A stretch of DNA of 64,000 nt, taken from positions 751,883 to 815,882 of the forward strand of contig NZ_FNZN01000001.1 in assembly GCF_900109345.1 (NCBI RefSeq), read 5' to 3'. How positions within the stretch are numbered: position 1 is the stretch's first letter; each line of letters opens with the position of its first letter. A program made the position numbers and the translations under genes. The stretch is from Maribacter orientalis (GTDB lineage Bacteria; Bacteroidota; Bacteroidia; Flavobacteriales; Flavobacteriaceae). Under the pieces are notes generated by a model. That model ran no database searches. It was given only the letters and a program-made list of their open reading frames with translations, and was not told the DNA's origin. This document shows, piece after piece, positions 1 through 64,000 of this stretch.

Positions 1-99
1 GACCTAAATGCCTATACCATTAAAAAACGTAGTTGTACTCTAGGTCTCCGTGATGAAGAAAACAGCTTGGTCGATATATTGCGATTACAAATACGTTAA
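1..99 (+). CDS. C-terminal end of an unidentified gene
   Basis: Frame 1 is open from the window edge and closes at a TAA at 97-99, giving the last 32 residues (ending LRLQIR) of a protein whose body lies outside the window. The fragment is basic and has no motif I recognise. It could also be a chance open frame, because 32 codons is short. It points in the same direction as the copper cassette but lies 360 bases before it. Confidence 0.3.
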   Translation, partial: DLNAYTIKKRSCTLGLRDEENSLVDILRLQIR

Positions 100-458
100 A
101 ATGAACAGGAATAAGTAAAAGGGTTTTATAGCATGCTTATTTATTAGAATTGGTTACCTTATAGTATCATTAAAATAGAGACACTGCTGTTCTAGTAAAT
201 GTCGAAGATGAATTGAATTTCCCTCTGGAAAATTTTCCATATCAATTCTAAAAATTTGGCAGTACATACTGAATTGCGCAAATGCGATATTTATCACCTA
301 CCTATTAGAAAAACCGAGTAATTAAAATAAAAGGAAAGCAGTCTATGCTTGCTTTTGGGCTGGATTATGTCAATAGTTAACAATTACGTCAAAAGAGGTA
401 ATCTATTAAACCGAAATGGTTTTTATTTAACGAGATATTAATTAGAAAAATTAAGAAT
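100..458. other. Intergenic region without a supported gene
   Basis: About 360 AT-rich bases before the multicopper oxidase gene. No reading frame of useful length and no clear TAnnTTTG box are visible. The promoter of the copper cassette should lie here, but I cannot place it. Confidence 0.5.
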
Positions 459-2780
459 TTGAAATACATATCACTACTTATTTTATTAGGATGCCAAACC
501 ATCTTTGGTCAAAACCTTTATGAGCAGTCCCAAGAAGGAAACAATGACAATCTGCTAGTTCACGAATACACCTTGATCATCAAGGAAGAAATGGTAAACA
601 AAGCAGGAAAAGAGGTAAAGGGAATGACCGTAAACGGCACAATCCCAGGCCCAACTTTGGAATTTACCGAAGGCGAGTATGCGGTCATTTATGTAAAAAA
701 TGATATGAGTGTGGAAACATCCGTCCATTGGCACGGAATTATCATTCCCAATTTTTTTGACGGTGTTCCCTATTTAAGCACGCCACCCATTCGCCCAGGC
801 GAAACCTTTAAATATGAATTTCCAATAACGCAAAATGGCACCTATTGGTATCATTCCCATACGATGTTACAGGAACAAAGTGGCGTTTTCGGCTCTCTTG
901 TTATAAACCCAAAGGAAAAAACCTTGGATTATGACAAAGATTTGGTTTTGATGCTTTCAGACTGGACAAATGAAAAACCAATGAACGTACTGCGAAACCT
1001 AAAACGTGGTAACGAGTGGTACGGAATGAAAAAAGGAACATCCACCCCACTTAACAAAGTAATTGCTCGTGGTGCATTTGGTGCACAGCTCGATTTTTGG
1101 AGACAACGAATGGAAGGTGCTGACATAGCGGATATTTATTACCCAGCCTTTTTGGTCAATGGACAGCAACAGCCCGAATATCCCGATTTTAAAGCAGGGG
1201 AAAAAGTCAGGTTGCGAATCATAAACGGTTCGGCATCCAGCCAATTTTGGATGACTTTTGGCGGAGATATGCCCACGCTGGTTTCTGCCGATGGCCTTAA
1301 TGTTGAACCTATACAGAAGAACAAAACGTTTATCGCTATTGCGGAAACCTACGATTTTATTGTAACCGTTCCACAAAACGCAAAAATCGAGTTCAGGGCA
1401 ATGGCACAAGACGGTTCGGGTACTGCAACTGCAAATATTGGAAACGGAAAAGTGCTTCCTGCGGAAGTAGTTCCGAAACCCGATAAAATTAAAATGATGC
1501 AGAAAATGGCAAAAATGGATATGAAAATGGGTGCACACGCTTTAAAATTCCAACCAAAAAAAGATGAACGCTTTGAAATGAAAAAAGAATATGGAATGAA
1601 GATGGATGTAATGAATATGGATATGTCCAAAGATTCAACGATGAATGAAAAAGTGGACCATTCCAAAATGGACCACTCAAACCTGCCTGCCGGCAAGGAA
1701 GAAGTGAATATGGAAATGTCCAAAAATTCAGAAATGAAAATGGATGATTCTGATATAACAGGAATGGATATGTTTTCGGAATATAATTATGATTACTTGA
1801 AGTCTTCCGAAAAAACAACCTATAACAAAGATGTTCCAGTTAAGGAAATCTTGTTAAACCTTACGGGAAATATGAACCGTTACATCTGGAGTATGAACGG
1901 TGTTCCACTTTCCGAAACTGACCAGATAAAAATCAACCATAAAGAGGTTACAAGGATTACGTTAAACAACCTTACGATGATGCACCACCCAATGCACTTG
2001 CACGGACACTTTTTTAGGGTCATCAACAAGAACGGCGAATATTCGCCTTTGAAGCATACGGTTAATGTGCCACCGATGCAGGAAGTTACGATAGAGTTTT
2101 ATGGCAACGAGTATGGAGATTGGTTTTTTCATTGCCACATTCTGTACCATATGATGAGCGGGATGGCAAGGGTTATCAGTTATAACACGCCAAGAGACGA
2201 CCGTTTGAACGGTTATCCCATAAGTGGATTGCTCACTGAAGCCGATAAATATTATACGTGGGCTATGGTGGATGCCGCATCTCATATGACCGAGTTTAAC
2301 TTTACAACTTCCAACATTCGTAATCAGTTCAATGTGATGGCAGAATATGGATGGAATGAAAATTTGGAAGCAGAAGTTACCTACGAACGTTATCTACACG
2401 ATTATTTAAGAGTGTTTGGCGGTGTTAATATTGAAAATGAAATAGAAGATAGTCTGGATGAACTTTCAACCACAGCAATTGTAGGAATTCGATATTTAAC
2501 ACCTTATCTCTTTAATCTTGACGTGCGTATAGATACTAAATTGAGGCCACAGATTAGTTTGAGCCGTGAAATAATCATTTTCCCAAGAACCGCCATTTTC
2601 GGCAATTATGAGTATCAAGCAGATTTTGGATGGGTGGACGACCTTCCGGCAGCAGACAATTTTGCAAACGAAGTTGTTTGGAACGCAGGTGTGGAATATT
2701 TTTTATCACGAAACTTTTCATTGATGGCAAGCTACGATAACCGTTTTGGTACAGGTGGCGGACTATCAGTAAGATTCTAA
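459..2780 (+). CDS. Multicopper oxidase (CopA/PcoA type) fused to a CopB-like barrel domain
   Basis: Probable copper oxidase acting at the cell envelope, expected to oxidise Cu(I) to the less toxic Cu(II). All four copper-ligand motifs are visible: HWHG near residue 90, WYHSH near 132, HPMHLHGH near 510 and HCHILYH near 558. Residues 345-430 are a Met/His-rich insert typical of copper loading. From about residue 600 to the end the protein changes to alternating aromatic and polar strands ending in F, like the outer-membrane protein CopB/PcoB, so two normally separate proteins seem fused. The start is a TTG, because the frame is open back to 402 with no ATG. The N-terminus is hydrophobic and contains LLGC, a possible lipobox, followed by a possible FGQ cleavage site. 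It is the first gene of a copper cassette and is followed after 2 bases by a permease. Confidence 0.9.
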   Translation: MKYISLLILLGCQTIFGQNLYEQSQEGNNDNLLVHEYTLIIKEEMVNKAGKEVKGMTVNGTIPGPTLEFTEGEYAVIYVKNDMSVETSVHWHGIIIPNFFDGVPYLSTPPIRPGETFKYEFPITQNGTYWYHSHTMLQEQSGVFGSLVINPKEKTLDYDKDLVLMLSDWTNEKPMNVLRNLKRGNEWYGMKKGTSTPLNKVIARGAFGAQLDFWRQRMEGADIADIYYPAFLVNGQQQPEYPDFKAGEKVRLRIINGSASSQFWMTFGGDMPTLVSADGLNVEPIQKNKTFIAIAETYDFIVTVPQNAKIEFRAMAQDGSGTATANIGNGKVLPAEVVPKPDKIKMMQKMAKMDMKMGAHALKFQPKKDERFEMKKEYGMKMDVMNMDMSKDSTMNEKVDHSKMDHSNLPAGKEEVNMEMSKNSEMKMDDSDITGMDMFSEYNYDYLKSSEKTTYNKDVPVKEILLNLTGNMNRYIWSMNGVPLSETDQIKINHKEVTRITLNNLTMMHHPMHLHGHFFRVINKNGEYSPLKHTVNVPPMQEVTIEFYGNEYGDWFFHCHILYHMMSGMARVISYNTPRDDRLNGYPISGLLTEADKYYTWAMVDAASHMTEFNFTTSNIRNQFNVMAEYGWNENLEAEVTYERYLHDYLRVFGGVNIENEIEDSLDELSTTAIVGIRYLTPYLFNLDVRIDTKLRPQISLSREIIIFPRTAIFGNYEYQADFGWVDDLPAADNFANEVVWNAGVEYFLSRNFSLMASYDNRFGTGGGLSVRF

Positions 2781-2782
2781 AT

Positions 2783-4096
2783 ATGAATACTAACTATAAA
2801 AAAAACAGTCTATCACTAATAGGAGCTGTAGCATTGGGTACCGGTGTAATGATTGGTGCCGGAATTTTTGCCTTATTGGGTCAGGTCGCTGAACTGTCAG
2901 GTAATTTATTTCCACTTGCCTTCATTGCTGGAGCCATAATCTCAGGATTTAGTGCTTATGGTTATATCAAAATGTCAAATGCTTTTCCATCTTCTGGTGG
3001 AATAGCGATGTATTTGGTCAAAGCCTACGGAAAAGGAACTGTTGCAGCATCAGGTGCGCTTTTAATGGCGTTTTCAATGATAATCAATGAGAGTCTGGTC
3101 GCCCGTACTTTTGGTTCTTATACCTTACAGCTCTTTAATGTGGGCAACAACAGTGTTTGGGTACCCATACTGGGGGTAATCCTAATTGTGGGTGCCTTTC
3201 TAATTAATATTTCTGGCAATGAAATTATTGGAAAGTCATCATTAATTATGGCAATCATTAAGATTGGAGGCATCGCTATTTTTGCAATAGGAGCGCTCTG
3301 GGCTGCTGGCTTTTCTTTCCAAGATGCTATTTCATTAAGTAATTCAACGAATTATGCAACAACAGATTATTTAGGTGCATTGGCTTTATCTATTTTGGCG
3401 TATAAAGGATTTACAACTATTACAAACAGCGGTGGAGAAATTGTAAACCCTAAAAAGAATGTGGGACGGGCAATTATAATTTCTCTTTCAATATGTACCG
3501 TAATATATCTATTAGTGGCATTTGCAGTTTCCTCTAATTTAACTATTTCAGAAATTGTATCAGCCAAGGATTATTCATTGGCCGAGGCTTCGAAGCCAGC
3601 TTTTGGTCAATACGGATTATGGTTCACCGTTGGTATAGCAATAGTAGCTACCATATCGGGAATTATAGCCAGCATCTTTGCCGTATCAAGAATGACAGCA
3701 ATGTTAACAAAAATGAAGCTCATTCCTCATAAACATTTCGGAATGCCCGGTACTATTCAAAAGCACATGTTGGTTTATGTTGCTGTTATTGCAATTGTAC
3801 TAACTATATTTTTTGATTTAAGTCGTATAGCATCTTTGGGTGCCATATTTTATTTAGTAATGGACATCGGCATCCAATGGGGTGTACTGCGAAACTTAAG
3901 AAAAGAAGTTAAAGCTAATTCAGCCATAATTATAACGGCTATTTTGTTAGATGTCATAGTCTTAAGTGCCTTTTTATGGATTAAAGCGAGCACTGACAAA
4001 ACGGTCATAATTGTTGCACTAGTAGCAATAACGCTTATAATTTTAGGAGAAAGATGGTTTTTAACAGCCAACAAAAACAACAAGGATTCAGCATAA
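2783..4096 (+). CDS. APC-superfamily amino acid permease
   Basis: Integral inner-membrane transporter of 437 residues with about 12 hydrophobic segments. The N-terminal GTGVMIGAGIFALLG is the glycine-rich first helix of the APC family (amino acid/polyamine/organocation), which binds the substrate carboxylate. FPSSGG in helix 3 is also family-typical. The start codon lies 2 bases after the oxidase stop, so the two genes are surely co-transcribed and probably translationally coupled. The substrate cannot be read from the sequence. Its place in a copper cassette suggests uptake or export of a metal-binding amino acid, but that is inference. Confidence 0.85.
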   Translation: MNTNYKKNSLSLIGAVALGTGVMIGAGIFALLGQVAELSGNLFPLAFIAGAIISGFSAYGYIKMSNAFPSSGGIAMYLVKAYGKGTVAASGALLMAFSMIINESLVARTFGSYTLQLFNVGNNSVWVPILGVILIVGAFLINISGNEIIGKSSLIMAIIKIGGIAIFAIGALWAAGFSFQDAISLSNSTNYATTDYLGALALSILAYKGFTTITNSGGEIVNPKKNVGRAIIISLSICTVIYLLVAFAVSSNLTISEIVSAKDYSLAEASKPAFGQYGLWFTVGIAIVATISGIIASIFAVSRMTAMLTKMKLIPHKHFGMPGTIQKHMLVYVAVIAIVLTIFFDLSRIASLGAIFYLVMDIGIQWGVLRNLRKEVKANSAIIITAILLDVIVLSAFLWIKASTDKTVIIVALVAITLIILGERWFLTANKNNKDSA

Positions 4097-4129
4097 AATA
4101 TATATATAAATAATTTAAAATTAAATAAA

Positions 4130-4696
4130 ATGAAAAACATGAAAACAATAGTAAAAACGATAATGGTTATGGCTTTAATCGGTACAGTGGTTAGCTGTAA
4201 GTCAGCTTTCAATGCCACAGAGACATTGCAGGTTGATGAAAATAGAAATGCCATTTATCAAGAAATCATTTCAAACCCTATTCAGTTTGCCAATTTCATC
4301 AGTGAGGCACAAAAAAGTGAAGAAGCCAAAAAGATATTGATGAAAGCTCATATGGAAAAAATGGAATCTGGAGATATGAAAATGATGATGGAGAAAAATC
4401 CCGAAATGAAAGCAAAAATGCAATCCCATATGCAGATGATGATTGAGAAAAATCCGGAGATGATGCAAAAGATGCAATCTAAAATGCTCGATAGAATGAT
4501 AGCAAGTGAAGAAGGTCGTAAAATGTTGATGGATGAAATCCATAAAAACAAAATGATGAAAAAAGAAATGAAAACAAAGATGATGCAAATGATGGATGAA
4601 AACCCTGAAATGATGGAAGAAATGAAGCAGAAAATGATGGAGAAAAATCCCGAAATGATGAAGAAGATGAAAGGGAATATGAAGAATGAAGGATAA
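4130..4696 (+). CDS. Met-rich lipoprotein with repeated EKNPEM units
   Basis: Probable periplasmic copper-binding lipoprotein of 188 residues. The signal peptide ends in a lipobox (VVSC, Cys23). From residue 75 onwards the protein is made of repeats built on K/ENPEM followed by MxxKM(Q/K)xxM, at least five copies, rich in Met, Lys and Glu and predicted to be helical. Met-rich helices of this kind bind Cu(I) or Ag(I) in known periplasmic chaperones. I do not recognise a named family. It lies 33 bases after the permease and in the same operon. A second Met-rich lipoprotein follows at 5737. Confidence 0.75.
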   Translation: MKNMKTIVKTIMVMALIGTVVSCKSAFNATETLQVDENRNAIYQEIISNPIQFANFISEAQKSEEAKKILMKAHMEKMESGDMKMMMEKNPEMKAKMQSHMQMMIEKNPEMMQKMQSKMLDRMIASEEGRKMLMDEIHKNKMMKKEMKTKMMQMMDENPEMMEEMKQKMMEKNPEMMKKMKGNMKNEG

Positions 4697-4762
4697 TAAA
4701 TTCTTGCACAAAGATTGGAGTAATTTCAAATGAAAATATCAGGAACAAATAAATTAACTATT

Positions 4763-4957
4763 ATGAGAACATTAGCGATTATAATTATCGGATTAGTAAC
4801 CTTAAGTAGTTGCAACCAGAATACTGAACATTCAGAAATGATGCACAATAATGGAGATTCCTATTACTGGGGAATGCATATGGGATGGTGGTTTTTAACA
4901 CTTCTAATTGTAATACTACTGATAATGTTATTTATCAAATTCAACAAAAGAAAATAA
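4763..4957 (+). CDS. Small lipoprotein with one C-terminal membrane helix
   Basis: A 64-residue protein with signal peptide and lipobox LSSC (Cys17), a short Met/His-containing stretch (SEMMHNN, WGMHMGWW) and a hydrophobic helix near residues 40-58 followed by a basic tail. The in-frame ATG at 4730 is possible but would put a polar leader before the signal peptide, so 4763 is preferred. The Met/His segment next to the membrane suggests metal binding. It is followed after 2 bases by the rhodanese gene. Function unknown. Confidence 0.6.
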   Translation: MRTLAIIIIGLVTLSSCNQNTEHSEMMHNNGDSYYWGMHMGWWFLTLLIVILLIMLFIKFNKRK

Positions 4958-4959
4958 TT

Positions 4960-5640
4960 ATGGAGATAATAATAGCAGCGACCAAAACCTGTCAGCATAG
5001 ACTTATACTAGAGAAAGTGCTTCAAGCCGCTTGGTTGCCATATAAAGTAATTTATTCTGAGGAGCATCCCGAATTCTTTGAAAAGCATCATTTGAAACAC
5101 TCCCCATTATTGCTTGTAGATGACAAGATTGAATCTGTTGGTATGCCCGAAATAGATAAAATAAATGAACTAAAGGCAAGAATTAAGGATATATCCGAGC
5201 GAAGAACCTCTACTAGAGATGAGAACCATATGATACCCAAAAATATAGGAACAGAACCTGGTTTAGTAGAAGTTGACGTAACGTGGGGCAGTATTCAATC
5301 CATAACGGCCGCACAACAGGTGCATACGGTGGGAGAGCTAGAAGTATATAATCACCACAATAAAAGTTGGCCCATTATTGATGCGAGAAAACCTAATACC
5401 TCTGGTTCAGTAACCATACCTGGCTCAATAAATATCCCTTATACCGAGTTGGTAGAAAGAATGGATGAATTGGACATAAACAATCCCAGCATATTTTTTT
5501 GTAATGGCCCACAATGCCCACAATCATCAACAGCTATAAAAGACCTCTTGGATGCAGGTTGTCCAGCAAATAGAATTTTATACTACAGGGGAGGAATGCA
5601 TGACTGGATTACTTTAGGTCTTCCAGTACAACAAATTTGA
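4960..5640 (+). CDS. Thioredoxin/glutaredoxin-like domain fused to rhodanese domain
   Basis: A 226-residue cytosolic protein. Residues 1-70 resemble a small glutaredoxin-like fold with a TKTCQH motif where the redox Cys would be; the second Cys is missing. Residues 105-226 are a rhodanese domain with a DARKP segment, PGSINIPY and the active loop CNGPQC (Cys181), as in sulfurtransferases that pass sulfur through a cysteine persulfide. The frame is open further upstream, but the ATG at 4960 follows the previous stop by 2 bases and begins the fold cleanly. In the copper cassette it may repair or supply thiols, or move Cu(I)-binding sulfur; this is inference. Confidence 0.8.
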   Translation: MEIIIAATKTCQHRLILEKVLQAAWLPYKVIYSEEHPEFFEKHHLKHSPLLLVDDKIESVGMPEIDKINELKARIKDISERRTSTRDENHMIPKNIGTEPGLVEVDVTWGSIQSITAAQQVHTVGELEVYNHHNKSWPIIDARKPNTSGSVTIPGSINIPYTELVERMDELDINNPSIFFCNGPQCPQSSTAIKDLLDAGCPANRILYYRGGMHDWITLGLPVQQI

Positions 5641-5736
5641 AAATAGCAATGACTATTTCCAGTTGGAGAATGAATTTTAAAACGATCAGGAATAGGTTAA
5701 AATACGCTAACAATTATTAATTTAAAATCAAATAGT

Positions 5737-6168
5737 ATGAAAACAACAACAATTATTTTAATGGCAATTGGCTTAGTAAGTCTATCTAGTTGCGAACAGA
5801 AAACAGATACTAATGTCATGCTCGAAAATTCAGAAACAAGAACGGAACTTTTTGATGCGATTGCCAGCAACCACAATTACATGACAGAATTCATGGGCAA
5901 CATGCAAGACAACGACCATGCAATGCAGATGATGAAGGGCAACCAAAATATAATGGGTAATATGATGAAGGGTGAAAATTTAAATATGATTTTGAATGAT
6001 AGCCTGATGTCAATGAATATGATGCAATCAATGATGAAAGATGGAAAAATGATGAGTCACATGATGCAAATTATGCATAAGGAGGGCATGTTGAGTGAAG
6101 ATTGTATGAACTCCAGTATAAAGATGATGAACGATAAAGGAATGAATAAGGGAGGCATGCATAATTAA
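5737..6168 (+). CDS. Second Met-rich lipoprotein
   Basis: A 143-residue lipoprotein (lipobox LSSC, Cys19). The mature part has many MM pairs (MMKG, MMQSMMKDGKMMSHMMQIM) and several His and Asp, so it probably binds Cu(I). Its N-terminal mature part (ENSETRTELFDAIASN) matches in layout the beginning of the lipoprotein at 4130 (DENRNAIYQEIISNP), so the two are probably distant paralogues with different repeat regions. It is the last gene of the copper cassette, 96 bases after the rhodanese gene. Confidence 0.72.
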   Translation: MKTTTIILMAIGLVSLSSCEQKTDTNVMLENSETRTELFDAIASNHNYMTEFMGNMQDNDHAMQMMKGNQNIMGNMMKGENLNMILNDSLMSMNMMQSMMKDGKMMSHMMQIMHKEGMLSEDCMNSSIKMMNDKGMNKGGMHN

Positions 6169-6612
6169 AGATAAAATAAATACGAATACCAACTCCGCAT
6201 ATAATTTATTGCTTGTTCTGGCTTATTTGGAAAATTCGTAAGAATTTTCCAATGGCAAGTATTTGCTTATTAAAATAGTTATTTAATCCACTCAACAAAC
6301 CATATACCCAACATTAAAAAAGTTCTAATAAACCTATTACTACCTTATTACACTTGTACATTTTGAGTCATTTGCCTACCCTGAATAAACTATTGATCAT
6401 TTGCTTTCTTCTCTAAGTATAGTCAGTATGTATGATATTCCGATTGTATTTAGCAAGGCTATGAGACTAAGAAGTAAAGTAGGAAACGATGATAAAGTTT
6501 AAAAGTATAACAAAAAATATGCTTGTGAATCCATATGTTTTACCGAACTTAATTTTATGTTATTATCCGGAAATAACTTAATCCGATATATGTGTTTAAA
6601 GTTGATATTAAT
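6169..6612. other. Intergenic region without a supported gene
   Basis: About 440 AT-rich bases between the end of the copper cassette and the AI-2E-type permease gene. I see no reading frame with coding character and no convincing terminator hairpin. The region may mark the edge of an inserted cassette, but no direct repeats or integrase support this. Confidence 0.4.
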
Positions 6613-7644
6613 ATGAAAACAATACCCGCTGAAATTATTCGCCAAGTCTTTATGATATTATTTATTGTACTGATGGGTGGTATATTATTTAAGTCGCTGG
6701 TTCCTTATCTCTCTGGTTTTCTTGGAGCATTGACTCTATATATCTTGCTATTGGGGCCAATGAAGAAATTAACCTCTAAAAATTGGCGGCCGGGCTTAGC
6801 GGCATTATTATTATTAGTGCTATCCTTTTTTTGTATTTTACTCCCTTTTGCAGGAGTAGGCTTGATGTTAGGTAAAAAAGTGGGTAAGGGTCTTAATAAT
6901 TTTGAACACTATATTAATCTGATCAAACAGAAAATAGTTATTTGGGAAAATAACTTTGGTGTGGACTTAACCTCAAGTATAGAACCGGAAAAAATATCGT
7001 CTACATTATCTGAAGGATTGCAGGGTTTACTGGGTGGCTCGGTCAATATGGTCATTGCCATTGCAATGATGTATTTTATACTATATTTTATGTTGACTAA
7101 AAATGAGGAGTTAAATGCAGCCTTGGGCACGTATACCCCTTTTAAAAAGAAATATAGTGGATTGATATTTAATGAAATAAGGAAGAAGGTTCGCTCCAAT
7201 GCGATTGGGATTCCTGTGGTGGCGATTGCTCAGGGAGTAGTTGCTTTAATTGGATTTTTAATCTTTGGTATTGAACAACCTTTCTTTTGGGCGGTAATTG
7301 TAACTGTGGGATCTATGGTACCCGTGATAGGAGCTATTATCGGTATCATACCTGTTTTTTTAATAGCATTGTCAAATGACAACAATTTTCAGGCTTGGGG
7401 TATTTTATTGTACGGTATTATCATTGTAGGTACCACAGACAATATAATTCGTGTATACGTTTTGAACAAATTAGACAATGTACACCCTTTGATAACGTTG
7501 ATTGGGGTAATTATAGGGGTACCCATTTTTGGTTTTATAGGTTTAATTTTCGGTCCATTGCTTATTAGCCTGTTTTTAATGATGGTTAGAGTATATACCA
7601 AGGAATATGGAAGTATAACCTCTAAAAATGAAGTAAATCTATAG
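6613..7644 (+). CDS. AI-2E/PerM-family transporter
   Basis: Inner-membrane protein of 343 residues with the layout of the PerM/AI-2E exporter family: two N-terminal helices, a hydrophilic stretch (about 100-135), then six or more helices, with the conserved PVIGAIIGIIPV and VHPLITLIGVIIGVPIFGFIGLIFGP blocks near the end (quoted in part). Members export autoinducer-2 or act as Na+/H+ antiporters; the sequence does not tell which. A GTG seven codons upstream (6592) is in frame, but the ATG at 6613 gives the usual N-terminus. It stands alone on its strand. Confidence 0.85.
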   Translation: MKTIPAEIIRQVFMILFIVLMGGILFKSLVPYLSGFLGALTLYILLLGPMKKLTSKNWRPGLAALLLLVLSFFCILLPFAGVGLMLGKKVGKGLNNFEHYINLIKQKIVIWENNFGVDLTSSIEPEKISSTLSEGLQGLLGGSVNMVIAIAMMYFILYFMLTKNEELNAALGTYTPFKKKYSGLIFNEIRKKVRSNAIGIPVVAIAQGVVALIGFLIFGIEQPFFWAVIVTVGSMVPVIGAIIGIIPVFLIALSNDNNFQAWGILLYGIIIVGTTDNIIRVYVLNKLDNVHPLITLIGVIIGVPIFGFIGLIFGPLLISLFLMMVRVYTKEYGSITSKNEVNL

Positions 7645-7854
7645 TCATGGCATCTTGACCGATAATATCTTTAACTTATTAATTGTTAATTCTCAAAAGA
7701 TGTTTTAAAATTCATTTGTTCAGTAAAATGTGTACGAATTATTTTTAATTCATTGCATTTTTCAGTAGACCTTGTAATGATATTTATCATTTACAATGCT
7801 ATGACCAACAACTAACTTTAGTCAAATAAATACCATGGCTCAAAAATCCTCATA

Positions 7855-10041
7855 ATGGATAAAACCAACGAAATCAAAAAATTCGGTATGATGGCGGGGG
7901 TCTTTACTCCTACATTTCTTACGGTTCTTGGCGTAATTATGTATATACGGCATCCTTGGGTGGTTGGGAATGCAGGCGTTATGGGAGCACTATTGATTAT
8001 TGTTGTGGCAGTATCAATTACACTTTCAACAGCGTTGTCCCTATCGAGTATAACTACCAATATTCGTATAGGGTCAGGCGGGGCGTTTAGCCTTATTTCC
8101 CAATCGTTAGGACTTGAAATTGGAGGTGCCATAGGTATACCCTTCTTTTTCTCGCAGGCTATTGCCGTAGCGATGTACATTTTTGGTTTTAGGGAAGGTC
8201 TACAATCTATTTTACCTGAATTTAGTCCGCTGTTGTTAGATATTTTCGTCTTTATCCTTGTTATGGCCATCGCTTTTATAAGCACCAGTTTTGCCTTTAA
8301 GATTCAATATGTGATTATGGCAATTATTATCTTGTCGATAGCATCTATTGTGGGAGGACTTTTTATTACTGAGCTCAATTATGATTTTGTTTGGTTTGGT
8401 GATTACCCAGGTTCAAAGGAAAATAATTTTGAAGGTTCCTCTTTTTGGTTGGTATTTGCAGTATTCTTTCCTGCGGTAACTGGCGTAATGGCTGGAGCAA
8501 ATATGTCTGGAGACTTGGAAAATCCGAGAAAAAGCATTCCAAGGGGAACGATAACTGCTGTTATAATTTCCACTTTGGTTTACATGGCGCTGGTTTTTGT
8601 GGCAGCATTACTAGCGACACCCAAGGAACTCGTTGAAAATTACAACGTATTTATTGATAAATCTTATTATGCACCCATCGTTCTTGCTGGTTTATTGGGA
8701 GCTACGCTTTCATCGGCATTAGGTTCGTTTGTAGGAGCTCCCAGAATATTACTGGCCTTAGGAGAAAAAAGGATTCTTCCGAAAAGCGAATTCTTGTCAA
8801 AAACCAATAAAAAAGGCGAGCCCTTTAACGCTATGATCATTACGGCAGTTATAGTTCTTGTTGGACTTTCACTTCGTGACCTAAATACTATTGCCCCGTT
8901 AATTACCATGTTCTTTATGATTACCTATGCTATGGTAAATGTGGTAGCCTTAATAGAGCAGTCGCTGTCACTACCTAGTTTTAGGCCTACTTTAAAAATA
9001 CCTATTGCAGTGCCACTTATTGGGGCTTTTGGTTCTTTGACCGTAATGTTTATAATCAATGCTGCAATTGCTTTAGCATCGCTTATTTTGATTGTGTTTT
9101 TCTACTATTACTTGGTTAAGAAAAAACTAAAGTCTGATGCGGGAGACTCTCGCAGTGGACTTTTCACTGCATTGGCAGCATGGGCAACAAAGAAAACAAC
9201 CGAGTTGAGTCCGACAAGGGAGGTGCGTTCCTGGAGGCCTGATCTACTGATTCCTGTTACTGCGCCTAAAGAAATAAGACGTTCATTTAAATTGATAGAA
9301 AGTATTGTTGCCCCTAAAGGTTCTATTAAATTCTTGGCTGTAAGTAATTTAAATAAGGATATTGAAGATAAGCTCATCAACTTTCTACCTGAGGTCATTA
9401 GACGTCTAAAATCAAAAAATATTGCAACAAGTTATACCTATGTAAGCGGTAATGATTTTGCAGAATCTATTAAAATAAGCATGCAGTCGTTAAATGCTGC
9501 TTTTTTTAAACCCAATACAGTTTTTCTATCGGTAAGCGGCGATGGAAGGTTCAACGAAAGTTATATGAACATCATTGAAATTGCCCGACAAAATAGATAT
9601 GGGGTGCTACTATATGTGCCTTTTGAAAATGTAGGCCTTTCACTTGAGAAAGATATTACCCTTTGGCTAAAGGATTTTTCTCCGGCTTGGAAAACCAATT
9701 ATGACCTTAGTAATAATGACCTTTCAGTTCTTATAGCATTACTTCTTCAAAAAAATTGGGATGGAAACATTAGTGTACGTTTAGCAAGGGACAATCAAAG
9801 TAACAGTTCTGAAAAAGATATTTCAGTTTTAAATGATTTGGTACGTTTTCCAATACATACAAAAATTGAACACTATTCACTACATGACGAACTGGAATTG
9901 TTGACTACAAACCGTACCGACCTAAATATTCTACCTCTGAGACCTGACCTTAGTATTGAGGACATGATTAAAGTTGCTGAGTTTTCTAGAACTTCTGCAA
10001 TTTTTTGCATGGATAGTTTTAGCGAAAATGCTTTGGTATAG
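7855..10041 (+). CDS. SLC12-like cation-chloride cotransporter
   Basis: A 728-residue membrane protein. The N-terminal half holds about 12 helices in the APC fold; GVFTPTFLTVLGVIMYIR near residue 15 is the signature of the cation-chloride cotransporter family (Na-K-Cl/K-Cl cotransporters) and GANMSGDLENP near 215 is their conserved loop. From about residue 420 follows a cytosolic domain of some 300 residues, as in eukaryotic and bacterial SLC12 proteins. It probably moves ions such as K+, Na+ and Cl- together across the inner membrane. It has its own intergenic regions on both sides and seems to be a single-gene unit. Confidence 0.85.
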   Translation: MDKTNEIKKFGMMAGVFTPTFLTVLGVIMYIRHPWVVGNAGVMGALLIIVVAVSITLSTALSLSSITTNIRIGSGGAFSLISQSLGLEIGGAIGIPFFFSQAIAVAMYIFGFREGLQSILPEFSPLLLDIFVFILVMAIAFISTSFAFKIQYVIMAIIILSIASIVGGLFITELNYDFVWFGDYPGSKENNFEGSSFWLVFAVFFPAVTGVMAGANMSGDLENPRKSIPRGTITAVIISTLVYMALVFVAALLATPKELVENYNVFIDKSYYAPIVLAGLLGATLSSALGSFVGAPRILLALGEKRILPKSEFLSKTNKKGEPFNAMIITAVIVLVGLSLRDLNTIAPLITMFFMITYAMVNVVALIEQSLSLPSFRPTLKIPIAVPLIGAFGSLTVMFIINAAIALASLILIVFFYYYLVKKKLKSDAGDSRSGLFTALAAWATKKTTELSPTREVRSWRPDLLIPVTAPKEIRRSFKLIESIVAPKGSIKFLAVSNLNKDIEDKLINFLPEVIRRLKSKNIATSYTYVSGNDFAESIKISMQSLNAAFFKPNTVFLSVSGDGRFNESYMNIIEIARQNRYGVLLYVPFENVGLSLEKDITLWLKDFSPAWKTNYDLSNNDLSVLIALLLQKNWDGNISVRLARDNQSNSSEKDISVLNDLVRFPIHTKIEHYSLHDELELLTTNRTDLNILPLRPDLSIEDMIKVAEFSRTSAIFCMDSFSENALV

Positions 10042-10186
10042 ATTGACCTATGATGACTGATTAAAAGGTCGCAAAGCTATACCCCACATTTGTTATTAAA
10101 ACTTGCAAGCCTCTCGATAGTTCTCGGAACGATTTAAAATAAAAGAGTTATTTCCTCTCTCATTCATTCATTATAAAAAAACGTAA

Positions 10187-12265
<2,079 letters not shown>

Positions 12266-12315
12266 AAAAGTTGAAATGTTTTAATAAGGAGCTTGTTACT
12301 GGTATTGCCAAAAAA

Positions 12316-13095
12316 TTACAACACGGTACCATTGTCTAACCACCGTTGCAAAAGGGAATCGTTATGAGAGATGTCTACCAGATGAAATGTAGTAAAACGC
12401 ATAAAAACACGTGATTCTTTGAGGCTTTCCATACAAACCGATACCGGATTGAGATAGTTGGAATGAATTAGAAACAGTTCGCCTTCACGTTTTAAAAGAT
12501 AGCCCACATGCCCCTCATCAAAACCTATAAAATAGAGTCCCTCTTTCGTTAAACTATCAATCTCTTCGAAGGCTTTTTCTGGGGTATCTTGTACCACTTT
12601 ATTTATAACCGAGCCACAGCTAATCATTTTAGCCTCGTCTAGAGGAGATTTTTGAGCCAATGTAAACCTGTTGAGTTTTATACCCATATCGCGTAAGGTG
12701 GTTGATATAAAATAACCACAGGCTATTTTACCTTGGTTCGGTATGGTTGTATGGCCCCCAAAACTCCAAGGAGTACCGTACCAATGCGGTATAATTTTAT
12801 CTACTAATTGATTGGTAAATTCTGTTTTAATATTATCAAAAGAAATAGTGCCCAAACGAAGACCTTCTTTTAAACGCAAACGAAGTTCACCAGCATCTAC
12901 TTTACTATTAGCATAAGATTCAGCAATGCTATCTAAATCCGTTTTAAAATCAAAGTTTACAGTTCCCTTGAAATCCCTAGATTTCAATACAGGCAATGGT
13001 TTTTCAGCAGCCATAGGGTAAACTGCCACCACTTCTATTTTAGTTGGAATTTCGTTTGTAAAGCCTAAAGTAATTAGTAACGAAAATAGTAGCAT
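12316..13095 (-). CDS. Exported protein with NlpC/P60-like Cys/His signature
   Basis: A 259-residue protein with a short N-terminal hydrophobic segment that may be a signal peptide. The segment WYGTPWSFGG followed by ACGYFIS (Cys126) and, later, EGHVGYLL (His196) resembles the layout of papain-like NlpC/P60 hydrolases, where a Cys and a downstream His in a GHVG context form the active site. It might cut peptidoglycan peptides or another amide. No family name can be assigned with certainty. It follows the lipoprotein gene at 13198-14103 on the same strand after 102 bases, and that protein has a comparable arrangement. Confidence 0.55.
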   Translation of the reverse strand: MLLFSLLITLGFTNEIPTKIEVVAVYPMAAEKPLPVLKSRDFKGTVNFDFKTDLDSIAESYANSKVDAGELRLRLKEGLRLGTISFDNIKTEFTNQLVDKIIPHWYGTPWSFGGHTTIPNQGKIACGYFISTTLRDMGIKLNRFTLAQKSPLDEAKMISCGSVINKVVQDTPEKAFEEIDSLTKEGLYFIGFDEGHVGYLLKREGELFLIHSNYLNPVSVCMESLKESRVFMRFTTFHLVDISHNDSLLQRWLDNGTVL

Positions 13096-13197
13096 ATTTT
13101 TTTAGATTTAGGAATCAGACGCTATCTTTGTAACGTATTAGTTAAGAAGAAATTACATTAAAAATGTTAAACTTATATTATTGAGTTTAACTGCCCT

Positions 13198-14103
13198 TTA
13201 AATACTAAGATTTACAGCCCACCATACTTCATAATCTCTAGGTATTAAAGGTCTGTAGCTTTGAAAACCTTGGTCAGCTATATTAAGTCCAATAATGGCT
13301 TTTTCTTCATCACGCACATAGCTAATGAAAATGAACGAATGTCCATAAGGGTCTAGTTTTTTAACATTTACGCCTTGCACTACCTTTTCATAATCGTCTT
13401 TAAACCGCCATACTTGCATTAGTGCCCCAGGTCGTAATTGGCCATTCCAAATTCCCATTGAATCAACCAAAGTACCCATACCTGCATAAGCGATAGCACC
13501 AGCATTACCCTTACCCCTATATTCTTCTGGAAGGCTTCGCCAACCTTCGTGAACGTCTGAAGCGGACGCATACAGCAAATTAAACACCTGTTTAGGGGTG
13601 TAAGTTTTTGTAGCCATACGAGACGGTAAATCTTGATAGAACGAATGTCCGTGTACCGCTTTGTAAGCTTGCTCAAAACGAACTTTACTTACGGTTAAAC
13701 AATGCCCATTAGGCTCCTTGTTTTCGCTGTTGAGATAATTTTCAACTATTTTATCTGCAACCGGACTTTCACTATCTAAAATAGCTAATGATTCATTTTC
13801 GTTGACCAATAAGCTAGAACCGATTTGTGTCAATGAATCTTTAGTATTGGGTGATATAGGTTTTCTTAATGTTGGTCTTAGGCTTATATAGTCATGATCA
13901 TCAAAATCATAATTATGTGTAGCAGTTGCAGAATTGGCATTACTGTTATGTACTTGTGTAGTATTTTTATAGGATTCTGAAGGAAATGTTTTCTGGTTGT
14001 TTTTTTTGGTCGACGAACAATCTAAAAACATAAGACTTATGACAACAACAGTGGAGTTGGTAATCAACTTCTTAAACCATATTTTCGATAGTATGTTCTT
14101 CAT
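13198..14103 (-). CDS. Lipoprotein with possible NlpC/CHAP-like domain
   Basis: A 301-residue lipoprotein: hydrophobic signal, lipobox FLDC (Cys29) followed by SSTKKNN, then a low-complexity Asn/Thr/His linker to about residue 75. The C-terminal half has GHC (Cys135) and later LRPGALMQVW followed by YGHSFIFISY (His255), the order seen in NlpC/P60 and CHAP amidases (Cys, then a glycine-proline turn, then GH). A surface hydrolase is my best reading, but identity with a named family is not shown. Its neighbour downstream at 12316 has similar signatures, so the pair may act together on the cell envelope. Confidence 0.55.
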   Translation of the reverse strand: MKNILSKIWFKKLITNSTVVVISLMFLDCSSTKKNNQKTFPSESYKNTTQVHNSNANSATATHNYDFDDHDYISLRPTLRKPISPNTKDSLTQIGSSLLVNENESLAILDSESPVADKIVENYLNSENKEPNGHCLTVSKVRFEQAYKAVHGHSFYQDLPSRMATKTYTPKQVFNLLYASASDVHEGWRSLPEEYRGKGNAGAIAYAGMGTLVDSMGIWNGQLRPGALMQVWRFKDDYEKVVQGVNVKKLDPYGHSFIFISYVRDEEKAIIGLNIADQGFQSYRPLIPRDYEVWWAVNLSI

Positions 14104-14646
14104 GAAATAAGCTTGTATTCAGTTTTTTTGACTTAGTTGACTCATCATCACTTTTAATGCGGTGATATTCAATCTGCTAACACAATTACAAAGGTAACAC
14201 AATAACCCATTTTCATTCTATAACCTTCTGTTGTGTAATGTAGTACTCTTATTTAACGTACAACAAAAACATAATATACAGACTTTTAAACTTGACCAAA
14301 TCAATTCGTAAATATGTGTTATTCAATTTCTAAGACTTTGACAAGGACAGTAACCCGCCCACCATTATTTGATTAGTTTGTTTTGGATTACCTTTTTAGT
14401 AGGTACAATTTTAGCCACTAGAAAAAGTATTTACCTGTGGTTTGATTACTTTTTAGGTGAAAGTGAATATTTTGTAATTCTACTTCAAAAGGTTTTTTTC
14501 ATTCTGTTGGATACAAAATATGTGGTATCTATTGCAAAAAAATACTAAACCCTAAATTATAGCTGTAGTTTTAAAAAGTAATTAATTGACTTTTGTCATC
14601 TTTTTAATTAGGTTTCTTTCTTATTTTCATGACTCAATAATAGCCA
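14104..14646. other. Divergent intergenic region
   Basis: About 540 AT-rich bases between the minus-strand lipoprotein and the plus-strand PPK2 genes. No coding frame is visible. Promoters for both directions must lie here; TTTTGTCATC near 14590 and TATTTTC near 14624 are weak candidates for the PPK2 unit, but their spacing is not standard. Confidence 0.45.
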
Positions 14647-15495
14647 ATGATCGATAATGCCTTACTTGCCAAACTAAAAACCAAAGCACATTTACTAGAA
14701 TACTTGGAACAATCTAAAAATGACGAGCCCCTTTACAAAGATGTTTTGGATAAATATTATTATGAACGGATTCTCTTACAATTACAGGCAGAACTTGTAG
14801 ATTTTCAAAAATGGGTTCAAAAAGAGGACAAAAAAATAGCCATAATCTTTGAAGGCCGAGATGCTTCTGGTAAAGGTGGTACTATACGTCGTTTTGCAGA
14901 GCATTTGAATCCTCGTGCTATGCGCATTGTTGCACTTAATAAACCTACAGAAATTGAGCGTAAACAATGGTACTTTAACCGTTATATAAAAGAGCTTCCA
15001 AATGCGGGCGAAGTCGTTTTTTTTGATCGCAGTTGGTACAACCGGGCAGTTGTAGAACCGGTTATGGATTTTTGTACTAAAGAACAGTACGAACGCTTTA
15101 TGGTGCAAGTACCAGAGTTTGAGCACATGCTCTATGAATCGGACACGAAGATCATTAAATTTTGGTTTTCCGTAACAATCGATGAACAGAAGAAGCGATT
15201 CGATAACAGGTTGGGAAATCCTTTGAAAAAATGGAAATTTAGTCCCGTTGACCAAAAAGGTCAGGATCTATGGGAAGAGTATAGTTATTATAAAAATCAA
15301 ATGTTCGCTCGAACCCACAACTCTTTCTGCCCTTGGATTATAGTAAAAAGCGATAATAAAAGATTGGCCCGTGTAGAAAGCATCAAATTTGTTTTATCTC
15401 AATTCGATTATGATGGTAAGGGCTCTAATTGCCCAGACCTATTACCCGACCCTAATATTGTACATCGGTTTTTTAGACAACAGATAAAAATATAG
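14647..15495 (+). CDS. ppk2: Polyphosphate kinase 2 (first of a tandem pair)
   Basis: A 282-residue cytosolic kinase of the PPK2 family, which moves phosphate between polyphosphate and nucleotides. Walker A is GRDASGKGG near residue 70, the lid has NRY and the Walker B region is FFDRSWYNR near 125. The length fits a single-domain class I type PPK2, which mostly makes NTPs from NDPs using polyphosphate; the direction is not readable from sequence. A second PPK2 follows after 25 bases, so they form an operon. Confidence 0.92.
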   Translation: MIDNALLAKLKTKAHLLEYLEQSKNDEPLYKDVLDKYYYERILLQLQAELVDFQKWVQKEDKKIAIIFEGRDASGKGGTIRRFAEHLNPRAMRIVALNKPTEIERKQWYFNRYIKELPNAGEVVFFDRSWYNRAVVEPVMDFCTKEQYERFMVQVPEFEHMLYESDTKIIKFWFSVTIDEQKKRFDNRLGNPLKKWKFSPVDQKGQDLWEEYSYYKNQMFARTHNSFCPWIIVKSDNKRLARVESIKFVLSQFDYDGKGSNCPDLLPDPNIVHRFFRQQIKI

Positions 15496-15520
15496 GCAAT
15501 AACTATTTTAAGTTAAACAC

Positions 15521-16351
15521 ATGAGTAAAGTACAAAAGCCTTTAAAAGAAAAAGAACTGCTTTCAATCAATTCGAAGAAGGGACTGTTGGCCTTATTGAG
15601 ACAATCTTCCTTAGATCCTAAAAAAGCCATACAGGCACTCAAATATGAGAAACGGTTGGCTAAACTTCAAGAAGAATTACTTGTCTTGCAGCAATGGGTG
15701 GTAAAAAACAAAAAAAAGGTAGTGATTATTTTTGAAGGTCGTGATGCAGCTGGTAAAGGAGGTGCAATTAGACGTATTACCGAACATTTACCCCCAAGAG
15801 AAGTACGGGTAGTAGCCTTGCCAAAGCCTGATGAAATAGAAGAAGGTCAGTGGTATTTTCAGCGCTATATTAATCGTTTTCCACGTGAAGGTGAAATGGT
15901 ATTCTTTGACAGAAGCTGGTATAACCGTGCCGTGGTAGAACCTGTGAATGGATTTTGTACAAGAAAACAATATCTAAATTTTATGGATTCGGTAAATGAT
16001 GTGGAACGCATGATGTTACTATCAGATATTCATCTAGTTAAACTTTACTTTTCTATTTCTAAAAATGAGCAAGAGCGTCGATTTAAAGATATTACATCGA
16101 GCCCTATCAAAAAATGGAAATATAGCGATGTGGACAGGAAGGCTTTGGCGTTATGGGATGAATACACGTCATATAAAGAGTTGATGTTTAAGAACACTCA
16201 AAAATATGTGCCTTGGAAAATTATTAAGGCGAACAGGAAAACATCTGCTAGGATTACGGCTTTAGAACATATATTGAATAAAATTCCGTACGAAGTTAAA
16301 GACAAGGAAAATATACGACACCAAGCTATATTAAAGGATACAGAAGATTAA
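15521..16351 (+). CDS. ppk2: Polyphosphate kinase 2 (second of a tandem pair)
   Basis: A 276-residue PPK2 paralogue with Walker A GRDAAGKGG near residue 73 and FFDRSWYNR near 129. It shares the whole domain with the gene before it but differs clearly in both termini (basic N-terminus, charged C-terminal tail), so the copies are old and probably differ in nucleotide preference or in the direction of the reaction. Having two side by side allows either hetero-oligomers or separate AMP/ADP steps; both are inference. Confidence 0.92.
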   Translation: MSKVQKPLKEKELLSINSKKGLLALLRQSSLDPKKAIQALKYEKRLAKLQEELLVLQQWVVKNKKKVVIIFEGRDAAGKGGAIRRITEHLPPREVRVVALPKPDEIEEGQWYFQRYINRFPREGEMVFFDRSWYNRAVVEPVNGFCTRKQYLNFMDSVNDVERMMLLSDIHLVKLYFSISKNEQERRFKDITSSPIKKWKYSDVDRKALALWDEYTSYKELMFKNTQKYVPWKIIKANRKTSARITALEHILNKIPYEVKDKENIRHQAILKDTED

Positions 16352-16415
16352 CTATAGATTTAATATATAAAACTAGGGTTGAATAAATTTATTTGAACAA
16401 CTAATTTAAAACTAA

Positions 16416-16467
16416 TGGTTCCTGCTTATCTTATATATCTTAAGATTTAACTATTAGGCAAGAACCA
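16416..16467. repeat. Imperfect inverted repeat downstream of the PPK2 pair
   Basis: The arms TGGTTCCTGC (16416-16425) and GCAAGAACCA (16458-16467) pair over 10 bases with one mismatch and enclose about 32 bases that contain the small palindrome ATCTTAAGAT. No T-run follows, so it is not a standard terminator. It may be an RNA processing hairpin or chance. Confidence 0.3.
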
Positions 16468-16552
16468 AGTAAGCAATGGAACAGGGTTATTCAAATCAAT
16501 TCTTTACCCTTTAAAGGAGAATGATGTTCGCGTACTATTTTCCACCCATTAG

Positions 16553-17026
16553 ATGTATTTACACACAATAAGGTTATTTGGTCGTTTACGCTGGGTCATA
16601 GGAATGGGGTTGTTCAGCATAGATCTGCTATTAGCAAAGCTGATATTTCAAGTCGCAATGATTGGGAGTTTGCCACTATTGTACTCATACACTACAATTT
16701 ATATACTAGTGATTTTAGATATAGGTTTATTCATCTCAAATTTAACAGACACTCAACAACAAGCCATCTTTATTGCATAGTTCTTTACGGTTATTTTTTT
16801 AATGAGTGGTTTATTTACACCCATTGAAAGCATGTCAAAATGGGCACCAATAGTTACTGAATTAAACCCTTTAAAGTATTTTGTAGAAGTGATGCATATA
16901 GTAATGCTAAAAAAATTCAGGATTTATGGATATTCTTCCTCTCCTATTAAAAACTTTACATTATGCTATTATCATGAATGGATTGGCGATTTGGAGGTAT
17001 AAAAAAACTACTTGGTTAATTTTCTT
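16553..17026 (+). pseudogene. Decayed ABC-2 permease (C-terminal part)
   Basis: The remnant of an ABC exporter permease of the YbhR/YhhJ type. The first piece (16553-16780) ends GLFISNLTDTQQQAIFIA, the usual lead-in to the last helices, then an in-frame TAG at 16778-16780 interrupts it. Reading on in the same frame gives FFTVIFLMSGLFTPIESM and LNPLKYFVEVMHIVMLK, both family hallmarks. Around 16915-16929 the frame shifts, and the true C-terminus (DILPLLLKTL, then NGLAIWRYKK) continues in another frame. The N-terminal two thirds and the ATPase partner are absent. So the gene carries a stop, a frameshift and a 5' deletion, and is dead. Confidence 0.85.
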
Positions 17027-17281
17027 TATTAATAGAATACACTATCCTTTTTATAGGTAGATTAACTAATGTTTAGCTACCCAAAACAAAAGTCAATTCT
17101 AAAGAGAAATACTACATAGAAATTACTGATTTGACAAAATACTATAGAGTTTAAGCAAAAGACTAGATTTTATTCCGTCATATTCACTACTTTTTAAAAT
17201 AAAATTAATAAATAATCGAATTCATTAGGATTTCATCAAAATAAGGTTAAATTATAACAACAATAAAAAACTACATAATAT

Positions 17282-18142
17282 ATGAGGCAACTTAAGATCA
17301 CTAAACAAATTACAAACAGAGACACTAAATCATTAGAAAAATACTTTCAAGAAATATCAAAAATAGATTTGATTACCGCAGATGAGGAAGTGGAACTGAC
17401 CAGAAAAATACGTGAAGGAGATCAGATAGCCCTAAATACATTAGTAAATGCCAATTTACGTTTTGTAGTTTCTACAGCAAAACAATATCAAGGAAGTGGT
17501 TTGCGACTTTCAGACTTAATCAATGAAGGAAATATTGGGTTGGTGAAAGCTGCAAAACGTTTTGACGAAACTAGAGGTTTTAAATTTATCTCATATGCAG
17601 TTTGGTGGATCAGACAGTCTATATTATCATCTATTTCAGAGCAATCTCGTATGGTGCGATTACCCTTGAATAAAATTGGAGAAATCAGCAAGATTAAAAA
17701 AGTATATTCAACATTAGAGCAATCTTATCAAAGACCTCCGAGTACGGTTGAAATTGCAAGAGAACTAGATATGAGTGGTGCACAAGTTAAAATAGCATTG
17801 AAAAATTCAGGCAAGCACTTATCTATGGATGCACCTTTTAAAGAAGGAGAAGCTTCTAATTTATACGACGTAATTACATCTAAAGACTCAAATAGACCTG
17901 ATTCAAATTTGATGATTGATTCTCTTAAAACGGATATTAATCAAGCGTTAAATACGTTGCCGAATAGAGAAAGTGAAATTATAAAACTTTATTATGGTAT
18001 TGGTGAAAGCCACCCAAAAAGCCTCAGTGAAATAGGTGAGCTTTTTGATATTACTAGAGAGCGCGTAAGACAAATTAGGGAAAAGGCCGTACGCATGTTA
18101 AGAAAAAAATCGAATAATGAGATTTTAAAATCATACTTATAG
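17282..18142 (+). CDS. RpoD/SigA-like sigma factor, probable second copy
   Basis: A 286-residue sigma-70 factor with regions 1.2 (LEKYFQEISKIDLITADEE), 2 (LINEGNIGLVKAAKRFDETRG, YAVWWIRQSI), 3 and 4 (ITRERVRQIREKAVRML). The compact length without a long region 1 matches the primary sigma of Bacteroidota. However, positions I remember as almost invariant in that protein differ here, such as LRLSDLINEGNIG for LTLPDLINEGNLG, SSISEQSRMV for QALAEQSRIV and an Asn-rich region 3.2-4 linker. I therefore think it is a group 2 paralogue used under some stress or growth state. It stands alone and ends in a strong terminator. Confidence 0.85.
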   Translation: MRQLKITKQITNRDTKSLEKYFQEISKIDLITADEEVELTRKIREGDQIALNTLVNANLRFVVSTAKQYQGSGLRLSDLINEGNIGLVKAAKRFDETRGFKFISYAVWWIRQSILSSISEQSRMVRLPLNKIGEISKIKKVYSTLEQSYQRPPSTVEIARELDMSGAQVKIALKNSGKHLSMDAPFKEGEASNLYDVITSKDSNRPDSNLMIDSLKTDINQALNTLPNRESEIIKLYYGIGESHPKSLSEIGELFDITRERVRQIREKAVRMLRKKSNNEILKSYL

Positions 18143-18170
18143 GTCTTTATAAGTCACATATATTTAAATA

Positions 18171-18200
18171 AAAAAGCCGACTCATTATAGTCGGCTTTTT
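18171..18200 (+). terminator. Rho-independent terminator of the sigma factor gene
   Basis: AAAAAGCCGACT and AGTCGGCTTTTT form a 12-pair stem with a 6-base loop directly after the sigma gene. The A-run and T-run make it active in both directions, so it can also end transcription from the minus-strand feo operon. Confidence 0.9.
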
Positions 18201-18407
18201 ACTTATAATCTACCTATACTTAAATGGTGAAACTAATTAGCAATAAATAGTATGCTATTATTTTATGAGTTAACATCTTTCTTTTAAAGTGCTTGGCGGA
18301 CTTTTATTTAACCTAACCACCAGGAAAACGAACTAAAGTATTGGAATTCCAGATTTATGAGAAACCATCTGCTAGTAAATTTTTTACATAACAATATAGT
18401 TAGCAAA

Positions 18408-19829
18408 TTATATGAACAGCCTCCAAATTTGTGCAACTAAAAAAGTAACAATAAAACCCATGATTACAGGTAGTATAGAAGCTACAACCGTCCATTTAAC
18501 ACTTTTGGTTTCCTTGTAAATAGTGTAAATAGTAGTACTACATGGGTTGTGCAATAGACTAAACAGCATTAAGTTAATGGCGGTTAACAATGTCCAACCA
18601 CCAGCTCTTAGCACGTCACCCGTTGCACTGACCGAGTCTAATTCAAACATTACACCTGCTCCTGCCCCACCATCAATTCCTGTAACTAGAACCGTTAACA
18701 TTAAAATGGTGGGTATTACAATTTCATTTGCGGGTATAGCTACTATATACGCTACTAAAATAACTCCGTTTAGCCCCAAAAGAAACCCAAAACCATCTAA
18801 AGATGAAATTAACCAAGCGGCCATACTTTGGTCACCCAAATAAACATTTGAGATTAGCCAGATTACTGCACCAGCGGGTGCTGCAAAAACGATGGCTCTC
18901 CATAAAACAATAATGGTCCTATCTATTAATGAGGTGTAAATTGTTTTCCAAAATCTTGGTGGTCGATATGGGGGTAATTCTAAATTAAAAGTAGATACTT
19001 CTCCTTTCAATACTGTTTTTGATAATGCCCAAGAAACTAAAAACATAAAAAAGATACCCAAAATGGCGATACCTATTACAGCTGATAATGAGGCAATACT
19101 AGAAAAAGAGTTAGGCACAACAGCACCAACAAAAATAGTAGCTATTAATATTTGTGTAGGCCAACGCCCGTTGCATAGAGAAAAATTATTGGTTATAATG
19201 GCAATAAGACGTTCTCTCGGACTATCAATGATACGCGTAGCAACAACGCCTGCCGCATTACAACCAAAGCCCATACTCATTGTCAACGCTTGCTTGCCAT
19301 GAGCACCCGATAATTTAAATAAGTGGTCTAAATTAAATGCGACCCTAGGGAGATAGCCAAAATCTTCTAACAGTGTGAATAATGGGAAAAAAATAGCCAT
19401 AGGTGGTAACATTACGGCTATTACCCAAGCCACCGCCAAATAGACACCATCAATTAAAAAACCATCTAACCACCAAGGCATTCCTATTGATGAAGCAAAT
19501 GCTTTTAAGGCAGGATGAACAGTATCCAATAATAAACCTGCCAGCATCGAAGAAGGATAATTTGCACCTATAATTGTTAACCATAAAACAAGTGCTAGAA
19601 TCAAAAACATTATTGGGAAACCCCATATTTTGCTAGTAATAATCTTATCTATTCTAGCATCTAAACGGAGCTTGTTCTTTTCATCGGTCTTATGAACGGA
19701 ATCCTTTACTATTTCAGCGGCATCTGCATAAATTCCTTCGGCTAAATTATCATGAAACTCATCACCAATTTGCCAACGAAGGTCATTAGAAAGTGAAATA
19801 ATATGTTCTATATTTTTATTTTTCATCAT
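18408..19829 (-). CDS. feoB: FeoB membrane (permease) subunit of a split ferrous-iron transporter
   Basis: A 473-residue inner-membrane protein equal to the membrane half of FeoB. It holds the two Gate domains with [14 protein letters not shown] and [11 protein letters not shown] (the Cys-bearing pore motif of the family) and the second Gate with [20 protein letters not shown]. It imports Fe2+ together with the G-protein half encoded just upstream. It starts with ATG ATG 6 bases after the stop of the G-protein gene and in the same frame, so a single FeoB has been divided by in-frame stops (TAG, TAT, TAA, then ATG). It is the last gene of the operon. Confidence 0.88.
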
Positions 19830-19835
19830 TTAATA

Positions 19836-20600
19836 CTAAACAAATTCTCCTGTTCTTAATAATTCAATGATGTGCTCATCGCCTTCTAACAATCTGAAAG
19901 CAATCCATCTGCTATTCGCAATTTCTGGGTATTCTTTTTTAATTTCTAGGCTTAGTTTTTGAACCGCGTTTTCAATATTTTTAGGAATATTTTTAATACG
20001 ATGCGGCTTACAAATTATTTTTCCGTTTGCTACTTCACTTATGGTTTGAATTAATTCTGGAATCCCCTTATCATATCGGGCACTTGTAGGTACAACTGGG
20101 ATGCCTAAATAGCGTGCTAAGGTTCGTGTATCTATTTCAATATGGTTACGTTCTGCTTCATCCATTAAATTCAAACATAAAACCGCTCTATCGGTGATCT
20201 CTAAAATTTGTAATACTAAATTCAGATTTCTTTCGAGTCTACTAGCATCTACAACAATAACTGTTACATCAGGTTTTCCAAAAAGAATAAAGTTTCTAGC
20301 GACTTCTTCATCTTCTGATGTAGAGAGCAAAGAATACGTTCCTGGAAGATCAACAAGTTTATATTTCTCCTTATTATATTCAAAGGCACCCTCAGCCCTA
20401 GTTACTGTTTTACCTGGCCAATTGCCTGTATGTTGACGCAAACCGGTCAAAGCATTAAAAACGGTACTTTTTCCTGTATTAGGATTGCCTGCCAATGCCA
20501 CTACAAAATCAACCTCGGTAGTGTTTACCCCCAACCTTTTCAACCCTTCAGCATTAAAATGAGAACAAGTTTCACACGCACTCTTAGCTTTAACTTCCAT
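19836..20600 (-). CDS. feoB: FeoB G-protein subunit of a split ferrous-iron transporter
   Basis: A 254-residue GTPase equal to the cytosolic N-terminal part of FeoB. G1 is GNPNTGKS (residues 38-45), G3 DLPGTYS, G4 NLMDE and G5 SARYDKG, followed by the helical GDI-like part that ends RTGEFV. The N-terminus carries CETC (Cys 9 and 12), a small cysteine motif seen in some Bacteroidota FeoB proteins that could sense redox or bind metal. Start ATG 20600 lies 3 bases below the stop of the DtxR-FeoA gene. It ends with a TAG followed by TAT and TAA before the membrane subunit. Confidence 0.9.
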
Positions 20601-20603
20601 GAT

Positions 20604-21626
20604 CTACACTTTTTTAATTAAAATTTTTGATGCTTGGTTATTTCGCAAGGCAATACTTGTTCCTTTTATTAAAAAGGCATTAGGTTCTCCTAATGGATTT
20701 AACAAATCTAAACGAACATCAGCACCTTTTACAAAACCTAAATCTAACAACCTTCTTCTGCTTTCTCCTCTTATCTCTTTAGATATACCAATTATTTTAG
20801 CTGTTTCCCCTTCTTTTAAAATAGATAACCTTGCTAAATTTTCTTCTACAACCACATCTTTTTCAAGTATAGAAACGGTTATATTACCTGCTATAATCGG
20901 TGCTAATACAAAAGATTCTCCTTCTGAATGAAATACAATTCTCGAAGCAGTTTTGTCCACTACACGAATTAATGAACCTATATGAATTTTTTCTGCTAGT
21001 ATTTGTTTGTAAATAATATCTGGTTTGTCTTTTATATGAATGATTCTACCAATAGTGTCGACCGTTAATTCTGAAAGTGCAGTTCCTTTTATTTTTGCAA
21101 TTTTCCCTGTATTTGTTGGTATAGGATCACCATGAGGGTCAAATTGTGGATTTCCTAACTTTGATGCTAAAATATCTGTTTCATCTTTAGTTAATTCATG
21201 CTCTTTTCTTTCAGCTCTTTCATGCCATTCTGCTCTATCAAAACCTGTTTTTTCAGCCAAAAATTTCTCCCATAACCTATGTGCCCTTACTATACGCAAT
21301 GCATAATCACTACCTGACTTGGTGAGTTTTACGGCATCACCTTCCATGAAGATGAGTTCATGGGCGGCCATTTTATTTATGGAATCAACAATTAGGGTAT
21401 CATTAGTTTTTAGGGTTCTGATAATATCGTTTAGATTAAGATGTTTGTTTGCATTTTCACTATGATACAGCAGTTTTAAAATATCTTCAACAACTATTTT
21501 TCCGTTTGATTTAGAATTAGTTTTAATCAGCCAATACCAACCTTTATAAGGTCTAAACAAGAGATATGCAAATACCGATATCGCAAGAAATATTAATAAT
21601 GCCGTTATTGGATTATACGTATTCAT
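20604..21626 (-). CDS. Membrane-anchored DtxR-like protein with FeoA domains
   Basis: A 340-residue protein. Residues 8-24 form one membrane helix followed by RPYKGW. Residues 42-170 match DtxR/MntR metal regulators: winged helix (LNDIIRTL) and the dimer and metal part RIVRAHRLWEKFL, WHERAERKEHEL and NPQFDPHGDPIP; the Cys or other ligand seen in some family members before PHG is Asp here. Residues 170-250 and 265-340 are two SH3-like FeoA domains (the second with KEIRGESRRRLLDLGFVKG). It is the first gene of the feo operon and probably supplies the FeoA function at the membrane, with metal-dependent control. The RPYKGW segment recalls the end of manganese-type ABC permeases fused to DtxR. Confidence 0.82.
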   Translation of the reverse strand: MNTYNPITALLIFLAISVFAYLLFRPYKGWYWLIKTNSKSNGKIVVEDILKLLYHSENANKHLNLNDIIRTLKTNDTLIVDSINKMAAHELIFMEGDAVKLTKSGSDYALRIVRAHRLWEKFLAEKTGFDRAEWHERAERKEHELTKDETDILASKLGNPQFDPHGDPIPTNTGKIAKIKGTALSELTVDTIGRIIHIKDKPDIIYKQILAEKIHIGSLIRVVDKTASRIVFHSEGESFVLAPIIAGNITVSILEKDVVVEENLARLSILKEGETAKIIGISKEIRGESRRRLLDLGFVKGADVRLDLLNPLGEPNAFLIKGTSIALRNNQASKILIKKV

Positions 21627-22288
21627 TATTTTTTATATTTTTTTGGTTACACCTTTTTAAGTAATTTATGGTGCAAAATCAGTATCAATTTAAAGAGAAT
21701 CTAACGTATTATTAATCACCTTTTTCTAAAGTATAAATTTGTTTAGTCAATTTTCTTCTGTTTACGATAACAACTTAAATTGATTCTAAAAGTTACAAAA
21801 TATTTCTAGTTCAATCTAAGTATAATCAACAGTTATACTTAAACGGTAATCAGAAATATTCTATTAAAGAAACATAAATTAATCGTTTTAGAAACTAGTT
21901 AAGTACTGTAGTTAATAAATGTACTATTCATCACATATTTATCTTCGCATTTGCCTTCTTATAGTGAACAGTGCGTTTATTGACAAATATTTATTGTTTT
22001 CTATAAGAGTTAATGAACCTCATAAAACACGATTTCATTATTTAGTAGAGAAAGGGGCAGATTAATTTCTTCGCCTATTGTTTTATAGATTATTTCGTTT
22101 ACGACAATGGTATAATAATACTTGCCGGCGACTAAAAAAACTTGCTAATATCAAATTAGACTGATATTTTATATATTAAGTAATGAAACTATTCGTTTTA
22201 CATTCGATTTTATTACTTAATAAATACAGGAATCTGTATATAATTGTATTTTATATATTTTAAATAACTGATTACCAATAATATAGTG
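21627..22288. other. Long intergenic region upstream of feo and downstream of a helicase
   Basis: About 660 AT-rich bases. Both flanking genes are on the minus strand: the helicase stop is at 22289 and the feo operon starts at 21626, so the promoter of feo should be here. A plus-strand TATCTTCG near 21942 resembles a -7 box but leads to no gene. No coding frame was found. Confidence 0.45.
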
Positions 22289-23617
22289 TTATCGTTTAGA
22301 ATCGTCTGGTTTTGAATTTATCGTTGCAGCTTGGGAAAGATAATTTGCTAATATTTTTTCTACCAATTCTTCTTTGGTTAAATGATGAAATATCGTTTTA
22401 ACTTTAGTTTTAAATTCTTCAGAGACCTCACGATTTGGTTTTGTTTTAAAAATCTTTTTGGCCCATAGAAGGGTGTTATTCTCTTCAATACTTTGCGCAT
22501 CGGCTTTTTTATACTTGTTAAAGACAATACCCAATTCCTTTTCGAAATCAGCAATTTCAGCAACTTCTTCTTTTTGTAATATAGTTAGCGAAAGCCCATT
22601 AGCCCCAGCTCTAGCAGTACGTCCACTTCTGTGAACATAAGCATCATAGGTGTCAGGTAAATGATAGTTGACTACATATTCAATCTCTTTTACATCAATA
22701 CCACGAGCAGCTAAATCTGTAGCCACTAAAATATCAATATGTCCTTCTCTAAACTGACCCATAATACGATCGCGAATGCCTTGGGATAAGCTACCATGTA
22801 TAGCACCAGATGAAAATTTATTAATTGCTAGATTTTTAGCCAATTTATTAACGGCTGCTTTGGTTTTACAAAATATTATACCTCTCTGCCCCTCTTTCGT
22901 ATTTAAAAAATGAAGTAAAACGTCTAGTTTTTCAATAGGTTCTACCACTACATATTTATGGTCAATACCTTGATGACCAAGTGTTGACATATCTGCTTCT
23001 ACGTGTATCACATGTTTAGACATGTAATTTTGAACTAATTGTTTTATTGTACCTGGCATAGTAGCTGTGAACAATAAGGTTCTTCTCGATTTTGGAATAC
23101 CTTCAATAATGGTATCTAAATCTTCTTTTAAGGCACTCACCATTTCATCGGCCTCATCAAGAACTAAATATTTCAAGTTCTTAATATTAATAGCTTCACG
23201 CTTTACTAAATCGACTAAACGCCCAGGTGTTGCTACCACTACATGCGTAGCTATTTTTAAGCGTTCTATTTGAGGTTTTATAGGAATACCACCACATACT
23301 GCCGCTATAGAAATTGTAGGAGTATGGGAAGCGAACGATTCTAAATTGGTATGAATTTGCTGTGCCAATTCTCGTGTAGGTGCCAAAATCACAGCTTGTA
23401 CAGCAGTGTTTTTAGTGTCGATTAATTGTATCAAGGGAAGTCCGAAAGCAGCAGTTTTACCAGTTCCGGTTTTTGCTAATACAACAAGGTCTTCTTTTTT
23501 ATTTAGTACAACAGGAATACATTTTTTCTGAATATCCGTGGGAACAGAAATTTTTAAGTCCGCTAAACTCTTCTGTAATTTCTCATTTATTCCTAAATCT
23601 GAAAACTGCTTTGACAT
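22289..23617 (-). CDS. DEAD-box ATP-dependent RNA helicase
   Basis: A 442-residue helicase with complete motifs: Q-motif region at the start, AKTGTGKT (I), PTRELAQQ (Ia), TPGRLVD (Ib), DEAD within LVLDEADEM (II), TATM (III), ATDLAARGIDV (V) and HRSGRTARAG (VI). It unwinds short RNA duplexes, probably in ribosome assembly or mRNA decay in the cold. The C-terminal 70 residues are a charged tail of unknown role. A clear -7 box (TATCTTTG on the minus strand) lies 15 bases before the start. Confidence 0.93.
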   Translation of the reverse strand: MSKQFSDLGINEKLQKSLADLKISVPTDIQKKCIPVVLNKKEDLVVLAKTGTGKTAAFGLPLIQLIDTKNTAVQAVILAPTRELAQQIHTNLESFASHTPTISIAAVCGGIPIKPQIERLKIATHVVVATPGRLVDLVKREAINIKNLKYLVLDEADEMVSALKEDLDTIIEGIPKSRRTLLFTATMPGTIKQLVQNYMSKHVIHVEADMSTLGHQGIDHKYVVVEPIEKLDVLLHFLNTKEGQRGIIFCKTKAAVNKLAKNLAINKFSSGAIHGSLSQGIRDRIMGQFREGHIDILVATDLAARGIDVKEIEYVVNYHLPDTYDAYVHRSGRTARAGANGLSLTILQKEEVAEIADFEKELGIVFNKYKKADAQSIEENNTLLWAKKIFKTKPNREVSEEFKTKVKTIFHHLTKEELVEKILANYLSQAATINSKPDDSKR

Positions 23618-23631
23618 TAAAATTTTTTATG

Positions 23632-23639
23632 CAAAGATA
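23632..23639 (-). promoter_or_regulatory. -7 promoter box of the DEAD-box helicase gene
   Basis: The minus strand reads TATCTTTG here, a perfect match to the Bacteroidota -7 consensus TAnnTTTG, ending 14 bases before the start codon. A matching -33 TTTG is not clear. Confidence 0.6.
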
Positions 23640-23766
23640 ACGACACTTTTATCTTGAATACTATCAATACGTTTTATTAGTAGGTATAAAAACTAACTGT
23701 TCTAGAAAATATCAGTTGTATTCAAAAGTTTTGACAATAAGAAAGTAAGTACGTTGAGCACGGCTT

Positions 23767-24732
23767 TTATTTTTCACCTAACATGCGAAGCATTTTAGTA
23801 TGGTCCCAGATAGCATGACCTATAGATTTTTTGACATTATAAGGCATGCCAAATTCAAGTGCGGTTTCAGAAACAATTTTTGTTAGGTCTTTATAGTGTA
23901 CGTGACAAACATCTGGCAATACATGGTGTTCTACTTGATAATTGAGTCCGCCAATCAGCCAAAATAGTAACTTACTGTTTGGAGAGAAATTACTTGTTGT
24001 TGCGAATTGATGTCCATACCAATCATCTTTCATCATTCCTTTATCATTAGGAAGTGGAAACTCGTTCACGGGCATAATATGTGCTATCTGAAAAACAATA
24101 CTTACCAACATTCCGGTTACAAAATGCATAGATAAAAATGCCAATAAAATTATCCACCATGCAAAAGGTAGCATAATCATAGGTAATATCAATGCATAAG
24201 AATAATACAATAGTTTCCATACCGCCATGCTAACCAATGTTTTTTTATATTCATTTTTTTTGTCTAAAAACCCCATGTCACGAAAGCGTTTTAGGCGCAC
24301 AAAATCTTTGGTAGTTATCCAAGATAATGTAGATATCATATAAAAAAACCATATATAAATATGCTGATATTGATGTACCCAATAATGTTTGGCATGTGGT
24401 GAGAAACGTAAGAAAAATGGTGCGTTCAAATCATCATCAGCATGGTCTATATTGGTGAAAGTATGATGCAAAACATTGTGCTGAATTTTCCAGATAGTTG
24501 CATTGGCACCAATAAGGTTGAACGAATAGCCTAAAAGAGTATTGATTCTTTTGTTTTTAGAGTATGAGCCATGTATGGCATCATGCATAACTCCCATACC
24601 TATACCGGCCATGCCCAATCCACTTAAAATGTATAATGAAAATAGTATTGGAACAGAAGTAACCAAGCCTGATGAAAGTAGCATGAGGGGGGCAAAGAAC
24701 AATGTCAACATAATTATGGTTTTTACAACCAT
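23767..24732 (-). CDS. Membrane fatty acid desaturase
   Basis: An integral membrane di-iron desaturase (321 residues from the ATG at 24732) that puts a double bond into acyl chains using O2. The three histidine boxes are HDAIH (50-54), HNVLHH (near 87) and QVEHH (near 268), and the spacing fits acyl-CoA or acyl-lipid desaturases with four membrane helices. The frame stays open upstream to 24858 and reads like the normal N-terminus of the family (NPKFSRDINPDFSRTLRKRV from 24840), yet it contains no ATG, GTG or TTG. So either an ATC near 24846 starts translation, or the gene has lost its start and now makes a shortened protein. It lies 149 bases upstream of the helicase's promoter region on the same strand group. 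Confidence 0.85.
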   Translation of the reverse strand: MVVKTIIMLTLFFAPLMLLSSGLVTSVPILFSLYILSGLGMAGIGMGVMHDAIHGSYSKNKRINTLLGYSFNLIGANATIWKIQHNVLHHTFTNIDHADDDLNAPFFLRFSPHAKHYWVHQYQHIYIWFFYMISTLSWITTKDFVRLKRFRDMGFLDKKNEYKKTLVSMAVWKLLYYSYALILPMIMLPFAWWIILLAFLSMHFVTGMLVSIVFQIAHIMPVNEFPLPNDKGMMKDDWYGHQFATTSNFSPNSKLLFWLIGGLNYQVEHHVLPDVCHVHYKDLTKIVSETALEFGMPYNVKKSIGHAIWDHTKMLRMLGEK

Positions 24733-24861
24733 AGTTACATTAGCATTACGACTCTTATTATTGGTTTTAAAATAGGTGTTTACTCTTTTTCTTAATGTTC
24801 TTGAAAAATCAGGATTTATGTCCCGGGAGAATTTTGGATTTGCGATACTGTTATAGTTTTA

Positions 24862-25292
24862 GGGGATTTTTATCAATAAAAAAAATAGCAGCTTTTGTTT
24901 ATAAAGAGGTGCTGACTTAACCTAATTTGCTTATGTTTATATGAACCAATTATTTTGTAATATCAGAGTGATATGACCTTTTATATTCAATAAATTAAAG
25001 AGAGCGATAGATTAATTAAAATTGTTACAAATTAAAAAACGGAAAGCAATCCAAATTAGTAATGCTTTAAAGGTAGGTTAAATTAGTTTGGCTATAAATA
25101 TATTATTTAAATAACTGACAATCAGATATTAATGATTAATTTATGGTTGGGCATTTTTTTAGCATTTTTTACTTTTCTTTAAATGTTGATTTTACGGAGC
25201 ACTTATCTATCCAGTAACTCCCAACTAACCCATCTGTCCAGGCCATACTGGTACCATTTATCGCCATTTTGAAAAAATAAATCATTATTTCT
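24862..25292. other. Intergenic region next to a decayed gene
   Basis: About 430 AT-rich bases. On the minus strand 25169-25285 an ATG opens 38 codons (containing MAWTDGLVGSYW and ending STFKEK) that look somewhat protein-like; I cannot name them and do not call a gene. The promoter of the desaturase should lie at the left end. Confidence 0.4.
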
Positions 25293-26419
25293 TTACACTT
25301 TAAACTCTATGGTTTGGTCATAAATGTGGCCATTTTTCCAAGCATTAAAGAAAGCTATAAGTAAATTGATTTCTTCATATTTGGTTAAATCCATAGCTAA
25401 CCCAAATAAATCTTTAACAAACGGTATAACTTCTTCGGGAGTATTCGTATCATAATGAATTAAAGATAAAAGCCTAATTATATGGTCGTTAAGAGACTTA
25501 TCTGTTGAAGATTTAAGGACCTTCATAGCAATGTAATTGGAAGTGTCGGGTGGTTGATAAAGAATTGTTTTTGCCTGATGCAAGACCGTTTCTTTGAAAA
25601 AATTAAACTGTGGTTTCCATTTCGAAAGGTCGAATTTCTTTCTTCTGAAAAGCAATGCGATTTGTTTCCAATTCCAAAAATTTTGTATCGCATCAGAAGA
25701 CATAAGTGAATTACTTGTTCCGATAGAAATATTCTAATAACTTTAAGAGATGTTCCAAGCTTATAGGCCTCAATTATTCCTGCTAAAATAGGATTGTTGA
25801 ATTCACCTAGAGCGCCATCCCATAATTCATAAAATATATTGCATTCTTTTGCTTAAAAGCGATCAAGGAAATCAAAATACTGTACAGTTGCGTTAGAAGA
25901 GTAATTTAAAGCTTTTGTTTATTTTTCAGAATCATAGCCATTACCACTAGTGGAAAATGATTGAAAGAACTTTACACGGTTATTAAGGCCATCATAAGTA
26001 AATACTACTATATTTAAGAGATTCTTTGCCTTTGAATTGTGGCAATTCATTCATTTGCACTTTATTAATCTCAGGAAAAAGGTTCTCAAAAGCCTCATTT
26101 TTTTTGTAGTACTGTATTTTGGACCATAGCCTGCATTCAATAAATCAAGATAATCAACTTGAAAATAGCCGTCTTTAAAGGTGTTTTTGTGAAATATCTG
26201 TTCTTTATTCTTCTTATTTTGAAATAAAGTAATTGCTTTATAGATAGAATAATCTTCGGCCAAAGCAGCTAAAACTATACTACCACCTGAATTAGCAATA
26301 ACTAGGTCGAACTTTCGTAGTATTTCGTGACCATTAAGGTTTCCATAGCGATCTTTTAAGGTAAGTAGTTGAATAACTGCCCAACTTCGGCCGCCATCGA
26401 GTGAAAGATTTTTTTACAT
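25293..26419 (-). pseudogene. Decayed patatin-like phospholipase
   Basis: A patatin-family lipase gene broken into several frames. From the 5' end (26419) one can read LSLDGGRSWAVIQLL (oxyanion DGG motif), NGHEILRKFDLVIANSGGSI (nucleophile GxSxG-like), then the piece 26263-26051 (LNAGYGPKYSTTKK), a shift into NEAFENLFPEINKVQ, a further shift into TYDGLNNRVKFFQSFSTS, a stop, another piece (GALGEFNNPILAGIIEAYKL) and the C-terminal piece 25703-25293. At least four frameshifts and two stops separate them. Order and strand are kept throughout, so it was once one gene of about 370 codons. It differs from the intact patatin at 32452. Confidence 0.88.
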
Positions 26420-26839
26420 TTTTACAAAACTATTGTATTACCCATTATAATATAGATATCGACGATATTTTATAAAAGGACGAGGGAACTACCTTTATTG
26501 AAGTTATTAAATATATAGAATACTATTGATATTCTGTTATAGGAATTCCTTTGAATTTATGAGGATATTCTTCCAATTTATAGAATTTGGGAGGAAAGTA
26601 AGGTTTGTATTTTCGAAAATGTATTTAGTTGTTATTAGTTTAAAGGAATTGAAATGTTATAAACTTAAGTCAAGAACATTTGCTTAATCACAGTATTTAA
26701 AAATATCCAAGAACCGCTTTACTTAGATTTTCACTTAAAAAAGAAATTGCTTTTTTAAAAAAATTTAAGAATAAGTTCAATAGTAAATTCTCACCCCGTT
26801 AAAAGCTAAAACATATAACTTTAAAAGTGTTTCAACTAT
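26420..26839. other. Intergenic region without a supported gene
   Basis: About 420 very AT-rich bases between the end of the FabD gene and the start of the patatin remnant. Nothing with coding character, no hairpin terminator and no -7 box that I can support. Confidence 0.45.
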
Positions 26840-27715
26840 TTATGAGATTCCATTTATTATAACATTTTTATTAATGTTACGAACGAGGCGTCTTAAAAAA
26901 TTTCCAGGACCAATTTCAGTAAATTCAGTCGTTCCATCCTTAATCATATTGAGCATGGTATGCCTCCACATTACTGGATGCGTCAATTGATCGACTAAAT
27001 TTTTCTTTATTAATTCTATATCGATTATTGGTAGTGCGTTGACATTCTGATAAATTGGGCAAATTGGTTTTTTGAATTTGGTTTCGGCTATTGCCGACTT
27101 GAATTCCTCAACGATTGGCTCCATAAAAGGAGAATGAAATGCTCCACTTACAGCTAATGGGAACACACGATTAGCACCTGGCCTTAATTTTTCGCAAACT
27201 TCATCTAATGCCTTTATTTCTCCTGAAATAACAACTTGTTTCAACGCATTATAATTAGCAGGTACAACGATACCTTCTACCTTGTCACAGATATCTTTAA
27301 CAATAACATCGTATAACCCCACAACAACGGCCATACCTGTATTTTCAATTTCACAAACTTTTTGCATAAGCGAGGCGCGCTTGGCTATTAGTTTAAGGGC
27401 CGATTCAAAATCTAGAGATTCAATAGCAGCCAAAGCTGATATCTCACCCAACGAATGCCCGGCAACCACATCGGGTTTAAACCCCTTGCCAAGGGTTTTT
27501 GCCAAAATATAAGAGTGTAAAAATATTGCAGGCTGCGAAAATTTGGTTTGCTTCAAATCTACGGCAGACCCATTAAACATTACATCAGTAATTGAATATT
27601 TTAAAATAGTATTGGCCTTTTTAAAATATTCTTGAGCCAATTTAGATTTTTCATACAACTCTTTTCCCATACCAGGAAATTGAGTGCCTTGACCAGGAAA
27701 TAAGTACGCATGCAT
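26840..27715 (-). CDS. fabD: Malonyl-CoA:ACP transacylase
   Basis: A 291-residue cytosolic enzyme that loads malonyl groups from CoA onto acyl carrier protein for fatty acid synthesis. Typical features are FPGQGTQFPGMG at the start, the catalytic Ser in GHSLGE (near 93) and the catalytic His in GAFHSP (near 199); QNVNALP and GPGNFL are family blocks. It stands alone, away from other fab genes, so it may be a second copy beside one in a fab cluster elsewhere; that cannot be tested in this window. Confidence 0.92.
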   Translation of the reverse strand: MHAYLFPGQGTQFPGMGKELYEKSKLAQEYFKKANTILKYSITDVMFNGSAVDLKQTKFSQPAIFLHSYILAKTLGKGFKPDVVAGHSLGEISALAAIESLDFESALKLIAKRASLMQKVCEIENTGMAVVVGLYDVIVKDICDKVEGIVVPANYNALKQVVISGEIKALDEVCEKLRPGANRVFPLAVSGAFHSPFMEPIVEEFKSAIAETKFKKPICPIYQNVNALPIIDIELIKKNLVDQLTHPVMWRHTMLNMIKDGTTEFTEIGPGNFLRRLVRNINKNVIINGIS

Positions 27716-28264
27716 AACTAGAATAGATTGTTACAATTTTTAATTACTCCATCTTGATATGTAATAGAATCTTTAAGAAAACAAGCACTTATTTGTTAAA
27801 GTGGAATTTTATCAGATGCTGTTAAGTTTTGTATATCAATATTTTATAAATATAGACTATAGTACAGCAATGTGAACTTTTAATTAAAACTCTGCACTAT
27901 GTAACATTTAAAAAGGTTGAAATACACTAAGCCTATTTTTGAATATTGAAAAATATTAGCGCTTGAATTAAAGAAACATACCAACACAATTAATCATAGT
28001 GAATATCCGCATATCAAATTCTTTAAGCTTAATATTACTCTACTACTAAATTTTAATTTATATTAAATTATGACCTTTTAATAGATTCATTTTAAAATAC
28101 GAGATTTTGATTATGTATCATTCCATAGAATTTAAGTGTGCCCATTAGAGTATATAACCAAAGATTCAAGTAGTATTTTATTCAATCCCTTGGCACTATG
28201 TATTATGAAACACTTTGCCTCTACCTTATATAAAAATGAAATTAAAGTTGTGTTAATCGAAAAG
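27716..28264. other. Divergent intergenic region between fabD and a TetR gene
   Basis: About 550 AT-rich bases. Short frames on both strands near 28130-28350 are shadows and lack coding character. The promoter and operator of the TetR gene begin at 28265. Confidence 0.45.
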
Positions 28265-28291
28265 AATGAACATTCATTTTCTGTATCTTTG
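28265..28291 (+). promoter_or_regulatory. TetR promoter with palindromic operator
   Basis: AATGAA-CA-TTCATT (28265-28278) is a perfect 6-base inverted repeat with a 2-base centre. TATCTTTG (28284-28291), a perfect -7 box, follows after 5 bases, so a repressor bound here would block the promoter. Transcription would start near 28298 and the TetR ATG is at 28311. The same operator sequence, with one central base different, lies before the gene at 34817. Confidence 0.75.
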
Positions 28292-28310
28292 TGTTTTAAT
28301 TTTATTAAAT

Positions 28311-28895
28311 ATGGCAGCACTTCAAAAAAGTATAGACAAGCGTAACGCATTAATACAAGCGACTATTGAATTAGTGAATAACGATGGGTTTCATGCTACC
28401 CCCATGAGTAAGATTGCTAAAATGGCCAGTGTTTCACCAGCAACCATTTATCTATATTTTGACAATAAACAGGATTTAGTAAACAAAACTTATATCGAAG
28501 TTAAAGCATGTTATACCGCATATGCTTTTGAAACATATGATGAAACCATGCCTGTAGAATATGGTTTTAAAGTGATTTGGAAACGCATAGCAGAATTTAA
28601 AATAAAAGAAAGTGCAAATGCCCTGTTTTTAGCACAATGTGATAATACTCCCATGATTGATGAAGCAAGTAGACAAGAAGGTATCAAGCATTTACAACCC
28701 CTTCTCGACCTATGGGCTCGTGGAAAAAAAGAGGGCATTATTAAACCGCTATCAGATTACTTATTGTATGCCTACGCTATAAATCCGTTATCATTTTTAA
28801 TGATGGCACAAAATCGTGGGTCGATTCAATTAACTCAACTAGAACTAGACCAAGCTTATGAGGCAGCTTGGAGTAGTATTAAAGTCTGTAAATAA
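28311..28895 (+). CDS. TetR-family transcriptional regulator
   Basis: A 194-residue repressor. The N-terminal helix-turn-helix is RNALIQATIELV, then FHATPMSKIAKMASVSPATIYLYFDNKQDLV; the C-terminal part is a helical ligand-binding domain with Cys in KACYTAY and LAQCDN that could react with electrophiles. A frame is open 15 codons upstream, but that leader would overlap the promoter, so the ATG at 28311 is chosen. The gene is first in an operon with an NAD(P)-binding protein and a nitroreductase, a layout like NemR/NemA, and probably represses itself through the palindrome at 28265. Confidence 0.85.
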   Translation: MAALQKSIDKRNALIQATIELVNNDGFHATPMSKIAKMASVSPATIYLYFDNKQDLVNKTYIEVKACYTAYAFETYDETMPVEYGFKVIWKRIAEFKIKESANALFLAQCDNTPMIDEASRQEGIKHLQPLLDLWARGKKEGIIKPLSDYLLYAYAINPLSFLMMAQNRGSIQLTQLELDQAYEAAWSSIKVCK

Positions 28896-28896
28896 C

Positions 28897-29562
28897 ATGA
28901 AGAAGACAGCTATTATATTAGGAGCTTCGGGTTTAACCGGTGGTCTTTTACTTCAAAAATTAATTGATGACAATAGGTACAGTACTATTAAATTATTTTC
29001 ACGAACCCGCATTGAAGGCTTACCAAATAAAGTTATTCAATTCATTGGTAATTTACTAGAGCTAGAACAGTTTAGTGCAGATTTTATCGCAGATGAAGTG
29101 TATTGTTGCATTGGTACTACCGCAAAAAAAACACCAGACAAAAAGTTGTATAAGAAGATAGATTACGGGATACCCGTTGCCGCTGCCAAGCTTGCAAAGG
29201 AAAATGACATACCAACCTTCTTAGTTATTTCTGCCATGGGAGCAAATAAAACGAGTAGTGTGTTTTATAATAGAACAAAAGGTGAAATGGAACAAGGTGT
29301 GCTTCAGCAAGGCATTAAGAATACTTCAATATTAAGACCCGCATTAATTGGTGGTGAACGTAACGAACGTAGAGTGTTGGAAAAAATAGGAATTGTGGTA
29401 TTCAAAATTATACAGCCACTTTTCATTGGCCCATTAAAAAAGTATAGAATTATAAATGCAGAAAGTATTGCACAAGCCATGCTTAATCTTGCCAATAACA
29501 CAAGTAATACACAAGTAGTTATTACTTCAAGCGATATCATACAATTAGCTAAAAACAACTAA
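28897..29562 (+). CDS. NAD(P)-binding Rossmann protein (TIP30/NmrA-like)
   Basis: A 221-residue atypical short-chain dehydrogenase relative. GASGLTGGLLL at the N-terminus binds NAD(P)H, CCIGTTAKKT and SAMGANKTSSVFYNRTKGEME (in part) match the TIP30/HTATIP2 group, where YxxxK-type residues remain. It probably reduces or senses a small substrate or nucleotide. The ATG at 28897 lies one base after the TetR stop; an earlier in-frame start would overlap TetR and lacks support. It is the middle gene of the operon. Confidence 0.8.
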   Translation: MKKTAIILGASGLTGGLLLQKLIDDNRYSTIKLFSRTRIEGLPNKVIQFIGNLLELEQFSADFIADEVYCCIGTTAKKTPDKKLYKKIDYGIPVAAAKLAKENDIPTFLVISAMGANKTSSVFYNRTKGEMEQGVLQQGIKNTSILRPALIGGERNERRVLEKIGIVVFKIIQPLFIGPLKKYRIINAESIAQAMLNLANNTSNTQVVITSSDIIQLAKNN

Positions 29563-29578
29563 AACAAGAGTTATTTAA

Positions 29579-30211
29579 ATGGAATTATTAGATAAATTAA
29601 ATTGGAGATACGCCGCAAAGGCAATGAACGGTAAAAAAGTGGCTGAAGATAAAATAGAACGTATTTTAGAAGCAGCACGTTTAGCTCCTACATCAAGTGG
29701 GTTGCAACCTTTTGAGATTGTCGTCGTAAAGAATCAAGAAATTAAGGAACAAATTAGACCAGTCGCATGGAATCAATCTGTAATTACAGATTGCTCTCAC
29801 CTACTTGTTTTTGCAGCTTGGGATACCTACACGGCAGAAAGAATAAATTACATGTTCGACTTAACAAACGAGATTCGTGGATTTAAAAACGAAGGGTGGG
29901 AAAATTACCGTCAAATGCTATTAGGTTCTTATCCACAAAAAAGTGCTGAAGAAAATTTTAACCATGCTGCAAAACAAGCTTATATAGCTTTTTCACATTC
30001 TATTATTGCAGCGGCATACGAAGGTGTAGATGCTACTCCGTTAGAAGGTTTTGAACCAAATGCAGTTGATAAAATTCTTGGACTTCGTGAGAAAGGTTTG
30101 CGAAGTGCTGTATTATTGCCAATTGGTTATAGAAATGAAAGTGAAGATTGGTTGGTAAACTTAAAGAAAGTGAGAAAACCAATGAAAGAGTTGGTTACTA
30201 TTCTTGAATAA
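29579..30211 (+). CDS. NAD(P)H-dependent nitroreductase (NfsB-like)
   Basis: A 210-residue FMN flavoprotein of the nitroreductase family, which reduces nitroaromatics, quinones and other electrophiles. RYAAKAMNGKKV at the start, ARLAPTSSGLQPFEI (FMN phosphate site), EGVDATPLEGFEP and LPIGYRNESEDW near the end are family blocks. It is the last gene of the TetR operon, followed by a terminator, and supports the idea that the operon detoxifies electrophiles. A decayed relative lies at 34249. Confidence 0.9.
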   Translation: MELLDKLNWRYAAKAMNGKKVAEDKIERILEAARLAPTSSGLQPFEIVVVKNQEIKEQIRPVAWNQSVITDCSHLLVFAAWDTYTAERINYMFDLTNEIRGFKNEGWENYRQMLLGSYPQKSAEENFNHAAKQAYIAFSHSIIAAAYEGVDATPLEGFEPNAVDKILGLREKGLRSAVLLPIGYRNESEDWLVNLKKVRKPMKELVTILE

Positions 30212-30270
30212 GCTTTTGAAAATGAAAAGGACAAAGAAGTTAAGCAATTTTGAATTTAAGTTCTTAAGAA

Positions 30271-30303
30271 AAGGGTTGTCACAAATAGACAACCTTTTTT
30301 TGT
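30271..30303 (+). terminator. Terminator of the TetR operon
   Basis: AAGGGTTGTC and GACAACCTTTTTT form a stem of about 9 pairs with a 7-base loop and a long T-run, about 60 bases after the nitroreductase stop. Confidence 0.85.
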
Positions 30304-30412
30304 TACCATTAGTTAGCAATGGGTTGCGTATTTATAGCTACTAAGGCATCGTTCATTGACACTCAAATCGCTATAAGTTTTAATAATTCTATACTGAACT
30401 TTAGAAAACCAA

Positions 30413-30420
30413 TATCTTCG
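30413..30420 (+). promoter_or_regulatory. -7-like promoter box of the EamA transporter gene
   Basis: TATCTTCG differs from the consensus TAnnTTTG in one position and ends 8 bases before the ATG at 30429, so the transcript would have almost no leader. No clear -33 box. Confidence 0.45.
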
Positions 30421-30428
30421 CGCGCATT

Positions 30429-31328
30429 ATGTGGATGTACCTTGGACTTTTAGCGGCACTATTTTTAGGCTTACACAACCTATGTAAGAAACACGCAGTA
30501 CAGGGTAATGAAGTCTTTCCTGTTTTACTAGGTACTATCTCTTCAGGATTTTTATTGCTCCTCCCCTTTTATATTGGCTCTCAATTTTTTAAAGAGTACA
30601 TGATTGAAATTCAGTTTTATATTACTGATATTCCCTTAAAAACACATGGTTTTATTGCGGTTAAGTCCGCTATTATGGCTGCTTCATGGGTATTGGCATA
30701 CCAGGCATTAAAACATCTCCCCATTACTATAGTTACTCCTATACGTTCTGCTGGTCCGTTTTTCACCTTTATTGGTGCAATAACTATATATAACGAAAAG
30801 CCGAATACATATCAATGGATAGGCTTTTTTCTTATCATTTTTTCAGTTCTGCTTTATTCGAGAATTGGAAAAAAAGAAGGAATCCACTTCAAGAACAACA
30901 AATGGATATTTGCAATTATTGGCGCAACTTTTTTAGGTGCTTCCAGCGGTTTGTATGATAAATTTCTGATACAAAGTTTAGCTTTAAATCCGCAAACATT
31001 ACAATTCTGGTTTTGCTTTTATACGGTCTTAATTTTGCTCATTATTTTAACAATTACCTGGTTTCCGAATGCAGACAAAAGAAAAGCCTTTAAATGGCGG
31101 TGGTCTATACCCTTGGTTGGTATCCTATTACAAATAGCCGATTATTTTTATTTTAAGGCATTACAAGACCCTGATGCATTGATTATGTTGCTATCTGCCA
31201 TTAAACGCAGTCAGATATTGATAGCAGTAGTGATAGGTGGGGTTTTATTTAAAGAACAAAATAAACGAAAGAAGTTAGTGCCACTAGCGGGAATTATGAC
31301 AGGTGTTTTTCTAATTCTATATTCCTAG
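30429..31328 (+). CDS. EamA/DMT-superfamily transporter
   Basis: A 299-residue inner-membrane protein of about 10 helices built from two EamA repeats (roughly 1-140 and 150-299); PIRSAGPFFTFIGAI and FKEQNKRKKLVPLAGI mark the ends of the repeats. Members export amino acids, metabolites or toxic compounds; the substrate is unknown. It is a single-gene unit with its own -7-like box. Confidence 0.82.
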   Translation: MWMYLGLLAALFLGLHNLCKKHAVQGNEVFPVLLGTISSGFLLLLPFYIGSQFFKEYMIEIQFYITDIPLKTHGFIAVKSAIMAASWVLAYQALKHLPITIVTPIRSAGPFFTFIGAITIYNEKPNTYQWIGFFLIIFSVLLYSRIGKKEGIHFKNNKWIFAIIGATFLGASSGLYDKFLIQSLALNPQTLQFWFCFYTVLILLIILTITWFPNADKRKAFKWRWSIPLVGILLQIADYFYFKALQDPDALIMLLSAIKRSQILIAVVIGGVLFKEQNKRKKLVPLAGIMTGVFLILYS

Positions 31329-31457
31329 AAAACGAACAAGTTTGCGAGTGGCAATTATAAAAATGGAGGTTATACTCGATTTTCCCCATTCGATGGCTGT
31401 ATATTTGTTCAATTATTAACCTTTACTTGGGTTAAGTAATTTCATTTGTTAATAGTT

Positions 31458-32069
31458 ATGTCGTTTAAAAAACTGAATCCGTATTTGTTAGAAATGTTAG
31501 AGGGCTTTTCAATTGAAGAACCTACACCTTTTCAAAAAAGCAGTATTCCCATTATAAAAAGTGGTTCAAATGTATATTGTACCGCTCCAAAAGAAAGCGG
31601 AAAAACGACTACTCTAATCCTTACCACACTTCAAAAATTAAAATGTGAAGCAGTTGGTAATGCACCCAGAGCTGTCGTAGTTGTTGAGAATAAAGAAAAG
31701 GTATTAGAACTTTACGATGAATTTCTGCGGTATACGAAGTATTCTTCCCTTCGAGTGTATGCAAGCTATAAAGAGTTACATATCGATATTCAAAAATCGG
31801 AAATATTTGAAGGTATAGATATATTAATAACAACCCCTACTACCCTACACAAATTGTTTCTTTTAAATGGTGTAAGTACGTCGCAATTAAAAATTTGCAG
31901 TATTGATGATGGAGATTTTCTGGTTCAAAAATCAGAATACACCGCTATGATTACAGTAGCTCAGAGTATAATGAAGTGTCAGTATGTATTGTATTCTGAA
32001 AAATTGAATCCGAAGTTAAAACGCTTCGAAGATTTCTTCATGGAACGTGCAAACCATGTGAAAATTTAG
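31458..32069 (+). CDS. Degenerate single-domain DEAD-box-like protein
   Basis: A 203-residue protein equal to only the first RecA-like domain of a DEAD-box helicase. A Q-motif-like FSIEEPTPFQKSSIPI and a Walker-A-like APKESGKTT remain, and TTPTTLHKLF stands for motif Ib, but motif II reads IDDGD instead of DEAD and the helicase C domain is missing. There is no internal stop, and the codon pattern is clean, so it looks like a working protein with an altered role, perhaps RNA binding or regulation of a true helicase. The ATG at 31458 is preferred over a TTG at 31446. Confidence 0.7.
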   Translation: MSFKKLNPYLLEMLEGFSIEEPTPFQKSSIPIIKSGSNVYCTAPKESGKTTTLILTTLQKLKCEAVGNAPRAVVVVENKEKVLELYDEFLRYTKYSSLRVYASYKELHIDIQKSEIFEGIDILITTPTTLHKLFLLNGVSTSQLKICSIDDGDFLVQKSEYTAMITVAQSIMKCQYVLYSEKLNPKLKRFEDFFMERANHVKI

Positions 32070-32145
32070 CACGAGAATAGACTTCTTTTTTTGTGAGAAT
32101 ACAAAAAAATGAGATATGTTTAAATTTGATGATGTTCGATAAAAC

Positions 32146-32268
32146 CTATTCTTCAGTTGAATTAGAATTTGATATTTCTTCTTTCATATCCATGCCTTTA
32201 ACACATGACACAACCACTAAAAGTAAAATGCTTGAGATAAGATTAATTCTGCTAGTTATAGATTTCAT
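32146..32268 (-). CDS. Possible small lipoprotein
   Basis: On the minus strand an ATG at 32268 opens 40 codons: a basic start, a hydrophobic segment and a lipobox VVSC (Cys22), followed by an acidic tail ending STEE. This is a complete lipoprotein signal in a very short gene. It is too short to test by coding statistics and no -7 box is clear upstream, so it could be the remnant of a longer gene. Confidence 0.45.
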   Translation of the reverse strand: MKSITSRINLISSILLLVVVSCVKGMDMKEEISNSNSTEE

Positions 32269-32451
32269 ACTAGGTACTAACGTTATTGGTCAATGACTTA
32301 TTATATCGACCAACGATTATCGTTGAATTACAATTATTTTAACAATGGTGTGTTTAGTGTATGAAATTTTAAAAAAAATAGAAGCATAAGATAACTTCGA
32401 CAATTTTGAGATATACGGTAAATAAATTAAGTGAAACTATAGTTTTTTTAC

Positions 32452-33225
32452 TTAGACCTTTGTTTGTTTATTATAACTAGGGTCAGTTAGTTTTTTAATA
32501 GTGCTAGTATAGCCTATATCAAAAATGGTATCAATATATCTCATGTCGAATGTAGCAAATGAGCTTAATTCTTCTGGTGAAATGACTAAGTCACATTCTA
32601 CAAATTTTGCTATAGAATCTGAAACAGACTTTATTTTATAAGCCCTATCTACAACATTATACGAATGTTTTAAGTCTTTAAGTTTAATGTTCTTTAGTGG
32701 ATTAACATAACTACCAATGATTTTATCGCAATGAGATAGCAAGGGTTCAACAGGAAAATTGTTAAGCACACCACCATCCACATAATAAGAACCATTGATA
32801 GCGATTGGCGAAAAGACGCCAGGAAAAGTGGCAGAGGCCAGTATTGGCTTTATTAATTCTCCTGCTTGAAAAATAACGAGATCACCTTTTATTATATCTG
32901 TTGCGGTAATAAATAGAGATTTTGGTAATGATTCAAAAGTATCTTTTGGGAAGAACTTTTTAAACTCATCGTAAAATTTTTCAGTATCCAGAAATCCTGG
33001 TTTTTTACGAGCAAATCTATAAGTATGAAATATAGGAATAGCTTTGAAAAACTCTAAAATAACAGGCCATTTAATTCCTCCAGCATACAAAGCACCTACG
33101 ATTGCCCCGGCACTTGTACCTGATATATGTGTGGGTGATATACCATATTCCTCTAAAGCTTTAATAACTCCTATATGAGCAACACCCCTAATGCCTCCAC
33201 CTGATAATACTAAACCTATGTTCAT
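32452..33225 (-). CDS. Patatin-like phospholipase (RssA type)
   Basis: A 257-residue lipid acyl hydrolase. SGGGIRGVAHIGV is the oxyanion loop, the nucleophile Ser is in GTSAG (near 43) and the catalytic Asp is in DGG (near 151), so the Ser-Asp dyad is complete. There is no signal peptide, so it is cytosolic and may act on inner-membrane phospholipids. It resembles RssA of enterobacteria. It stands alone. Confidence 0.9.
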   Translation of the reverse strand: MNIGLVLSGGGIRGVAHIGVIKALEEYGISPTHISGTSAGAIVGALYAGGIKWPVILEFFKAIPIFHTYRFARKKPGFLDTEKFYDEFKKFFPKDTFESLPKSLFITATDIIKGDLVIFQAGELIKPILASATFPGVFSPIAINGSYYVDGGVLNNFPVEPLLSHCDKIIGSYVNPLKNIKLKDLKHSYNVVDRAYKIKSVSDSIAKFVECDLVISPEELSSFATFDMRYIDTIFDIGYTSTIKKLTDPSYNKQTKV

Positions 33226-33414
33226 TTTAGATGCTTTTTATTGTATAACTGATAAAGGAAATAATCACTTTTTGATGACTATTATAAATTAGAATAATCC
33301 ACTATCTATTTCTGCATTCGCTATACCAAAACTATAGTAGTATTTTTATTATTTGTGAATTGAACAAATAAATTAATCTGTTATCGGTTTAAACCAATTG
33401 TAACTACTATAAAA

Positions 33415-34029
33415 TTATAAGTCAAAGGAAATTTTAATACCCTCTATAATCATACCAGTACCTATAATAGCAATGATTAAACCCATTATCTTACCTATGA
33501 CAGAGATAACATTATAACCCACTATTCTAACTATATGGTCACTTAACCTAAAAGTGAAATAGGTTATTAAACTCATAAGTCCAAAGATAGCTATTACCAA
33601 AAATATTTGAATGGGCTCAACTTTGGATACAAAATTCATTGAAGTAACAATCGTACCAGGACCAGCTAAAATTGGTATTGCTAGAGGAGATACCGCTATG
33701 TTTTCATCAATGTGTACATCATTTATACTTTTAACACTAGATTGTTTTGATTGAAGCATATCAAAACCGATATAAAAAATTAAGATACCGCCAGTAATTT
33801 TAAATGCGGGAATACTAATGTTGAAAAGTTCAAAAATAAACTTACCTAAAAGCACAAAAACGGTTACAATAATAAATGCAATAATATTGGCTCTTTTATT
33901 TATATCTAGTTTTGTTTTTTTATCTGCACCTTGCGTTAAGGACAAAAAAAGTGTCATGTTCGATATGGGGTTTGTAATAGCAAAAAACCCAGTGAATACG
34001 GTAATTGAAAAAGTAATTAAGTTATCCAT
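33415..34029 (-). CDS. MarC-family integral membrane protein
   Basis: A 204-residue protein of six helices in the MarC/UPF0056 family. FFAITNPISNMTLFLSL in helix 1 and AIPILAGPGTIVTSM in the middle are the family's conserved blocks. The function of MarC proteins is not settled, though transport of a small compound is likely. Single-gene unit, no signal for regulation seen. Confidence 0.88.
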   Translation of the reverse strand: MDNLITFSITVFTGFFAITNPISNMTLFLSLTQGADKKTKLDINKRANIIAFIIVTVFVLLGKFIFELFNISIPAFKITGGILIFYIGFDMLQSKQSSVKSINDVHIDENIAVSPLAIPILAGPGTIVTSMNFVSKVEPIQIFLVIAIFGLMSLITYFTFRLSDHIVRIVGYNVISVIGKIMGLIIAIIGTGMIIEGIKISFDL

Positions 34030-34248
34030 TTGTCCTGAAAAAAATTATCTAAATAGTATAGGAAAACTTTCCCCTCTTATTTTTTAAAAATGCAAAACTA
34101 CTTGAATTATCTGACGTGGAATAGTGCTATATGATAAAGCCTTAATAAAATTAATGTCTTTAAAATTTTGCTTGTGAAGAGTAAGTATATACTAAAAGAA
34201 TATACAGCAATATAAATCGATACATTCTAATCTTTCCGTTACTCTAAA
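34030..34248. other. Intergenic region between the MarC gene and the nitroreductase remnant
   Basis: About 220 bases that must contain the MarC promoter on the minus strand. Nothing else seen. Confidence 0.35.
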
Positions 34249-34500
34249 TTATTTCCAAGTAACGATATCCTCAAAATCTCTTCTAGACTTCTCATGTGCA
34301 GGAGCTGCTTTTCTATAACCAGAAGCGACTATAAATGATAACCCACATTTATCAGTATCTACGGCAAATTTTTCTTTTAATAATGCTTCAGCTTTTTCTT
34401 GATGAAATCCTTCAATCGGGCAACTATCAAATTCAGTTATAAATGCTTAAAATCTTTCATCAAAGTCATAATATAAGCCGCCGTTAAAAGTAGAATATGC
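34249..34500 (-). pseudogene. Remnant of a nitroreductase (C-terminal part)
   Basis: The minus strand ends with a clear nitroreductase C-terminus: FDSCPIEGF, then EKFAVDTDKCGLSFIVASGYRK and a TAA at 34251-34249 (quoted in pieces). Just before FDSCPIEGF the frame meets a TAA, and the upstream sequence shows only scattered pieces in other frames (TAAYI). The FMN-binding N-terminal half is missing, so this is a dead fragment. It belongs to a different subgroup (SCPIEGF) from the intact nitroreductase at 29579. Confidence 0.8.
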
Positions 34501-34667
34501 ATAAACTACTTTACTAAACATTTAGTGCCCGTACACATTTCTATTAGTAATTGAGGTAAAATGGTAACTGAGGAAAAGGAAAGGTTAAAGCATAATAATA
34601 TTTAATGCGCTTTATGTTGTTTTATATTTTAAAGTAGTTTTTTCAATTAATTAAACCTATGTTAAAA

Positions 34668-34700
34668 AATGAATATTCATTCTTTATTGTGATACCTTTG
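34668..34700 (+). promoter_or_regulatory. Promoter with AATGAATATTCATT operator before the CurA-like gene
   Basis: AATGAATATTCATT (34668-34681) is a perfect 14-base palindrome. TACCTTTG (34693-34700) fits the -7 consensus TAnnTTTG. The palindrome lies where the -33 region would be. It is the same as the operator of the TetR gene at 28265 except for one central base, so that TetR protein probably controls this gene as well. The leader would be about 110 bases long. Confidence 0.7.
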
Positions 34701-34816
34701 AATAACAATTAGAAATAACTCTGAAAGCTTGAGTTTAACTGCGTAGTGTAAAGATTAACTCTTTAACTATAACAAACTTTAGTCGATGAATTATTAATGA
34801 GGTAAATATATTAGCA

Positions 34817-35815
34817 ATGAGTAAGTCAATAAATTTAAAACAACGTCCAATCGGTACACCTACCCTAGCAGATTTCGAATTTAAAGAGCAGGAAAATAAC
34901 GTAACATTATCTGAAGGTGAAATTCTATTGGAAACTGAATATATTTCTGTAGATCCTTATTTACGTGGCCGAATGAGTGAAGCTAAATCTTATGTTGAAC
35001 CTTTTGAAGTAGGAAAACCTGTTAGTTCGGGTATTATAGCAAAAGTAGTTGATTCTAAAAATGAAAATTTTAAAAAAGGAGATTTCGTAGCAGGATTACT
35101 ACCCTGGAAAACTGAACAAATTTCGAATGGTGAAGGTTTACAGAAAGTTGATAAAGACAAAGCTCCTTTGAGTGCCTATTTAGGTATTTTAGGTATGACA
35201 GGCTTAACCGCTTTTTTAGGTCTTCATGAAATAGGGAAGCCAAAAAAAGGAGAAACTTTAGTTGTTTCCGGTGCTGCAGGCGCCGTTGGTAGTGTTGTTG
35301 GTCAGATAGGTAAAATACATGGTCTTAATGTTATAGGCATTGCTGGATCTGATGAGAAAGTGAATATGCTGACATCTGAACTTGGTTTTGACCACGGTAT
35401 CAATTACAAAACAACCAAAGATATGAAGTCTGCTATTCAAAAAGCAGCTCCCAATGGTGTAGATATCTATTTTGATAATGTTAGCGGTCCAATTTCTGAT
35501 GCTGTATTATTCAGTATTAATAGATTCGCAAGAATGGTTATTTGTGGTGCAATATCGGTTTATAATAACACCGAATTACCAAAAGGTCTAAGCGTACAGC
35601 CTTTCTTAGTAAAGAATAGTGCCTTAATGCAAGGGTTTATTGTTTCAAATTATGCGGATAAGTTCCCAGAAGCAATGAAGCATTTAGCTACTTGGTTGGG
35701 TGAAGGTAAATTGACTTACAAAGAAACAATAGTAGAAGGTTTCGAAAATACTCCCCAAGCATTTTTAGATATGATGGCAGGAAAAAATAATGGAAAAATG
35801 ATAGTTAAGGCTTAA
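34817..35815 (+). CDS. NADP-dependent oxidoreductase (CurA/prostaglandin-reductase type)
   Basis: A 332-residue zinc-free medium-chain reductase that reduces C=C bonds of enones and enals using NADPH. ISVDPYLRGRMS near residue 44 and SGAAGAVGSVVGQIGK near 150 (NADP site) are typical of the YncB/CurA/leukotriene B4 dehydrogenase group; no zinc ligands are present. It is followed after 36 bases by a DJ-1/PfpI gene. With its palindromic operator it fits an electrophile response. Confidence 0.9.
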   Translation: MSKSINLKQRPIGTPTLADFEFKEQENNVTLSEGEILLETEYISVDPYLRGRMSEAKSYVEPFEVGKPVSSGIIAKVVDSKNENFKKGDFVAGLLPWKTEQISNGEGLQKVDKDKAPLSAYLGILGMTGLTAFLGLHEIGKPKKGETLVVSGAAGAVGSVVGQIGKIHGLNVIGIAGSDEKVNMLTSELGFDHGINYKTTKDMKSAIQKAAPNGVDIYFDNVSGPISDAVLFSINRFARMVICGAISVYNNTELPKGLSVQPFLVKNSALMQGFIVSNYADKFPEAMKHLATWLGEGKLTYKETIVEGFENTPQAFLDMMAGKNNGKMIVKA

Positions 35816-35851
35816 TAAAGCCAATAGTTATAAATCAAAAAAAAATAGAAA

Positions 35852-36529
35852 ATGAAAATATTATTTGTATTGACCTCTCATGATACATTGGGAGAAACAG
35901 GAAAGAAAACAGGATTTTGGATTGAAGAGTTCGCTGCTCCGTATTACACTTTATTAGACAAAGGTGCAACTATTACAGTGGCTACACCAAAAGGAGGTCA
36001 AGCACCCATTGACCCTAGTAGTGATACCGAAGATGCGCAAACAAAAGATACGAAACGTTATAAAGACGATAAAGCAGCTCAAGATGTTATTGCAAATACA
36101 AAAGTCTTAACAAACATCAATGCTTCAGATTTTGATGCAGTGTTCTACCCTGGTGGACATGGACCGTTGTGGGATTTAGCGAACGATGCTACTTCTATTA
36201 AATTGATTGAAACATTTAACGCTCAAGAGAAACCTGTAGCATTTGTATGTCACGCTCCAGCAGCACTAAAAGGTGTTAAGGGAAAAGATGGTAATCCGTT
36301 AGTGAAAGGAAAGAAAGTAACAGGCTTTACCAATACGGAAGAAGCTGCTGTTCAATTAACCAACGTAGTTCCGTTTTTAGTAGAAGATATGTTGAAAGAA
36401 AATGGTGGAATCTACTCTAAGAAAGAAGATTGGGCTGCTTATGCAATTCAAGATGGTAATTTAATTACTGGTCAAAACCCAGCATCATCAGAACTGGTCG
36501 CTGAAAAGTTATTAGCTGCTTTGAAGTAA
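35852..36529 (+). CDS. DJ-1/PfpI-family protein (Hsp31-like glyoxalase III type)
   Basis: A 225-residue protein with the nucleophile elbow FVCHAPAAL (Cys near 132) and the acidic partner near the N-terminus (KTGFWIEEFAAPY), as in Hsp31-like proteins that remove methylglyoxal or repair glycated residues. FYPGGHGPLWDL is a family block. It shares an operon with the CurA-like reductase, so both probably remove reactive carbonyls. A terminator follows 22 bases after the stop. Confidence 0.88.
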   Translation: MKILFVLTSHDTLGETGKKTGFWIEEFAAPYYTLLDKGATITVATPKGGQAPIDPSSDTEDAQTKDTKRYKDDKAAQDVIANTKVLTNINASDFDAVFYPGGHGPLWDLANDATSIKLIETFNAQEKPVAFVCHAPAALKGVKGKDGNPLVKGKKVTGFTNTEEAAVQLTNVVPFLVEDMLKENGGIYSKKEDWAAYAIQDGNLITGQNPASSELVAEKLLAALK

Positions 36530-36551
36530 GACGATAATTTTCAAAATTGTA

Positions 36552-36587
36552 AAGGCCAGTAAACACATGTTTATTGGCCTTATTTTT
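36552..36587 (+). terminator. Terminator of the CurA/DJ-1 operon
   Basis: AAGGCCAgTAAAC and GTTTAtTGGCCTT form a stem of about 13 pairs with a 4-base loop, followed by ATTTTT. It can also serve the converging minus-strand operon. Confidence 0.88.
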
Positions 36588-36598
36588 ACACCTTTAAG

Positions 36599-37141
36599 CT
36601 AATTATATAAAATGTCGTAAGTATTGAATACTAAACCGCCGTCATAAGATTGCGTATCGGTTAGATTCAGTAAATAGCCTTCTTTTGAATTACCGAATAA
36701 ACGAATACCATCACCCAGTAGTAAAGGATTCAATTTTACTTTTAGCACATCTATGAGTTTATGCTCTAAAAGCCAACTAGCAAAAATACCTCCGCCGCAT
36801 AAATAGATATCGGTTTTAGAAGTTTCTTTTAGTTCTCGAATTGTTTCGGTTTCGTAATCAGCAAGTACATGAACTTTTTCATTTTTATTTTCAAAGCTCA
36901 AGGACTTAGAAAATATATAATGATTCATATGAGGATACGAAGGTTGCCCTGGTTTTAATCCGAAGTCATACCCAAACTCATACGTTTTTCGACCCATGAT
37001 AACGGTTTCAAATTCCTTTAAATCGGCCAAGTATTGTGAAATGCCGTTACCTTCTCCCACAAATTCGCTAATATCAGAATCGAGTCCGCATATAAAGCCA
37101 TCAATAGAAATAGCTACATAATACACTACTTTCATCATCAT
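36599..37141 (-). CDS. DHFR-like reductase (RibD C-terminal family)
   Basis: A 180-residue protein with the dihydrofolate-reductase-like fold of the RibD C-terminal family: YVAISIDGFICG at the start, VIMGRKTYEFG near 50 and DIYLCGGGIFASWL near 115 (NADPH site). Most such proteins are of unknown substrate and not folate enzymes. The protein begins with three Met codons (37141, 37138, 37135) and the exact start is open. It is the last gene of the minus-strand operon that begins at 39729. Confidence 0.85.
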   Translation of the reverse strand: MMMKVVYYVAISIDGFICGLDSDISEFVGEGNGISQYLADLKEFETVIMGRKTYEFGYDFGLKPGQPSYPHMNHYIFSKSLSFENKNEKVHVLADYETETIRELKETSKTDIYLCGGGIFASWLLEHKLIDVLKVKLNPLLLGDGIRLFGNSKEGYLLNLTDTQSYDGGLVFNTYDILYN

Positions 37142-37163
37142 ATCCGTTTTAGATATCTTAAAG

Positions 37164-38555
37164 TTATGATTTCGGAATTATATTTTGATTCACTTTGAAA
37201 AAGTTGGTTGGATCATATTGATGTTTTATGGATGCCAATCGTGTATAATTCTGTTTATAACTGGCTTGAACCCTTTCTTGGCCTTCATCCATCATAAAAT
37301 TAGAATACGCCCCTCCAGCAGAATATGGATGTAAAGCTTCATAATATCCTTTACACCACTTTGTAATTTTATCAGCATTCTTTGGGTCGGGATCAACACC
37401 GATATAAACGCCACAATATTCTGCGTCACGGTATGCCCATGGTGTGTCAGTTGCTCCTACTCTACTTGCTGCACCCGTAATTGGATATAAATGCATCTGA
37501 GATAAAGGGGTCGGTATCGCTGAACCGAATTTTAAATGCTGTGCCCGTATATCTGCGTTTAGTGAATTAAAAAAATCGGCACGCCAGTACCATTGCATAC
37601 CAGTAGGTAATAAGCCATCGAACATGGTCTGAATAGCAGGATAAGGCATTTCCCCAACATGAGCGAATATTGGTTTTTTCGCTAAAATTGGGACGAAAGC
37701 TTCTTCTGCCTTCGTCATATCACCAACATAACACCATACAATACCACAGAACTTTTTGTTGTGTAAATGTTCTGGAAATGGTGATTCTGGGATAATCATT
37801 GTTGCGATAAATCCATTAATATCATCAGAGGCTGTTCGGATAAATCCATCGAACCATTCCATAATTTCCTCTACTTGTTCAATGGGCCATAATGTTGGTC
37901 CACCATACACTGTTTTAAGTTTATGTGCTTGAAATGTAAATTCGGTAACTACACCAAAGTTTCCTCCTCCACCACGAATTGCCCAAAACAAATCTGGATT
38001 CTTATTTTGATTAGCTGAAACAATAGATCCATCTGCCAAAATCATTTCGGCTCCCAAGAGATTATCAATGGTGAGTCCGTATTTGCGAGCTAGATACCCA
38101 ACACCGCCACCAAGAGTCAATCCGCCAACACCAGTACTTGAAACCATCCCTGAAGGTATGGCAAGTCCATACTCATGGGTAGCTGTATCCACTTCATTCC
38201 AAATACATCCGCCCCCAACTTTTACAGTGTTATTCTCAGTATTTACCGAAATATACTTAAGCCCAGATAAATCAATGACCAATCCGCCATCGCATAATCC
38301 TAGTCCGCCACCATTATGACCTCCTCCTCTAATTGCAACAAGAAAATTATTATTCCTACCAAAGTCAACGGCTACTTTAACATCATTTACATCGGAACAC
38401 ATAGCAATAGCGCCAGGATGTTTATCAATCATAGCGTTATATACTTTTCGTATTTCATCATACGAAGTGTCGTTAGGTGTAATGAGAGTACCTTTTAATT
38501 GTTTTCGTAGGCTTTCTATAAGCTTTTCTGTGATAGGTTGTTGAAGGTTTTTCAT
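37164..38555 (-). CDS. FAD-linked oxidase of the berberine-bridge type
   Basis: A 463-residue flavoprotein oxidase. The FAD-binding PCMH domain has RGGGHNGGG (the His that usually carries the flavin covalently), SGMVSSTGVGGLTLGGGVGYL and AIRGGGGNFGVVT; the C-terminal BBE motif is FMMDEGQERVQASYKQN, then YDPTNFFKVNQNI. The Cys for a second covalent link to FAD is not obvious. Such enzymes oxidise sugars, alcohols or alkaloids. It sits between a truncated haemoglobin and a DHFR-like reductase in one operon, so an O2-using reaction is likely. Confidence 0.88.
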   Translation of the reverse strand: MKNLQQPITEKLIESLRKQLKGTLITPNDTSYDEIRKVYNAMIDKHPGAIAMCSDVNDVKVAVDFGRNNNFLVAIRGGGHNGGGLGLCDGGLVIDLSGLKYISVNTENNTVKVGGGCIWNEVDTATHEYGLAIPSGMVSSTGVGGLTLGGGVGYLARKYGLTIDNLLGAEMILADGSIVSANQNKNPDLFWAIRGGGGNFGVVTEFTFQAHKLKTVYGGPTLWPIEQVEEIMEWFDGFIRTASDDINGFIATMIIPESPFPEHLHNKKFCGIVWCYVGDMTKAEEAFVPILAKKPIFAHVGEMPYPAIQTMFDGLLPTGMQWYWRADFFNSLNADIRAQHLKFGSAIPTPLSQMHLYPITGAASRVGATDTPWAYRDAEYCGVYIGVDPDPKNADKITKWCKGYYEALHPYSAGGAYSNFMMDEGQERVQASYKQNYTRLASIKHQYDPTNFFKVNQNIIPKS

Positions 38556-38592
38556 GGTTTTGTTCCGTTTTTATGTAATAGTAGTACTGAGT

Positions 38593-38967
38593 TTATTTTG
38601 ATATCATCATTCCTTTTAAGGACCATAATATAGCAAGGACATCCTTTTTGGATTCCTCATCAATACCGTTTTGATCCAAGGCTTTGAAAATATCATCCAT
38701 GACGTGCATATATTCTCCAGGACTTATATTCATTCCTGTATGGGCAGTGACCATATCCTTTCCAGTATAAGTTGCTGGTCCGCCACTACCGGCACTAAAA
38801 AAGTCGATAGTATGGCTTTTAATTATAGCCAGACGTTGCGGTTGATCTTTTAAAGGTAAGAACCTAGCCTTAACGGCAGGGTTTTCCATATGGTTAGTAA
38901 CGGTGTTATCAACAATAGTGGAAATTCCTTCTCTTCCTCCTAGACGTTCAAAAAGTGATTTATTCAT
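38593..38967 (-). CDS. Group 1 truncated haemoglobin
   Basis: A 124-residue globin: LFERLGGREGIS at the start, FLPLKDQPQR in the CD-E region, the glycine motif SAGSGG and the proximal His in VTAHTGMNIS (near 79). It binds O2 or NO at a haem. It lies 21 bases after the methyltransferase and 37 bases before the oxidase in the same operon, which hints at O2 delivery or NO removal for these enzymes. Confidence 0.9.
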   Translation of the reverse strand: MNKSLFERLGGREGISTIVDNTVTNHMENPAVKARFLPLKDQPQRLAIIKSHTIDFFSAGSGGPATYTGKDMVTAHTGMNISPGEYMHVMDDIFKALDQNGIDEESKKDVLAILWSLKGMMISK

Positions 38968-38988
38968 AATATATGGGTTTTAAAGTGA

Positions 38989-39729
38989 TTATTGTTTTGA
39001 TAATTTGGTAAATGGTATAAGCATCGACTCCTTTTTTTGATAGTTAATATAGGTTTCACCCAATGCTTTTTTGAGGTCTCTTTCTTCTAAGAACTTTACT
39101 GCTACCAGAATATAGACAGTAGTCACTGCAGCAAATAGTAAGTGTCCTATTGTCATGGTTGGGGTTGCCCAAAATGCGATTAAAAAACCCAACATTATTG
39201 GATGCCGAACCAATCCGTAGAAATAGTTGATTTGGAAAGATGGAGATTTCGAAACTCTATTTTTAAGATTGTCTACAATTTGAGTCAGGCCAAAGAGTTC
39301 AAAATGACTGATCATAAAAGTGGAGAGCAATACAATAGACCATCCAATAAAATAAATGACCTGTACGCTTATTGCCATTGAATTGTTCTCAATAGTCCAA
39401 ACGGTTGTGGGCATAGGTTGCCATTTCCAAAAAAGGAGCAAAAGTGCCAAACTGGTCAATAAAATATAAGTGCTTCTTTCTGCTGGCTTGCCTATTATCT
39501 GACCCCACCATTTTTTAAATGCCGGTCTGGTCATTACACTATGTTGCAATGCAAAGAGGCTCAATAACCCAACATTAAAAAGTAACGCGGTCATCAAATT
39601 TATTTCAACACCGATATCTATACCTTTGGGTACCCAAAGGTTATTGACAAAGCCGATAGAATAAAGGAAGGCAATCAGAAAAATAATGTAGGCCAGAATT
39701 CCGTAAATGAGTAGAATCATTTTTCTCAT
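38989..39729 (-). CDS. mddA: MddA-like S-methyltransferase, membrane-bound
   Basis: A membrane protein of about 246 residues with five or so helices, similar to methanethiol S-methyltransferase MddA, which makes dimethylsulfide from methanethiol and S-adenosylmethionine. The C-terminal half has the family block YGLVRHPIMLGFLIAFWATP (20 residues), then LEERDL and YQKKESMLIPF, as in isoprenylcysteine methyltransferases. An ATG at 39759 is also in frame, but the ATG at 39729 lies just behind a TAGATTTG -7 box and starts the first helix directly, so I prefer it. First gene of a four-gene operon. Confidence 0.82.
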   Translation of the reverse strand: MRKMILLIYGILAYIIFLIAFLYSIGFVNNLWVPKGIDIGVEINLMTALLFNVGLLSLFALQHSVMTRPAFKKWWGQIIGKPAERSTYILLTSLALLLLFWKWQPMPTTVWTIENNSMAISVQVIYFIGWSIVLLSTFMISHFELFGLTQIVDNLKNRVSKSPSFQINYFYGLVRHPIMLGFLIAFWATPTMTIGHLLFAAVTTVYILVAVKFLEERDLKKALGETYINYQKKESMLIPFTKLSKQ

Positions 39730-39770
39730 GACTAGAAATGTTTCGGTTGTCTCTACCAAATCTAGTCATG
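39727..39770. repeat. Inverted repeat over the mddA start codon and -7 box
   Basis: CATGACTAGA (39727-39736) and TCTAGTCATG (39761-39770) are a perfect 10-base inverted repeat 24 bases apart. On the minus strand the first arm overlaps TAGATTTG (39757-39764), a -7 box, and the second arm contains the ATG of the methyltransferase (39729). It may be an operator for the AraC regulator encoded just upstream, or, in RNA, a hairpin that hides the start codon. A few such repeats would occur in 64 kb by chance. Confidence 0.5.
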
Positions 39771-39849
39771 CTTTTTCATTATGAATTCTACATTTCAACC
39801 AAACACTATAACAATTCGTTCAGACTGTATTTCTTTTTATCTCAATTAC

Positions 39850-40920
39850 TTATGTATTCTTAATAAAGGAAGATGGCGAAATTCCATACATTTTATGAAA
39901 ACACTTTGTAAAATAGGCAGCACTGTTGAAGCCTGTTTCATAAGCGATTTCAGATATAGATTTTTCTTTTTTATATAATAGCTTTATTGAGTTTTCTAAT
40001 CGGTGTTCTTGAATTAAATTATTTGTGGACGTATGTAATATACTTTTCGTTTTTCGATACAATTGAGAAGTGCTCAAACCTAAATGGGAACAAAACTTCT
40101 CGACACCTAAATCAGGATTCTGCCATTCACTATCTAAGTAATTCATCACACTATTTAAAAACTGTTCTTCTTGAAATGGAAGTGTTTTTATTTCCTTATC
40201 AGATAATTGTAAGTTCTGATTTTCGCTTTCGTATAATTCCTTTACTTCAGAAGTGATGACGATTTGTCCTCGAGAAATATTTGACAATCGCATAGCAGTT
40301 TTTATGGTTTCCTCAAAAAAACCATGCTCTTTGGTTACCGGTACACCGGCACTGACACCAATATTCAATTGTTTAGTGTCTTCTTTAGACACTGCAAATG
40401 CCTTCTTAATTGCCAATGAGGCATTAATGGCCTTAGTAGTTGATGTATTAGATATTAAAAGGTACTTGTCATCATTATTTATGAGGCGGCCTTCGTAGTC
40501 GGCAATTATAACCTTTATTTTTTCAAACAATTTGTTAGATGGTGAAATAGCGATACCATGCACAACAAATTTAATAATGGTTAAAATACGAAATGCAGGA
40601 TTGTTAATTATGTTCAATTCCTTTTTCTGCGATTTGCTAGGGTCTTCAATGCGACCTAAAAAAGACTCAACAATACTGGCATCAACTTCAATTATTGTAT
40701 TGGGAACCTCACCGTGTGCTTCGGAGTGCATTTCTGTAATCGCTTCTTTATTAGGTGCTTCAACCAGGCAAAAGGCTGTTTTACGCTGATCATCGTACCA
40801 GTATGTAAGTCCTTTGCAACAATATTTATGTTGAATTCTTAAATCTTCAAGATGTATCTCAGCAACAATCTTAGCGGTTACTTCCTCAGCCACATCGTGG
40901 CGATCCATATATATGGGCAT
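39850..40920 (-). CDS. Three-domain AraC regulator (DUF4242, cyclase-like, AraC HTH)
   Basis: A 356-residue regulator. Residues 1-92 match the DUF4242 nickel-binding type (MPIYMDRHDV, QHKYCCKGLTYWYDD, then MHSEAHGEVP). Residues 105-235 resemble a class III adenylate/guanylate cyclase domain (FRILTIIKFV, NIGVSAGVPV, AMRLSNISRGQIVIT) but lack the Asp residues that bind the metal, so it is probably a sensor without catalysis. Residues 255-356 are an AraC helix-turn-helix pair (LGLSTSQLYRKTKSI, ISEIAYETGFNSAAYFTKCF). It lies directly upstream of the methyltransferase operon on the same strand and probably controls it through the inverted repeat at 39727. Confidence 0.78.
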   Translation of the reverse strand: MPIYMDRHDVAEEVTAKIVAEIHLEDLRIQHKYCCKGLTYWYDDQRKTAFCLVEAPNKEAITEMHSEAHGEVPNTIIEVDASIVESFLGRIEDPSKSQKKELNIINNPAFRILTIIKFVVHGIAISPSNKLFEKIKVIIADYEGRLINNDDKYLLISNTSTTKAINASLAIKKAFAVSKEDTKQLNIGVSAGVPVTKEHGFFEETIKTAMRLSNISRGQIVITSEVKELYESENQNLQLSDKEIKTLPFQEEQFLNSVMNYLDSEWQNPDLGVEKFCSHLGLSTSQLYRKTKSILHTSTNNLIQEHRLENSIKLLYKKEKSISEIAYETGFNSAAYFTKCFHKMYGISPSSFIKNT

Positions 40921-41323
40921 GTTGTATGTTTTATGAGGTTAATACTCGTGTAAACCTAGGGGAAGCATGTTAAATGTAAGAATTAATTATTTGTAATTAA
41001 TATTAGATGTTTTGAATTTTTAAGAGTGATAGATCATTGAATGGGTCAAAGAATCCTCACTATTCATTTTGGTAACCTGAATCGTTTCCATTTTTTGCAA
41101 ATTTCTCTAGCTTGATAAGCTTATGGATATAAAACAAACATGACAGATTAATAGGTAGAAATATATGGTTCGTTGTAATTAACATTCCTGTTAGCTAATG
41201 CATATTTTGATTAGGTATAGCTAGAATTATTCTAGGCTTCAATAACATCATATACTTCAACTATTTCACAGCTTATTTTCACAATGTTTTAATAACTTAG
41301 CCGGCTAGTTATAAAACCCTGTA
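40921..41323. other. Divergent intergenic region
   Basis: About 400 AT-rich bases between the AraC regulator (minus) and the outer-membrane protein gene (plus). No coding frame and no clear -7 box; promoters for both must lie here. Confidence 0.45.
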
Positions 41324-42094
41324 ATGAGCATTTTCAGAACCTTAGTTTTCTTTTTCTTATTTCAAACGATTGGCCAAAATTCATATGGACAATTGGTGAA
41401 TATAGAATCGAAGAGAATGCAGAAAGATTCCACACGGTTTGCTTTAAAAAGCGATGTCTTGGCAAATTATACAGATAATAACGGAGACTATATATTTCAA
41501 ATAGGTTCTAATATTACCACCCAATTGAAGTCTAAAGATTTAAAAAAAATATACTTTTTCATTGGTAACTATAATCTAATTCGAAGTCAGGACCAAGATT
41601 TTCAAAATTCATGGTTCTTTCATTTACGCTACAATCAAAAACTATCAGAACTATTTCGATTAGAGGCCTTCATCCAAAATCAGGATAATAAATTATTGAC
41701 CATTACCAGTAGAAATTTAATTGGCGCCGGTATTCGTTTAAAACTGCTTTCAACTGAAACTACAAAGGCATATTTTGGAAATGCATATATGTACGAAATT
41801 GAAAAAATTGATATCACCAACGAGCTTTTTTATAACCACAGAAACAGTAGTTATTTTTCCATAAATCAATCATTTAAAAAAACACGATTAGATATAACGG
41901 GAACAGTATATTTTCAACCGCTTTATAAATACATTGCCAATCATCGCATATTATGTCAGTTAAAGACCGAATTACCAATTACAAAAGTTATTAGCTTATC
42001 TGCACTCTACAATTATTTCTATAGTAGCTTTTCGCCCACAGCAGAAAATGATCGCTCATCTAACTTGAGCTTTGGATTTACATTGACAATGTAA
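41324..42094 (+). CDS. Outer-membrane barrel protein (DUF481-like)
   Basis: A 256-residue exported protein with a signal peptide ending near YGQ (residue 23). The rest consists of alternating strands with aromatic belts, typical of outer-membrane beta-barrels such as DUF481 proteins, and it ends in a short strand (SFGFTLTM). Specific function unknown. Single-gene unit. Confidence 0.68.
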   Translation: MSIFRTLVFFFLFQTIGQNSYGQLVNIESKRMQKDSTRFALKSDVLANYTDNNGDYIFQIGSNITTQLKSKDLKKIYFFIGNYNLIRSQDQDFQNSWFFHLRYNQKLSELFRLEAFIQNQDNKLLTITSRNLIGAGIRLKLLSTETTKAYFGNAYMYEIEKIDITNELFYNHRNSSYFSINQSFKKTRLDITGTVYFQPLYKYIANHRILCQLKTELPITKVISLSALYNYFYSSFSPTAENDRSSNLSFGFTLTM

Positions 42095-42259
42095 TCTACA
42101 TATTAATTTTATGGTATTTTGGAATGATATCAATTAATCTCATATCTGAAAACTACCCAAAGAATTCTTAACTACCTCACGCTAAAAGATATATGTTTAT
42201 AATTGAAATTTTGTGAATATCTATCCCCTTTTTTAACCGTAAGAACTATGGCTAAAACC

Positions 42260-42267
42260 TATATTTG
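42260..42267 (+). promoter_or_regulatory. -7 promoter box of the DUF4494 gene
   Basis: TATATTTG fits TAnnTTTG exactly and ends 22 bases before the ATG at 42290, the usual distance. No clear -33 box is visible. Confidence 0.6.
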
Positions 42268-42289
42268 CCACCCCTAAAAATAACATGAT

Positions 42290-42853
42290 ATGAGTGCAAC
42301 TTGGTACGAGTGTAAAGTAAAATATAGAAAACTGGATGAAGCTTCTGGTACACAGAAAGTAAAGACCGAACCTTTTTTGGTCGATGCAATTTCATATACC
42401 GAGGCAGAAAGTAGAATTACCGAAGAAATGTCGGCTTATTTAAGCGATAGTGATGAAATTAAAATCACGAATATTAAAGTAGCTAACTATGCAGAAATTC
42501 ATCCATTTGAGAATTCTGACCGTTGGTTTAAATCTAGAGTTTCATTAATCGCCTTTGATGAAGAAAGCGGTAAAGAACGTAAGACAAATATGTATTTGCT
42601 GATACAGGCAAATGATGTAAAAGAAGCTTACGATAATACCATAAGTGTTATGAAAGATACCATGGGTGAGTATACTGTACCAGCCATTTCAGAATCACCA
42701 ATTATGGATGTATTTCCATATTTTTCTGGTGAAGAAGATGATATGGCACGCGTAGAAAAATTTAATACTTTGAAAGATTCCGTACCTGCAGTGGTAGAAG
42801 TTATTGAGGAAGATCCTATTGAAGCTGAAACTGAGGCCGAAGTCGAAGCTTAA
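42290..42853 (+). CDS. DUF4494 protein
   Basis: A 187-residue cytosolic protein of the DUF4494 family, common in Bacteroidota and of unknown function. MSATWYECKVKYRKLDE at the start and ISESPIMDVFPYF near the end are the family's conserved blocks; the acidic tail (EVIEEDPIEAETEAEVEA) varies. Its TAA overlaps the stop of the converging AraC gene by three bases in the palindrome CTTAAG. Confidence 0.85.
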   Translation: MSATWYECKVKYRKLDEASGTQKVKTEPFLVDAISYTEAESRITEEMSAYLSDSDEIKITNIKVANYAEIHPFENSDRWFKSRVSLIAFDEESGKERKTNMYLLIQANDVKEAYDNTISVMKDTMGEYTVPAISESPIMDVFPYFSGEEDDMARVEKFNTLKDSVPAVVEVIEEDPIEAETEAEVEA

Positions 42854-43683
42854 GCTCTAAATTCTCTCGGACTTTTCCCTTTCAGTTTTTTGAAAGTACG
42901 ATTAAAATGAGACACACTTTCAAAACCACAGTCAAAAGCAATGGCCTGTATATATTTATCTGTAGTTGATAAATATATACAGGCCTGTTCAATTCTAGAT
43001 AGATTTAAAAATGTGACAAATGAATGTCCTACAGTCTTTTTAAACCATCTACAAAAAGACTGTTCTACCATATTAGCTCTCTCTGCCATTTTTTTCACGG
43101 TAAGCTTTTTATCCAAATTTTCAAGAATATAACAAGTAATTGATTTCACCTTGTTTTGTGTATTTGCATTTGCAATTTGATGATGAAAAGATACCGACGA
43201 GAGGTATTTTCGATTAGCATCTATATGCAACCGATGTAATAATTGCAGCAATACTGACAATTGTTCAGCCTTAAACATTGTTTCAAAATCATGTAATAGC
43301 TGTAGCGTTTTTTTATCTGGATTTAGAAAATGTATACCTCTTTCCGCTTCTTTATATAGTACATGTAATAGTGCACATTCTTTATAGGCGCTAAAAATAT
43401 CGGCTGGAAATTGAATTACAATCGCTTCTTGACTATGTTCTTCTCCTTGATTAAAGGATGTATAATTATGAGGAAGATTAGCCCCTAAGAGGACCAAATC
43501 ATTTTCTGCAAACGGTAGAATACTATTACCTACAAAACGGGTGCCTCTACCTTTTGTTATAAAGGTTAGTTCTAATTCAGGATGATAGTGCCAATACGGT
43601 TTAAAATGGTTTACTTCAAGTTTAAAGAAGTTGAAAGAACTTTTTGATTTTTGTAATCCAATTTTCTCTACAACAGGTTTCAT
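42850..43683 (-). CDS. AraC-family regulator with cupin sensor domain
   Basis: A 277-residue regulator. The N-terminal half is a cupin (HFKPYWHYHPELELTFITKG, GSNILP-type strands) that could bind a sugar; the C-terminal half is an AraC helix-turn-helix pair (KKMAERANMVEQSFCRWFKK, then AIAFDCGFESVSHFNRTFKK). It is divergent from the PhyH-isomerase-oxidoreductase cluster at 43814 and probably activates it. The stop overlaps that of the DUF4494 gene. Confidence 0.9.
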   Translation of the reverse strand: MKPVVEKIGLQKSKSSFNFFKLEVNHFKPYWHYHPELELTFITKGRGTRFVGNSILPFAENDLVLLGANLPHNYTSFNQGEEHSQEAIVIQFPADIFSAYKECALLHVLYKEAERGIHFLNPDKKTLQLLHDFETMFKAEQLSVLLQLLHRLHIDANRKYLSSVSFHHQIANANTQNKVKSITCYILENLDKKLTVKKMAERANMVEQSFCRWFKKTVGHSFVTFLNLSRIEQACIYLSTTDKYIQAIAFDCGFESVSHFNRTFKKLKGKSPREFRA

Positions 43684-43813
43684 CTAACTTATATTAACAC
43701 AAATAATAGATAATATAACCAAATTGTGTTTAGATATGCATAGTATTGGTTAAAATCGAAAAACTTTTAAAGAAGTTAACGTCCTAATTTTACAATTCTA
43801 AATATTATATGTT

Positions 43814-44620
43814 ATGAAAAACCTCGATTTATTAGATATCCCATATACCCTTACCAAAGATCAAATTGATTTTTATCATACATACCGTTACATTAAATTG
43901 AAAGATGTTTTTGATTCACAAACGTTGTCGATCTTTAATGATGTTATTTCAAAAAAAGTGACAGAAATGAATGCAAAACCAAAACCTTTAGAAAAAAGAG
44001 ATACTTATGGTAAAGCATTTGTGCAGTTATTCAATTTGTGGAAAGAAGACGAAACGATAAAAAAACTAATATTCTCCAAAAGATTGGCACAGATTGCCAC
44101 AGAACTAATGCAAGTAGATGGTGTGCGATTATACCATGATCAAGCCCTATTTAAGGAAGCAGGCGGTGGTATTACTCCTTGGCACGCCGATCAGTATTAT
44201 TGGCCATTGCAAACCGACAAAACTATTACCGCTTGGATACCTTTACAAGAAACACCTTTAACAATGGGACCTTTAGAATTTAGTGCCGGAAGTCATGAAA
44301 TTATGGATGGTAGAGAACTTTCCATTAGTGATGAAAGTGAAAAAACTATACAAAACAGATTGAAAGTAACCGATTTTAAACATATAATAGAGCCTTTTGA
44401 AGTTGGTGAGGTCAGTTTTCATTCTGGTTGGGTATTTCACCGTGCGGGTGCCAATACCACAAATAAAATGCGAAAAGTTATGACCATTATATATATGGAT
44501 AAGGATATGAAGTTAAAAGAGCCAAGTAATGATGGTCAACAGAATGATTGGGATACTTGGTGTCCTGGTGTGCAAATTGGCGAAACCATTAATTCTCCCT
44601 TGAACCCTGTTCTATATTAA
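43814..44620 (+). CDS. Phytanoyl-CoA dioxygenase family protein
   Basis: A 268-residue Fe(II)/2-oxoglutarate-dependent oxygenase. The iron-binding HxD is WHADQ (near 123) and the distal His and the 2-oxoglutarate Arg are in FHRAGANTTNKMRK (near 215). Members hydroxylate many small molecules, including sugar-like and ether compounds, and the substrate is not readable here. The next gene begins one base after its TAA, so the two are tightly coupled, and the AraC gene opposite is the likely regulator. Confidence 0.87.
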   Translation: MKNLDLLDIPYTLTKDQIDFYHTYRYIKLKDVFDSQTLSIFNDVISKKVTEMNAKPKPLEKRDTYGKAFVQLFNLWKEDETIKKLIFSKRLAQIATELMQVDGVRLYHDQALFKEAGGGITPWHADQYYWPLQTDKTITAWIPLQETPLTMGPLEFSAGSHEIMDGRELSISDESEKTIQNRLKVTDFKHIIEPFEVGEVSFHSGWVFHRAGANTTNKMRKVMTIIYMDKDMKLKEPSNDGQQNDWDTWCPGVQIGETINSPLNPVLY

Positions 44621-45451
44621 ATGAAGAAAATTAACTATTTATATCCGCATTGGGGAAGTGATGATTTATCTGCTTTAGATTTTTTTGAACTTGTAAAGAT
44701 TCAAGGTTTTCAAGGAGTTGAAATTAATCTTCCTAAAGATGAAACCTTTGAAAAAGAATTTTTTAGAGGTTTGGAAAAATCACGAGAACAAAATCCGAAT
44801 TTTATATGCGTTTTACAGCAAGTATTACCAGTAAAATTGGAAACGGTGGAAGCATATATTATTAATGTATTGACCGAGCTAGAACGTATGTTGCCTTACC
44901 ATCCAAATTTTATTAATTCCCATACCGGAAAAGACCACTTTTCATTTAAAGATAATTGCTTGGTAATTGAGGCAATAGAAAGCTTTTCTAAGCAAAACAA
45001 TATTCCAGTTTATCATGAAATTCATAGGGGTCGCTTTACTTATCATTCGGCCACTACCCTATCTTACTTAGATAAATATCCACAATTACAACTGGTAGGA
45101 GATTTATCTCATTGGTGCGTGGTGTCAGAAAGTATGCTACAAGACCAAGAACATATCCTTGAAAAAATTATTCCACATATTAAACATATTCATGCACGAG
45201 TCGGTTTTGAACAGGCACCACAGGTTAACAATCCTTTTGCTCCAGAATGGAATATTTATTTAGAACAATATCTTCACTGGTGGCAACGTGTAATAAATGA
45301 GCATCTAGCTTTGGATACTTTTTCTATTACTCCTGAATTTGGACCCTATCCTTATATGCCCCAAGCTCCATTTAGTAAGGAGCCACTGGCTAATCAACAA
45401 GAATTGAATGTAACCATGAAAACCTATATAGATAGTCGATTGAAATTTTAA
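44621..45451 (+). CDS. Sugar phosphate isomerase/epimerase-like TIM barrel
   Basis: A 276-residue protein of the xylose-isomerase-like TIM-barrel family. Acid and His metal ligands appear in YHEIHRGR, LVGDLSHW and HIHARVG, and a Glu in SITPEFGPYP. Members isomerise or epimerise sugars or act on 3-keto sugars, and cytosolic location is expected because there is no signal peptide. It starts directly after the dioxygenase stop. Confidence 0.85.
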   Translation: MKKINYLYPHWGSDDLSALDFFELVKIQGFQGVEINLPKDETFEKEFFRGLEKSREQNPNFICVLQQVLPVKLETVEAYIINVLTELERMLPYHPNFINSHTGKDHFSFKDNCLVIEAIESFSKQNNIPVYHEIHRGRFTYHSATTLSYLDKYPQLQLVGDLSHWCVVSESMLQDQEHILEKIIPHIKHIHARVGFEQAPQVNNPFAPEWNIYLEQYLHWWQRVINEHLALDTFSITPEFGPYPYMPQAPFSKEPLANQQELNVTMKTYIDSRLKF

Positions 45452-45560
45452 AAAGCCAAAGTTGGATTGCCAAGATTACATATGGTAAAATGGATTCATG
45501 AATTTCAAAACAAGTTTACCTATATTTATATATAAGTAAATCAACCTAATACATAATCTT

Positions 45561-46667
45561 ATGTCTTCAAGAAGAGAATTTATAGAGAAACTTTCGATTA
45601 CAGCTATCAGTGTGCCCTTACTATACAGTCCTGCACAACTGTTCGCTGCAAGTTCAGAACCTTATGAAGGACCAATTTTAAAAGTAGCCATCATGGGCTT
45701 AGGAAGCTATGGAACACGTGTTGCTGAGGCTATGCAATCATGTACACGTGCTAAATTAGTAGGCGTAATTAGTGGTACACCTAGCAAAATAAAAAAATGG
45801 CAATCGAAATATGATATTCCAGAAAAGAATTGCTATAACTATGATAATTTTGATGCTATAAAAAATAATCCAGATATTGATGCCGTATATATTATTACCC
45901 CAAATGGATTGCATAAGGACCAAACTATTCGAGTAGCCAAAGCAGGTAAGCATGTTATCAGTGAAAAGCCGATGGGTATCAACGCCCAAGAAGGGCAAGA
46001 AATGGTAGACGTCTGTAAAGCGGCCAATGTAAAGCTATTGATTGGGTACCGGATGCATTTTGAGCCCAAGACCGTTGCCGTAATCCAAATGCGTAAAGAT
46101 GGGGATTTTGGGCAACCTAAATTCTTTCAAGGACAATCTGGTTTTACTATCGGTGATCCAACTCAATGGCGTTTAAACAAAGAACTGTCGGGTGGTGGTG
46201 CCATGATGGATATTGGTATTTATTCTATAAATGGAGCTAGATATATGTTAGGCGAAGAACCTGTATGGGTAACCGCACAGGAAACAAAAACTGATCCGAT
46301 AAAATTTAAGGAAGGCATTGATGAGACGATACAATTTCAAATGGGTTTCCCTAGTGGTGCTGTGGCCAATTGCCTTTCTACGTATAGTATGAATAATTTA
46401 GACCGGTTTTATATGACTGGTTCTAAGGGATTTGTTGAAATGCAGCCCTCAACCGGATACGGACCTATTGAAGGGAGAACTCATAAAGGTCCTTTGACCC
46501 AACCTCACATTACACACCAAACCTTACAAATGGATGGAATGGCCGCACTCATTTTTGATGGGGTACAGCCCATTGTTCCTGTAGATGGCGAGGAAGGCGT
46601 AAAGGATATGAAAATTATTGATGCAATCTTTAAAGCTGCTAAAACCGGACAGAAAGTTACATTATAA
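45561..46667 (+). CDS. Tat-exported Gfo/Idh/MocA-family oxidoreductase
   Basis: A 368-residue NAD(P)-dependent sugar oxidoreductase. The N-terminus has a twin-arginine signal (SSRREFIEKL then a hydrophobic stretch ending QLFAAS), so the folded enzyme with its cofactor is exported. The Rossmann part is GLGSYGTRVAEAM, and EKPMGIN carries the conserved Lys-Pro pair. Such enzymes oxidise sugars, often at C3. It follows the isomerase by 109 bases and precedes a converging DUF1080 gene. Confidence 0.88.
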   Translation: MSSRREFIEKLSITAISVPLLYSPAQLFAASSEPYEGPILKVAIMGLGSYGTRVAEAMQSCTRAKLVGVISGTPSKIKKWQSKYDIPEKNCYNYDNFDAIKNNPDIDAVYIITPNGLHKDQTIRVAKAGKHVISEKPMGINAQEGQEMVDVCKAANVKLLIGYRMHFEPKTVAVIQMRKDGDFGQPKFFQGQSGFTIGDPTQWRLNKELSGGGAMMDIGIYSINGARYMLGEEPVWVTAQETKTDPIKFKEGIDETIQFQMGFPSGAVANCLSTYSMNNLDRFYMTGSKGFVEMQPSTGYGPIEGRTHKGPLTQPHITHQTLQMDGMAALIFDGVQPIVPVDGEEGVKDMKIIDAIFKAAKTGQKVTL

Positions 46668-46691
46668 AAGTATAATTGAACTGCTGGAAGC

Positions 46692-47522
46692 TTAATACTC
46701 TAGAAGTTCAATTTTACGAAAATCTATGGGGTGGCTGTTGGACTGTAAGGAAACATAGCCGCCCTTTACTTTGGTATTCTCGCCATCCATCAGCATTTTT
46801 GCCGTTTCATTCGCCGGATTGTATGTTGGATTGGCATAGCTTAGAATTTCTACCCCATTTACATAATGCGTAATCTTACCATTTTTCACTTCAATTTCTG
46901 CCGTGACCCATTGGTCGCCATGAAAGGTTCTACCTACTTCTGCAGGGATACACGTGGTGGTATTCCTTTCCCCCATGTATTCTATAAACATACCGCTGGT
47001 ACAGGCCGCACCTAATGGTCTGTCTTCCGTACCATTACCCCCATGAAAATTATATTCCAAACAAACGGGAAAGGCATCGTCTAGTTTTTGAGAAGCAGGG
47101 GGTTGTCCATAAAATTGAATACCACTATCGCGATAACCCCAAGTTGGTGCTCCTGGAGCAGTTTCACCTACAAATCTGTATTCTACCTTTAATCTATAGT
47201 TAGTCAAATACTTATCAAAATAAACCGTACCAAAACGGTCATTAAAATCTTGACCATAGGCATCATATCGTATTTTTAATATATTATCTTCAACTCGTAA
47301 TGTATTACCGAAATTCTCACCCAAGGGATAGCCTCTGATTTTTATCGTCCAACCTGTTAAATCCCTTCCGTTAAAAATAGAGGTCCATTTTGGCTGATCG
47401 TCAACTGTAACCACATCAGATGAATTATCTGCACTTTTAACTGCTTTTATATTTCCGCAGGATACAACGGTTACGAGTATGACAATGCTCATTACCATTA
47501 TGGTTAGGGTACGTGAATTCAT
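46692..47522 (-). CDS. DUF1080 lipoprotein (3-keto-disaccharide hydrolase type)
   Basis: A 276-residue lipoprotein (lipobox VVSC, Cys22) with the concanavalin-like fold of the DUF1080 family: WTSIFNGRDLTGWTIK at the start, GDSGIQFYG-type strand (RDSGIQFYGQ), and VNGVEI, then GGYVSLQSNSHPIDFRKIEL at the end (20 residues). The family includes 3-keto-glycoside hydrolases. It faces the Gfo/Idh/MocA gene tail to tail, 24 bases apart, which fits one pathway: oxidation to a 3-keto sugar, then cleavage. Confidence 0.87.
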   Translation of the reverse strand: MNSRTLTIMVMSIVILVTVVSCGNIKAVKSADNSSDVVTVDDQPKWTSIFNGRDLTGWTIKIRGYPLGENFGNTLRVEDNILKIRYDAYGQDFNDRFGTVYFDKYLTNYRLKVEYRFVGETAPGAPTWGYRDSGIQFYGQPPASQKLDDAFPVCLEYNFHGGNGTEDRPLGAACTSGMFIEYMGERNTTTCIPAEVGRTFHGDQWVTAEIEVKNGKITHYVNGVEILSYANPTYNPANETAKMLMDGENTKVKGGYVSLQSNSHPIDFRKIELLEY

Positions 47523-47613
47523 TTTCGGACAGATTTATAATGTTAGTCCTAATGTACACAAAAATTAAGGGAATTATAAAAAACTATTTGTAGTCAGTCT
47601 TATAGATCATTTT

Positions 47614-47985
47614 TCAAGGATTAAGTGAGTTATCATTGATATAATCTAAAAACCTGGGTTTGTATTGTTCCGAGACCGTTATGAGTTGCTTGTTGATAAT
47701 GATTTGACTGCGTTCAACTACTTCAATATATTTTAGGGAAACAATAAAGGATCGATGCACTCGCATAAAATGTATGCCTGGTAATTCTTCTTCCAAACTT
47801 TTAAGGCTCATTAATGCCAAAATTGGTTTAGTGTTGTCTTTCAACACTATTTTCATGTAGTATTTTAATCCCTCAAAATAGAGTACATCTGCAAGTTTAA
47901 TTCGCAACTGTTTGTATTCTGATTTTACGAAAAGAAACTCCTTTTCTTCAGATATAACTGTAGTGAAATCATATCCTCTTACCAA
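47614..47985 (-). pseudogene. Truncated LytTR response regulator
   Basis: An open frame of 123 codons that holds only a LytTR DNA-binding domain (FLFVKSEYKQLRIKLADVLYFEG, quoted in part; MRVHRSFIVSLKYIEVVE). A normal LytTR regulator has a receiver domain of about 120 residues before it, which is missing here. The only start is a TTG at 47985, immediately after the TolC fragment. I think a deletion removed the receiver part. The fragment could still bind DNA if translated. Confidence 0.7.
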
Positions 47986-47989
47986 GGAA

Positions 47990-48452
47990 TAGCTTCTTTG
48001 CTATATAGCGTTTGTAAATAGGATCCAAGAATGTTAATGACAATACTATTCTTAGCTTCTTGTACTAATAAACTGTTTTCTTCAAGTTGTAGCTTATTTT
48101 GTTTTACTTGGTTATTCAATTGATTTCCTTGAAACAAAGTCAAAGAACTATTTATGCCCTAATTGGTATTGTCTATTTGGACCGTTTCATAGTCACTTGT
48201 AATTGGGTCATTAGAAAAATTTTGCGAAGCACTACCAAATAAATTAGGAAGTTTTACTGATTTTGACCTTCTATAATCAACTTCAGAAATACCTTTGTTT
48301 GATTTAGTACCCTTAACCGTAATATTATTTACAATGGCATAGCTAATACAATCTTGTAAAGACCATATTTTGCTTTCTGATTTTGTTTCGAACTCATAGG
48401 TAAAAGCAAGCTGAGCAAATAATATGCTTACGATTAGGATATAAAGTTTCAT
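47990..48452 (-). pseudogene. Truncated TolC-like outer-membrane efflux protein
   Basis: The 5' part of a TolC-family gene: signal peptide (LYILIVSILFAQLAFTYEF), then SLQDCISYAIVNNI, the typical first helix of the fold, and SASQNFSNDPITSD. A TAG at 48162-48160 interrupts it, after which the same frame continues with GINSSLTLFQGNQLNNQVKQ and NSIVINILGSYLQTLYSK, again typical. The sequence ends at 47990, with less than half of the protein present. It joins directly to the LytTR fragment. Confidence 0.8.
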
Positions 48453-48613
48453 TCAATGCGTGTTTTTAATTAACACATTAAAAGTGAAACTTTTTGTCTA
48501 CCTATATTAAAAGAGAAAAGAAGTCTGCTAATTATATCTATACACAAAGGGTAGTTTTATCGACGAGATTTTTAAGGCAAGTTGAAATAATAGTATATCA
48601 ACTTGCCCAACTA

Positions 48614-51613
48614 TTAACCATTGGTTTTTTGCTTGATTTCATTTAATTGAACTTTAAGCTCTTTTAAACGTTCAATTTCTTCTTGACCTGGTTTTTTATC
48701 AGCACCACCTACTATGTACGATAAATAAGCAATTTGGGCTACAAGCATTTGCTGCGGATATGCACCATCATCATTTTTAAGTGCTTTTAAAAGTGACTCT
48801 AAATCCGATTTTTTAGAACCTTGAGCTTTCTTGATATCAGATTCTAAAGATGCTTGTAATTTTCTAGCCTCTGTCAATAAATCTAAAACTTCATTTTCCA
48901 AAATCAATTGCTCTTTAATGGTTGTGCTTGTAACCCCTTCCGATTCTAAACGAGGATCGATAAGAACTTCAAATGATTGCTCCGCAGTTTCATTGCCTGC
49001 GGTAAGTTTCACAGTATATAAACCTGGTGGTACCATTGGACCGTTTTTATAACTACGAGATTTCTTATCGCTCCATGCACCTTTTTGGTTTAAGTCCCAA
49101 TGGAATCGATTTAATCCTTTTTTTGTTTCCAGTTTAGGGTCATTGTATGAAAAGGTCATACTTAAACCCATATCTTCGACTTCTTCTGAAGTAGATTTTA
49201 ATAAGGTAGAATCACTAAGTATTGTTACGATTGATTCATTATTTGAATTTAAAATTTCTAATTCTACATCTTTCTTATAGTCCTTTGGAAGGTAATAATC
49301 GATAATGGCACTGGTTGATGGGTAATTTGGAAAATCACCAGATGCTCTAGGTGTGTTATACCTAATCGTATTATCTGGCTTAAACAATACAACCTTATCA
49401 TTTAATGAAACTATATCAGGGTTTCTTAATGATGTAATATTGTCTAAAATCCAAAAACCACGTCCCATGGTACTCAACACCAAATCGCCTCGGTTTATAA
49501 TAATATCAGTTATTGGAGTTACTGGTAAGTTTTGTTGAAATATCTTCCAATTTTCACCATCATCAAAAGAAACGAACATTCCGTATTCTGTTCCGGCATA
49601 TAGCAATCCAGCGGTTTCGGGGTCTTCTCTTAATACTTTACTGGTATAATCTGAAGGAATTCCGTTTGTTGCGGTACTTAATAGTTTCCAACTTTTTCCG
49701 AAATCTTCAGTTTTGTAGAAATAAGGTGTAGTATCCCCTAATAAGTGTCTATCGACAGAAATGTAAGCGATAGCAGCATTAAATTGAGATGGTTCTATCG
49801 ACTCTACTCTACCTCCTTTGGGTAACTTTTTGGGTGTTACATTTTCCCAATTTTGGCCACCATCTTTAGTGATTGAAATAACTCCGTCATTAGAGCCTGT
49901 CCATATTAAGTCTTTTTGAATTTTAGATTCTCTAATCGAGTATAAAGTACTATAGTATTCTTCACCGGTAATATCACGTGTAATTATATCTCCAGAGATT
50001 ACTTGCTTATCTGATTCAAAGGCTGTTAAGTCTGGCGATATGGTTTCCCAAATTTCGCCATTATTTCTGGTTTTATGTACATACTGAGATCCCATATAAA
50101 CCACGTCTGGGTCATGGGGAGATACGTGAACCGGTGCAACTCGTTGAAACCTATACTTTAAGTCTTTTGGGTTATGTCCATAAATGTTAGAGGCCCCAAT
50201 AGAATATTCACGATTGCTACCTGTAAGCTTACTGTAAACACTAAACCGCCCTTTACAATTGTTGTATACCGTATTATGGTCACCGGGCTTAGGTATTGCT
50301 GGTCCTGTTTCACAGCCACCAACATCTATCATTACCTGTGTACCCTGAGCTGAAGTGGCACTTGGTGATGAACTAGGAATAGCTATCGTTGTGTTGTCTT
50401 GTTGTGCACCATATACCCAATAAGGATATTGGTCATCAACCGCGACTTGATAAATTTCTGCGGTAGGTTGATTGAATTGTGAAGACCAAGTTTCACCTCC
50501 ATTATGCGAAATATTGGCACCACCATCGTTACACTGTATTAATAAATCGGGATTATTAGGATTCATCCATATATCATGGTTGTCTCCATGTGGTACATCC
50601 ATTTCGTTCCATGTTTTTCCACCATCCGTAGATTTCAATAAAGGATTTGCATTTGAATAAACAATATCAGCATTGGTAGGATCTACTTCAATATTTGTAT
50701 AATAAAATGGTCTGTTTGTCAATCCTTTTTTGCTTGATGTTTGCGTAAATGAATTGCCTTGATCAACAGATTTGTATACTCCGCCTTCGTCACCTGGTGC
50801 TTCAATTACAGCATATAAAATTTTCGAATCAGATGCTGTAACTCCTAAATCAATTTTCCCTATTAATCCTTGGGGTAGTCCTTTTTCAAGTTTCACCCAA
50901 TCTTTTCCTGCATTGACAGATTTGTAAATGCCACCATCTTTATTCTCACCACCTGAATCTATCGTCCATGGTGTACGTTGTGCTTTCCAAGCTGCTGCAA
51001 AAACAACATTTGGGTTTCCAGGTAATAGTTCTAAATCTGCAAAGCCAGTTTTGTTTGAAACAAATAGAACCTTCTCCCAAGTTACACCTCCATCAATGGT
51101 TTTATATACTCCACGCTCTTCATTGGCTTTAAAAGCATTGCCAATTGCAGCTACCCATACAATATTACTGTTTGTTGGGTCTATTTCAACGGCACCTATT
51201 TGACCGACATTATCAAGACCGATATGCGTCCATGTTTTTCCTGCATCTATTGATTTATAGACTCCTTTACCATTGATGATGTTACTACGAAGTCCGTCTG
51301 AACCAGTTCCAACATAAACGATATTTGGATCATTGGATGCTATTTCGATTGCGCCAATTGATGGAGTACTGAAAAAACCATCAGAAACATTGTTCCAAGT
51401 GGTTCCGTAATCTTCCGTTTTCCATACACCTGCACCCGAAGCTCCTAAATAAAAAGTGCCAGGTTCAGTTGGAGTTCCTGTTACCGTAGTTACACGACCA
51501 CCTCTTAAGGGGCCAATAGTTCGGTATTCAAAAACTGAAAAATCTTGAGATAAAAGTGTTGTTGAAATAAAAAAACAAGCTGAAAAAGCTAGGTTGCGGA
51601 ATATTGTCTTCAT
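48614..51613 (-). CDS. Exported VPS10/sortilin-type BNR-repeat protein
   Basis: A 999-residue secreted or periplasmic protein with a signal peptide ending near LLSQ (residue 22). It is made of beta-propeller repeats with the BNR motif S-x-D-x-G-x-x-W (KTEDYGTTW, KSIDAGKTW, KTIDGGVTW, KSVNAGKDW, KSTDGGKTW, ISKDGGQNW, KTEDFGKSW, VSFDDGENW), as in sortilin/VPS10 and many Bacteroidota proteins. The C-terminal 220 residues form another domain with FHWDLNQKGAW and a coiled-coil end. Binding or hydrolysis of a polymer is possible; there is no clear catalytic motif. Single-gene unit. Confidence 0.85.
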   Translation of the reverse strand: MKTIFRNLAFSACFFISTTLLSQDFSVFEYRTIGPLRGGRVTTVTGTPTEPGTFYLGASGAGVWKTEDYGTTWNNVSDGFFSTPSIGAIEIASNDPNIVYVGTGSDGLRSNIINGKGVYKSIDAGKTWTHIGLDNVGQIGAVEIDPTNSNIVWVAAIGNAFKANEERGVYKTIDGGVTWEKVLFVSNKTGFADLELLPGNPNVVFAAAWKAQRTPWTIDSGGENKDGGIYKSVNAGKDWVKLEKGLPQGLIGKIDLGVTASDSKILYAVIEAPGDEGGVYKSVDQGNSFTQTSSKKGLTNRPFYYTNIEVDPTNADIVYSNANPLLKSTDGGKTWNEMDVPHGDNHDIWMNPNNPDLLIQCNDGGANISHNGGETWSSQFNQPTAEIYQVAVDDQYPYWVYGAQQDNTTIAIPSSSPSATSAQGTQVMIDVGGCETGPAIPKPGDHNTVYNNCKGRFSVYSKLTGSNREYSIGASNIYGHNPKDLKYRFQRVAPVHVSPHDPDVVYMGSQYVHKTRNNGEIWETISPDLTAFESDKQVISGDIITRDITGEEYYSTLYSIRESKIQKDLIWTGSNDGVISITKDGGQNWENVTPKKLPKGGRVESIEPSQFNAAIAYISVDRHLLGDTTPYFYKTEDFGKSWKLLSTATNGIPSDYTSKVLREDPETAGLLYAGTEYGMFVSFDDGENWKIFQQNLPVTPITDIIINRGDLVLSTMGRGFWILDNITSLRNPDIVSLNDKVVLFKPDNTIRYNTPRASGDFPNYPSTSAIIDYYLPKDYKKDVELEILNSNNESIVTILSDSTLLKSTSEEVEDMGLSMTFSYNDPKLETKKGLNRFHWDLNQKGAWSDKKSRSYKNGPMVPPGLYTVKLTAGNETAEQSFEVLIDPRLESEGVTSTTIKEQLILENEVLDLLTEARKLQASLESDIKKAQGSKKSDLESLLKALKNDDGAYPQQMLVAQIAYLSYIVGGADKKPGQEEIERLKELKVQLNEIKQKTNG

Positions 51614-51808
51614 TGGTTTCTTATAATTGATTGGTCAAAACCTAAAGTTAGTTAAACCAAAAATTATAACATAGCCTTCACTGCATTTTTGCGCTTATCT
51701 TGTAATAACGAATATAGATTACATATTTATAGTAAAGAAGGTCAATTTGAGCCTAATTATAGTAATGCGTATTCACTAATATAGTATTAGCATTAAGGTT
51801 GAATATGT

Positions 51809-53359
51809 TTACCAATCAATAGGAAAATAATCTTTTAAGAATTTTCCACACCAATGTTTACCAGTATTGATACCATCAAATAAAGGGTCCATCACTCTTG
51901 CCGCTCCATCAACAATATCTAATGGTGGTTGAAAATCGTGGACTTCCTGTTTCTTTTTAGCAAGTTCTGCAGGATCTTCATCGGTAACCCAACCGGTATC
52001 AACAGCATTCATGAAAATTCCGTCTTTTGCCAATTCACCAGCAGCAGTGTGGGTAAGCATATTTAAAGCTGCTTTAGCCATATTGGTATGTGGGTGACGC
52101 GATTCTTTGAAAAAACGGTGAAATTTACCTTCCATCGCCGTTACATTGATAATATGCTTCTGACCAGTGTTCTCTTTTTTCATGAGTTCAGCCAAACGAT
52201 TACAAAGAACGAAGGGTGCAACAGAATTCACCAATTGAACCTCAATCATTTCAGTGGTTTCAATTTCGCCTAGTTTTAATCGCCAGCTATTCGTTTTACG
52301 CAAATCTACTTGTTGTAAATCTGCATCTAATTCTCCTGTTGGAAAAACCTCTTGAGCTACCAAAGCATTATCAAAACTATAGGGTATTTGAGATAATTTG
52401 GCAGATGCACGTAAACCGATACCAGGTTCTGGTCCGTGCCAAGTAACCGGCATATTTTGATTTGGGGAAGCTTTAGTACTAAAGGATTTTAATTCGTCAA
52501 GACAACTTTCATGATCACTTAAGACCATTTGAGCAAACTTGGGCAATGAAGAAAATTCGCGTTCTTCATTCTCCATTAAATGATGGTAAAAACCTGCGGG
52601 TCTACGAACGGTTTGTGCCGCATTATTAATTAAAATATCCAGCTTGTCATATTGCTGCTCAATAAAATTGCAGAAAATTTCAACACTCGGTATATGACGT
52701 AAATCTAGGCCGTGAATTTTTAGTCGATGACCCCATTCCATAAAATCCTCTTCTTTAGAAAAGCGGAGTGCAGAATCGACAGGAAAACGTGTGGTTGCAA
52801 TAACAGTAGCACCACCACGTAAAAGCATTAAAGTAATATGGTAACCAATTTTTAATCTAGATCCAGTAATAACAGCGATTTGACCTTTAACATTGGCATT
52901 TTGAAATCGCTTAGCATAATTGAAATCGCCACAATCGGAACACATGGTATCATAAAAATGATGAAGTTTAGTAAACTCAGTCTTACATACATAGCAATTA
53001 CGAGGTGTAGTAAGTTCTGGTAAATCTTTGCTTTCTAATTCTGCAGCTGGTAATAATTTTGGGGCTACAAAAACATGAGCTTCCCGAGCACTTCTAATAC
53101 CCGTTTCTTTTCTTGCATGCTTATCACGTACAGCCTGCTTACGTTTTTCATTTCGTTTAGCATCCTTTACCCTTTTAGCAAATTCTTGTTTGTTAGGGCG
53201 CGATAGCTGACCAGCTACTTTAATAAGGGCTATTCTTCTATCTTCTGGAATTTCGAAAATTTGGTTCGTATCGGTAACTAAACGATTTAAAATTTCAATA
53301 CAATTTTCAATCTCTGATAAATCGATATCAGACTCGTTTTCGTGTTGCTTCTCCTTCAT
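51809..53359 (-). CDS. Zinc-ribbon SDR fusion protein
   Basis: A 516-residue protein. Residues 1-120 are charged and mostly helical; residues 140-165 carry a zinc ribbon (CYVC and CSDC); the rest is a short-chain dehydrogenase domain with TGSRLKIGY (NAD(P) site) and INNAAQ. The active-site YxxxK is replaced by a sequence (HTNMAKAAL) that keeps the Lys but has Thr where the catalytic Tyr should be. It may therefore bind the nucleotide without normal reduction. It lies 35 bases after the helicase gene on the same strand, suggesting co-transcription. Confidence 0.8.
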
Positions 53360-53394
53360 TTTTAACTATAAAAACGCTAAAATACTAACAATGA

Positions 53395-54696
53395 TTAAAG
53401 TATGGCAATCCGCACTTTTTTCTTTTTTAATCTCGAATTATTCAACTGAGTCGATAATTCAATTGCCTTGGTTTTTGGAACGGCAACAAAAGCACAATCT
53501 TGCTTTAGCTCAATATCGCCCAATTGGTCTTGGTTCAGTCCGCCTTGTTTAAAGAAAAGTCCTGCAATATCCCCTTTTGATATTTTATCCTTTCTTCCTC
53601 CTGATATGAACAATGTTTCCCAATACAGTTCACCAATAACTTTCTTTTTGGTAATATCTATTCCTTTAGATCGAGGGATAAATTCAGGCAAAGATTCTTT
53701 CTCCCATTTTAAAACATAAGCGGTACCAGATGCATTTACTCGAGCAGTTCTACCATTACGATGCGTAAATTCTTCTGCGTGATGTGGTAGCTCAAAATGA
53801 ATAATAAATTTTAATTCAGGTATATCTATACCCCTAGCAGCCAAATCGGTGGCCACTAATATTCTACTACTACCATTTCTGAATTTTATGAGTGCGCGTT
53901 CTCGGTCTTTTTGTTCCATGCCACCAGAAAAGCATTCATGCTGTAAACGATGTTTATCTAAGTAAGTACTAATTTGCTCAATACTATCTTTATAATTACA
54001 AAAGATAATACCATGTTCTTGGCCGATAAATTTTAGAAGCTGAACTAACGTATTCAGTTTGTCCTTATCTGGCGATACAACTGTCTTAATTGTTAATTGT
54101 GCCTGTGCAGCTGTCTTTAAAAAATTAATCCTCCTAGGGTTTTCCATCCCAACGAACTTGGGGATTTTAACGCCTTCGGTTGCCGAGGTTAATATGCGTT
54201 TCTTAAGGTTAGGCAATTCACTAAGAATCTCAGTCATTTCCTCTTCAAAACCAACTTCTAGCGATTTGTCAAACTCATCAAGTATTAAAGTAGTAATACA
54301 ATCCTTCGTAAATCGGTCTGCAATAAAATGGTCTAAAATTCTACCAGGAGTTCCTACCAAAATTGCAGGAGTGTGTTTTAGCTCAATCTTATCCTTAGAC
54401 ATCGGTCTACCACCATAAATGGCATTTACCTTGAAACCAGACCCCATATTGCGAATAACTTGTTCTATTTGAATAGCCAATTCTCGCGAAGGCACTAAAA
54501 TAAGTACTTGAACCTCAGGATTATCGTGATCTAATGCCTCTAAGACAGGAAGTAAAAAAGCCAACGTTTTTCCAGTACCCGTTGGTGATAATAGAATTGT
54601 GTTGGCTGTAGATGAAATCACAGTTAGTGCCTCCTCTTGCATAGGATTCAACGCATCAATATTCAATTTCGATAAAATCTCTTCTTGATTTTTCAT
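53395..54696 (-). CDS. DEAD-box-family RNA helicase with DEFD motif II
   Basis: A 433-residue RNA helicase: SPTGTGKT (I), PSRELAIQ (Ia), TPGRILDHF (Ib), DEFD within LILDEFDKSL (II), TSATEG (III), VATDLAARGIDI (V) and HRNGRTARV (VI). The last 75 residues resemble the RNA-binding C-terminal domain of DbpA-type helicases (GDIAGLFFKQGGLNQDQLGDI, in part). Motif II has Phe for Ala, which should keep ATP hydrolysis but may alter regulation. It is next to a J-domain and cold-shock gene. Confidence 0.9.
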   Translation of the reverse strand: MKNQEEILSKLNIDALNPMQEEALTVISSTANTILLSPTGTGKTLAFLLPVLEALDHDNPEVQVLILVPSRELAIQIEQVIRNMGSGFKVNAIYGGRPMSKDKIELKHTPAILVGTPGRILDHFIADRFTKDCITTLILDEFDKSLEVGFEEEMTEILSELPNLKKRILTSATEGVKIPKFVGMENPRRINFLKTAAQAQLTIKTVVSPDKDKLNTLVQLLKFIGQEHGIIFCNYKDSIEQISTYLDKHRLQHECFSGGMEQKDRERALIKFRNGSSRILVATDLAARGIDIPELKFIIHFELPHHAEEFTHRNGRTARVNASGTAYVLKWEKESLPEFIPRSKGIDITKKKVIGELYWETLFISGGRKDKISKGDIAGLFFKQGGLNQDQLGDIELKQDCAFVAVPKTKAIELSTQLNNSRLKKKKVRIAIL

Positions 54697-54730
54697 ACGT
54701 TATCTGTGATTCTTTATTTTATATCAAAAT

Positions 54731-55180
54731 CTAGGCCTCTTGAAGGTCTCTTTTTGATTTTCTATAAATATAATTTGGATAGATGCTTCTTTTTGCAAAT
54801 CTGTTCAACTTGTTAGAGTTGATCATCTTTTGAAATATTGGCTTAGTAACTCCGAAATACTCATAAGTAGAACCATCTAAAAATGTAATTTCTAATACAA
54901 GACCGTTGTGTTGGTAATCTGAAATACCAGAATTATTTATGGTTTCTTGGTAAGCATCATTGTTTGCCTCTAAAGTTTCAGGAGCAATACTTACTAAAAA
55001 ATGGTAACCGTCAATGATACGACGACTCTCTATTTCAGCCTCTTCACGTTTTTCATCTCCTTCTTGAAACTTGTCTGGATGCCATTCTTTTACCAAATTT
55101 CTATAAGTAGATTTTAGAGTTTTAAGCTCAATTTCCTTTTCAACTCCAAAGAGTTTTTTGTATTCGTTGATACGCTTCAT
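54731..55180 (-). CDS. J-domain and KTSC-domain protein
   Basis: A 149-residue protein: residues 1-62 are a J domain with the HPD motif (LVKEWHPDKF), which activates Hsp70; residues 85-145 are a KTSC domain (YEYFGVTKPIFQKMINS), a family linked to lysyl-tRNA synthetase and RNA work. An in-frame ATG at 55204 exists, but MKRINEYKKLFG at 55180 gives the normal J-domain start. It precedes the helicase by 34 bases and follows the cold-shock gene and its terminator, so the three may form a cold-response set. Confidence 0.82.
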   Translation of the reverse strand: MKRINEYKKLFGVEKEIELKTLKSTYRNLVKEWHPDKFQEGDEKREEAEIESRRIIDGYHFLVSIAPETLEANNDAYQETINNSGISDYQHNGLVLEITFLDGSTYEYFGVTKPIFQKMINSNKLNRFAKRSIYPNYIYRKSKRDLQEA

Positions 55181-55247
55181 AATACGACTTTTTTGCGGGT
55201 GCAAAATTACGTCTTTATTTTGACCTAGAAGCTTGAAAATGAGTAAT

Positions 55248-55279
55248 AAAAAAACCCTTCACTGTGGAAGGGCTTTTTT
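55248..55279 (-). terminator. Terminator of the cold-shock gene
   Basis: The minus strand reads GCCCTTC, a 6-base loop, GAAGGG and a run of seven Ts. It lies 24 bases after the cold-shock gene stop and before the J-domain gene. Confidence 0.85.
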
Positions 55280-55302
55280 CTTAAACTTGAAAGTATATAT
55301 GT

Positions 55303-55494
55303 TTAGATAACTTTTACGTTCACTGCGTTTAATCCTTTGTTACCTTCTTTTAGTTCGAATTCAACTTCATCGCCTTCACGAATTTCGTCGATTAAACCTG
55401 AAATGTGCACAAAGTGGTCTTTTTCAACACCTTCTTCAGTGATAAAACCGAAACCTTTTGTGTCGTTGAAAAATTTTACTGTTCCTTTACTCAT
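55303..55494 (-). CDS. cspA: Cold-shock domain protein
   Basis: A 63-residue single-strand nucleic-acid-binding protein. RNP1 is KGFGFI (residues 13-18) and RNP2 is DHFVHI (26-31); the length is standard for CspA-type RNA chaperones that keep mRNAs open in the cold. It has its own promoter upstream and terminator downstream. The leader of about 40 bases could carry a cold-responsive structure, but I cannot show one. Confidence 0.95.
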   Translation of the reverse strand: MSKGTVKFFNDTKGFGFITEEGVEKDHFVHISGLIDEIREGDEVEFELKEGNKGLNAVNVKVI

Positions 55495-55530
55495 TGTAAT
55501 GTAATTTAATTTATAATACTATTTAGTAGG

Positions 55531-55560
55531 CAAAGATGACGCCAAAACTTGACAAACAAA
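55531..55560 (-). promoter_or_regulatory. Promoter of the cold-shock gene
   Basis: On the minus strand TTTG (55560-55557) is followed after 18 bases by CATCTTTG (55538-55531), one mismatch from the -7 consensus TAnnTTTG, so both Bacteroidota promoter elements are present with usual spacing. The leader is about 30 bases. Confidence 0.65.
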
Positions 55561-55638
55561 GCATTAAGTGCATTTAAATACATTTTTTGGCAAACATTTA
55601 AGAGTTTTTACCCTTTTGAAGATAAATGCATGGGGGTT

Positions 55639-56949
55639 TTACCTCTTTTGAGCAGCTAACCACTCCATAATTGTAACTCCTCTACCATTTAGTAGAACAG
55701 GTTTTTTGTTAAAATCAAAATTAGCATCGTTTGCATGAGAATATATCCAAGACCAATGTCCTGGGAAATAATAATCCTTTCCACCATAAAAACCGGTTAA
55801 ATCAACGACATGTTCATAAAAAGAAAAATGTACATTAGGTGCACCAGCAGCAATTAACCTATTATATAAGGGCACTACAGTCTCTTCTGGTACTGTCGTA
55901 GTATCATCTTTGGAATGAATGAACCATATCGGCACATTTTTAATTCGTTCTATTTGTTCATCGGTTATGTATTGATTTTGATACGCCAAGGCACTAATAT
56001 ATCCCGCTGCAAAATATTTGGGATGTTCTAGTATTAATTTGAGACTCATATAGCCACCATTTGAACAACCACCTATATAAATTCTATCAGCATCTATTTT
56101 TGGATGTTTTGCTACATAACTTTCAATTAAGTCAAACAAAGCCTTGTTATAAATATCATCGGTATCTCCCCTAGTATAATCTCCAGATTCGCTTTGCATC
56201 CAAAAAGTAGGTGTTTGTGGCGCCAAAACATAAGCTCCACCAAAATAGGATTGTATTTCATCGGTAGCGTAATTGGTGGCTTTATTTGCAATTAAGGCAA
56301 TGCTAGGGTCAGTGCCACCTTCACCACCACCGTGTAACCAAATAATTAGTGGTTTTTTAGTTGGTGTGCCTTCAGGCTCAAAAGAACCATAAGATAAAGT
56401 TGTTCCATCACTTGTATAGGTTCCTTTTAAATCAAACCGATCTAAATCTGAATATATGCGGTCAGCTTCAGTATCCCAAATCTTTGATGTTGGAGTATGT
56501 GTTATATTCATGCTATAATCAATCCATTGATTACTACCTCTACCCTCTTTAAAAACATATTTGATAGGTGAATCTAGTGGATTATTAGGGTGTACTAATA
56601 ATACTAAGGTAACATGATTACCTTCAATTAGTCTATTTCCCTTCTCATCGGATATATAAGCAAATAAGACTTCTCTGCCCCCTTGTGCTTCTGACGGTTG
56701 CATTTCTACACCTTCTTTACTACGCATAACGGCAACCTTAAAATCGGATGCATTTACCTCGGTTACAACATCGGCCATTGGAATTACAACTTTTTTAACC
56801 ATTGGGCCCCAATCATACCCTTCAATAATAAGGACATAATTTCCTTCTATATAACTAGATTCTTGTGAAACATTAGCAACGGCAGCATTTATTGGTAATT
56901 GCTGTAATGTTAGTAGGATTAAGAGTAATGGTAGTATCGTTTTTTTCAT
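55639..56949 (-). CDS. Exported alpha/beta-hydrolase (esterase/PHB-depolymerase type)
   Basis: A 436-residue exported hydrolase. Signal peptide (hydrophobic, ending AAVAN near 26), an N-terminal beta domain (30-165) and a C-terminal alpha/beta-hydrolase domain with the oxyanion HGGGEGG, the nucleophile in GGCSNGG (near 290) and a His in GHWSW near the end, as in the esterase/feruloyl-esterase/PHB-depolymerase group. Acidic residue for the triad is probably in HSKDDTTT. Likely works on a polysaccharide- or lipid-linked ester. Stands alone. Confidence 0.85.
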   Translation of the reverse strand: MKKTILPLLLILLTLQQLPINAAVANVSQESSYIEGNYVLIIEGYDWGPMVKKVVIPMADVVTEVNASDFKVAVMRSKEGVEMQPSEAQGGREVLFAYISDEKGNRLIEGNHVTLVLLVHPNNPLDSPIKYVFKEGRGSNQWIDYSMNITHTPTSKIWDTEADRIYSDLDRFDLKGTYTSDGTTLSYGSFEPEGTPTKKPLIIWLHGGGEGGTDPSIALIANKATNYATDEIQSYFGGAYVLAPQTPTFWMQSESGDYTRGDTDDIYNKALFDLIESYVAKHPKIDADRIYIGGCSNGGYMSLKLILEHPKYFAAGYISALAYQNQYITDEQIERIKNVPIWFIHSKDDTTTVPEETVVPLYNRLIAAGAPNVHFSFYEHVVDLTGFYGGKDYYFPGHWSWIYSHANDANFDFNKKPVLLNGRGVTIMEWLAAQKR

Positions 56950-57099
56950 GATATAAAAAATTTAAAGAGATGGTAGTAAGGTACTAGTTTTTACTATAAA
57001 ATCAAGACTATTAAAATTCATATTCTAATCACAGTTGTTATTTTTTTAATTAAAATGGATTCTAAAATCTTATAAAGTGGTAACTTGAAAATAAAAACT

Positions 57100-57267
57100 A
57101 TGTTCGGTCTATTTAAAAAGAAATCACAAAAGGAAAAGCTACAAGAACAATACGAAAAATTGCTAAAGGAATCTTATGAATGGTCTACTCAAAATCGTTC
57201 AAAAAGTGATGATAAGGCTGCGGAAGCAGATAAGATTTTGAAACAAATAGAAGCTATGGACAAGTAA
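57100..57267 (+). CDS. Lacal_2735-family small protein
   Basis: A 55-residue charged protein (MFGLFKKKSQKEKLQEQ, then NRSKSDDKAAEADKILKQIE) of the Lacal_2735 family, short proteins of unknown function found in flavobacteria. A TTG five codons upstream is in frame, but the ATG at 57100 gives the family's usual start MFGLF. It is predicted to be helical and may form a coiled coil. Confidence 0.85.
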   Translation: MFGLFKKKSQKEKLQEQYEKLLKESYEWSTQNRSKSDDKAAEADKILKQIEAMDK

Positions 57268-57340
57268 GTTAGCTACCTATTATCATATCCATATGTTGGA
57301 AAACATTTATTTGATATTTTAGTACTACCAATAAAAGAGC

Positions 57341-58198
57341 ATGTTCGAAATATATATATTAAAAGGTTTTTTTCAAAAATTCAAGGCTATAACAGTTATA
57401 GGTATATTGCTGTTAGACATAACTATATACGCTCAAAAAACTGATTTTAATATGTCTAATGATTTATTATTGGTTCAGTTAGACTGTAAAACCGATATTG
57501 ATGATTTACATACAGCTGCTGGTTTAGCTACACTTTTGCATCATCCAGATTATAAAGATTTGAACTATTTCGCTATTGCAGGCACTTATGGTATACAAGA
57601 AGGATTATATGTACCCCCCAATGAATTAATGAAATTGGCTTTCGGTAAAAATTGGGCAGATGCTCATAATAAAAGAGATAAATCGATAAAACAGGTTGTT
57701 AAAAAGGTTGAAAAAACGATTAAAAGCGGTAGTTCTGTATGGGTTGCTGAAGCAGGTCAATCTGATTTTACTGCAGATTGGGTACAGATATTAGTGGAAG
57801 AGAATCCGTCTTTGAATGTAAAAGAAAAAATTCATGTGGTTCAGCATAGCGATTGGAATGAATCGGTTACTGAACCAGTCAAGCTTAAATATGCCCAATC
57901 AGTTACTGATTATCACAAAATAGCTGATGGCAATGCAGTTGGTAATGGTACACCTGGCTTAAAATCTGATGGAATCGTAAATTGGGACAGCAAATTGAAC
58001 GATAATCATTTAACACTAATATGGAATACTGCTATGCGATTAGGAAATCAGTATAACGGAAAAGATGGTAGATATTTAAATGAAAGTGTAGCCGAAGGAG
58101 GATTGGATTTTTCTGATTTATCTGAAGTTTGCTACATATTAAACCTTATGAGTATTAAAGACACAGATGAGTTTTTTACTTATTTTAAGGTGGATTAA
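57341..58198 (+). CDS. Exported nucleoside-hydrolase-like protein
   Basis: A 285-residue protein with an N-terminal signal (ITVIGILLLDITIYAQ). The segment LDCKTDIDDLHTAAGLATLL resembles the DxDxxDD metal site of inosine-uridine nucleoside hydrolases, and several family-like strands follow (VWVAEAGQSDF, HVVQHSDWNE), but the rest does not let me assign a substrate. Perhaps it removes bases from nucleosides or cleaves a glycoside in the periplasm. The stop overlaps that of the converging aminotransferase gene in TTAA. Confidence 0.6.
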   Translation: MFEIYILKGFFQKFKAITVIGILLLDITIYAQKTDFNMSNDLLLVQLDCKTDIDDLHTAAGLATLLHHPDYKDLNYFAIAGTYGIQEGLYVPPNELMKLAFGKNWADAHNKRDKSIKQVVKKVEKTIKSGSSVWVAEAGQSDFTADWVQILVEENPSLNVKEKIHVVQHSDWNESVTEPVKLKYAQSVTDYHKIADGNAVGNGTPGLKSDGIVNWDSKLNDNHLTLIWNTAMRLGNQYNGKDGRYLNESVAEGGLDFSDLSEVCYILNLMSIKDTDEFFTYFKVD

Positions 58199-59043
58199 TT
58201 AAGCGATTTAATCTTCAAAAAGGCCTCTTGCAATTTTTTAGTTACTGAACCTTTTTTATTGTCTTCATAAAGGATATGATTATCTATTTGTTCAATAGAT
58301 GCGATTTGGGTACTAGTGCCTGTTAGGAATGCTTCGTCTATCTCAGAAATATCATTTACTGAGACTGGGGTTTCTCGAATCTCTATATGGAGAGATTTAC
58401 AAAGTTCAAAAACTACTTGTCTAGTTATACCATCTAAAATTAGCTCATTGGCTGGATGAGTTAAAACAATTCCGTTTTTCACAAAGAACACATTACAATG
58501 AGAAGCTTCGGTGAAAAAACCATCTCGATGTAAAATAGTTTCGAAACATTGATGCTGCATAGCCTCTTCATTCAGCATAACATTACCTAAAAGTGACGTC
58601 ATCTTAATATCGCAACGAGACCATCTAAAATCTTCTCTTGTTATAACTTTTGCATTGACAGAATTAATATTAGGTAAAACTTTAGGCACGGCATACATCA
58701 TTATTGTAGGTACTATATCTGATGGATACGAATGTTGTCTAGGTGCGACACCACGCGTTATTTGAATATATAGAAGACAATCCTTACCAGTTAATTCGGC
58801 AACACTTAATAGTTTTTCTATTTCAATTAGTAGGTTACTTGTATCAAAAGCGATATTTATCTTATTTAACCCTTCTTGCAAGCGATTTAAGTGAGCTTTT
58901 TCATAGAAGAATTTCCCGTCAATTTGTACCATAACTTCATAGATACCATCACCAAAAATAAAACCACGGTCAAAAACTGAGATTTTAGCATCTTCAGGAG
59001 GTACTATGTTACCATTTAAATAAACCTTATCCGGGTACTTCAT
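58195..59043 (-). CDS. Class IV aminotransferase (D-amino-acid/branched-chain type)
   Basis: A 282-residue PLP enzyme of fold type IV. RGFIFGDGIYEVM at the start, the PLP Lys in CDIKMTSLLGN (near 145), EASHCNVFFVKNG and LDGITRQVV (cofactor phosphate) are clear. RGVAPRQHSYP is closer to D-amino-acid aminotransferases than to BCATs. It follows the Tat isomerase after 3 bases, so the two share an operon. Confidence 0.87.
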   Translation of the reverse strand: MKYPDKVYLNGNIVPPEDAKISVFDRGFIFGDGIYEVMVQIDGKFFYEKAHLNRLQEGLNKINIAFDTSNLLIEIEKLLSVAELTGKDCLLYIQITRGVAPRQHSYPSDIVPTIMMYAVPKVLPNINSVNAKVITREDFRWSRCDIKMTSLLGNVMLNEEAMQHQCFETILHRDGFFTEASHCNVFFVKNGIVLTHPANELILDGITRQVVFELCKSLHIEIRETPVSVNDISEIDEAFLTGTSTQIASIEQIDNHILYEDNKKGSVTKKLQEAFLKIKSLN

Positions 59044-59046
59044 AGC

Positions 59047-59946
59047 TTATAAATACCTTTGAAGATTCTTTTTAAAATATTCAGCACTATCGGTAATACT
59101 CTTCATTGAATTCTCGGCAAAATTACCACCCTGCTCAATATAATAGTATTGCAAATCTTCTTTCTCGATTGTAGATAATAAAGTCTTATAATCGATAGAT
59201 CCATTACCCATTTCAGAATAATCTCGGGTAACTTTGTCCATGTCTTTTATATGCCACATAACAAAACGCCCAGGGTTATCAGCAATTAACTCACTCGGAC
59301 TTTTTTTAGAAGAATGTTTAACCCAATACATATCCATTTGTAATTTCACCAAGCTGGGGTCAGTACCTGCTAGAATAATATCATAGCCTTGTTCTCCATT
59401 GTGGTCAGTAAATTCAAAATCATGATTATGATACGCAAATTCTAGTCCGGCATTGGTCACCTGTTCCCCTATTTTGTTCAGTTTATCGGTTAATATTTTG
59501 AAATTTTCAATATCACGAAATTCTGGCGCTAACCATGGCCATGTAATATAATTGCTATCGATATTATGAGATCCTTTAATACATTGATCAACATAGCGCT
59601 CAAGATTTTCCATAGGTTCATTAAATCGACTTGAAAAATCATAATGTCCGCTTGAAATGGTAAAATCTAAATCAATCAAGTTCTTTTTAAATTCCTTTGA
59701 TTTAATTCCGTAATACGTATCATTTTCTCCATCATAACCATAAATTTCTCCATCTTCATACCCTAAGCTTCTAGCATATTTAATGCTCTCTATTGGATCT
59801 TTAGCCATGGCATCACGTATAGTGAATAACTGTAAACCCATTTTAAATCGAGAATCTAGAGGTAACACCGACAAGGGTAACATTGAACTTACAGAAAGTA
59901 CACCGGTCTGTTTTAGAAACGTTCTACGCGTAGTTGAATTAAACAT
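59047..59946 (-). CDS. Tat-exported sugar phosphate isomerase/epimerase-like protein
   Basis: A 299-residue TIM-barrel protein with a twin-arginine signal (TTRRTFLKQTGVLSVSSML). Acid and His ligands appear in YHNHDFEF, MDMYWVKH, WHIKDMDK and IEQGG. It probably isomerises a sugar in the periplasm. The class IV aminotransferase begins 3 bases after its stop, so the two are co-transcribed, although a joint pathway is not obvious. Confidence 0.85.
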   Translation of the reverse strand: MFNSTTRRTFLKQTGVLSVSSMLPLSVLPLDSRFKMGLQLFTIRDAMAKDPIESIKYARSLGYEDGEIYGYDGENDTYYGIKSKEFKKNLIDLDFTISSGHYDFSSRFNEPMENLERYVDQCIKGSHNIDSNYITWPWLAPEFRDIENFKILTDKLNKIGEQVTNAGLEFAYHNHDFEFTDHNGEQGYDIILAGTDPSLVKLQMDMYWVKHSSKKSPSELIADNPGRFVMWHIKDMDKVTRDYSEMGNGSIDYKTLLSTIEKEDLQYYYIEQGGNFAENSMKSITDSAEYFKKNLQRYL

Positions 59947-60022
59947 GATTCTTAGAGATTGAATTGATATTTATGAATTATAAATATACGGTTTGGAAAC
60001 TGAACTAATGTGTTTACAAAAT

Positions 60023-60050
60023 AAAAAAGCAGCTCTTTCGGGCTGCTTTT
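60023..60050 (-). terminator. Terminator of the sorbosone-dehydrogenase gene
   Basis: AAAAAAGCAGC and GCTGCTTTT form a 9-pair stem with an 8-base loop. On the minus strand the T-run follows the stem, 22 bases after the stop of the gene at 60072. Confidence 0.85.
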
Positions 60051-60071
60051 AGATGCTGTTATATTATTTTA

Positions 60072-61262
60072 TTAGTTGCTTGTAAGTTCAGTGCCATCAT
60101 AGGAAACACGATAAATAGCATCACCATAATCATCTGAAATTAGCATCGACCCATCTTTCAACCATAAGATATCAACCGGTCTACCTGAAGCTTCTTGTGT
60201 CGATTCATTTAACCAACCATCAATAAAAGGTTCGTAATCTATAATTTCCCCATCCTTTATATCTGCCATCATAATTCTATAGCCAACCTTCTTACTTCTG
60301 TTCCAAGAACCATGCTCAGCAATAAATGCTTTGCCTTGATAGTTTGGTGGAAACATATCAGCGGTGTAAAATTTAATAGCCAAAGGTGCTACGTGAGCTC
60401 CCAATTGTAAGGCAGGAGAAACAAAATCTGAACACGGATGTTCTTCACCAAACTCGGGGTCTTTTACTATACCACCATGGCAGAAAGGATATCCAAAATG
60501 CTGTCCAGCTTCAGTAATATGGTTTAACTCGCAAGGTGGTATATCATCGCCTAGCATATCACGACCATTATCCGTAAACCACATATCACCAGTTTCTGGG
60601 TGCCATGTAAAGCCTACAGAGTTTCTGATACCCCTAGCATAAATTTCACGATTGCTTCCGTCTGGGTCCATTCTAGAAATTGTAGCGAAACGTTCGTCTT
60701 CATTTGTACGATTACATATATTACAAGGTGCACCAACAGGTACATACAATTTATCGTCAGGTCCGAAGGCAATATATTTCCATCCATGGTGAAACTCCGT
60801 TGGAAAATCATCATAAATCAACTCCTTGTTAAGCGAACCGCCCAATTGTTCTTCTATATTAGGATATTTCCATAAACTACCCACTTGGGCGACATATAAG
60901 TCACCATTTCTCATAGCAATTCCGTTAGGCACTTCCATCGTATCTAATACCATCACATTATCAGCCTTAAAATCACCATCAGTATCTTGAATGGCATAAA
61001 CCGTGTTTTCTGTTCGGGTACCTACAAATAAGGTTCCATTATCTCCCATAGCCATTGAGCGTGCACCATCTACTCCCCTAGCATAGACTTCAATTTTAAA
61101 TCCTTCAGGAAGTTCAAGCTCCAATAAGGCTAAATCTGTACTGTCCATGGGTACATCATCTACCACATTTTCAGCATCCTTACTCTTTTGATTTTCTTTA
61201 CAGGATATTATGGAAATGACCAAGGCGAATACTATGGACAATTTTAGCAATGAACTTTTCAT
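60072..61262 (-). CDS. Glucose/sorbosone-dehydrogenase-type lipoprotein
   Basis: A 396-residue lipoprotein (lipobox IISC, Cys21) with a beta-propeller of the PQQ-dependent sugar or sorbosone dehydrogenase family: NGIAMRNGDLYVA, EFHHGWKYIAFGPDDKLYV (in part), VGAPCNIC, IYARGIRNSVGFTWHP, GHPFCHGG-like (YPFCHGG) and AEHGSWNRS are recognisable. It oxidises sugars or related alcohols in the periplasm, if PQQ is bound. An ATG at 61295 is in frame, but 61262 gives a proper lipoprotein signal. Confidence 0.87.
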   Translation of the reverse strand: MKSSLLKLSIVFALVISIISCKENQKSKDAENVVDDVPMDSTDLALLELELPEGFKIEVYARGVDGARSMAMGDNGTLFVGTRTENTVYAIQDTDGDFKADNVMVLDTMEVPNGIAMRNGDLYVAQVGSLWKYPNIEEQLGGSLNKELIYDDFPTEFHHGWKYIAFGPDDKLYVPVGAPCNICNRTNEDERFATISRMDPDGSNREIYARGIRNSVGFTWHPETGDMWFTDNGRDMLGDDIPPCELNHITEAGQHFGYPFCHGGIVKDPEFGEEHPCSDFVSPALQLGAHVAPLAIKFYTADMFPPNYQGKAFIAEHGSWNRSKKVGYRIMMADIKDGEIIDYEPFIDGWLNESTQEASGRPVDILWLKDGSMLISDDYGDAIYRVSYDGTELTSN

Positions 61263-61302
61263 ATTTAATAGATTTAATTTTAAACGAAGATACATAAGAA
61301 AG

Positions 61303-61320
61303 GGTAGTTATAAAACTACC
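61303..61320 (-). repeat. Small hairpin between the stress flavoprotein and sorbosone genes
   Basis: GGTAGTT and AACTACC form a perfect 7-pair stem with a 4-base loop, 26 bases after the stop of the stress protein gene on the minus strand. The T-run after it is weak (CTTTCTT), so it may be a poor terminator. Confidence 0.4.
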
Positions 61321-61346
61321 TAAAAAGTGTGAGAATTATTAAAAGC

Positions 61347-61847
61347 TTAAACTGAAAGCTCACCTTGTTCCCCAAGATCAACTTTCTTCCCTGTTATTGC
61401 CCCAATACCCATTTTTAGCAAACTTACTAACATAGTATTCTTAGTGTCCCAATAATGAGCATCTTTCGGAATCACTTTGATAGCTGTAATGTTCGGGTCC
61501 TCTTTACCCTCAAACCAATTATCATCACTTTTTTGATACAAATTTTCGATAATACCTTTATCATTTACAATTTCTGCTTTCCCATAAAGATTCATAAATT
61601 CCATGCTCATAGCTTTTGAGTAAAACAAATGAACATCATTGCTTTTATGAATGTTGGCATTATGCTCGCTATTTCTATTACTTAAAAACCAAATTTGCCC
61701 CAAATCATCCACTTTTTTGGTACTCATTGGTATCGCATGAATGGGTAAACTAGACAAATTTGTTGCCAACATTGTAAAGTCTATTGACTCTGCCAATTCC
61801 TTTATTTTGTTCTGCGCTTCTTTATTGAATAAGTTCTTAGTTGCCAT
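61347..61847 (-). CDS. General stress protein 26-like flavin-binding protein
   Basis: A 166-residue split-barrel protein of the pyridoxamine-phosphate-oxidase-like family, close to the general stress protein 26 group: FTMLATNLSSLPIHAIPMS, GQIWFLSNRNSEH and HLFYSKAMSMEFMNLYGKAE (20 residues). It probably binds FMN, FAD or F420 and reduces an unknown substrate. A hairpin follows. Stress-linked neighbours (SDR, OsmC, OYE) lie upstream. Confidence 0.84.
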   Translation of the reverse strand: MATKNLFNKEAQNKIKELAESIDFTMLATNLSSLPIHAIPMSTKKVDDLGQIWFLSNRNSEHNANIHKSNDVHLFYSKAMSMEFMNLYGKAEIVNDKGIIENLYQKSDDNWFEGKEDPNITAIKVIPKDAHYWDTKNTMLVSLLKMGIGAITGKKVDLGEQGELSV

Positions 61848-61939
61848 GTTTTTTTTAATCTAAAATAGATACAATCAGGTAATTATAAATATTCTTAGTC
61901 TTTTGTTATTACTTCAAAAAAAAGTAATGTTAGCCCAAA

Positions 61940-61969
61940 TAAAAAGACCCTGATTAAAGGGGCCTTTCA
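61940..61969 (-). terminator. Terminator of the SDR gene
   Basis: On the minus strand AAAGGCCCC, a 7-base loop and GGGTCTTTTT form a stem with one G-T pair and a T-run, 27 bases after the stop of the SDR gene at 61997. Confidence 0.75.
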
Positions 61970-61996
61970 TAAAATGTAATCAATATTAAAACTTAT

Positions 61997-62626
61997 TTAT
62001 GCAATTTCATCCATTGCTTTTCCAATGAGGGTATCACCTTGAATGATTTCAAAAGTTTGATTTATTGCAGCATCATCATGAAGTGAACGCACCAAGGTCT
62101 GAGCAACATCATCTCGAGTAATAGCTCCTTGTTGGCCCAACTTAGACTTAAGTTCAATTTTTCCTGTTCCTGCATCGTTTGTTAAAGATCCTGGGCGAAC
62201 AATAGCATAATTCAAATCTGATGATTTTAAATACTCATCTGCATTTTGTTTCGCCTCTAAATAGTCCTGTAAATCTTCTGAAGCTTTAGGGTTGTCAGCA
62301 CCCATGGAACTTAGCATTACAAATTTTTTAATATTTGCTTTTTTAGAAGCATCAATTAAATTTTTAGCGCCCTCTTGATCAACAGCTATTACTTTTTTAC
62401 CACCTGATCCAGCTGCAAAAATCACCTTATCTATATTTGCTACAGTATGGGATACATCTTTTTCAAGGTCACCTAAAACTGTAGTTATATTATCTTTTTT
62501 AAACTGTTCTTTTTGCTCCTCTTTACGAACCATTGCTACTGGATTAAAGTATTGAGATGCTTTTAATAAATTAACTATTTTTTTCCCTGTGGTACCATTC
62601 GCACCAGCTACTAATACATTTTCCAT
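61997..62626 (-). CDS. Atypical short-chain dehydrogenase (NAD(P)H-binding)
   Basis: A 209-residue Rossmann protein: GANGTTGKKIVNLLKAS (NAD(P) site), FAAGSGGKK, KFVMLSSMGADNP and VRPGSLTNDAGTGKI. It belongs to the YwnB/SDR_a5 group, whose members reduce flavins or biliverdin-like compounds or act as NADPH sensors. No YxxxK tyrosine is obvious. Own terminator downstream. Confidence 0.85.
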   Translation of the reverse strand: MENVLVAGANGTTGKKIVNLLKASQYFNPVAMVRKEEQKEQFKKDNITTVLGDLEKDVSHTVANIDKVIFAAGSGGKKVIAVDQEGAKNLIDASKKANIKKFVMLSSMGADNPKASEDLQDYLEAKQNADEYLKSSDLNYAIVRPGSLTNDAGTGKIELKSKLGQQGAITRDDVAQTLVRSLHDDAAINQTFEIIQGDTLIGKAMDEIA

Positions 62627-62776
62627 AGTCTTCTTGTTTTATTACAAGTTCTTAATAAAGTGTGTATTTACTTACTTCGTATACGTGAATTATTAACGCG
62701 AAACCATTACAGTTTAAATCACATCAATTGGTTGCCAGATTACTATTTATAATCGTCTTAAAACGAATATAAAACT

Positions 62777-62803
62777 AAAAAGCTGCCTATTCAGGCAGCT
62801 TTT
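62777..62803 (-). terminator. Terminator of the OsmC gene
   Basis: AAAAAGCTGCCT and AGGCAGCTTT form an 8- to 11-pair stem with a 4-base loop, and on the minus strand a T-run follows, 27 bases after the OsmC stop. Confidence 0.85.
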
Positions 62804-62829
62804 CCAATATAAAAAGTCTTCATTGAAAT

Positions 62830-63246
62830 TTACAAAAGACTAGCATTCAATACGATTTTAGCATTCAATAATTTTGAAACTGGACAAACTTCTTTTGCTT
62901 TATTAGCAATTTTATTGAATTCATCAGCCTTAATGTTTGGCACATCTCCTTTTAAATCTAGAGTCACTTTTACGATTTCTCCATCCTTAAATTCAACCTT
63001 AGCATCTACATCTAAAGTTGTTGGCGTAAAACCTGCTTCACCAAGTAAAAAACTAAGTTGCATTGAAAAACAACCAGCATGTGCTGCACCGATTAACTCC
63101 TCTGGGTTTGTACCTTTTCCATCTTCAAATCTTGTATTAAAAGAATATTGAGCATCTTGTAAAACGGTACTCTCGGTTGACATTGTTCCTTTACCGTCTT
63201 TTCCACTACCCTTCCATTGTGCTTTCGCGCTTCTTGTAAAATTCAT
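62830..63246 (-). CDS. osmC: OsmC-family peroxiredoxin
   Basis: A 138-residue thiol peroxidase that breaks down organic hydroperoxides. The two redox Cys are in HAGCFSM (near 58) and EVCPVSKLL (near 121). GTNPEELIGAAHAG is the family block around the first Cys. It has its own terminator and lies between an SDR and an Old Yellow Enzyme gene, all fitting oxidant and electrophile defence. Confidence 0.92.
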   Translation of the reverse strand: MNFTRSAKAQWKGSGKDGKGTMSTESTVLQDAQYSFNTRFEDGKGTNPEELIGAAHAGCFSMQLSFLLGEAGFTPTTLDVDAKVEFKDGEIVKVTLDLKGDVPNIKADEFNKIANKAKEVCPVSKLLNAKIVLNASLL

Positions 63247-63311
63247 ATGTTTCTTATTTAAAATTAATAGTTAATAACCTGCCTAATAGTTATTTAATTA
63301 CGCTTCTTTTT

Positions 63312-64000
63312 TTAAGCATGTTTGGCTTTCTCTTTAAAAGTCGGATAATCAATATATCCTTCTTTACCAGGTGTATAAAATGTATCATTATCCCACTCTG
63401 CCAATTCATAATTATGTTCAAATCGCTCTACTAAATCAGGATTTGAGATAAACAATTTACCGAATGCTACTAAATCGGCATCACCTTCTTCAATAACTTT
63501 ATTACCAGATTTTTGGTCAAATCCGCCATTTATCATCAATGTACCATTATATAAGGGTCTGAAGTGTTTTGCAATATGCTTTACAGCAAAAGAGATTTCC
63601 GATACATCTGTAAAAGGTTCAGATAAGTGAACATAAGCTAAGTTATAGTCATTTAACTTTTTAATGATGTACTCAAATGTAGGTATCGTTTCCTCATCCA
63701 TAGTCATACCAAAAAGACCATTTAAAGAAGGATTAAAACGAGCTCCTATTTTTTCTTGAGGAATAACTTCTTTCATGGCATCTAAAACTTCAAAAAAGAA
63801 TCGAGTTCTATTTTCTATACTGCCACCATATTCATCTGTTCTCGTGTTTGAAGTACCATTGAAAAATTGATGAAACAAATAGCCATTAGATGAATGTATT
63901 TCAACTCCGTCAAATCCTGCTTCTACAGCATTCTTTGCTGCATTTACAAAATCTTCAATCGTTTGCTTGATATCCTCCTTTGTCATTGCTTTAGGAGTTA
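63312..64000 (-). CDS. Old Yellow Enzyme family reductase, C-terminal part
   Basis: The last 229 residues of an FMN-dependent ene-reductase similar to N-ethylmaleimide reductase NemA. TPKAMTKEDI at the window edge continues into FDGVEIHSSNGYLFHQF, TDEYGGSIENR and ADLVAFGKLFISNPDLV, all standard for the family. The gene runs off the window, so the N-terminal FMN half and its promoter are not visible; whether it has the AATGAAyATTCATT operator cannot be seen. Confidence 0.9.
   Translation of the reverse strand, partial: TPKAMTKEDIKQTIEDFVNAAKNAVEAGFDGVEIHSSNGYLFHQFFNGTSNTRTDEYGGSIENRTRFFFEVLDAMKEVIPQEKIGARFNPSLNGLFGMTMDEETIPTFEYIIKKLNDYNLAYVHLSEPFTDVSEISFAVKHIAKHFRPLYNGTLMINGGFDQKSGNKVIEEGDADLVAFGKLFISNPDLVERFEHNYELAEWDNDTFYTPGKEGYIDYPTFKEKAKHA

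Follow-up and report, generated by a model that had tools for sequence, protein, structure and literature searches.

Two transcription units of Maribacter orientalis carry nearly identical palindromes at their promoters, and the sequence comparisons described here strongly support the assignment of both promoters to one TetR-family repressor as a single regulon. The explanation that best joins the observations, and one that we regard as very probable, is that the TetR protein represses its own promoter as well as the second one, that the two units are the products of a split ancestral operon, and that an electrophile signals to the repressor through Cys110. Both units lie within a 64,000-nucleotide stretch of DNA that is referred to here as the window.

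The first unit is headed by tetR (28311-28895, plus strand), which encodes a 194-residue repressor with a TetR_HI_0893-type ligand domain and a conserved Cys110. A single base pair separates the tetR stop codon from a gene for an NmrA-like NAD(P)-binding protein (28897-29562, plus strand), and next comes a gene whose profile matches indicate an NfsB-type nitroreductase (29579-30211, plus strand). The second unit consists of curA (34817-35815, plus strand), encoding a CurA-like NADPH-dependent alkenal/enone reductase with an ADH_N_2 domain (above the Pfam cut-off, below that of NCBIfam), and a gene for a glyoxalase III/deglycase-like DJ-1/PfpI protein with a VCHAP motif and Cys133 (35852-36529, plus strand). 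The reductase is of the CurA/leukotriene-B4-dehydrogenase type. These profiles bear out the gene names used in a preliminary description of this DNA, with the NmrA-like protein falling below the curated Pfam cut-offs (NAD_binding_10 is below its gathering score).

The 14-bp palindrome AATGAAYATTCATT occurs twice in the window, as AATGAACATTCATT at 28265-28278 and as AATGAATATTCATT at 34668-34681, exactly where the preliminary description had placed it. As that description also stated, a TAnnTTTG (-7) box accompanies each copy, 5 bp downstream at tetR (TATCTTTG, 28284-28291, plus strand) and 11 bp downstream at curA (TACCTTTG, 34693-34700, plus strand). The predicted operator O1 (GAATGAACATTCATTT, 28264-28279, plus strand) is located 32 bp upstream of tetR, and O2 (GAATGAATATTCATTT in minus-strand letters, 34667-34682, minus strand) is located 135 bp upstream of curA and is inverted relative to O1. 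Read on the opposite strand, the second site is GAATGAATATTCATTTT, which is identical at 16 of 17 positions to the first, GAATGAACATTCATTTT. A/T tracts flank the palindrome at both promoters, and a TGTTAA element lies 33 nt before the -7 box at tetR (28251-28256, plus strand) and at the same distance at curA (34660-34665, plus strand). Operator and box are 5-9 bp apart in 76 of 80 tetR loci but 11-12 bp apart in all 20 curA promoters compared, and since the gap differs, the geometry of repression need not match at the two promoters. The outer base pair of the operator is G on one side only in all 100 promoters compared.

Within the window, AATGAAYRTTCATT was found twice against 0.02 copies expected, and two copies were reached in none of 100 shuffles. 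AATGAANNTTCATT occurs at three places in the whole genome (reversed control, 0), and the third exact copy, AATGAAGCTTCATT, is within a 438-aa coding frame that is presumably sufD of the suf cluster. When up to one mismatch was allowed, the 15-mer GAATGAAYRTTCATT, with its YR centre and outer G, recovered the two operator sites only from the 4.16-Mb genome (reversed control, 1). A 14-mer without a fixed centre matched 81 places at up to one mismatch versus 36 for the reversed control; 78 of the 81 were one-mismatch copies, and inspection beyond the two operators covered the exact third copy only. A scan of the window with two mismatches showed no enrichment (10 found versus 15.5 expected), and together with the 14-mer result this indicates that the operator signal is confined to near-perfect copies. 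A larger regulon in the same strain, for which the 14-mer excess could be taken as a sign, was considered and rejected, as the 15-mer at up to one mismatch leaves two sites.

Among 36 genomes of the genus Maribacter, 25 have a tetR ortholog and 11 do not. The 15-mer occurs at 48 places in these genomes (reversed control, 0), with 25 before tetR, 20 before curA, two in a paralogous tetR-curA cluster of one genome (G014) and one elsewhere (G028), and so the motif is enriched upstream of redox genes, as the proposal in the preliminary description required. It is found in 25 of the 25 genomes with a tetR ortholog and in one of the 11 without. In that one, G028, the site is fully symmetric and is followed after 255 bp by an S15-peptidase gene; the one TetR in its surroundings is a distant relative about 4 kb away. 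The operator precedes 20 of 27 curA orthologs, beginning 52-159 bp upstream of them; two others are still inside a tetR-ntr-curA operon and have no site of their own, while the remaining five are in genomes that have no tetR ortholog, operator or adjacent DJ-1 gene. Because these five genomes form one group in the CurA tree, the joint loss of tetR and operator counts as a single event.

The association extends to the family. In a sample of 299 Flavobacteriaceae genomes, the tetR ortholog is present in 55, the exact 15-mer in 57 (reversed control, 13) and both in 45 (Fisher p = 2e-32, a value uncorrected for phylogeny). The site lies 31-74 bp upstream of tetR in 44 of these 45 genomes and 403 bp upstream in the other. 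In the ten tetR genomes without an exact 15-mer, a variant always lies upstream: in nine it differs from the 14-mer at one position (at a distance of about 440 bp in two of the nine), and in one the spacer is longer. Of the 12 genomes with the motif and no tetR ortholog, three (G203, G218 and G152) have the site next to another TetR-like gene. In the other nine, no TetR-like frame was present within the 6-7.5 kb taken, and eight of the nine sites are inside a reading frame, so these copies appear to be coincidental. Two tetR genomes have a second site, inside a reading frame in G320 and at 2,920,700 in G275, and neither site showed a tie to the regulon.

In 80 tetR loci picked by protein similarity alone, the predicted operator is upstream of tetR in every case (77 exact, three with one change), with a DoxX-like gene between operator and tetR in nine. 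Together with the sites before curA in Maribacter, this agrees with the earlier proposal of one TetR regulon, in which the protein would bind at both promoters. The tetR operons include the nitroreductase gene in 75 of 80 loci, the NmrA-like gene in 57, the DJ-1 gene in 52 and curA in 42, and a YqhD-like aldehyde reductase gene is present in 72. The best NCBIfam match of the YqhD-like protein is PRK15138, which we take to denote YqhD, at 488 bits (under the cut-off of 645). The M. orientalis genome has no yqhD-like gene at E 1e-60 or better. Operon partners such as the nitroreductase, enone reductase, YqhD-like reductase and DJ-1 protein fit a role in electrophile or aldehyde defence, as had been suggested for this DNA. 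The paralogous cluster in G014, in which a TetR and a CurA with the same operator are accompanied by Ohr, old-yellow enzyme and YqhD-like genes, adds support to that suggestion, and Cys110 is compatible with an inducer of this kind.

The TetR protein belongs to its family by both domain content and fold. An N-terminal TetR helix-turn-helix domain and an all-helical C-terminal ligand domain mark the family; TetR_N and TetR_HI_0893_C are above their Pfam gathering scores, and the AlphaFold2 model (pLDDT 93.8) matches TetR structures over nearly its full length. The closest solved folds among the matches listed are 3pas (Maqu_1417) and 4me9 (BCE_2991, from B. cereus), with TM scores of 0.91 and 0.85 (best chains, query-normalised) and Z scores of 24.1 and 23.5 over nearly the full length, at an identity of 22-25%. 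To our knowledge, neither protein has been assigned a function in print. Solved structural relatives also include RamR, Bacillus FadR and the FadR of B. halodurans; RamR and FadR bind drugs or acyl-CoA non-covalently. The preliminary description had pointed to a cysteine-containing TetR, and for one of the three cysteines this holds throughout: Cys110 is kept in 109 of 109 distinct sequences with at least 50% identity, whereas Cys67 is not conserved and Cys193 is mostly so. In four TetR sequences below 50% identity the position is Leu or Met, and three of these more distant TetRs adjoin the same operator core.

We propose that the TetR protein is an autorepressor that would bind as a dimer to the 16-bp pseudo-palindrome GAATGAAYRTTCATTT. 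Because the operator sits directly upstream of the TAnnTTTG box, the bound dimer would be expected to block RNA polymerase. Its predicted targets are its own operon (tetR, NmrA-like and nitroreductase genes) and the second promoter 6.4 kb away, which would serve curA and the DJ-1 gene. We infer that the ancestor of both units was a single operon, tetR-nmrA-ntr-curA-yqhD-DJ-1, a form still found in other Flavobacteriaceae, and that in Maribacter curA and the DJ-1 gene moved out, with an inverted operator copy keeping them under the same control. The likeliest signal is a reactive electrophile (a quinone, an enal or enone, an alpha-oxoaldehyde or a nitroaromatic), which may bind near Cys110, a residue that terminates helix 6, or react covalently with it and thereby release the repressor.

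An alternative for the signal, tentative though deserving of serious consideration, is that the same TetR acts at both promoters and its ligand is bound non-covalently. Such a ligand could be a fatty acid or acyl-CoA, an aromatic metabolite or a drug, with the reductases clearing it or its products, and the conserved Cys110 may then be structural. The FadR proteins and RamR among the solved relatives, and 4me9 among the best matches, are in keeping with this, as is the half-site AATGA-N4-TCATT, a core that the operators of B. subtilis FadR and B. megaterium Bm3R1 presumably share. Against it are an operon content of reductases and a DJ-1 protein, with no beta-oxidation or efflux genes, and the pattern at Cys110, invariant among the closer sequences and replaced in the distant ones.

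The remaining alternatives concern the palindrome itself. It is very unlikely that the motif serves as a promoter element common to both units or as the site of another regulator, with tetR an incidental neighbor, even though the two promoters have A/T tracts and the exactly spaced TGTTAA element in common and G028 has a site without a tetR ortholog. Between the tetR and curA promoters the palindrome inverts and its distance from the -7 box changes by 2-7 bp, whereas TGTTAA mostly keeps its distance; moreover, the palindrome follows the presence of tetR across genomes, is absent from the curA promoters of the tetR-less group, and in near-exact 15-mer form occurs nowhere else in its own genome. 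A chance pair in AT-rich DNA would agree with the unenriched two-mismatch scan of the window, but the shuffles argue against it and it is excluded by the conservation seen in the genus and in the wider family, which leaves it a vanishingly small probability.

Maribacter appears to document the splitting of an operon into two transcription units with co-regulation kept, and the joined, split and regulator-less states are all present among living relatives of M. orientalis. For Proteobacteria and Firmicutes, thiol and electrophile sensing has been documented in detail. The best-ranked open-licence literature yielded no account of this system in Flavobacteriaceae, although other publications may contain one. 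With an operator, its regulator, a set of targets and a candidate sensor residue all specified, the system lends itself to direct experiments.

Among known systems, E. coli NemR offers an obvious comparison, as a TetR-family repressor heading an operon for a flavin reductase and a glyoxalase that is opened through cysteines by quinones, glyoxals and N-ethylmaleimide (PMC7464077, PMC5297802). A TetR-type repressor at the head of a reductase operon is common to both, the E. coli order being nemR-nemA-gloA, but the enzymes differ, with NemA and GloA in E. coli and an NfsB-type nitroreductase, CurA, a YqhD-like protein and DJ-1 in Flavobacteriaceae operons. Strict kinship with NemR is not supported: the ligand domain is TetR_C_13 in NemR and TetR_HI_0893_C in the Maribacter protein, only residues 8-56 (the DNA-binding domain) align, and with a different ligand-domain family and no full-length homology the protein does not qualify as a NemR ortholog. 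The NemR structure 4yze was not among the best 50 structure matches listed, which carries no weight either way. NemR senses through Cys106, Cys116 and Cys21, several cysteines in contrast to the one fully conserved Cys110, and because nothing outside the DNA-binding domain aligns, Cys110 cannot be equated with any of them.

In the E. coli YqhC-YqhD/YqhE system, an NADPH aldehyde reductase is controlled by an aldehyde-responsive activator of the AraC type (PMC5297802). A YqhD-type reductase is shared with the Flavobacteriaceae operons, in which the regulator is a TetR. FatR (Bm3R1) uses an 18-bp palindrome to repress the operon that encodes it, comes off when fatty acids are present and has a P450 as its target (PMC3814354). 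FatR and the FadR of Bacillus have the TetR fold in common with the Maribacter protein. FadR acts on beta-oxidation genes, and neither fatty-acid degradation nor P450 genes were found in the 80 tetR loci or among the window genes. The Bm3R1 operator core, CGGAATGAACGTTCATTCCG, is presumably the same as that of the Maribacter operator. The core GAATGAAYRTTCATTC, presumably that of the FadR and Bm3R1 operators, is present in the operators described here apart from one outer base. The letters of the FadR and Bm3R1 operators did not appear in the literature searched, including passages of PMC3814354 and PMC6449355. It is possible, with a likelihood that we place a little short of even, that the system is an independently arisen, family-wide counterpart of NemR in Bacteroidota, which would combine a different ligand domain, an invariant Cys110 as a covalent electrophile switch and an operon for reduction of enones, aldehydes and nitro groups that in Maribacter has been split with an inverted operator.

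The palindrome AATGAAyATTCATT had been reported upstream of two groups of redox genes separated by 6.4 kb, beside TAnnTTTG (-7) boxes, and its coordinates, sequence and boxes all proved right. The first copy (28265-28278) precedes the box at 28284-28291 in the promoter of tetR (28311-28895), which heads a unit with NmrA-like and nitroreductase genes. The second (34668-34681), in inverted orientation, precedes the box at 34693-34700 in the promoter of curA (34817-35815), which is followed by a DJ-1/PfpI gene; read on the opposite strand, it matches the first at 16 of 17 bases. The G+C content of the window is 34.5%, and AATGAAYRTTCATT is expected there 0.02 times, with two matches in none of 100 shuffles; at two mismatches the motif showed no excess in the window. 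Across the 4.16-Mb genome, exact AATGAANNTTCATT occurs three times, once inside a coding frame, versus zero for the reversed motif used as a control. Allowing one mismatch with the centre not fixed gave 81 genome places versus 36 for the control, and a genome scan with a YR centre, one outer G and at most one mismatch returned the two claimed sites only.

The claim of a single TetR regulon was strongly supported by comparison across genomes. Among the best 80 of 223 TetR relatives, chosen by TetR protein similarity alone, the palindrome lies upstream of tetR at all 80 loci (77 exact, three with one change, TCACT for TCATT). Where a small DoxX-like gene intervenes between the two (9/80), the operator remains at the operon head, at about -415. 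Of the 36 Maribacter genomes, the window's own included, 25 have a TetR ortholog of at least 74% identity, and the 15-mer GAATGAAYRTTCATT is found in all 25 and in one of the 11 others, with no place for its reversed control in the 36. Its 48 places in the genus lie mostly before tetR (25) or curA (20), with two in a paralogous tetR-curA cluster of genome G014 and one in G028. In a 299-genome family sample, the 15-mer occurs in 57 genomes (reversed control in 13), TetR matches (E at most 1e-40, identity 52-100%) in 55, and both in 45 (Fisher p 2e-32, uncorrected for relatedness); the site precedes tetR by 31-74 bp in 44 of the 45 and by 403 bp in one. Each of the ten tetR genomes lacking an exact 15-mer carries an approximate copy upstream. 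In nine it deviates from the 14-mer at a single base, at a distance of about 440 bp in two cases, and in the tenth the spacer is longer. For the 12 family genomes with the motif and no tetR, the site adjoins another TetR-like gene in three, and the other nine look like chance matches, eight being inside reading frames.

At loci L216, L224 and L226 (in G046, G203 and G218), the gene for a distant TetR, about 30% identical and with Leu or Met at the Cys110 position, has a short-chain dehydrogenase gene and a small DoxX-like one as neighbours. Their operator, GAATGAAYRTTCATTC, is fully symmetric, whereas the orthologous regulon has the outer G on one side only. The G028 site, in a Maribacter genome without a tetR ortholog, is likewise a fully symmetric intergenic GAATGAACGTTCATTC (L223, 3424-3439), 255 bp before an S15-peptidase gene; the sole TetR nearby is a distant relative about 4 kb downstream. 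Extra operator copies stand directly after tetR at L218 (G275) and L222 (G014), before a nitroreductase gene or a ferritin-Ohr-CurA run, and are perhaps internal operators of the type that a split operon would need.

Among 27 Maribacter curA orthologs of at least 77% identity (a set excluding the weaker hits L183-L185 and a 65% paralog of G014), 20 have a predicted site starting 52-159 bp upstream. These sites are inverted relative to most tetR sites, with flanks A/C in 20/20 versus G/T in 78/80. In G020 and G033, curA lies within a tetR-nitroreductase-curA operon and has no separate site. The remaining five genomes (G002, G007, G009, G016 and G022) have no tetR ortholog, any match being a weak one to the DNA-binding part; the motif was found nowhere in them, and no DJ-1 gene lies within the 1.5 kb examined beside their curA. 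The association between curA site and tetR has a Fisher p of 2.6e-4; counting the two in-operon genes as controlled lowers it to 1.2e-5. Because the CurA tree puts the site, operon and no-site states each on one side of a branch, loss of the regulator and of the site at curA should be treated as a single event rather than as five.

The gap from the end of the palindrome to TAnnTTTG is 5-9 bp in 76 of 80 tetR promoters (16 bp in one, no match in three) and 11-12 bp in all 20 curA promoters. A further element, TGTTAA, precedes the box by exactly 33 nt in both window promoters (28251-28256 and 34660-34665). It accompanies the box in 65 tetR and 17 curA promoters, at 33-34 nt in 59 and 16 of these, and is missing from the 30 nt searched in 13/80 and 3/20. 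By these spacings, the operator has changed its distance from the box, and TGTTAA has mostly kept its own. At such a distance TGTTAA lies farther upstream than the usual -33 element; it is possibly an activator site or an upstream polymerase contact.

Operon content was taken from same-strand genes after the operator (gaps <200 bp, frames of at least 80 aa). The 80 runs include tetR (80), nitroreductase (75), YqhD-like Fe-type alcohol dehydrogenase (72), NmrA-like (57), DJ-1 (52), curA (42) and, ahead of tetR, DoxX-like (9) genes, and the complete order tetR-nmrA-ntr-curA-yqhD-DJ-1 is seen, for example, in L055, L085 and L119. Twenty Maribacter genomes have curA and DJ-1 as a separate unit with the inverted operator. 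No yqhD-like gene was found at E 1e-60 or better in the window's genome or in M. arcticus (G005), and all 21 genus genomes with such a gene have tetR. Because of the CurA tree and the spread of the operon over genera, we read the operon as probably ancestral and later split.

The remains of another nitroreductase gene (34249-34446, minus strand) lie about 220 bp from the curA operator. They encode 65 aa that share 77-78% identity with intact sequence in L058, L079, L083, L102 and L108; the L058 counterpart is a 224-aa Pfam nitroreductase frame, and M. arcticus has a broken copy in the same place. After curA-DJ-1, on the opposite strand (36599-38555), are genes for a RibD_C-domain reductase and a berberine-bridge-type FAD oxidase, and in several Maribacter genomes one or both have a relative next to curA-DJ-1.

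The regulator has 194 aa, with a TetR_N domain and a TetR_HI_0893_C ligand domain, and is 93% identical in M. arcticus, the nearest among named genomes. Its predicted model (pLDDT 93.8) is closest, among the best matches listed, to structures 3pas and 4me9, and places Cys110 at the end of helix 6. Cys110 is kept in 109/109 distinct matched stretches of at least 50% identity and missing in all four below 50%; Cys193 is frequent among relatives and not universal, and Cys67 is not conserved. As firmly as sequence evidence permits, one regulon almost certainly spans both promoters, and it is very probable that this TetR represses them through the predicted sites. The signal would more plausibly than otherwise be an electrophile or aldehyde, and a role for Cys110 as covalent sensor is a tentative suggestion.

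No description of this regulon was found among the open-licence papers listed; the kind of system is already known. According to PMC7464077 and PMC5297802, the TetR-type repressor NemR of Escherichia coli controls nemA and gloA and senses quinones, glyoxals, NEM and HOCl through cysteines, and glyoxals are detoxified by YqhD and by Hsp31, a DJ-1 protein. The DJ-1 protein here carries a Cys-His motif (VCHAP). The G014 paralogous cluster (L222), with a TetR 58% and a CurA 65% identical and the same operator, also encodes an Ohr peroxidase, an old-yellow-enzyme reductase and a ferritin-like protein, with a YqhD-like gene adjoining. The NemR-like response suggested in the preliminary description is supported as regards the logic of the operon (reductases and a DJ-1 protein) and fits the conserved Cys110, but does not extend to orthology. 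The parts differ, here comprising an enone reductase, a nitroreductase, a DJ-1 protein and, in relatives, a YqhD-like enzyme. Because NemR has a ligand domain other than TetR_HI_0893_C and aligns with the present TetR over the DNA-binding part only, the latter is, judged by its sequence, an analogue of NemR rather than its ortholog.
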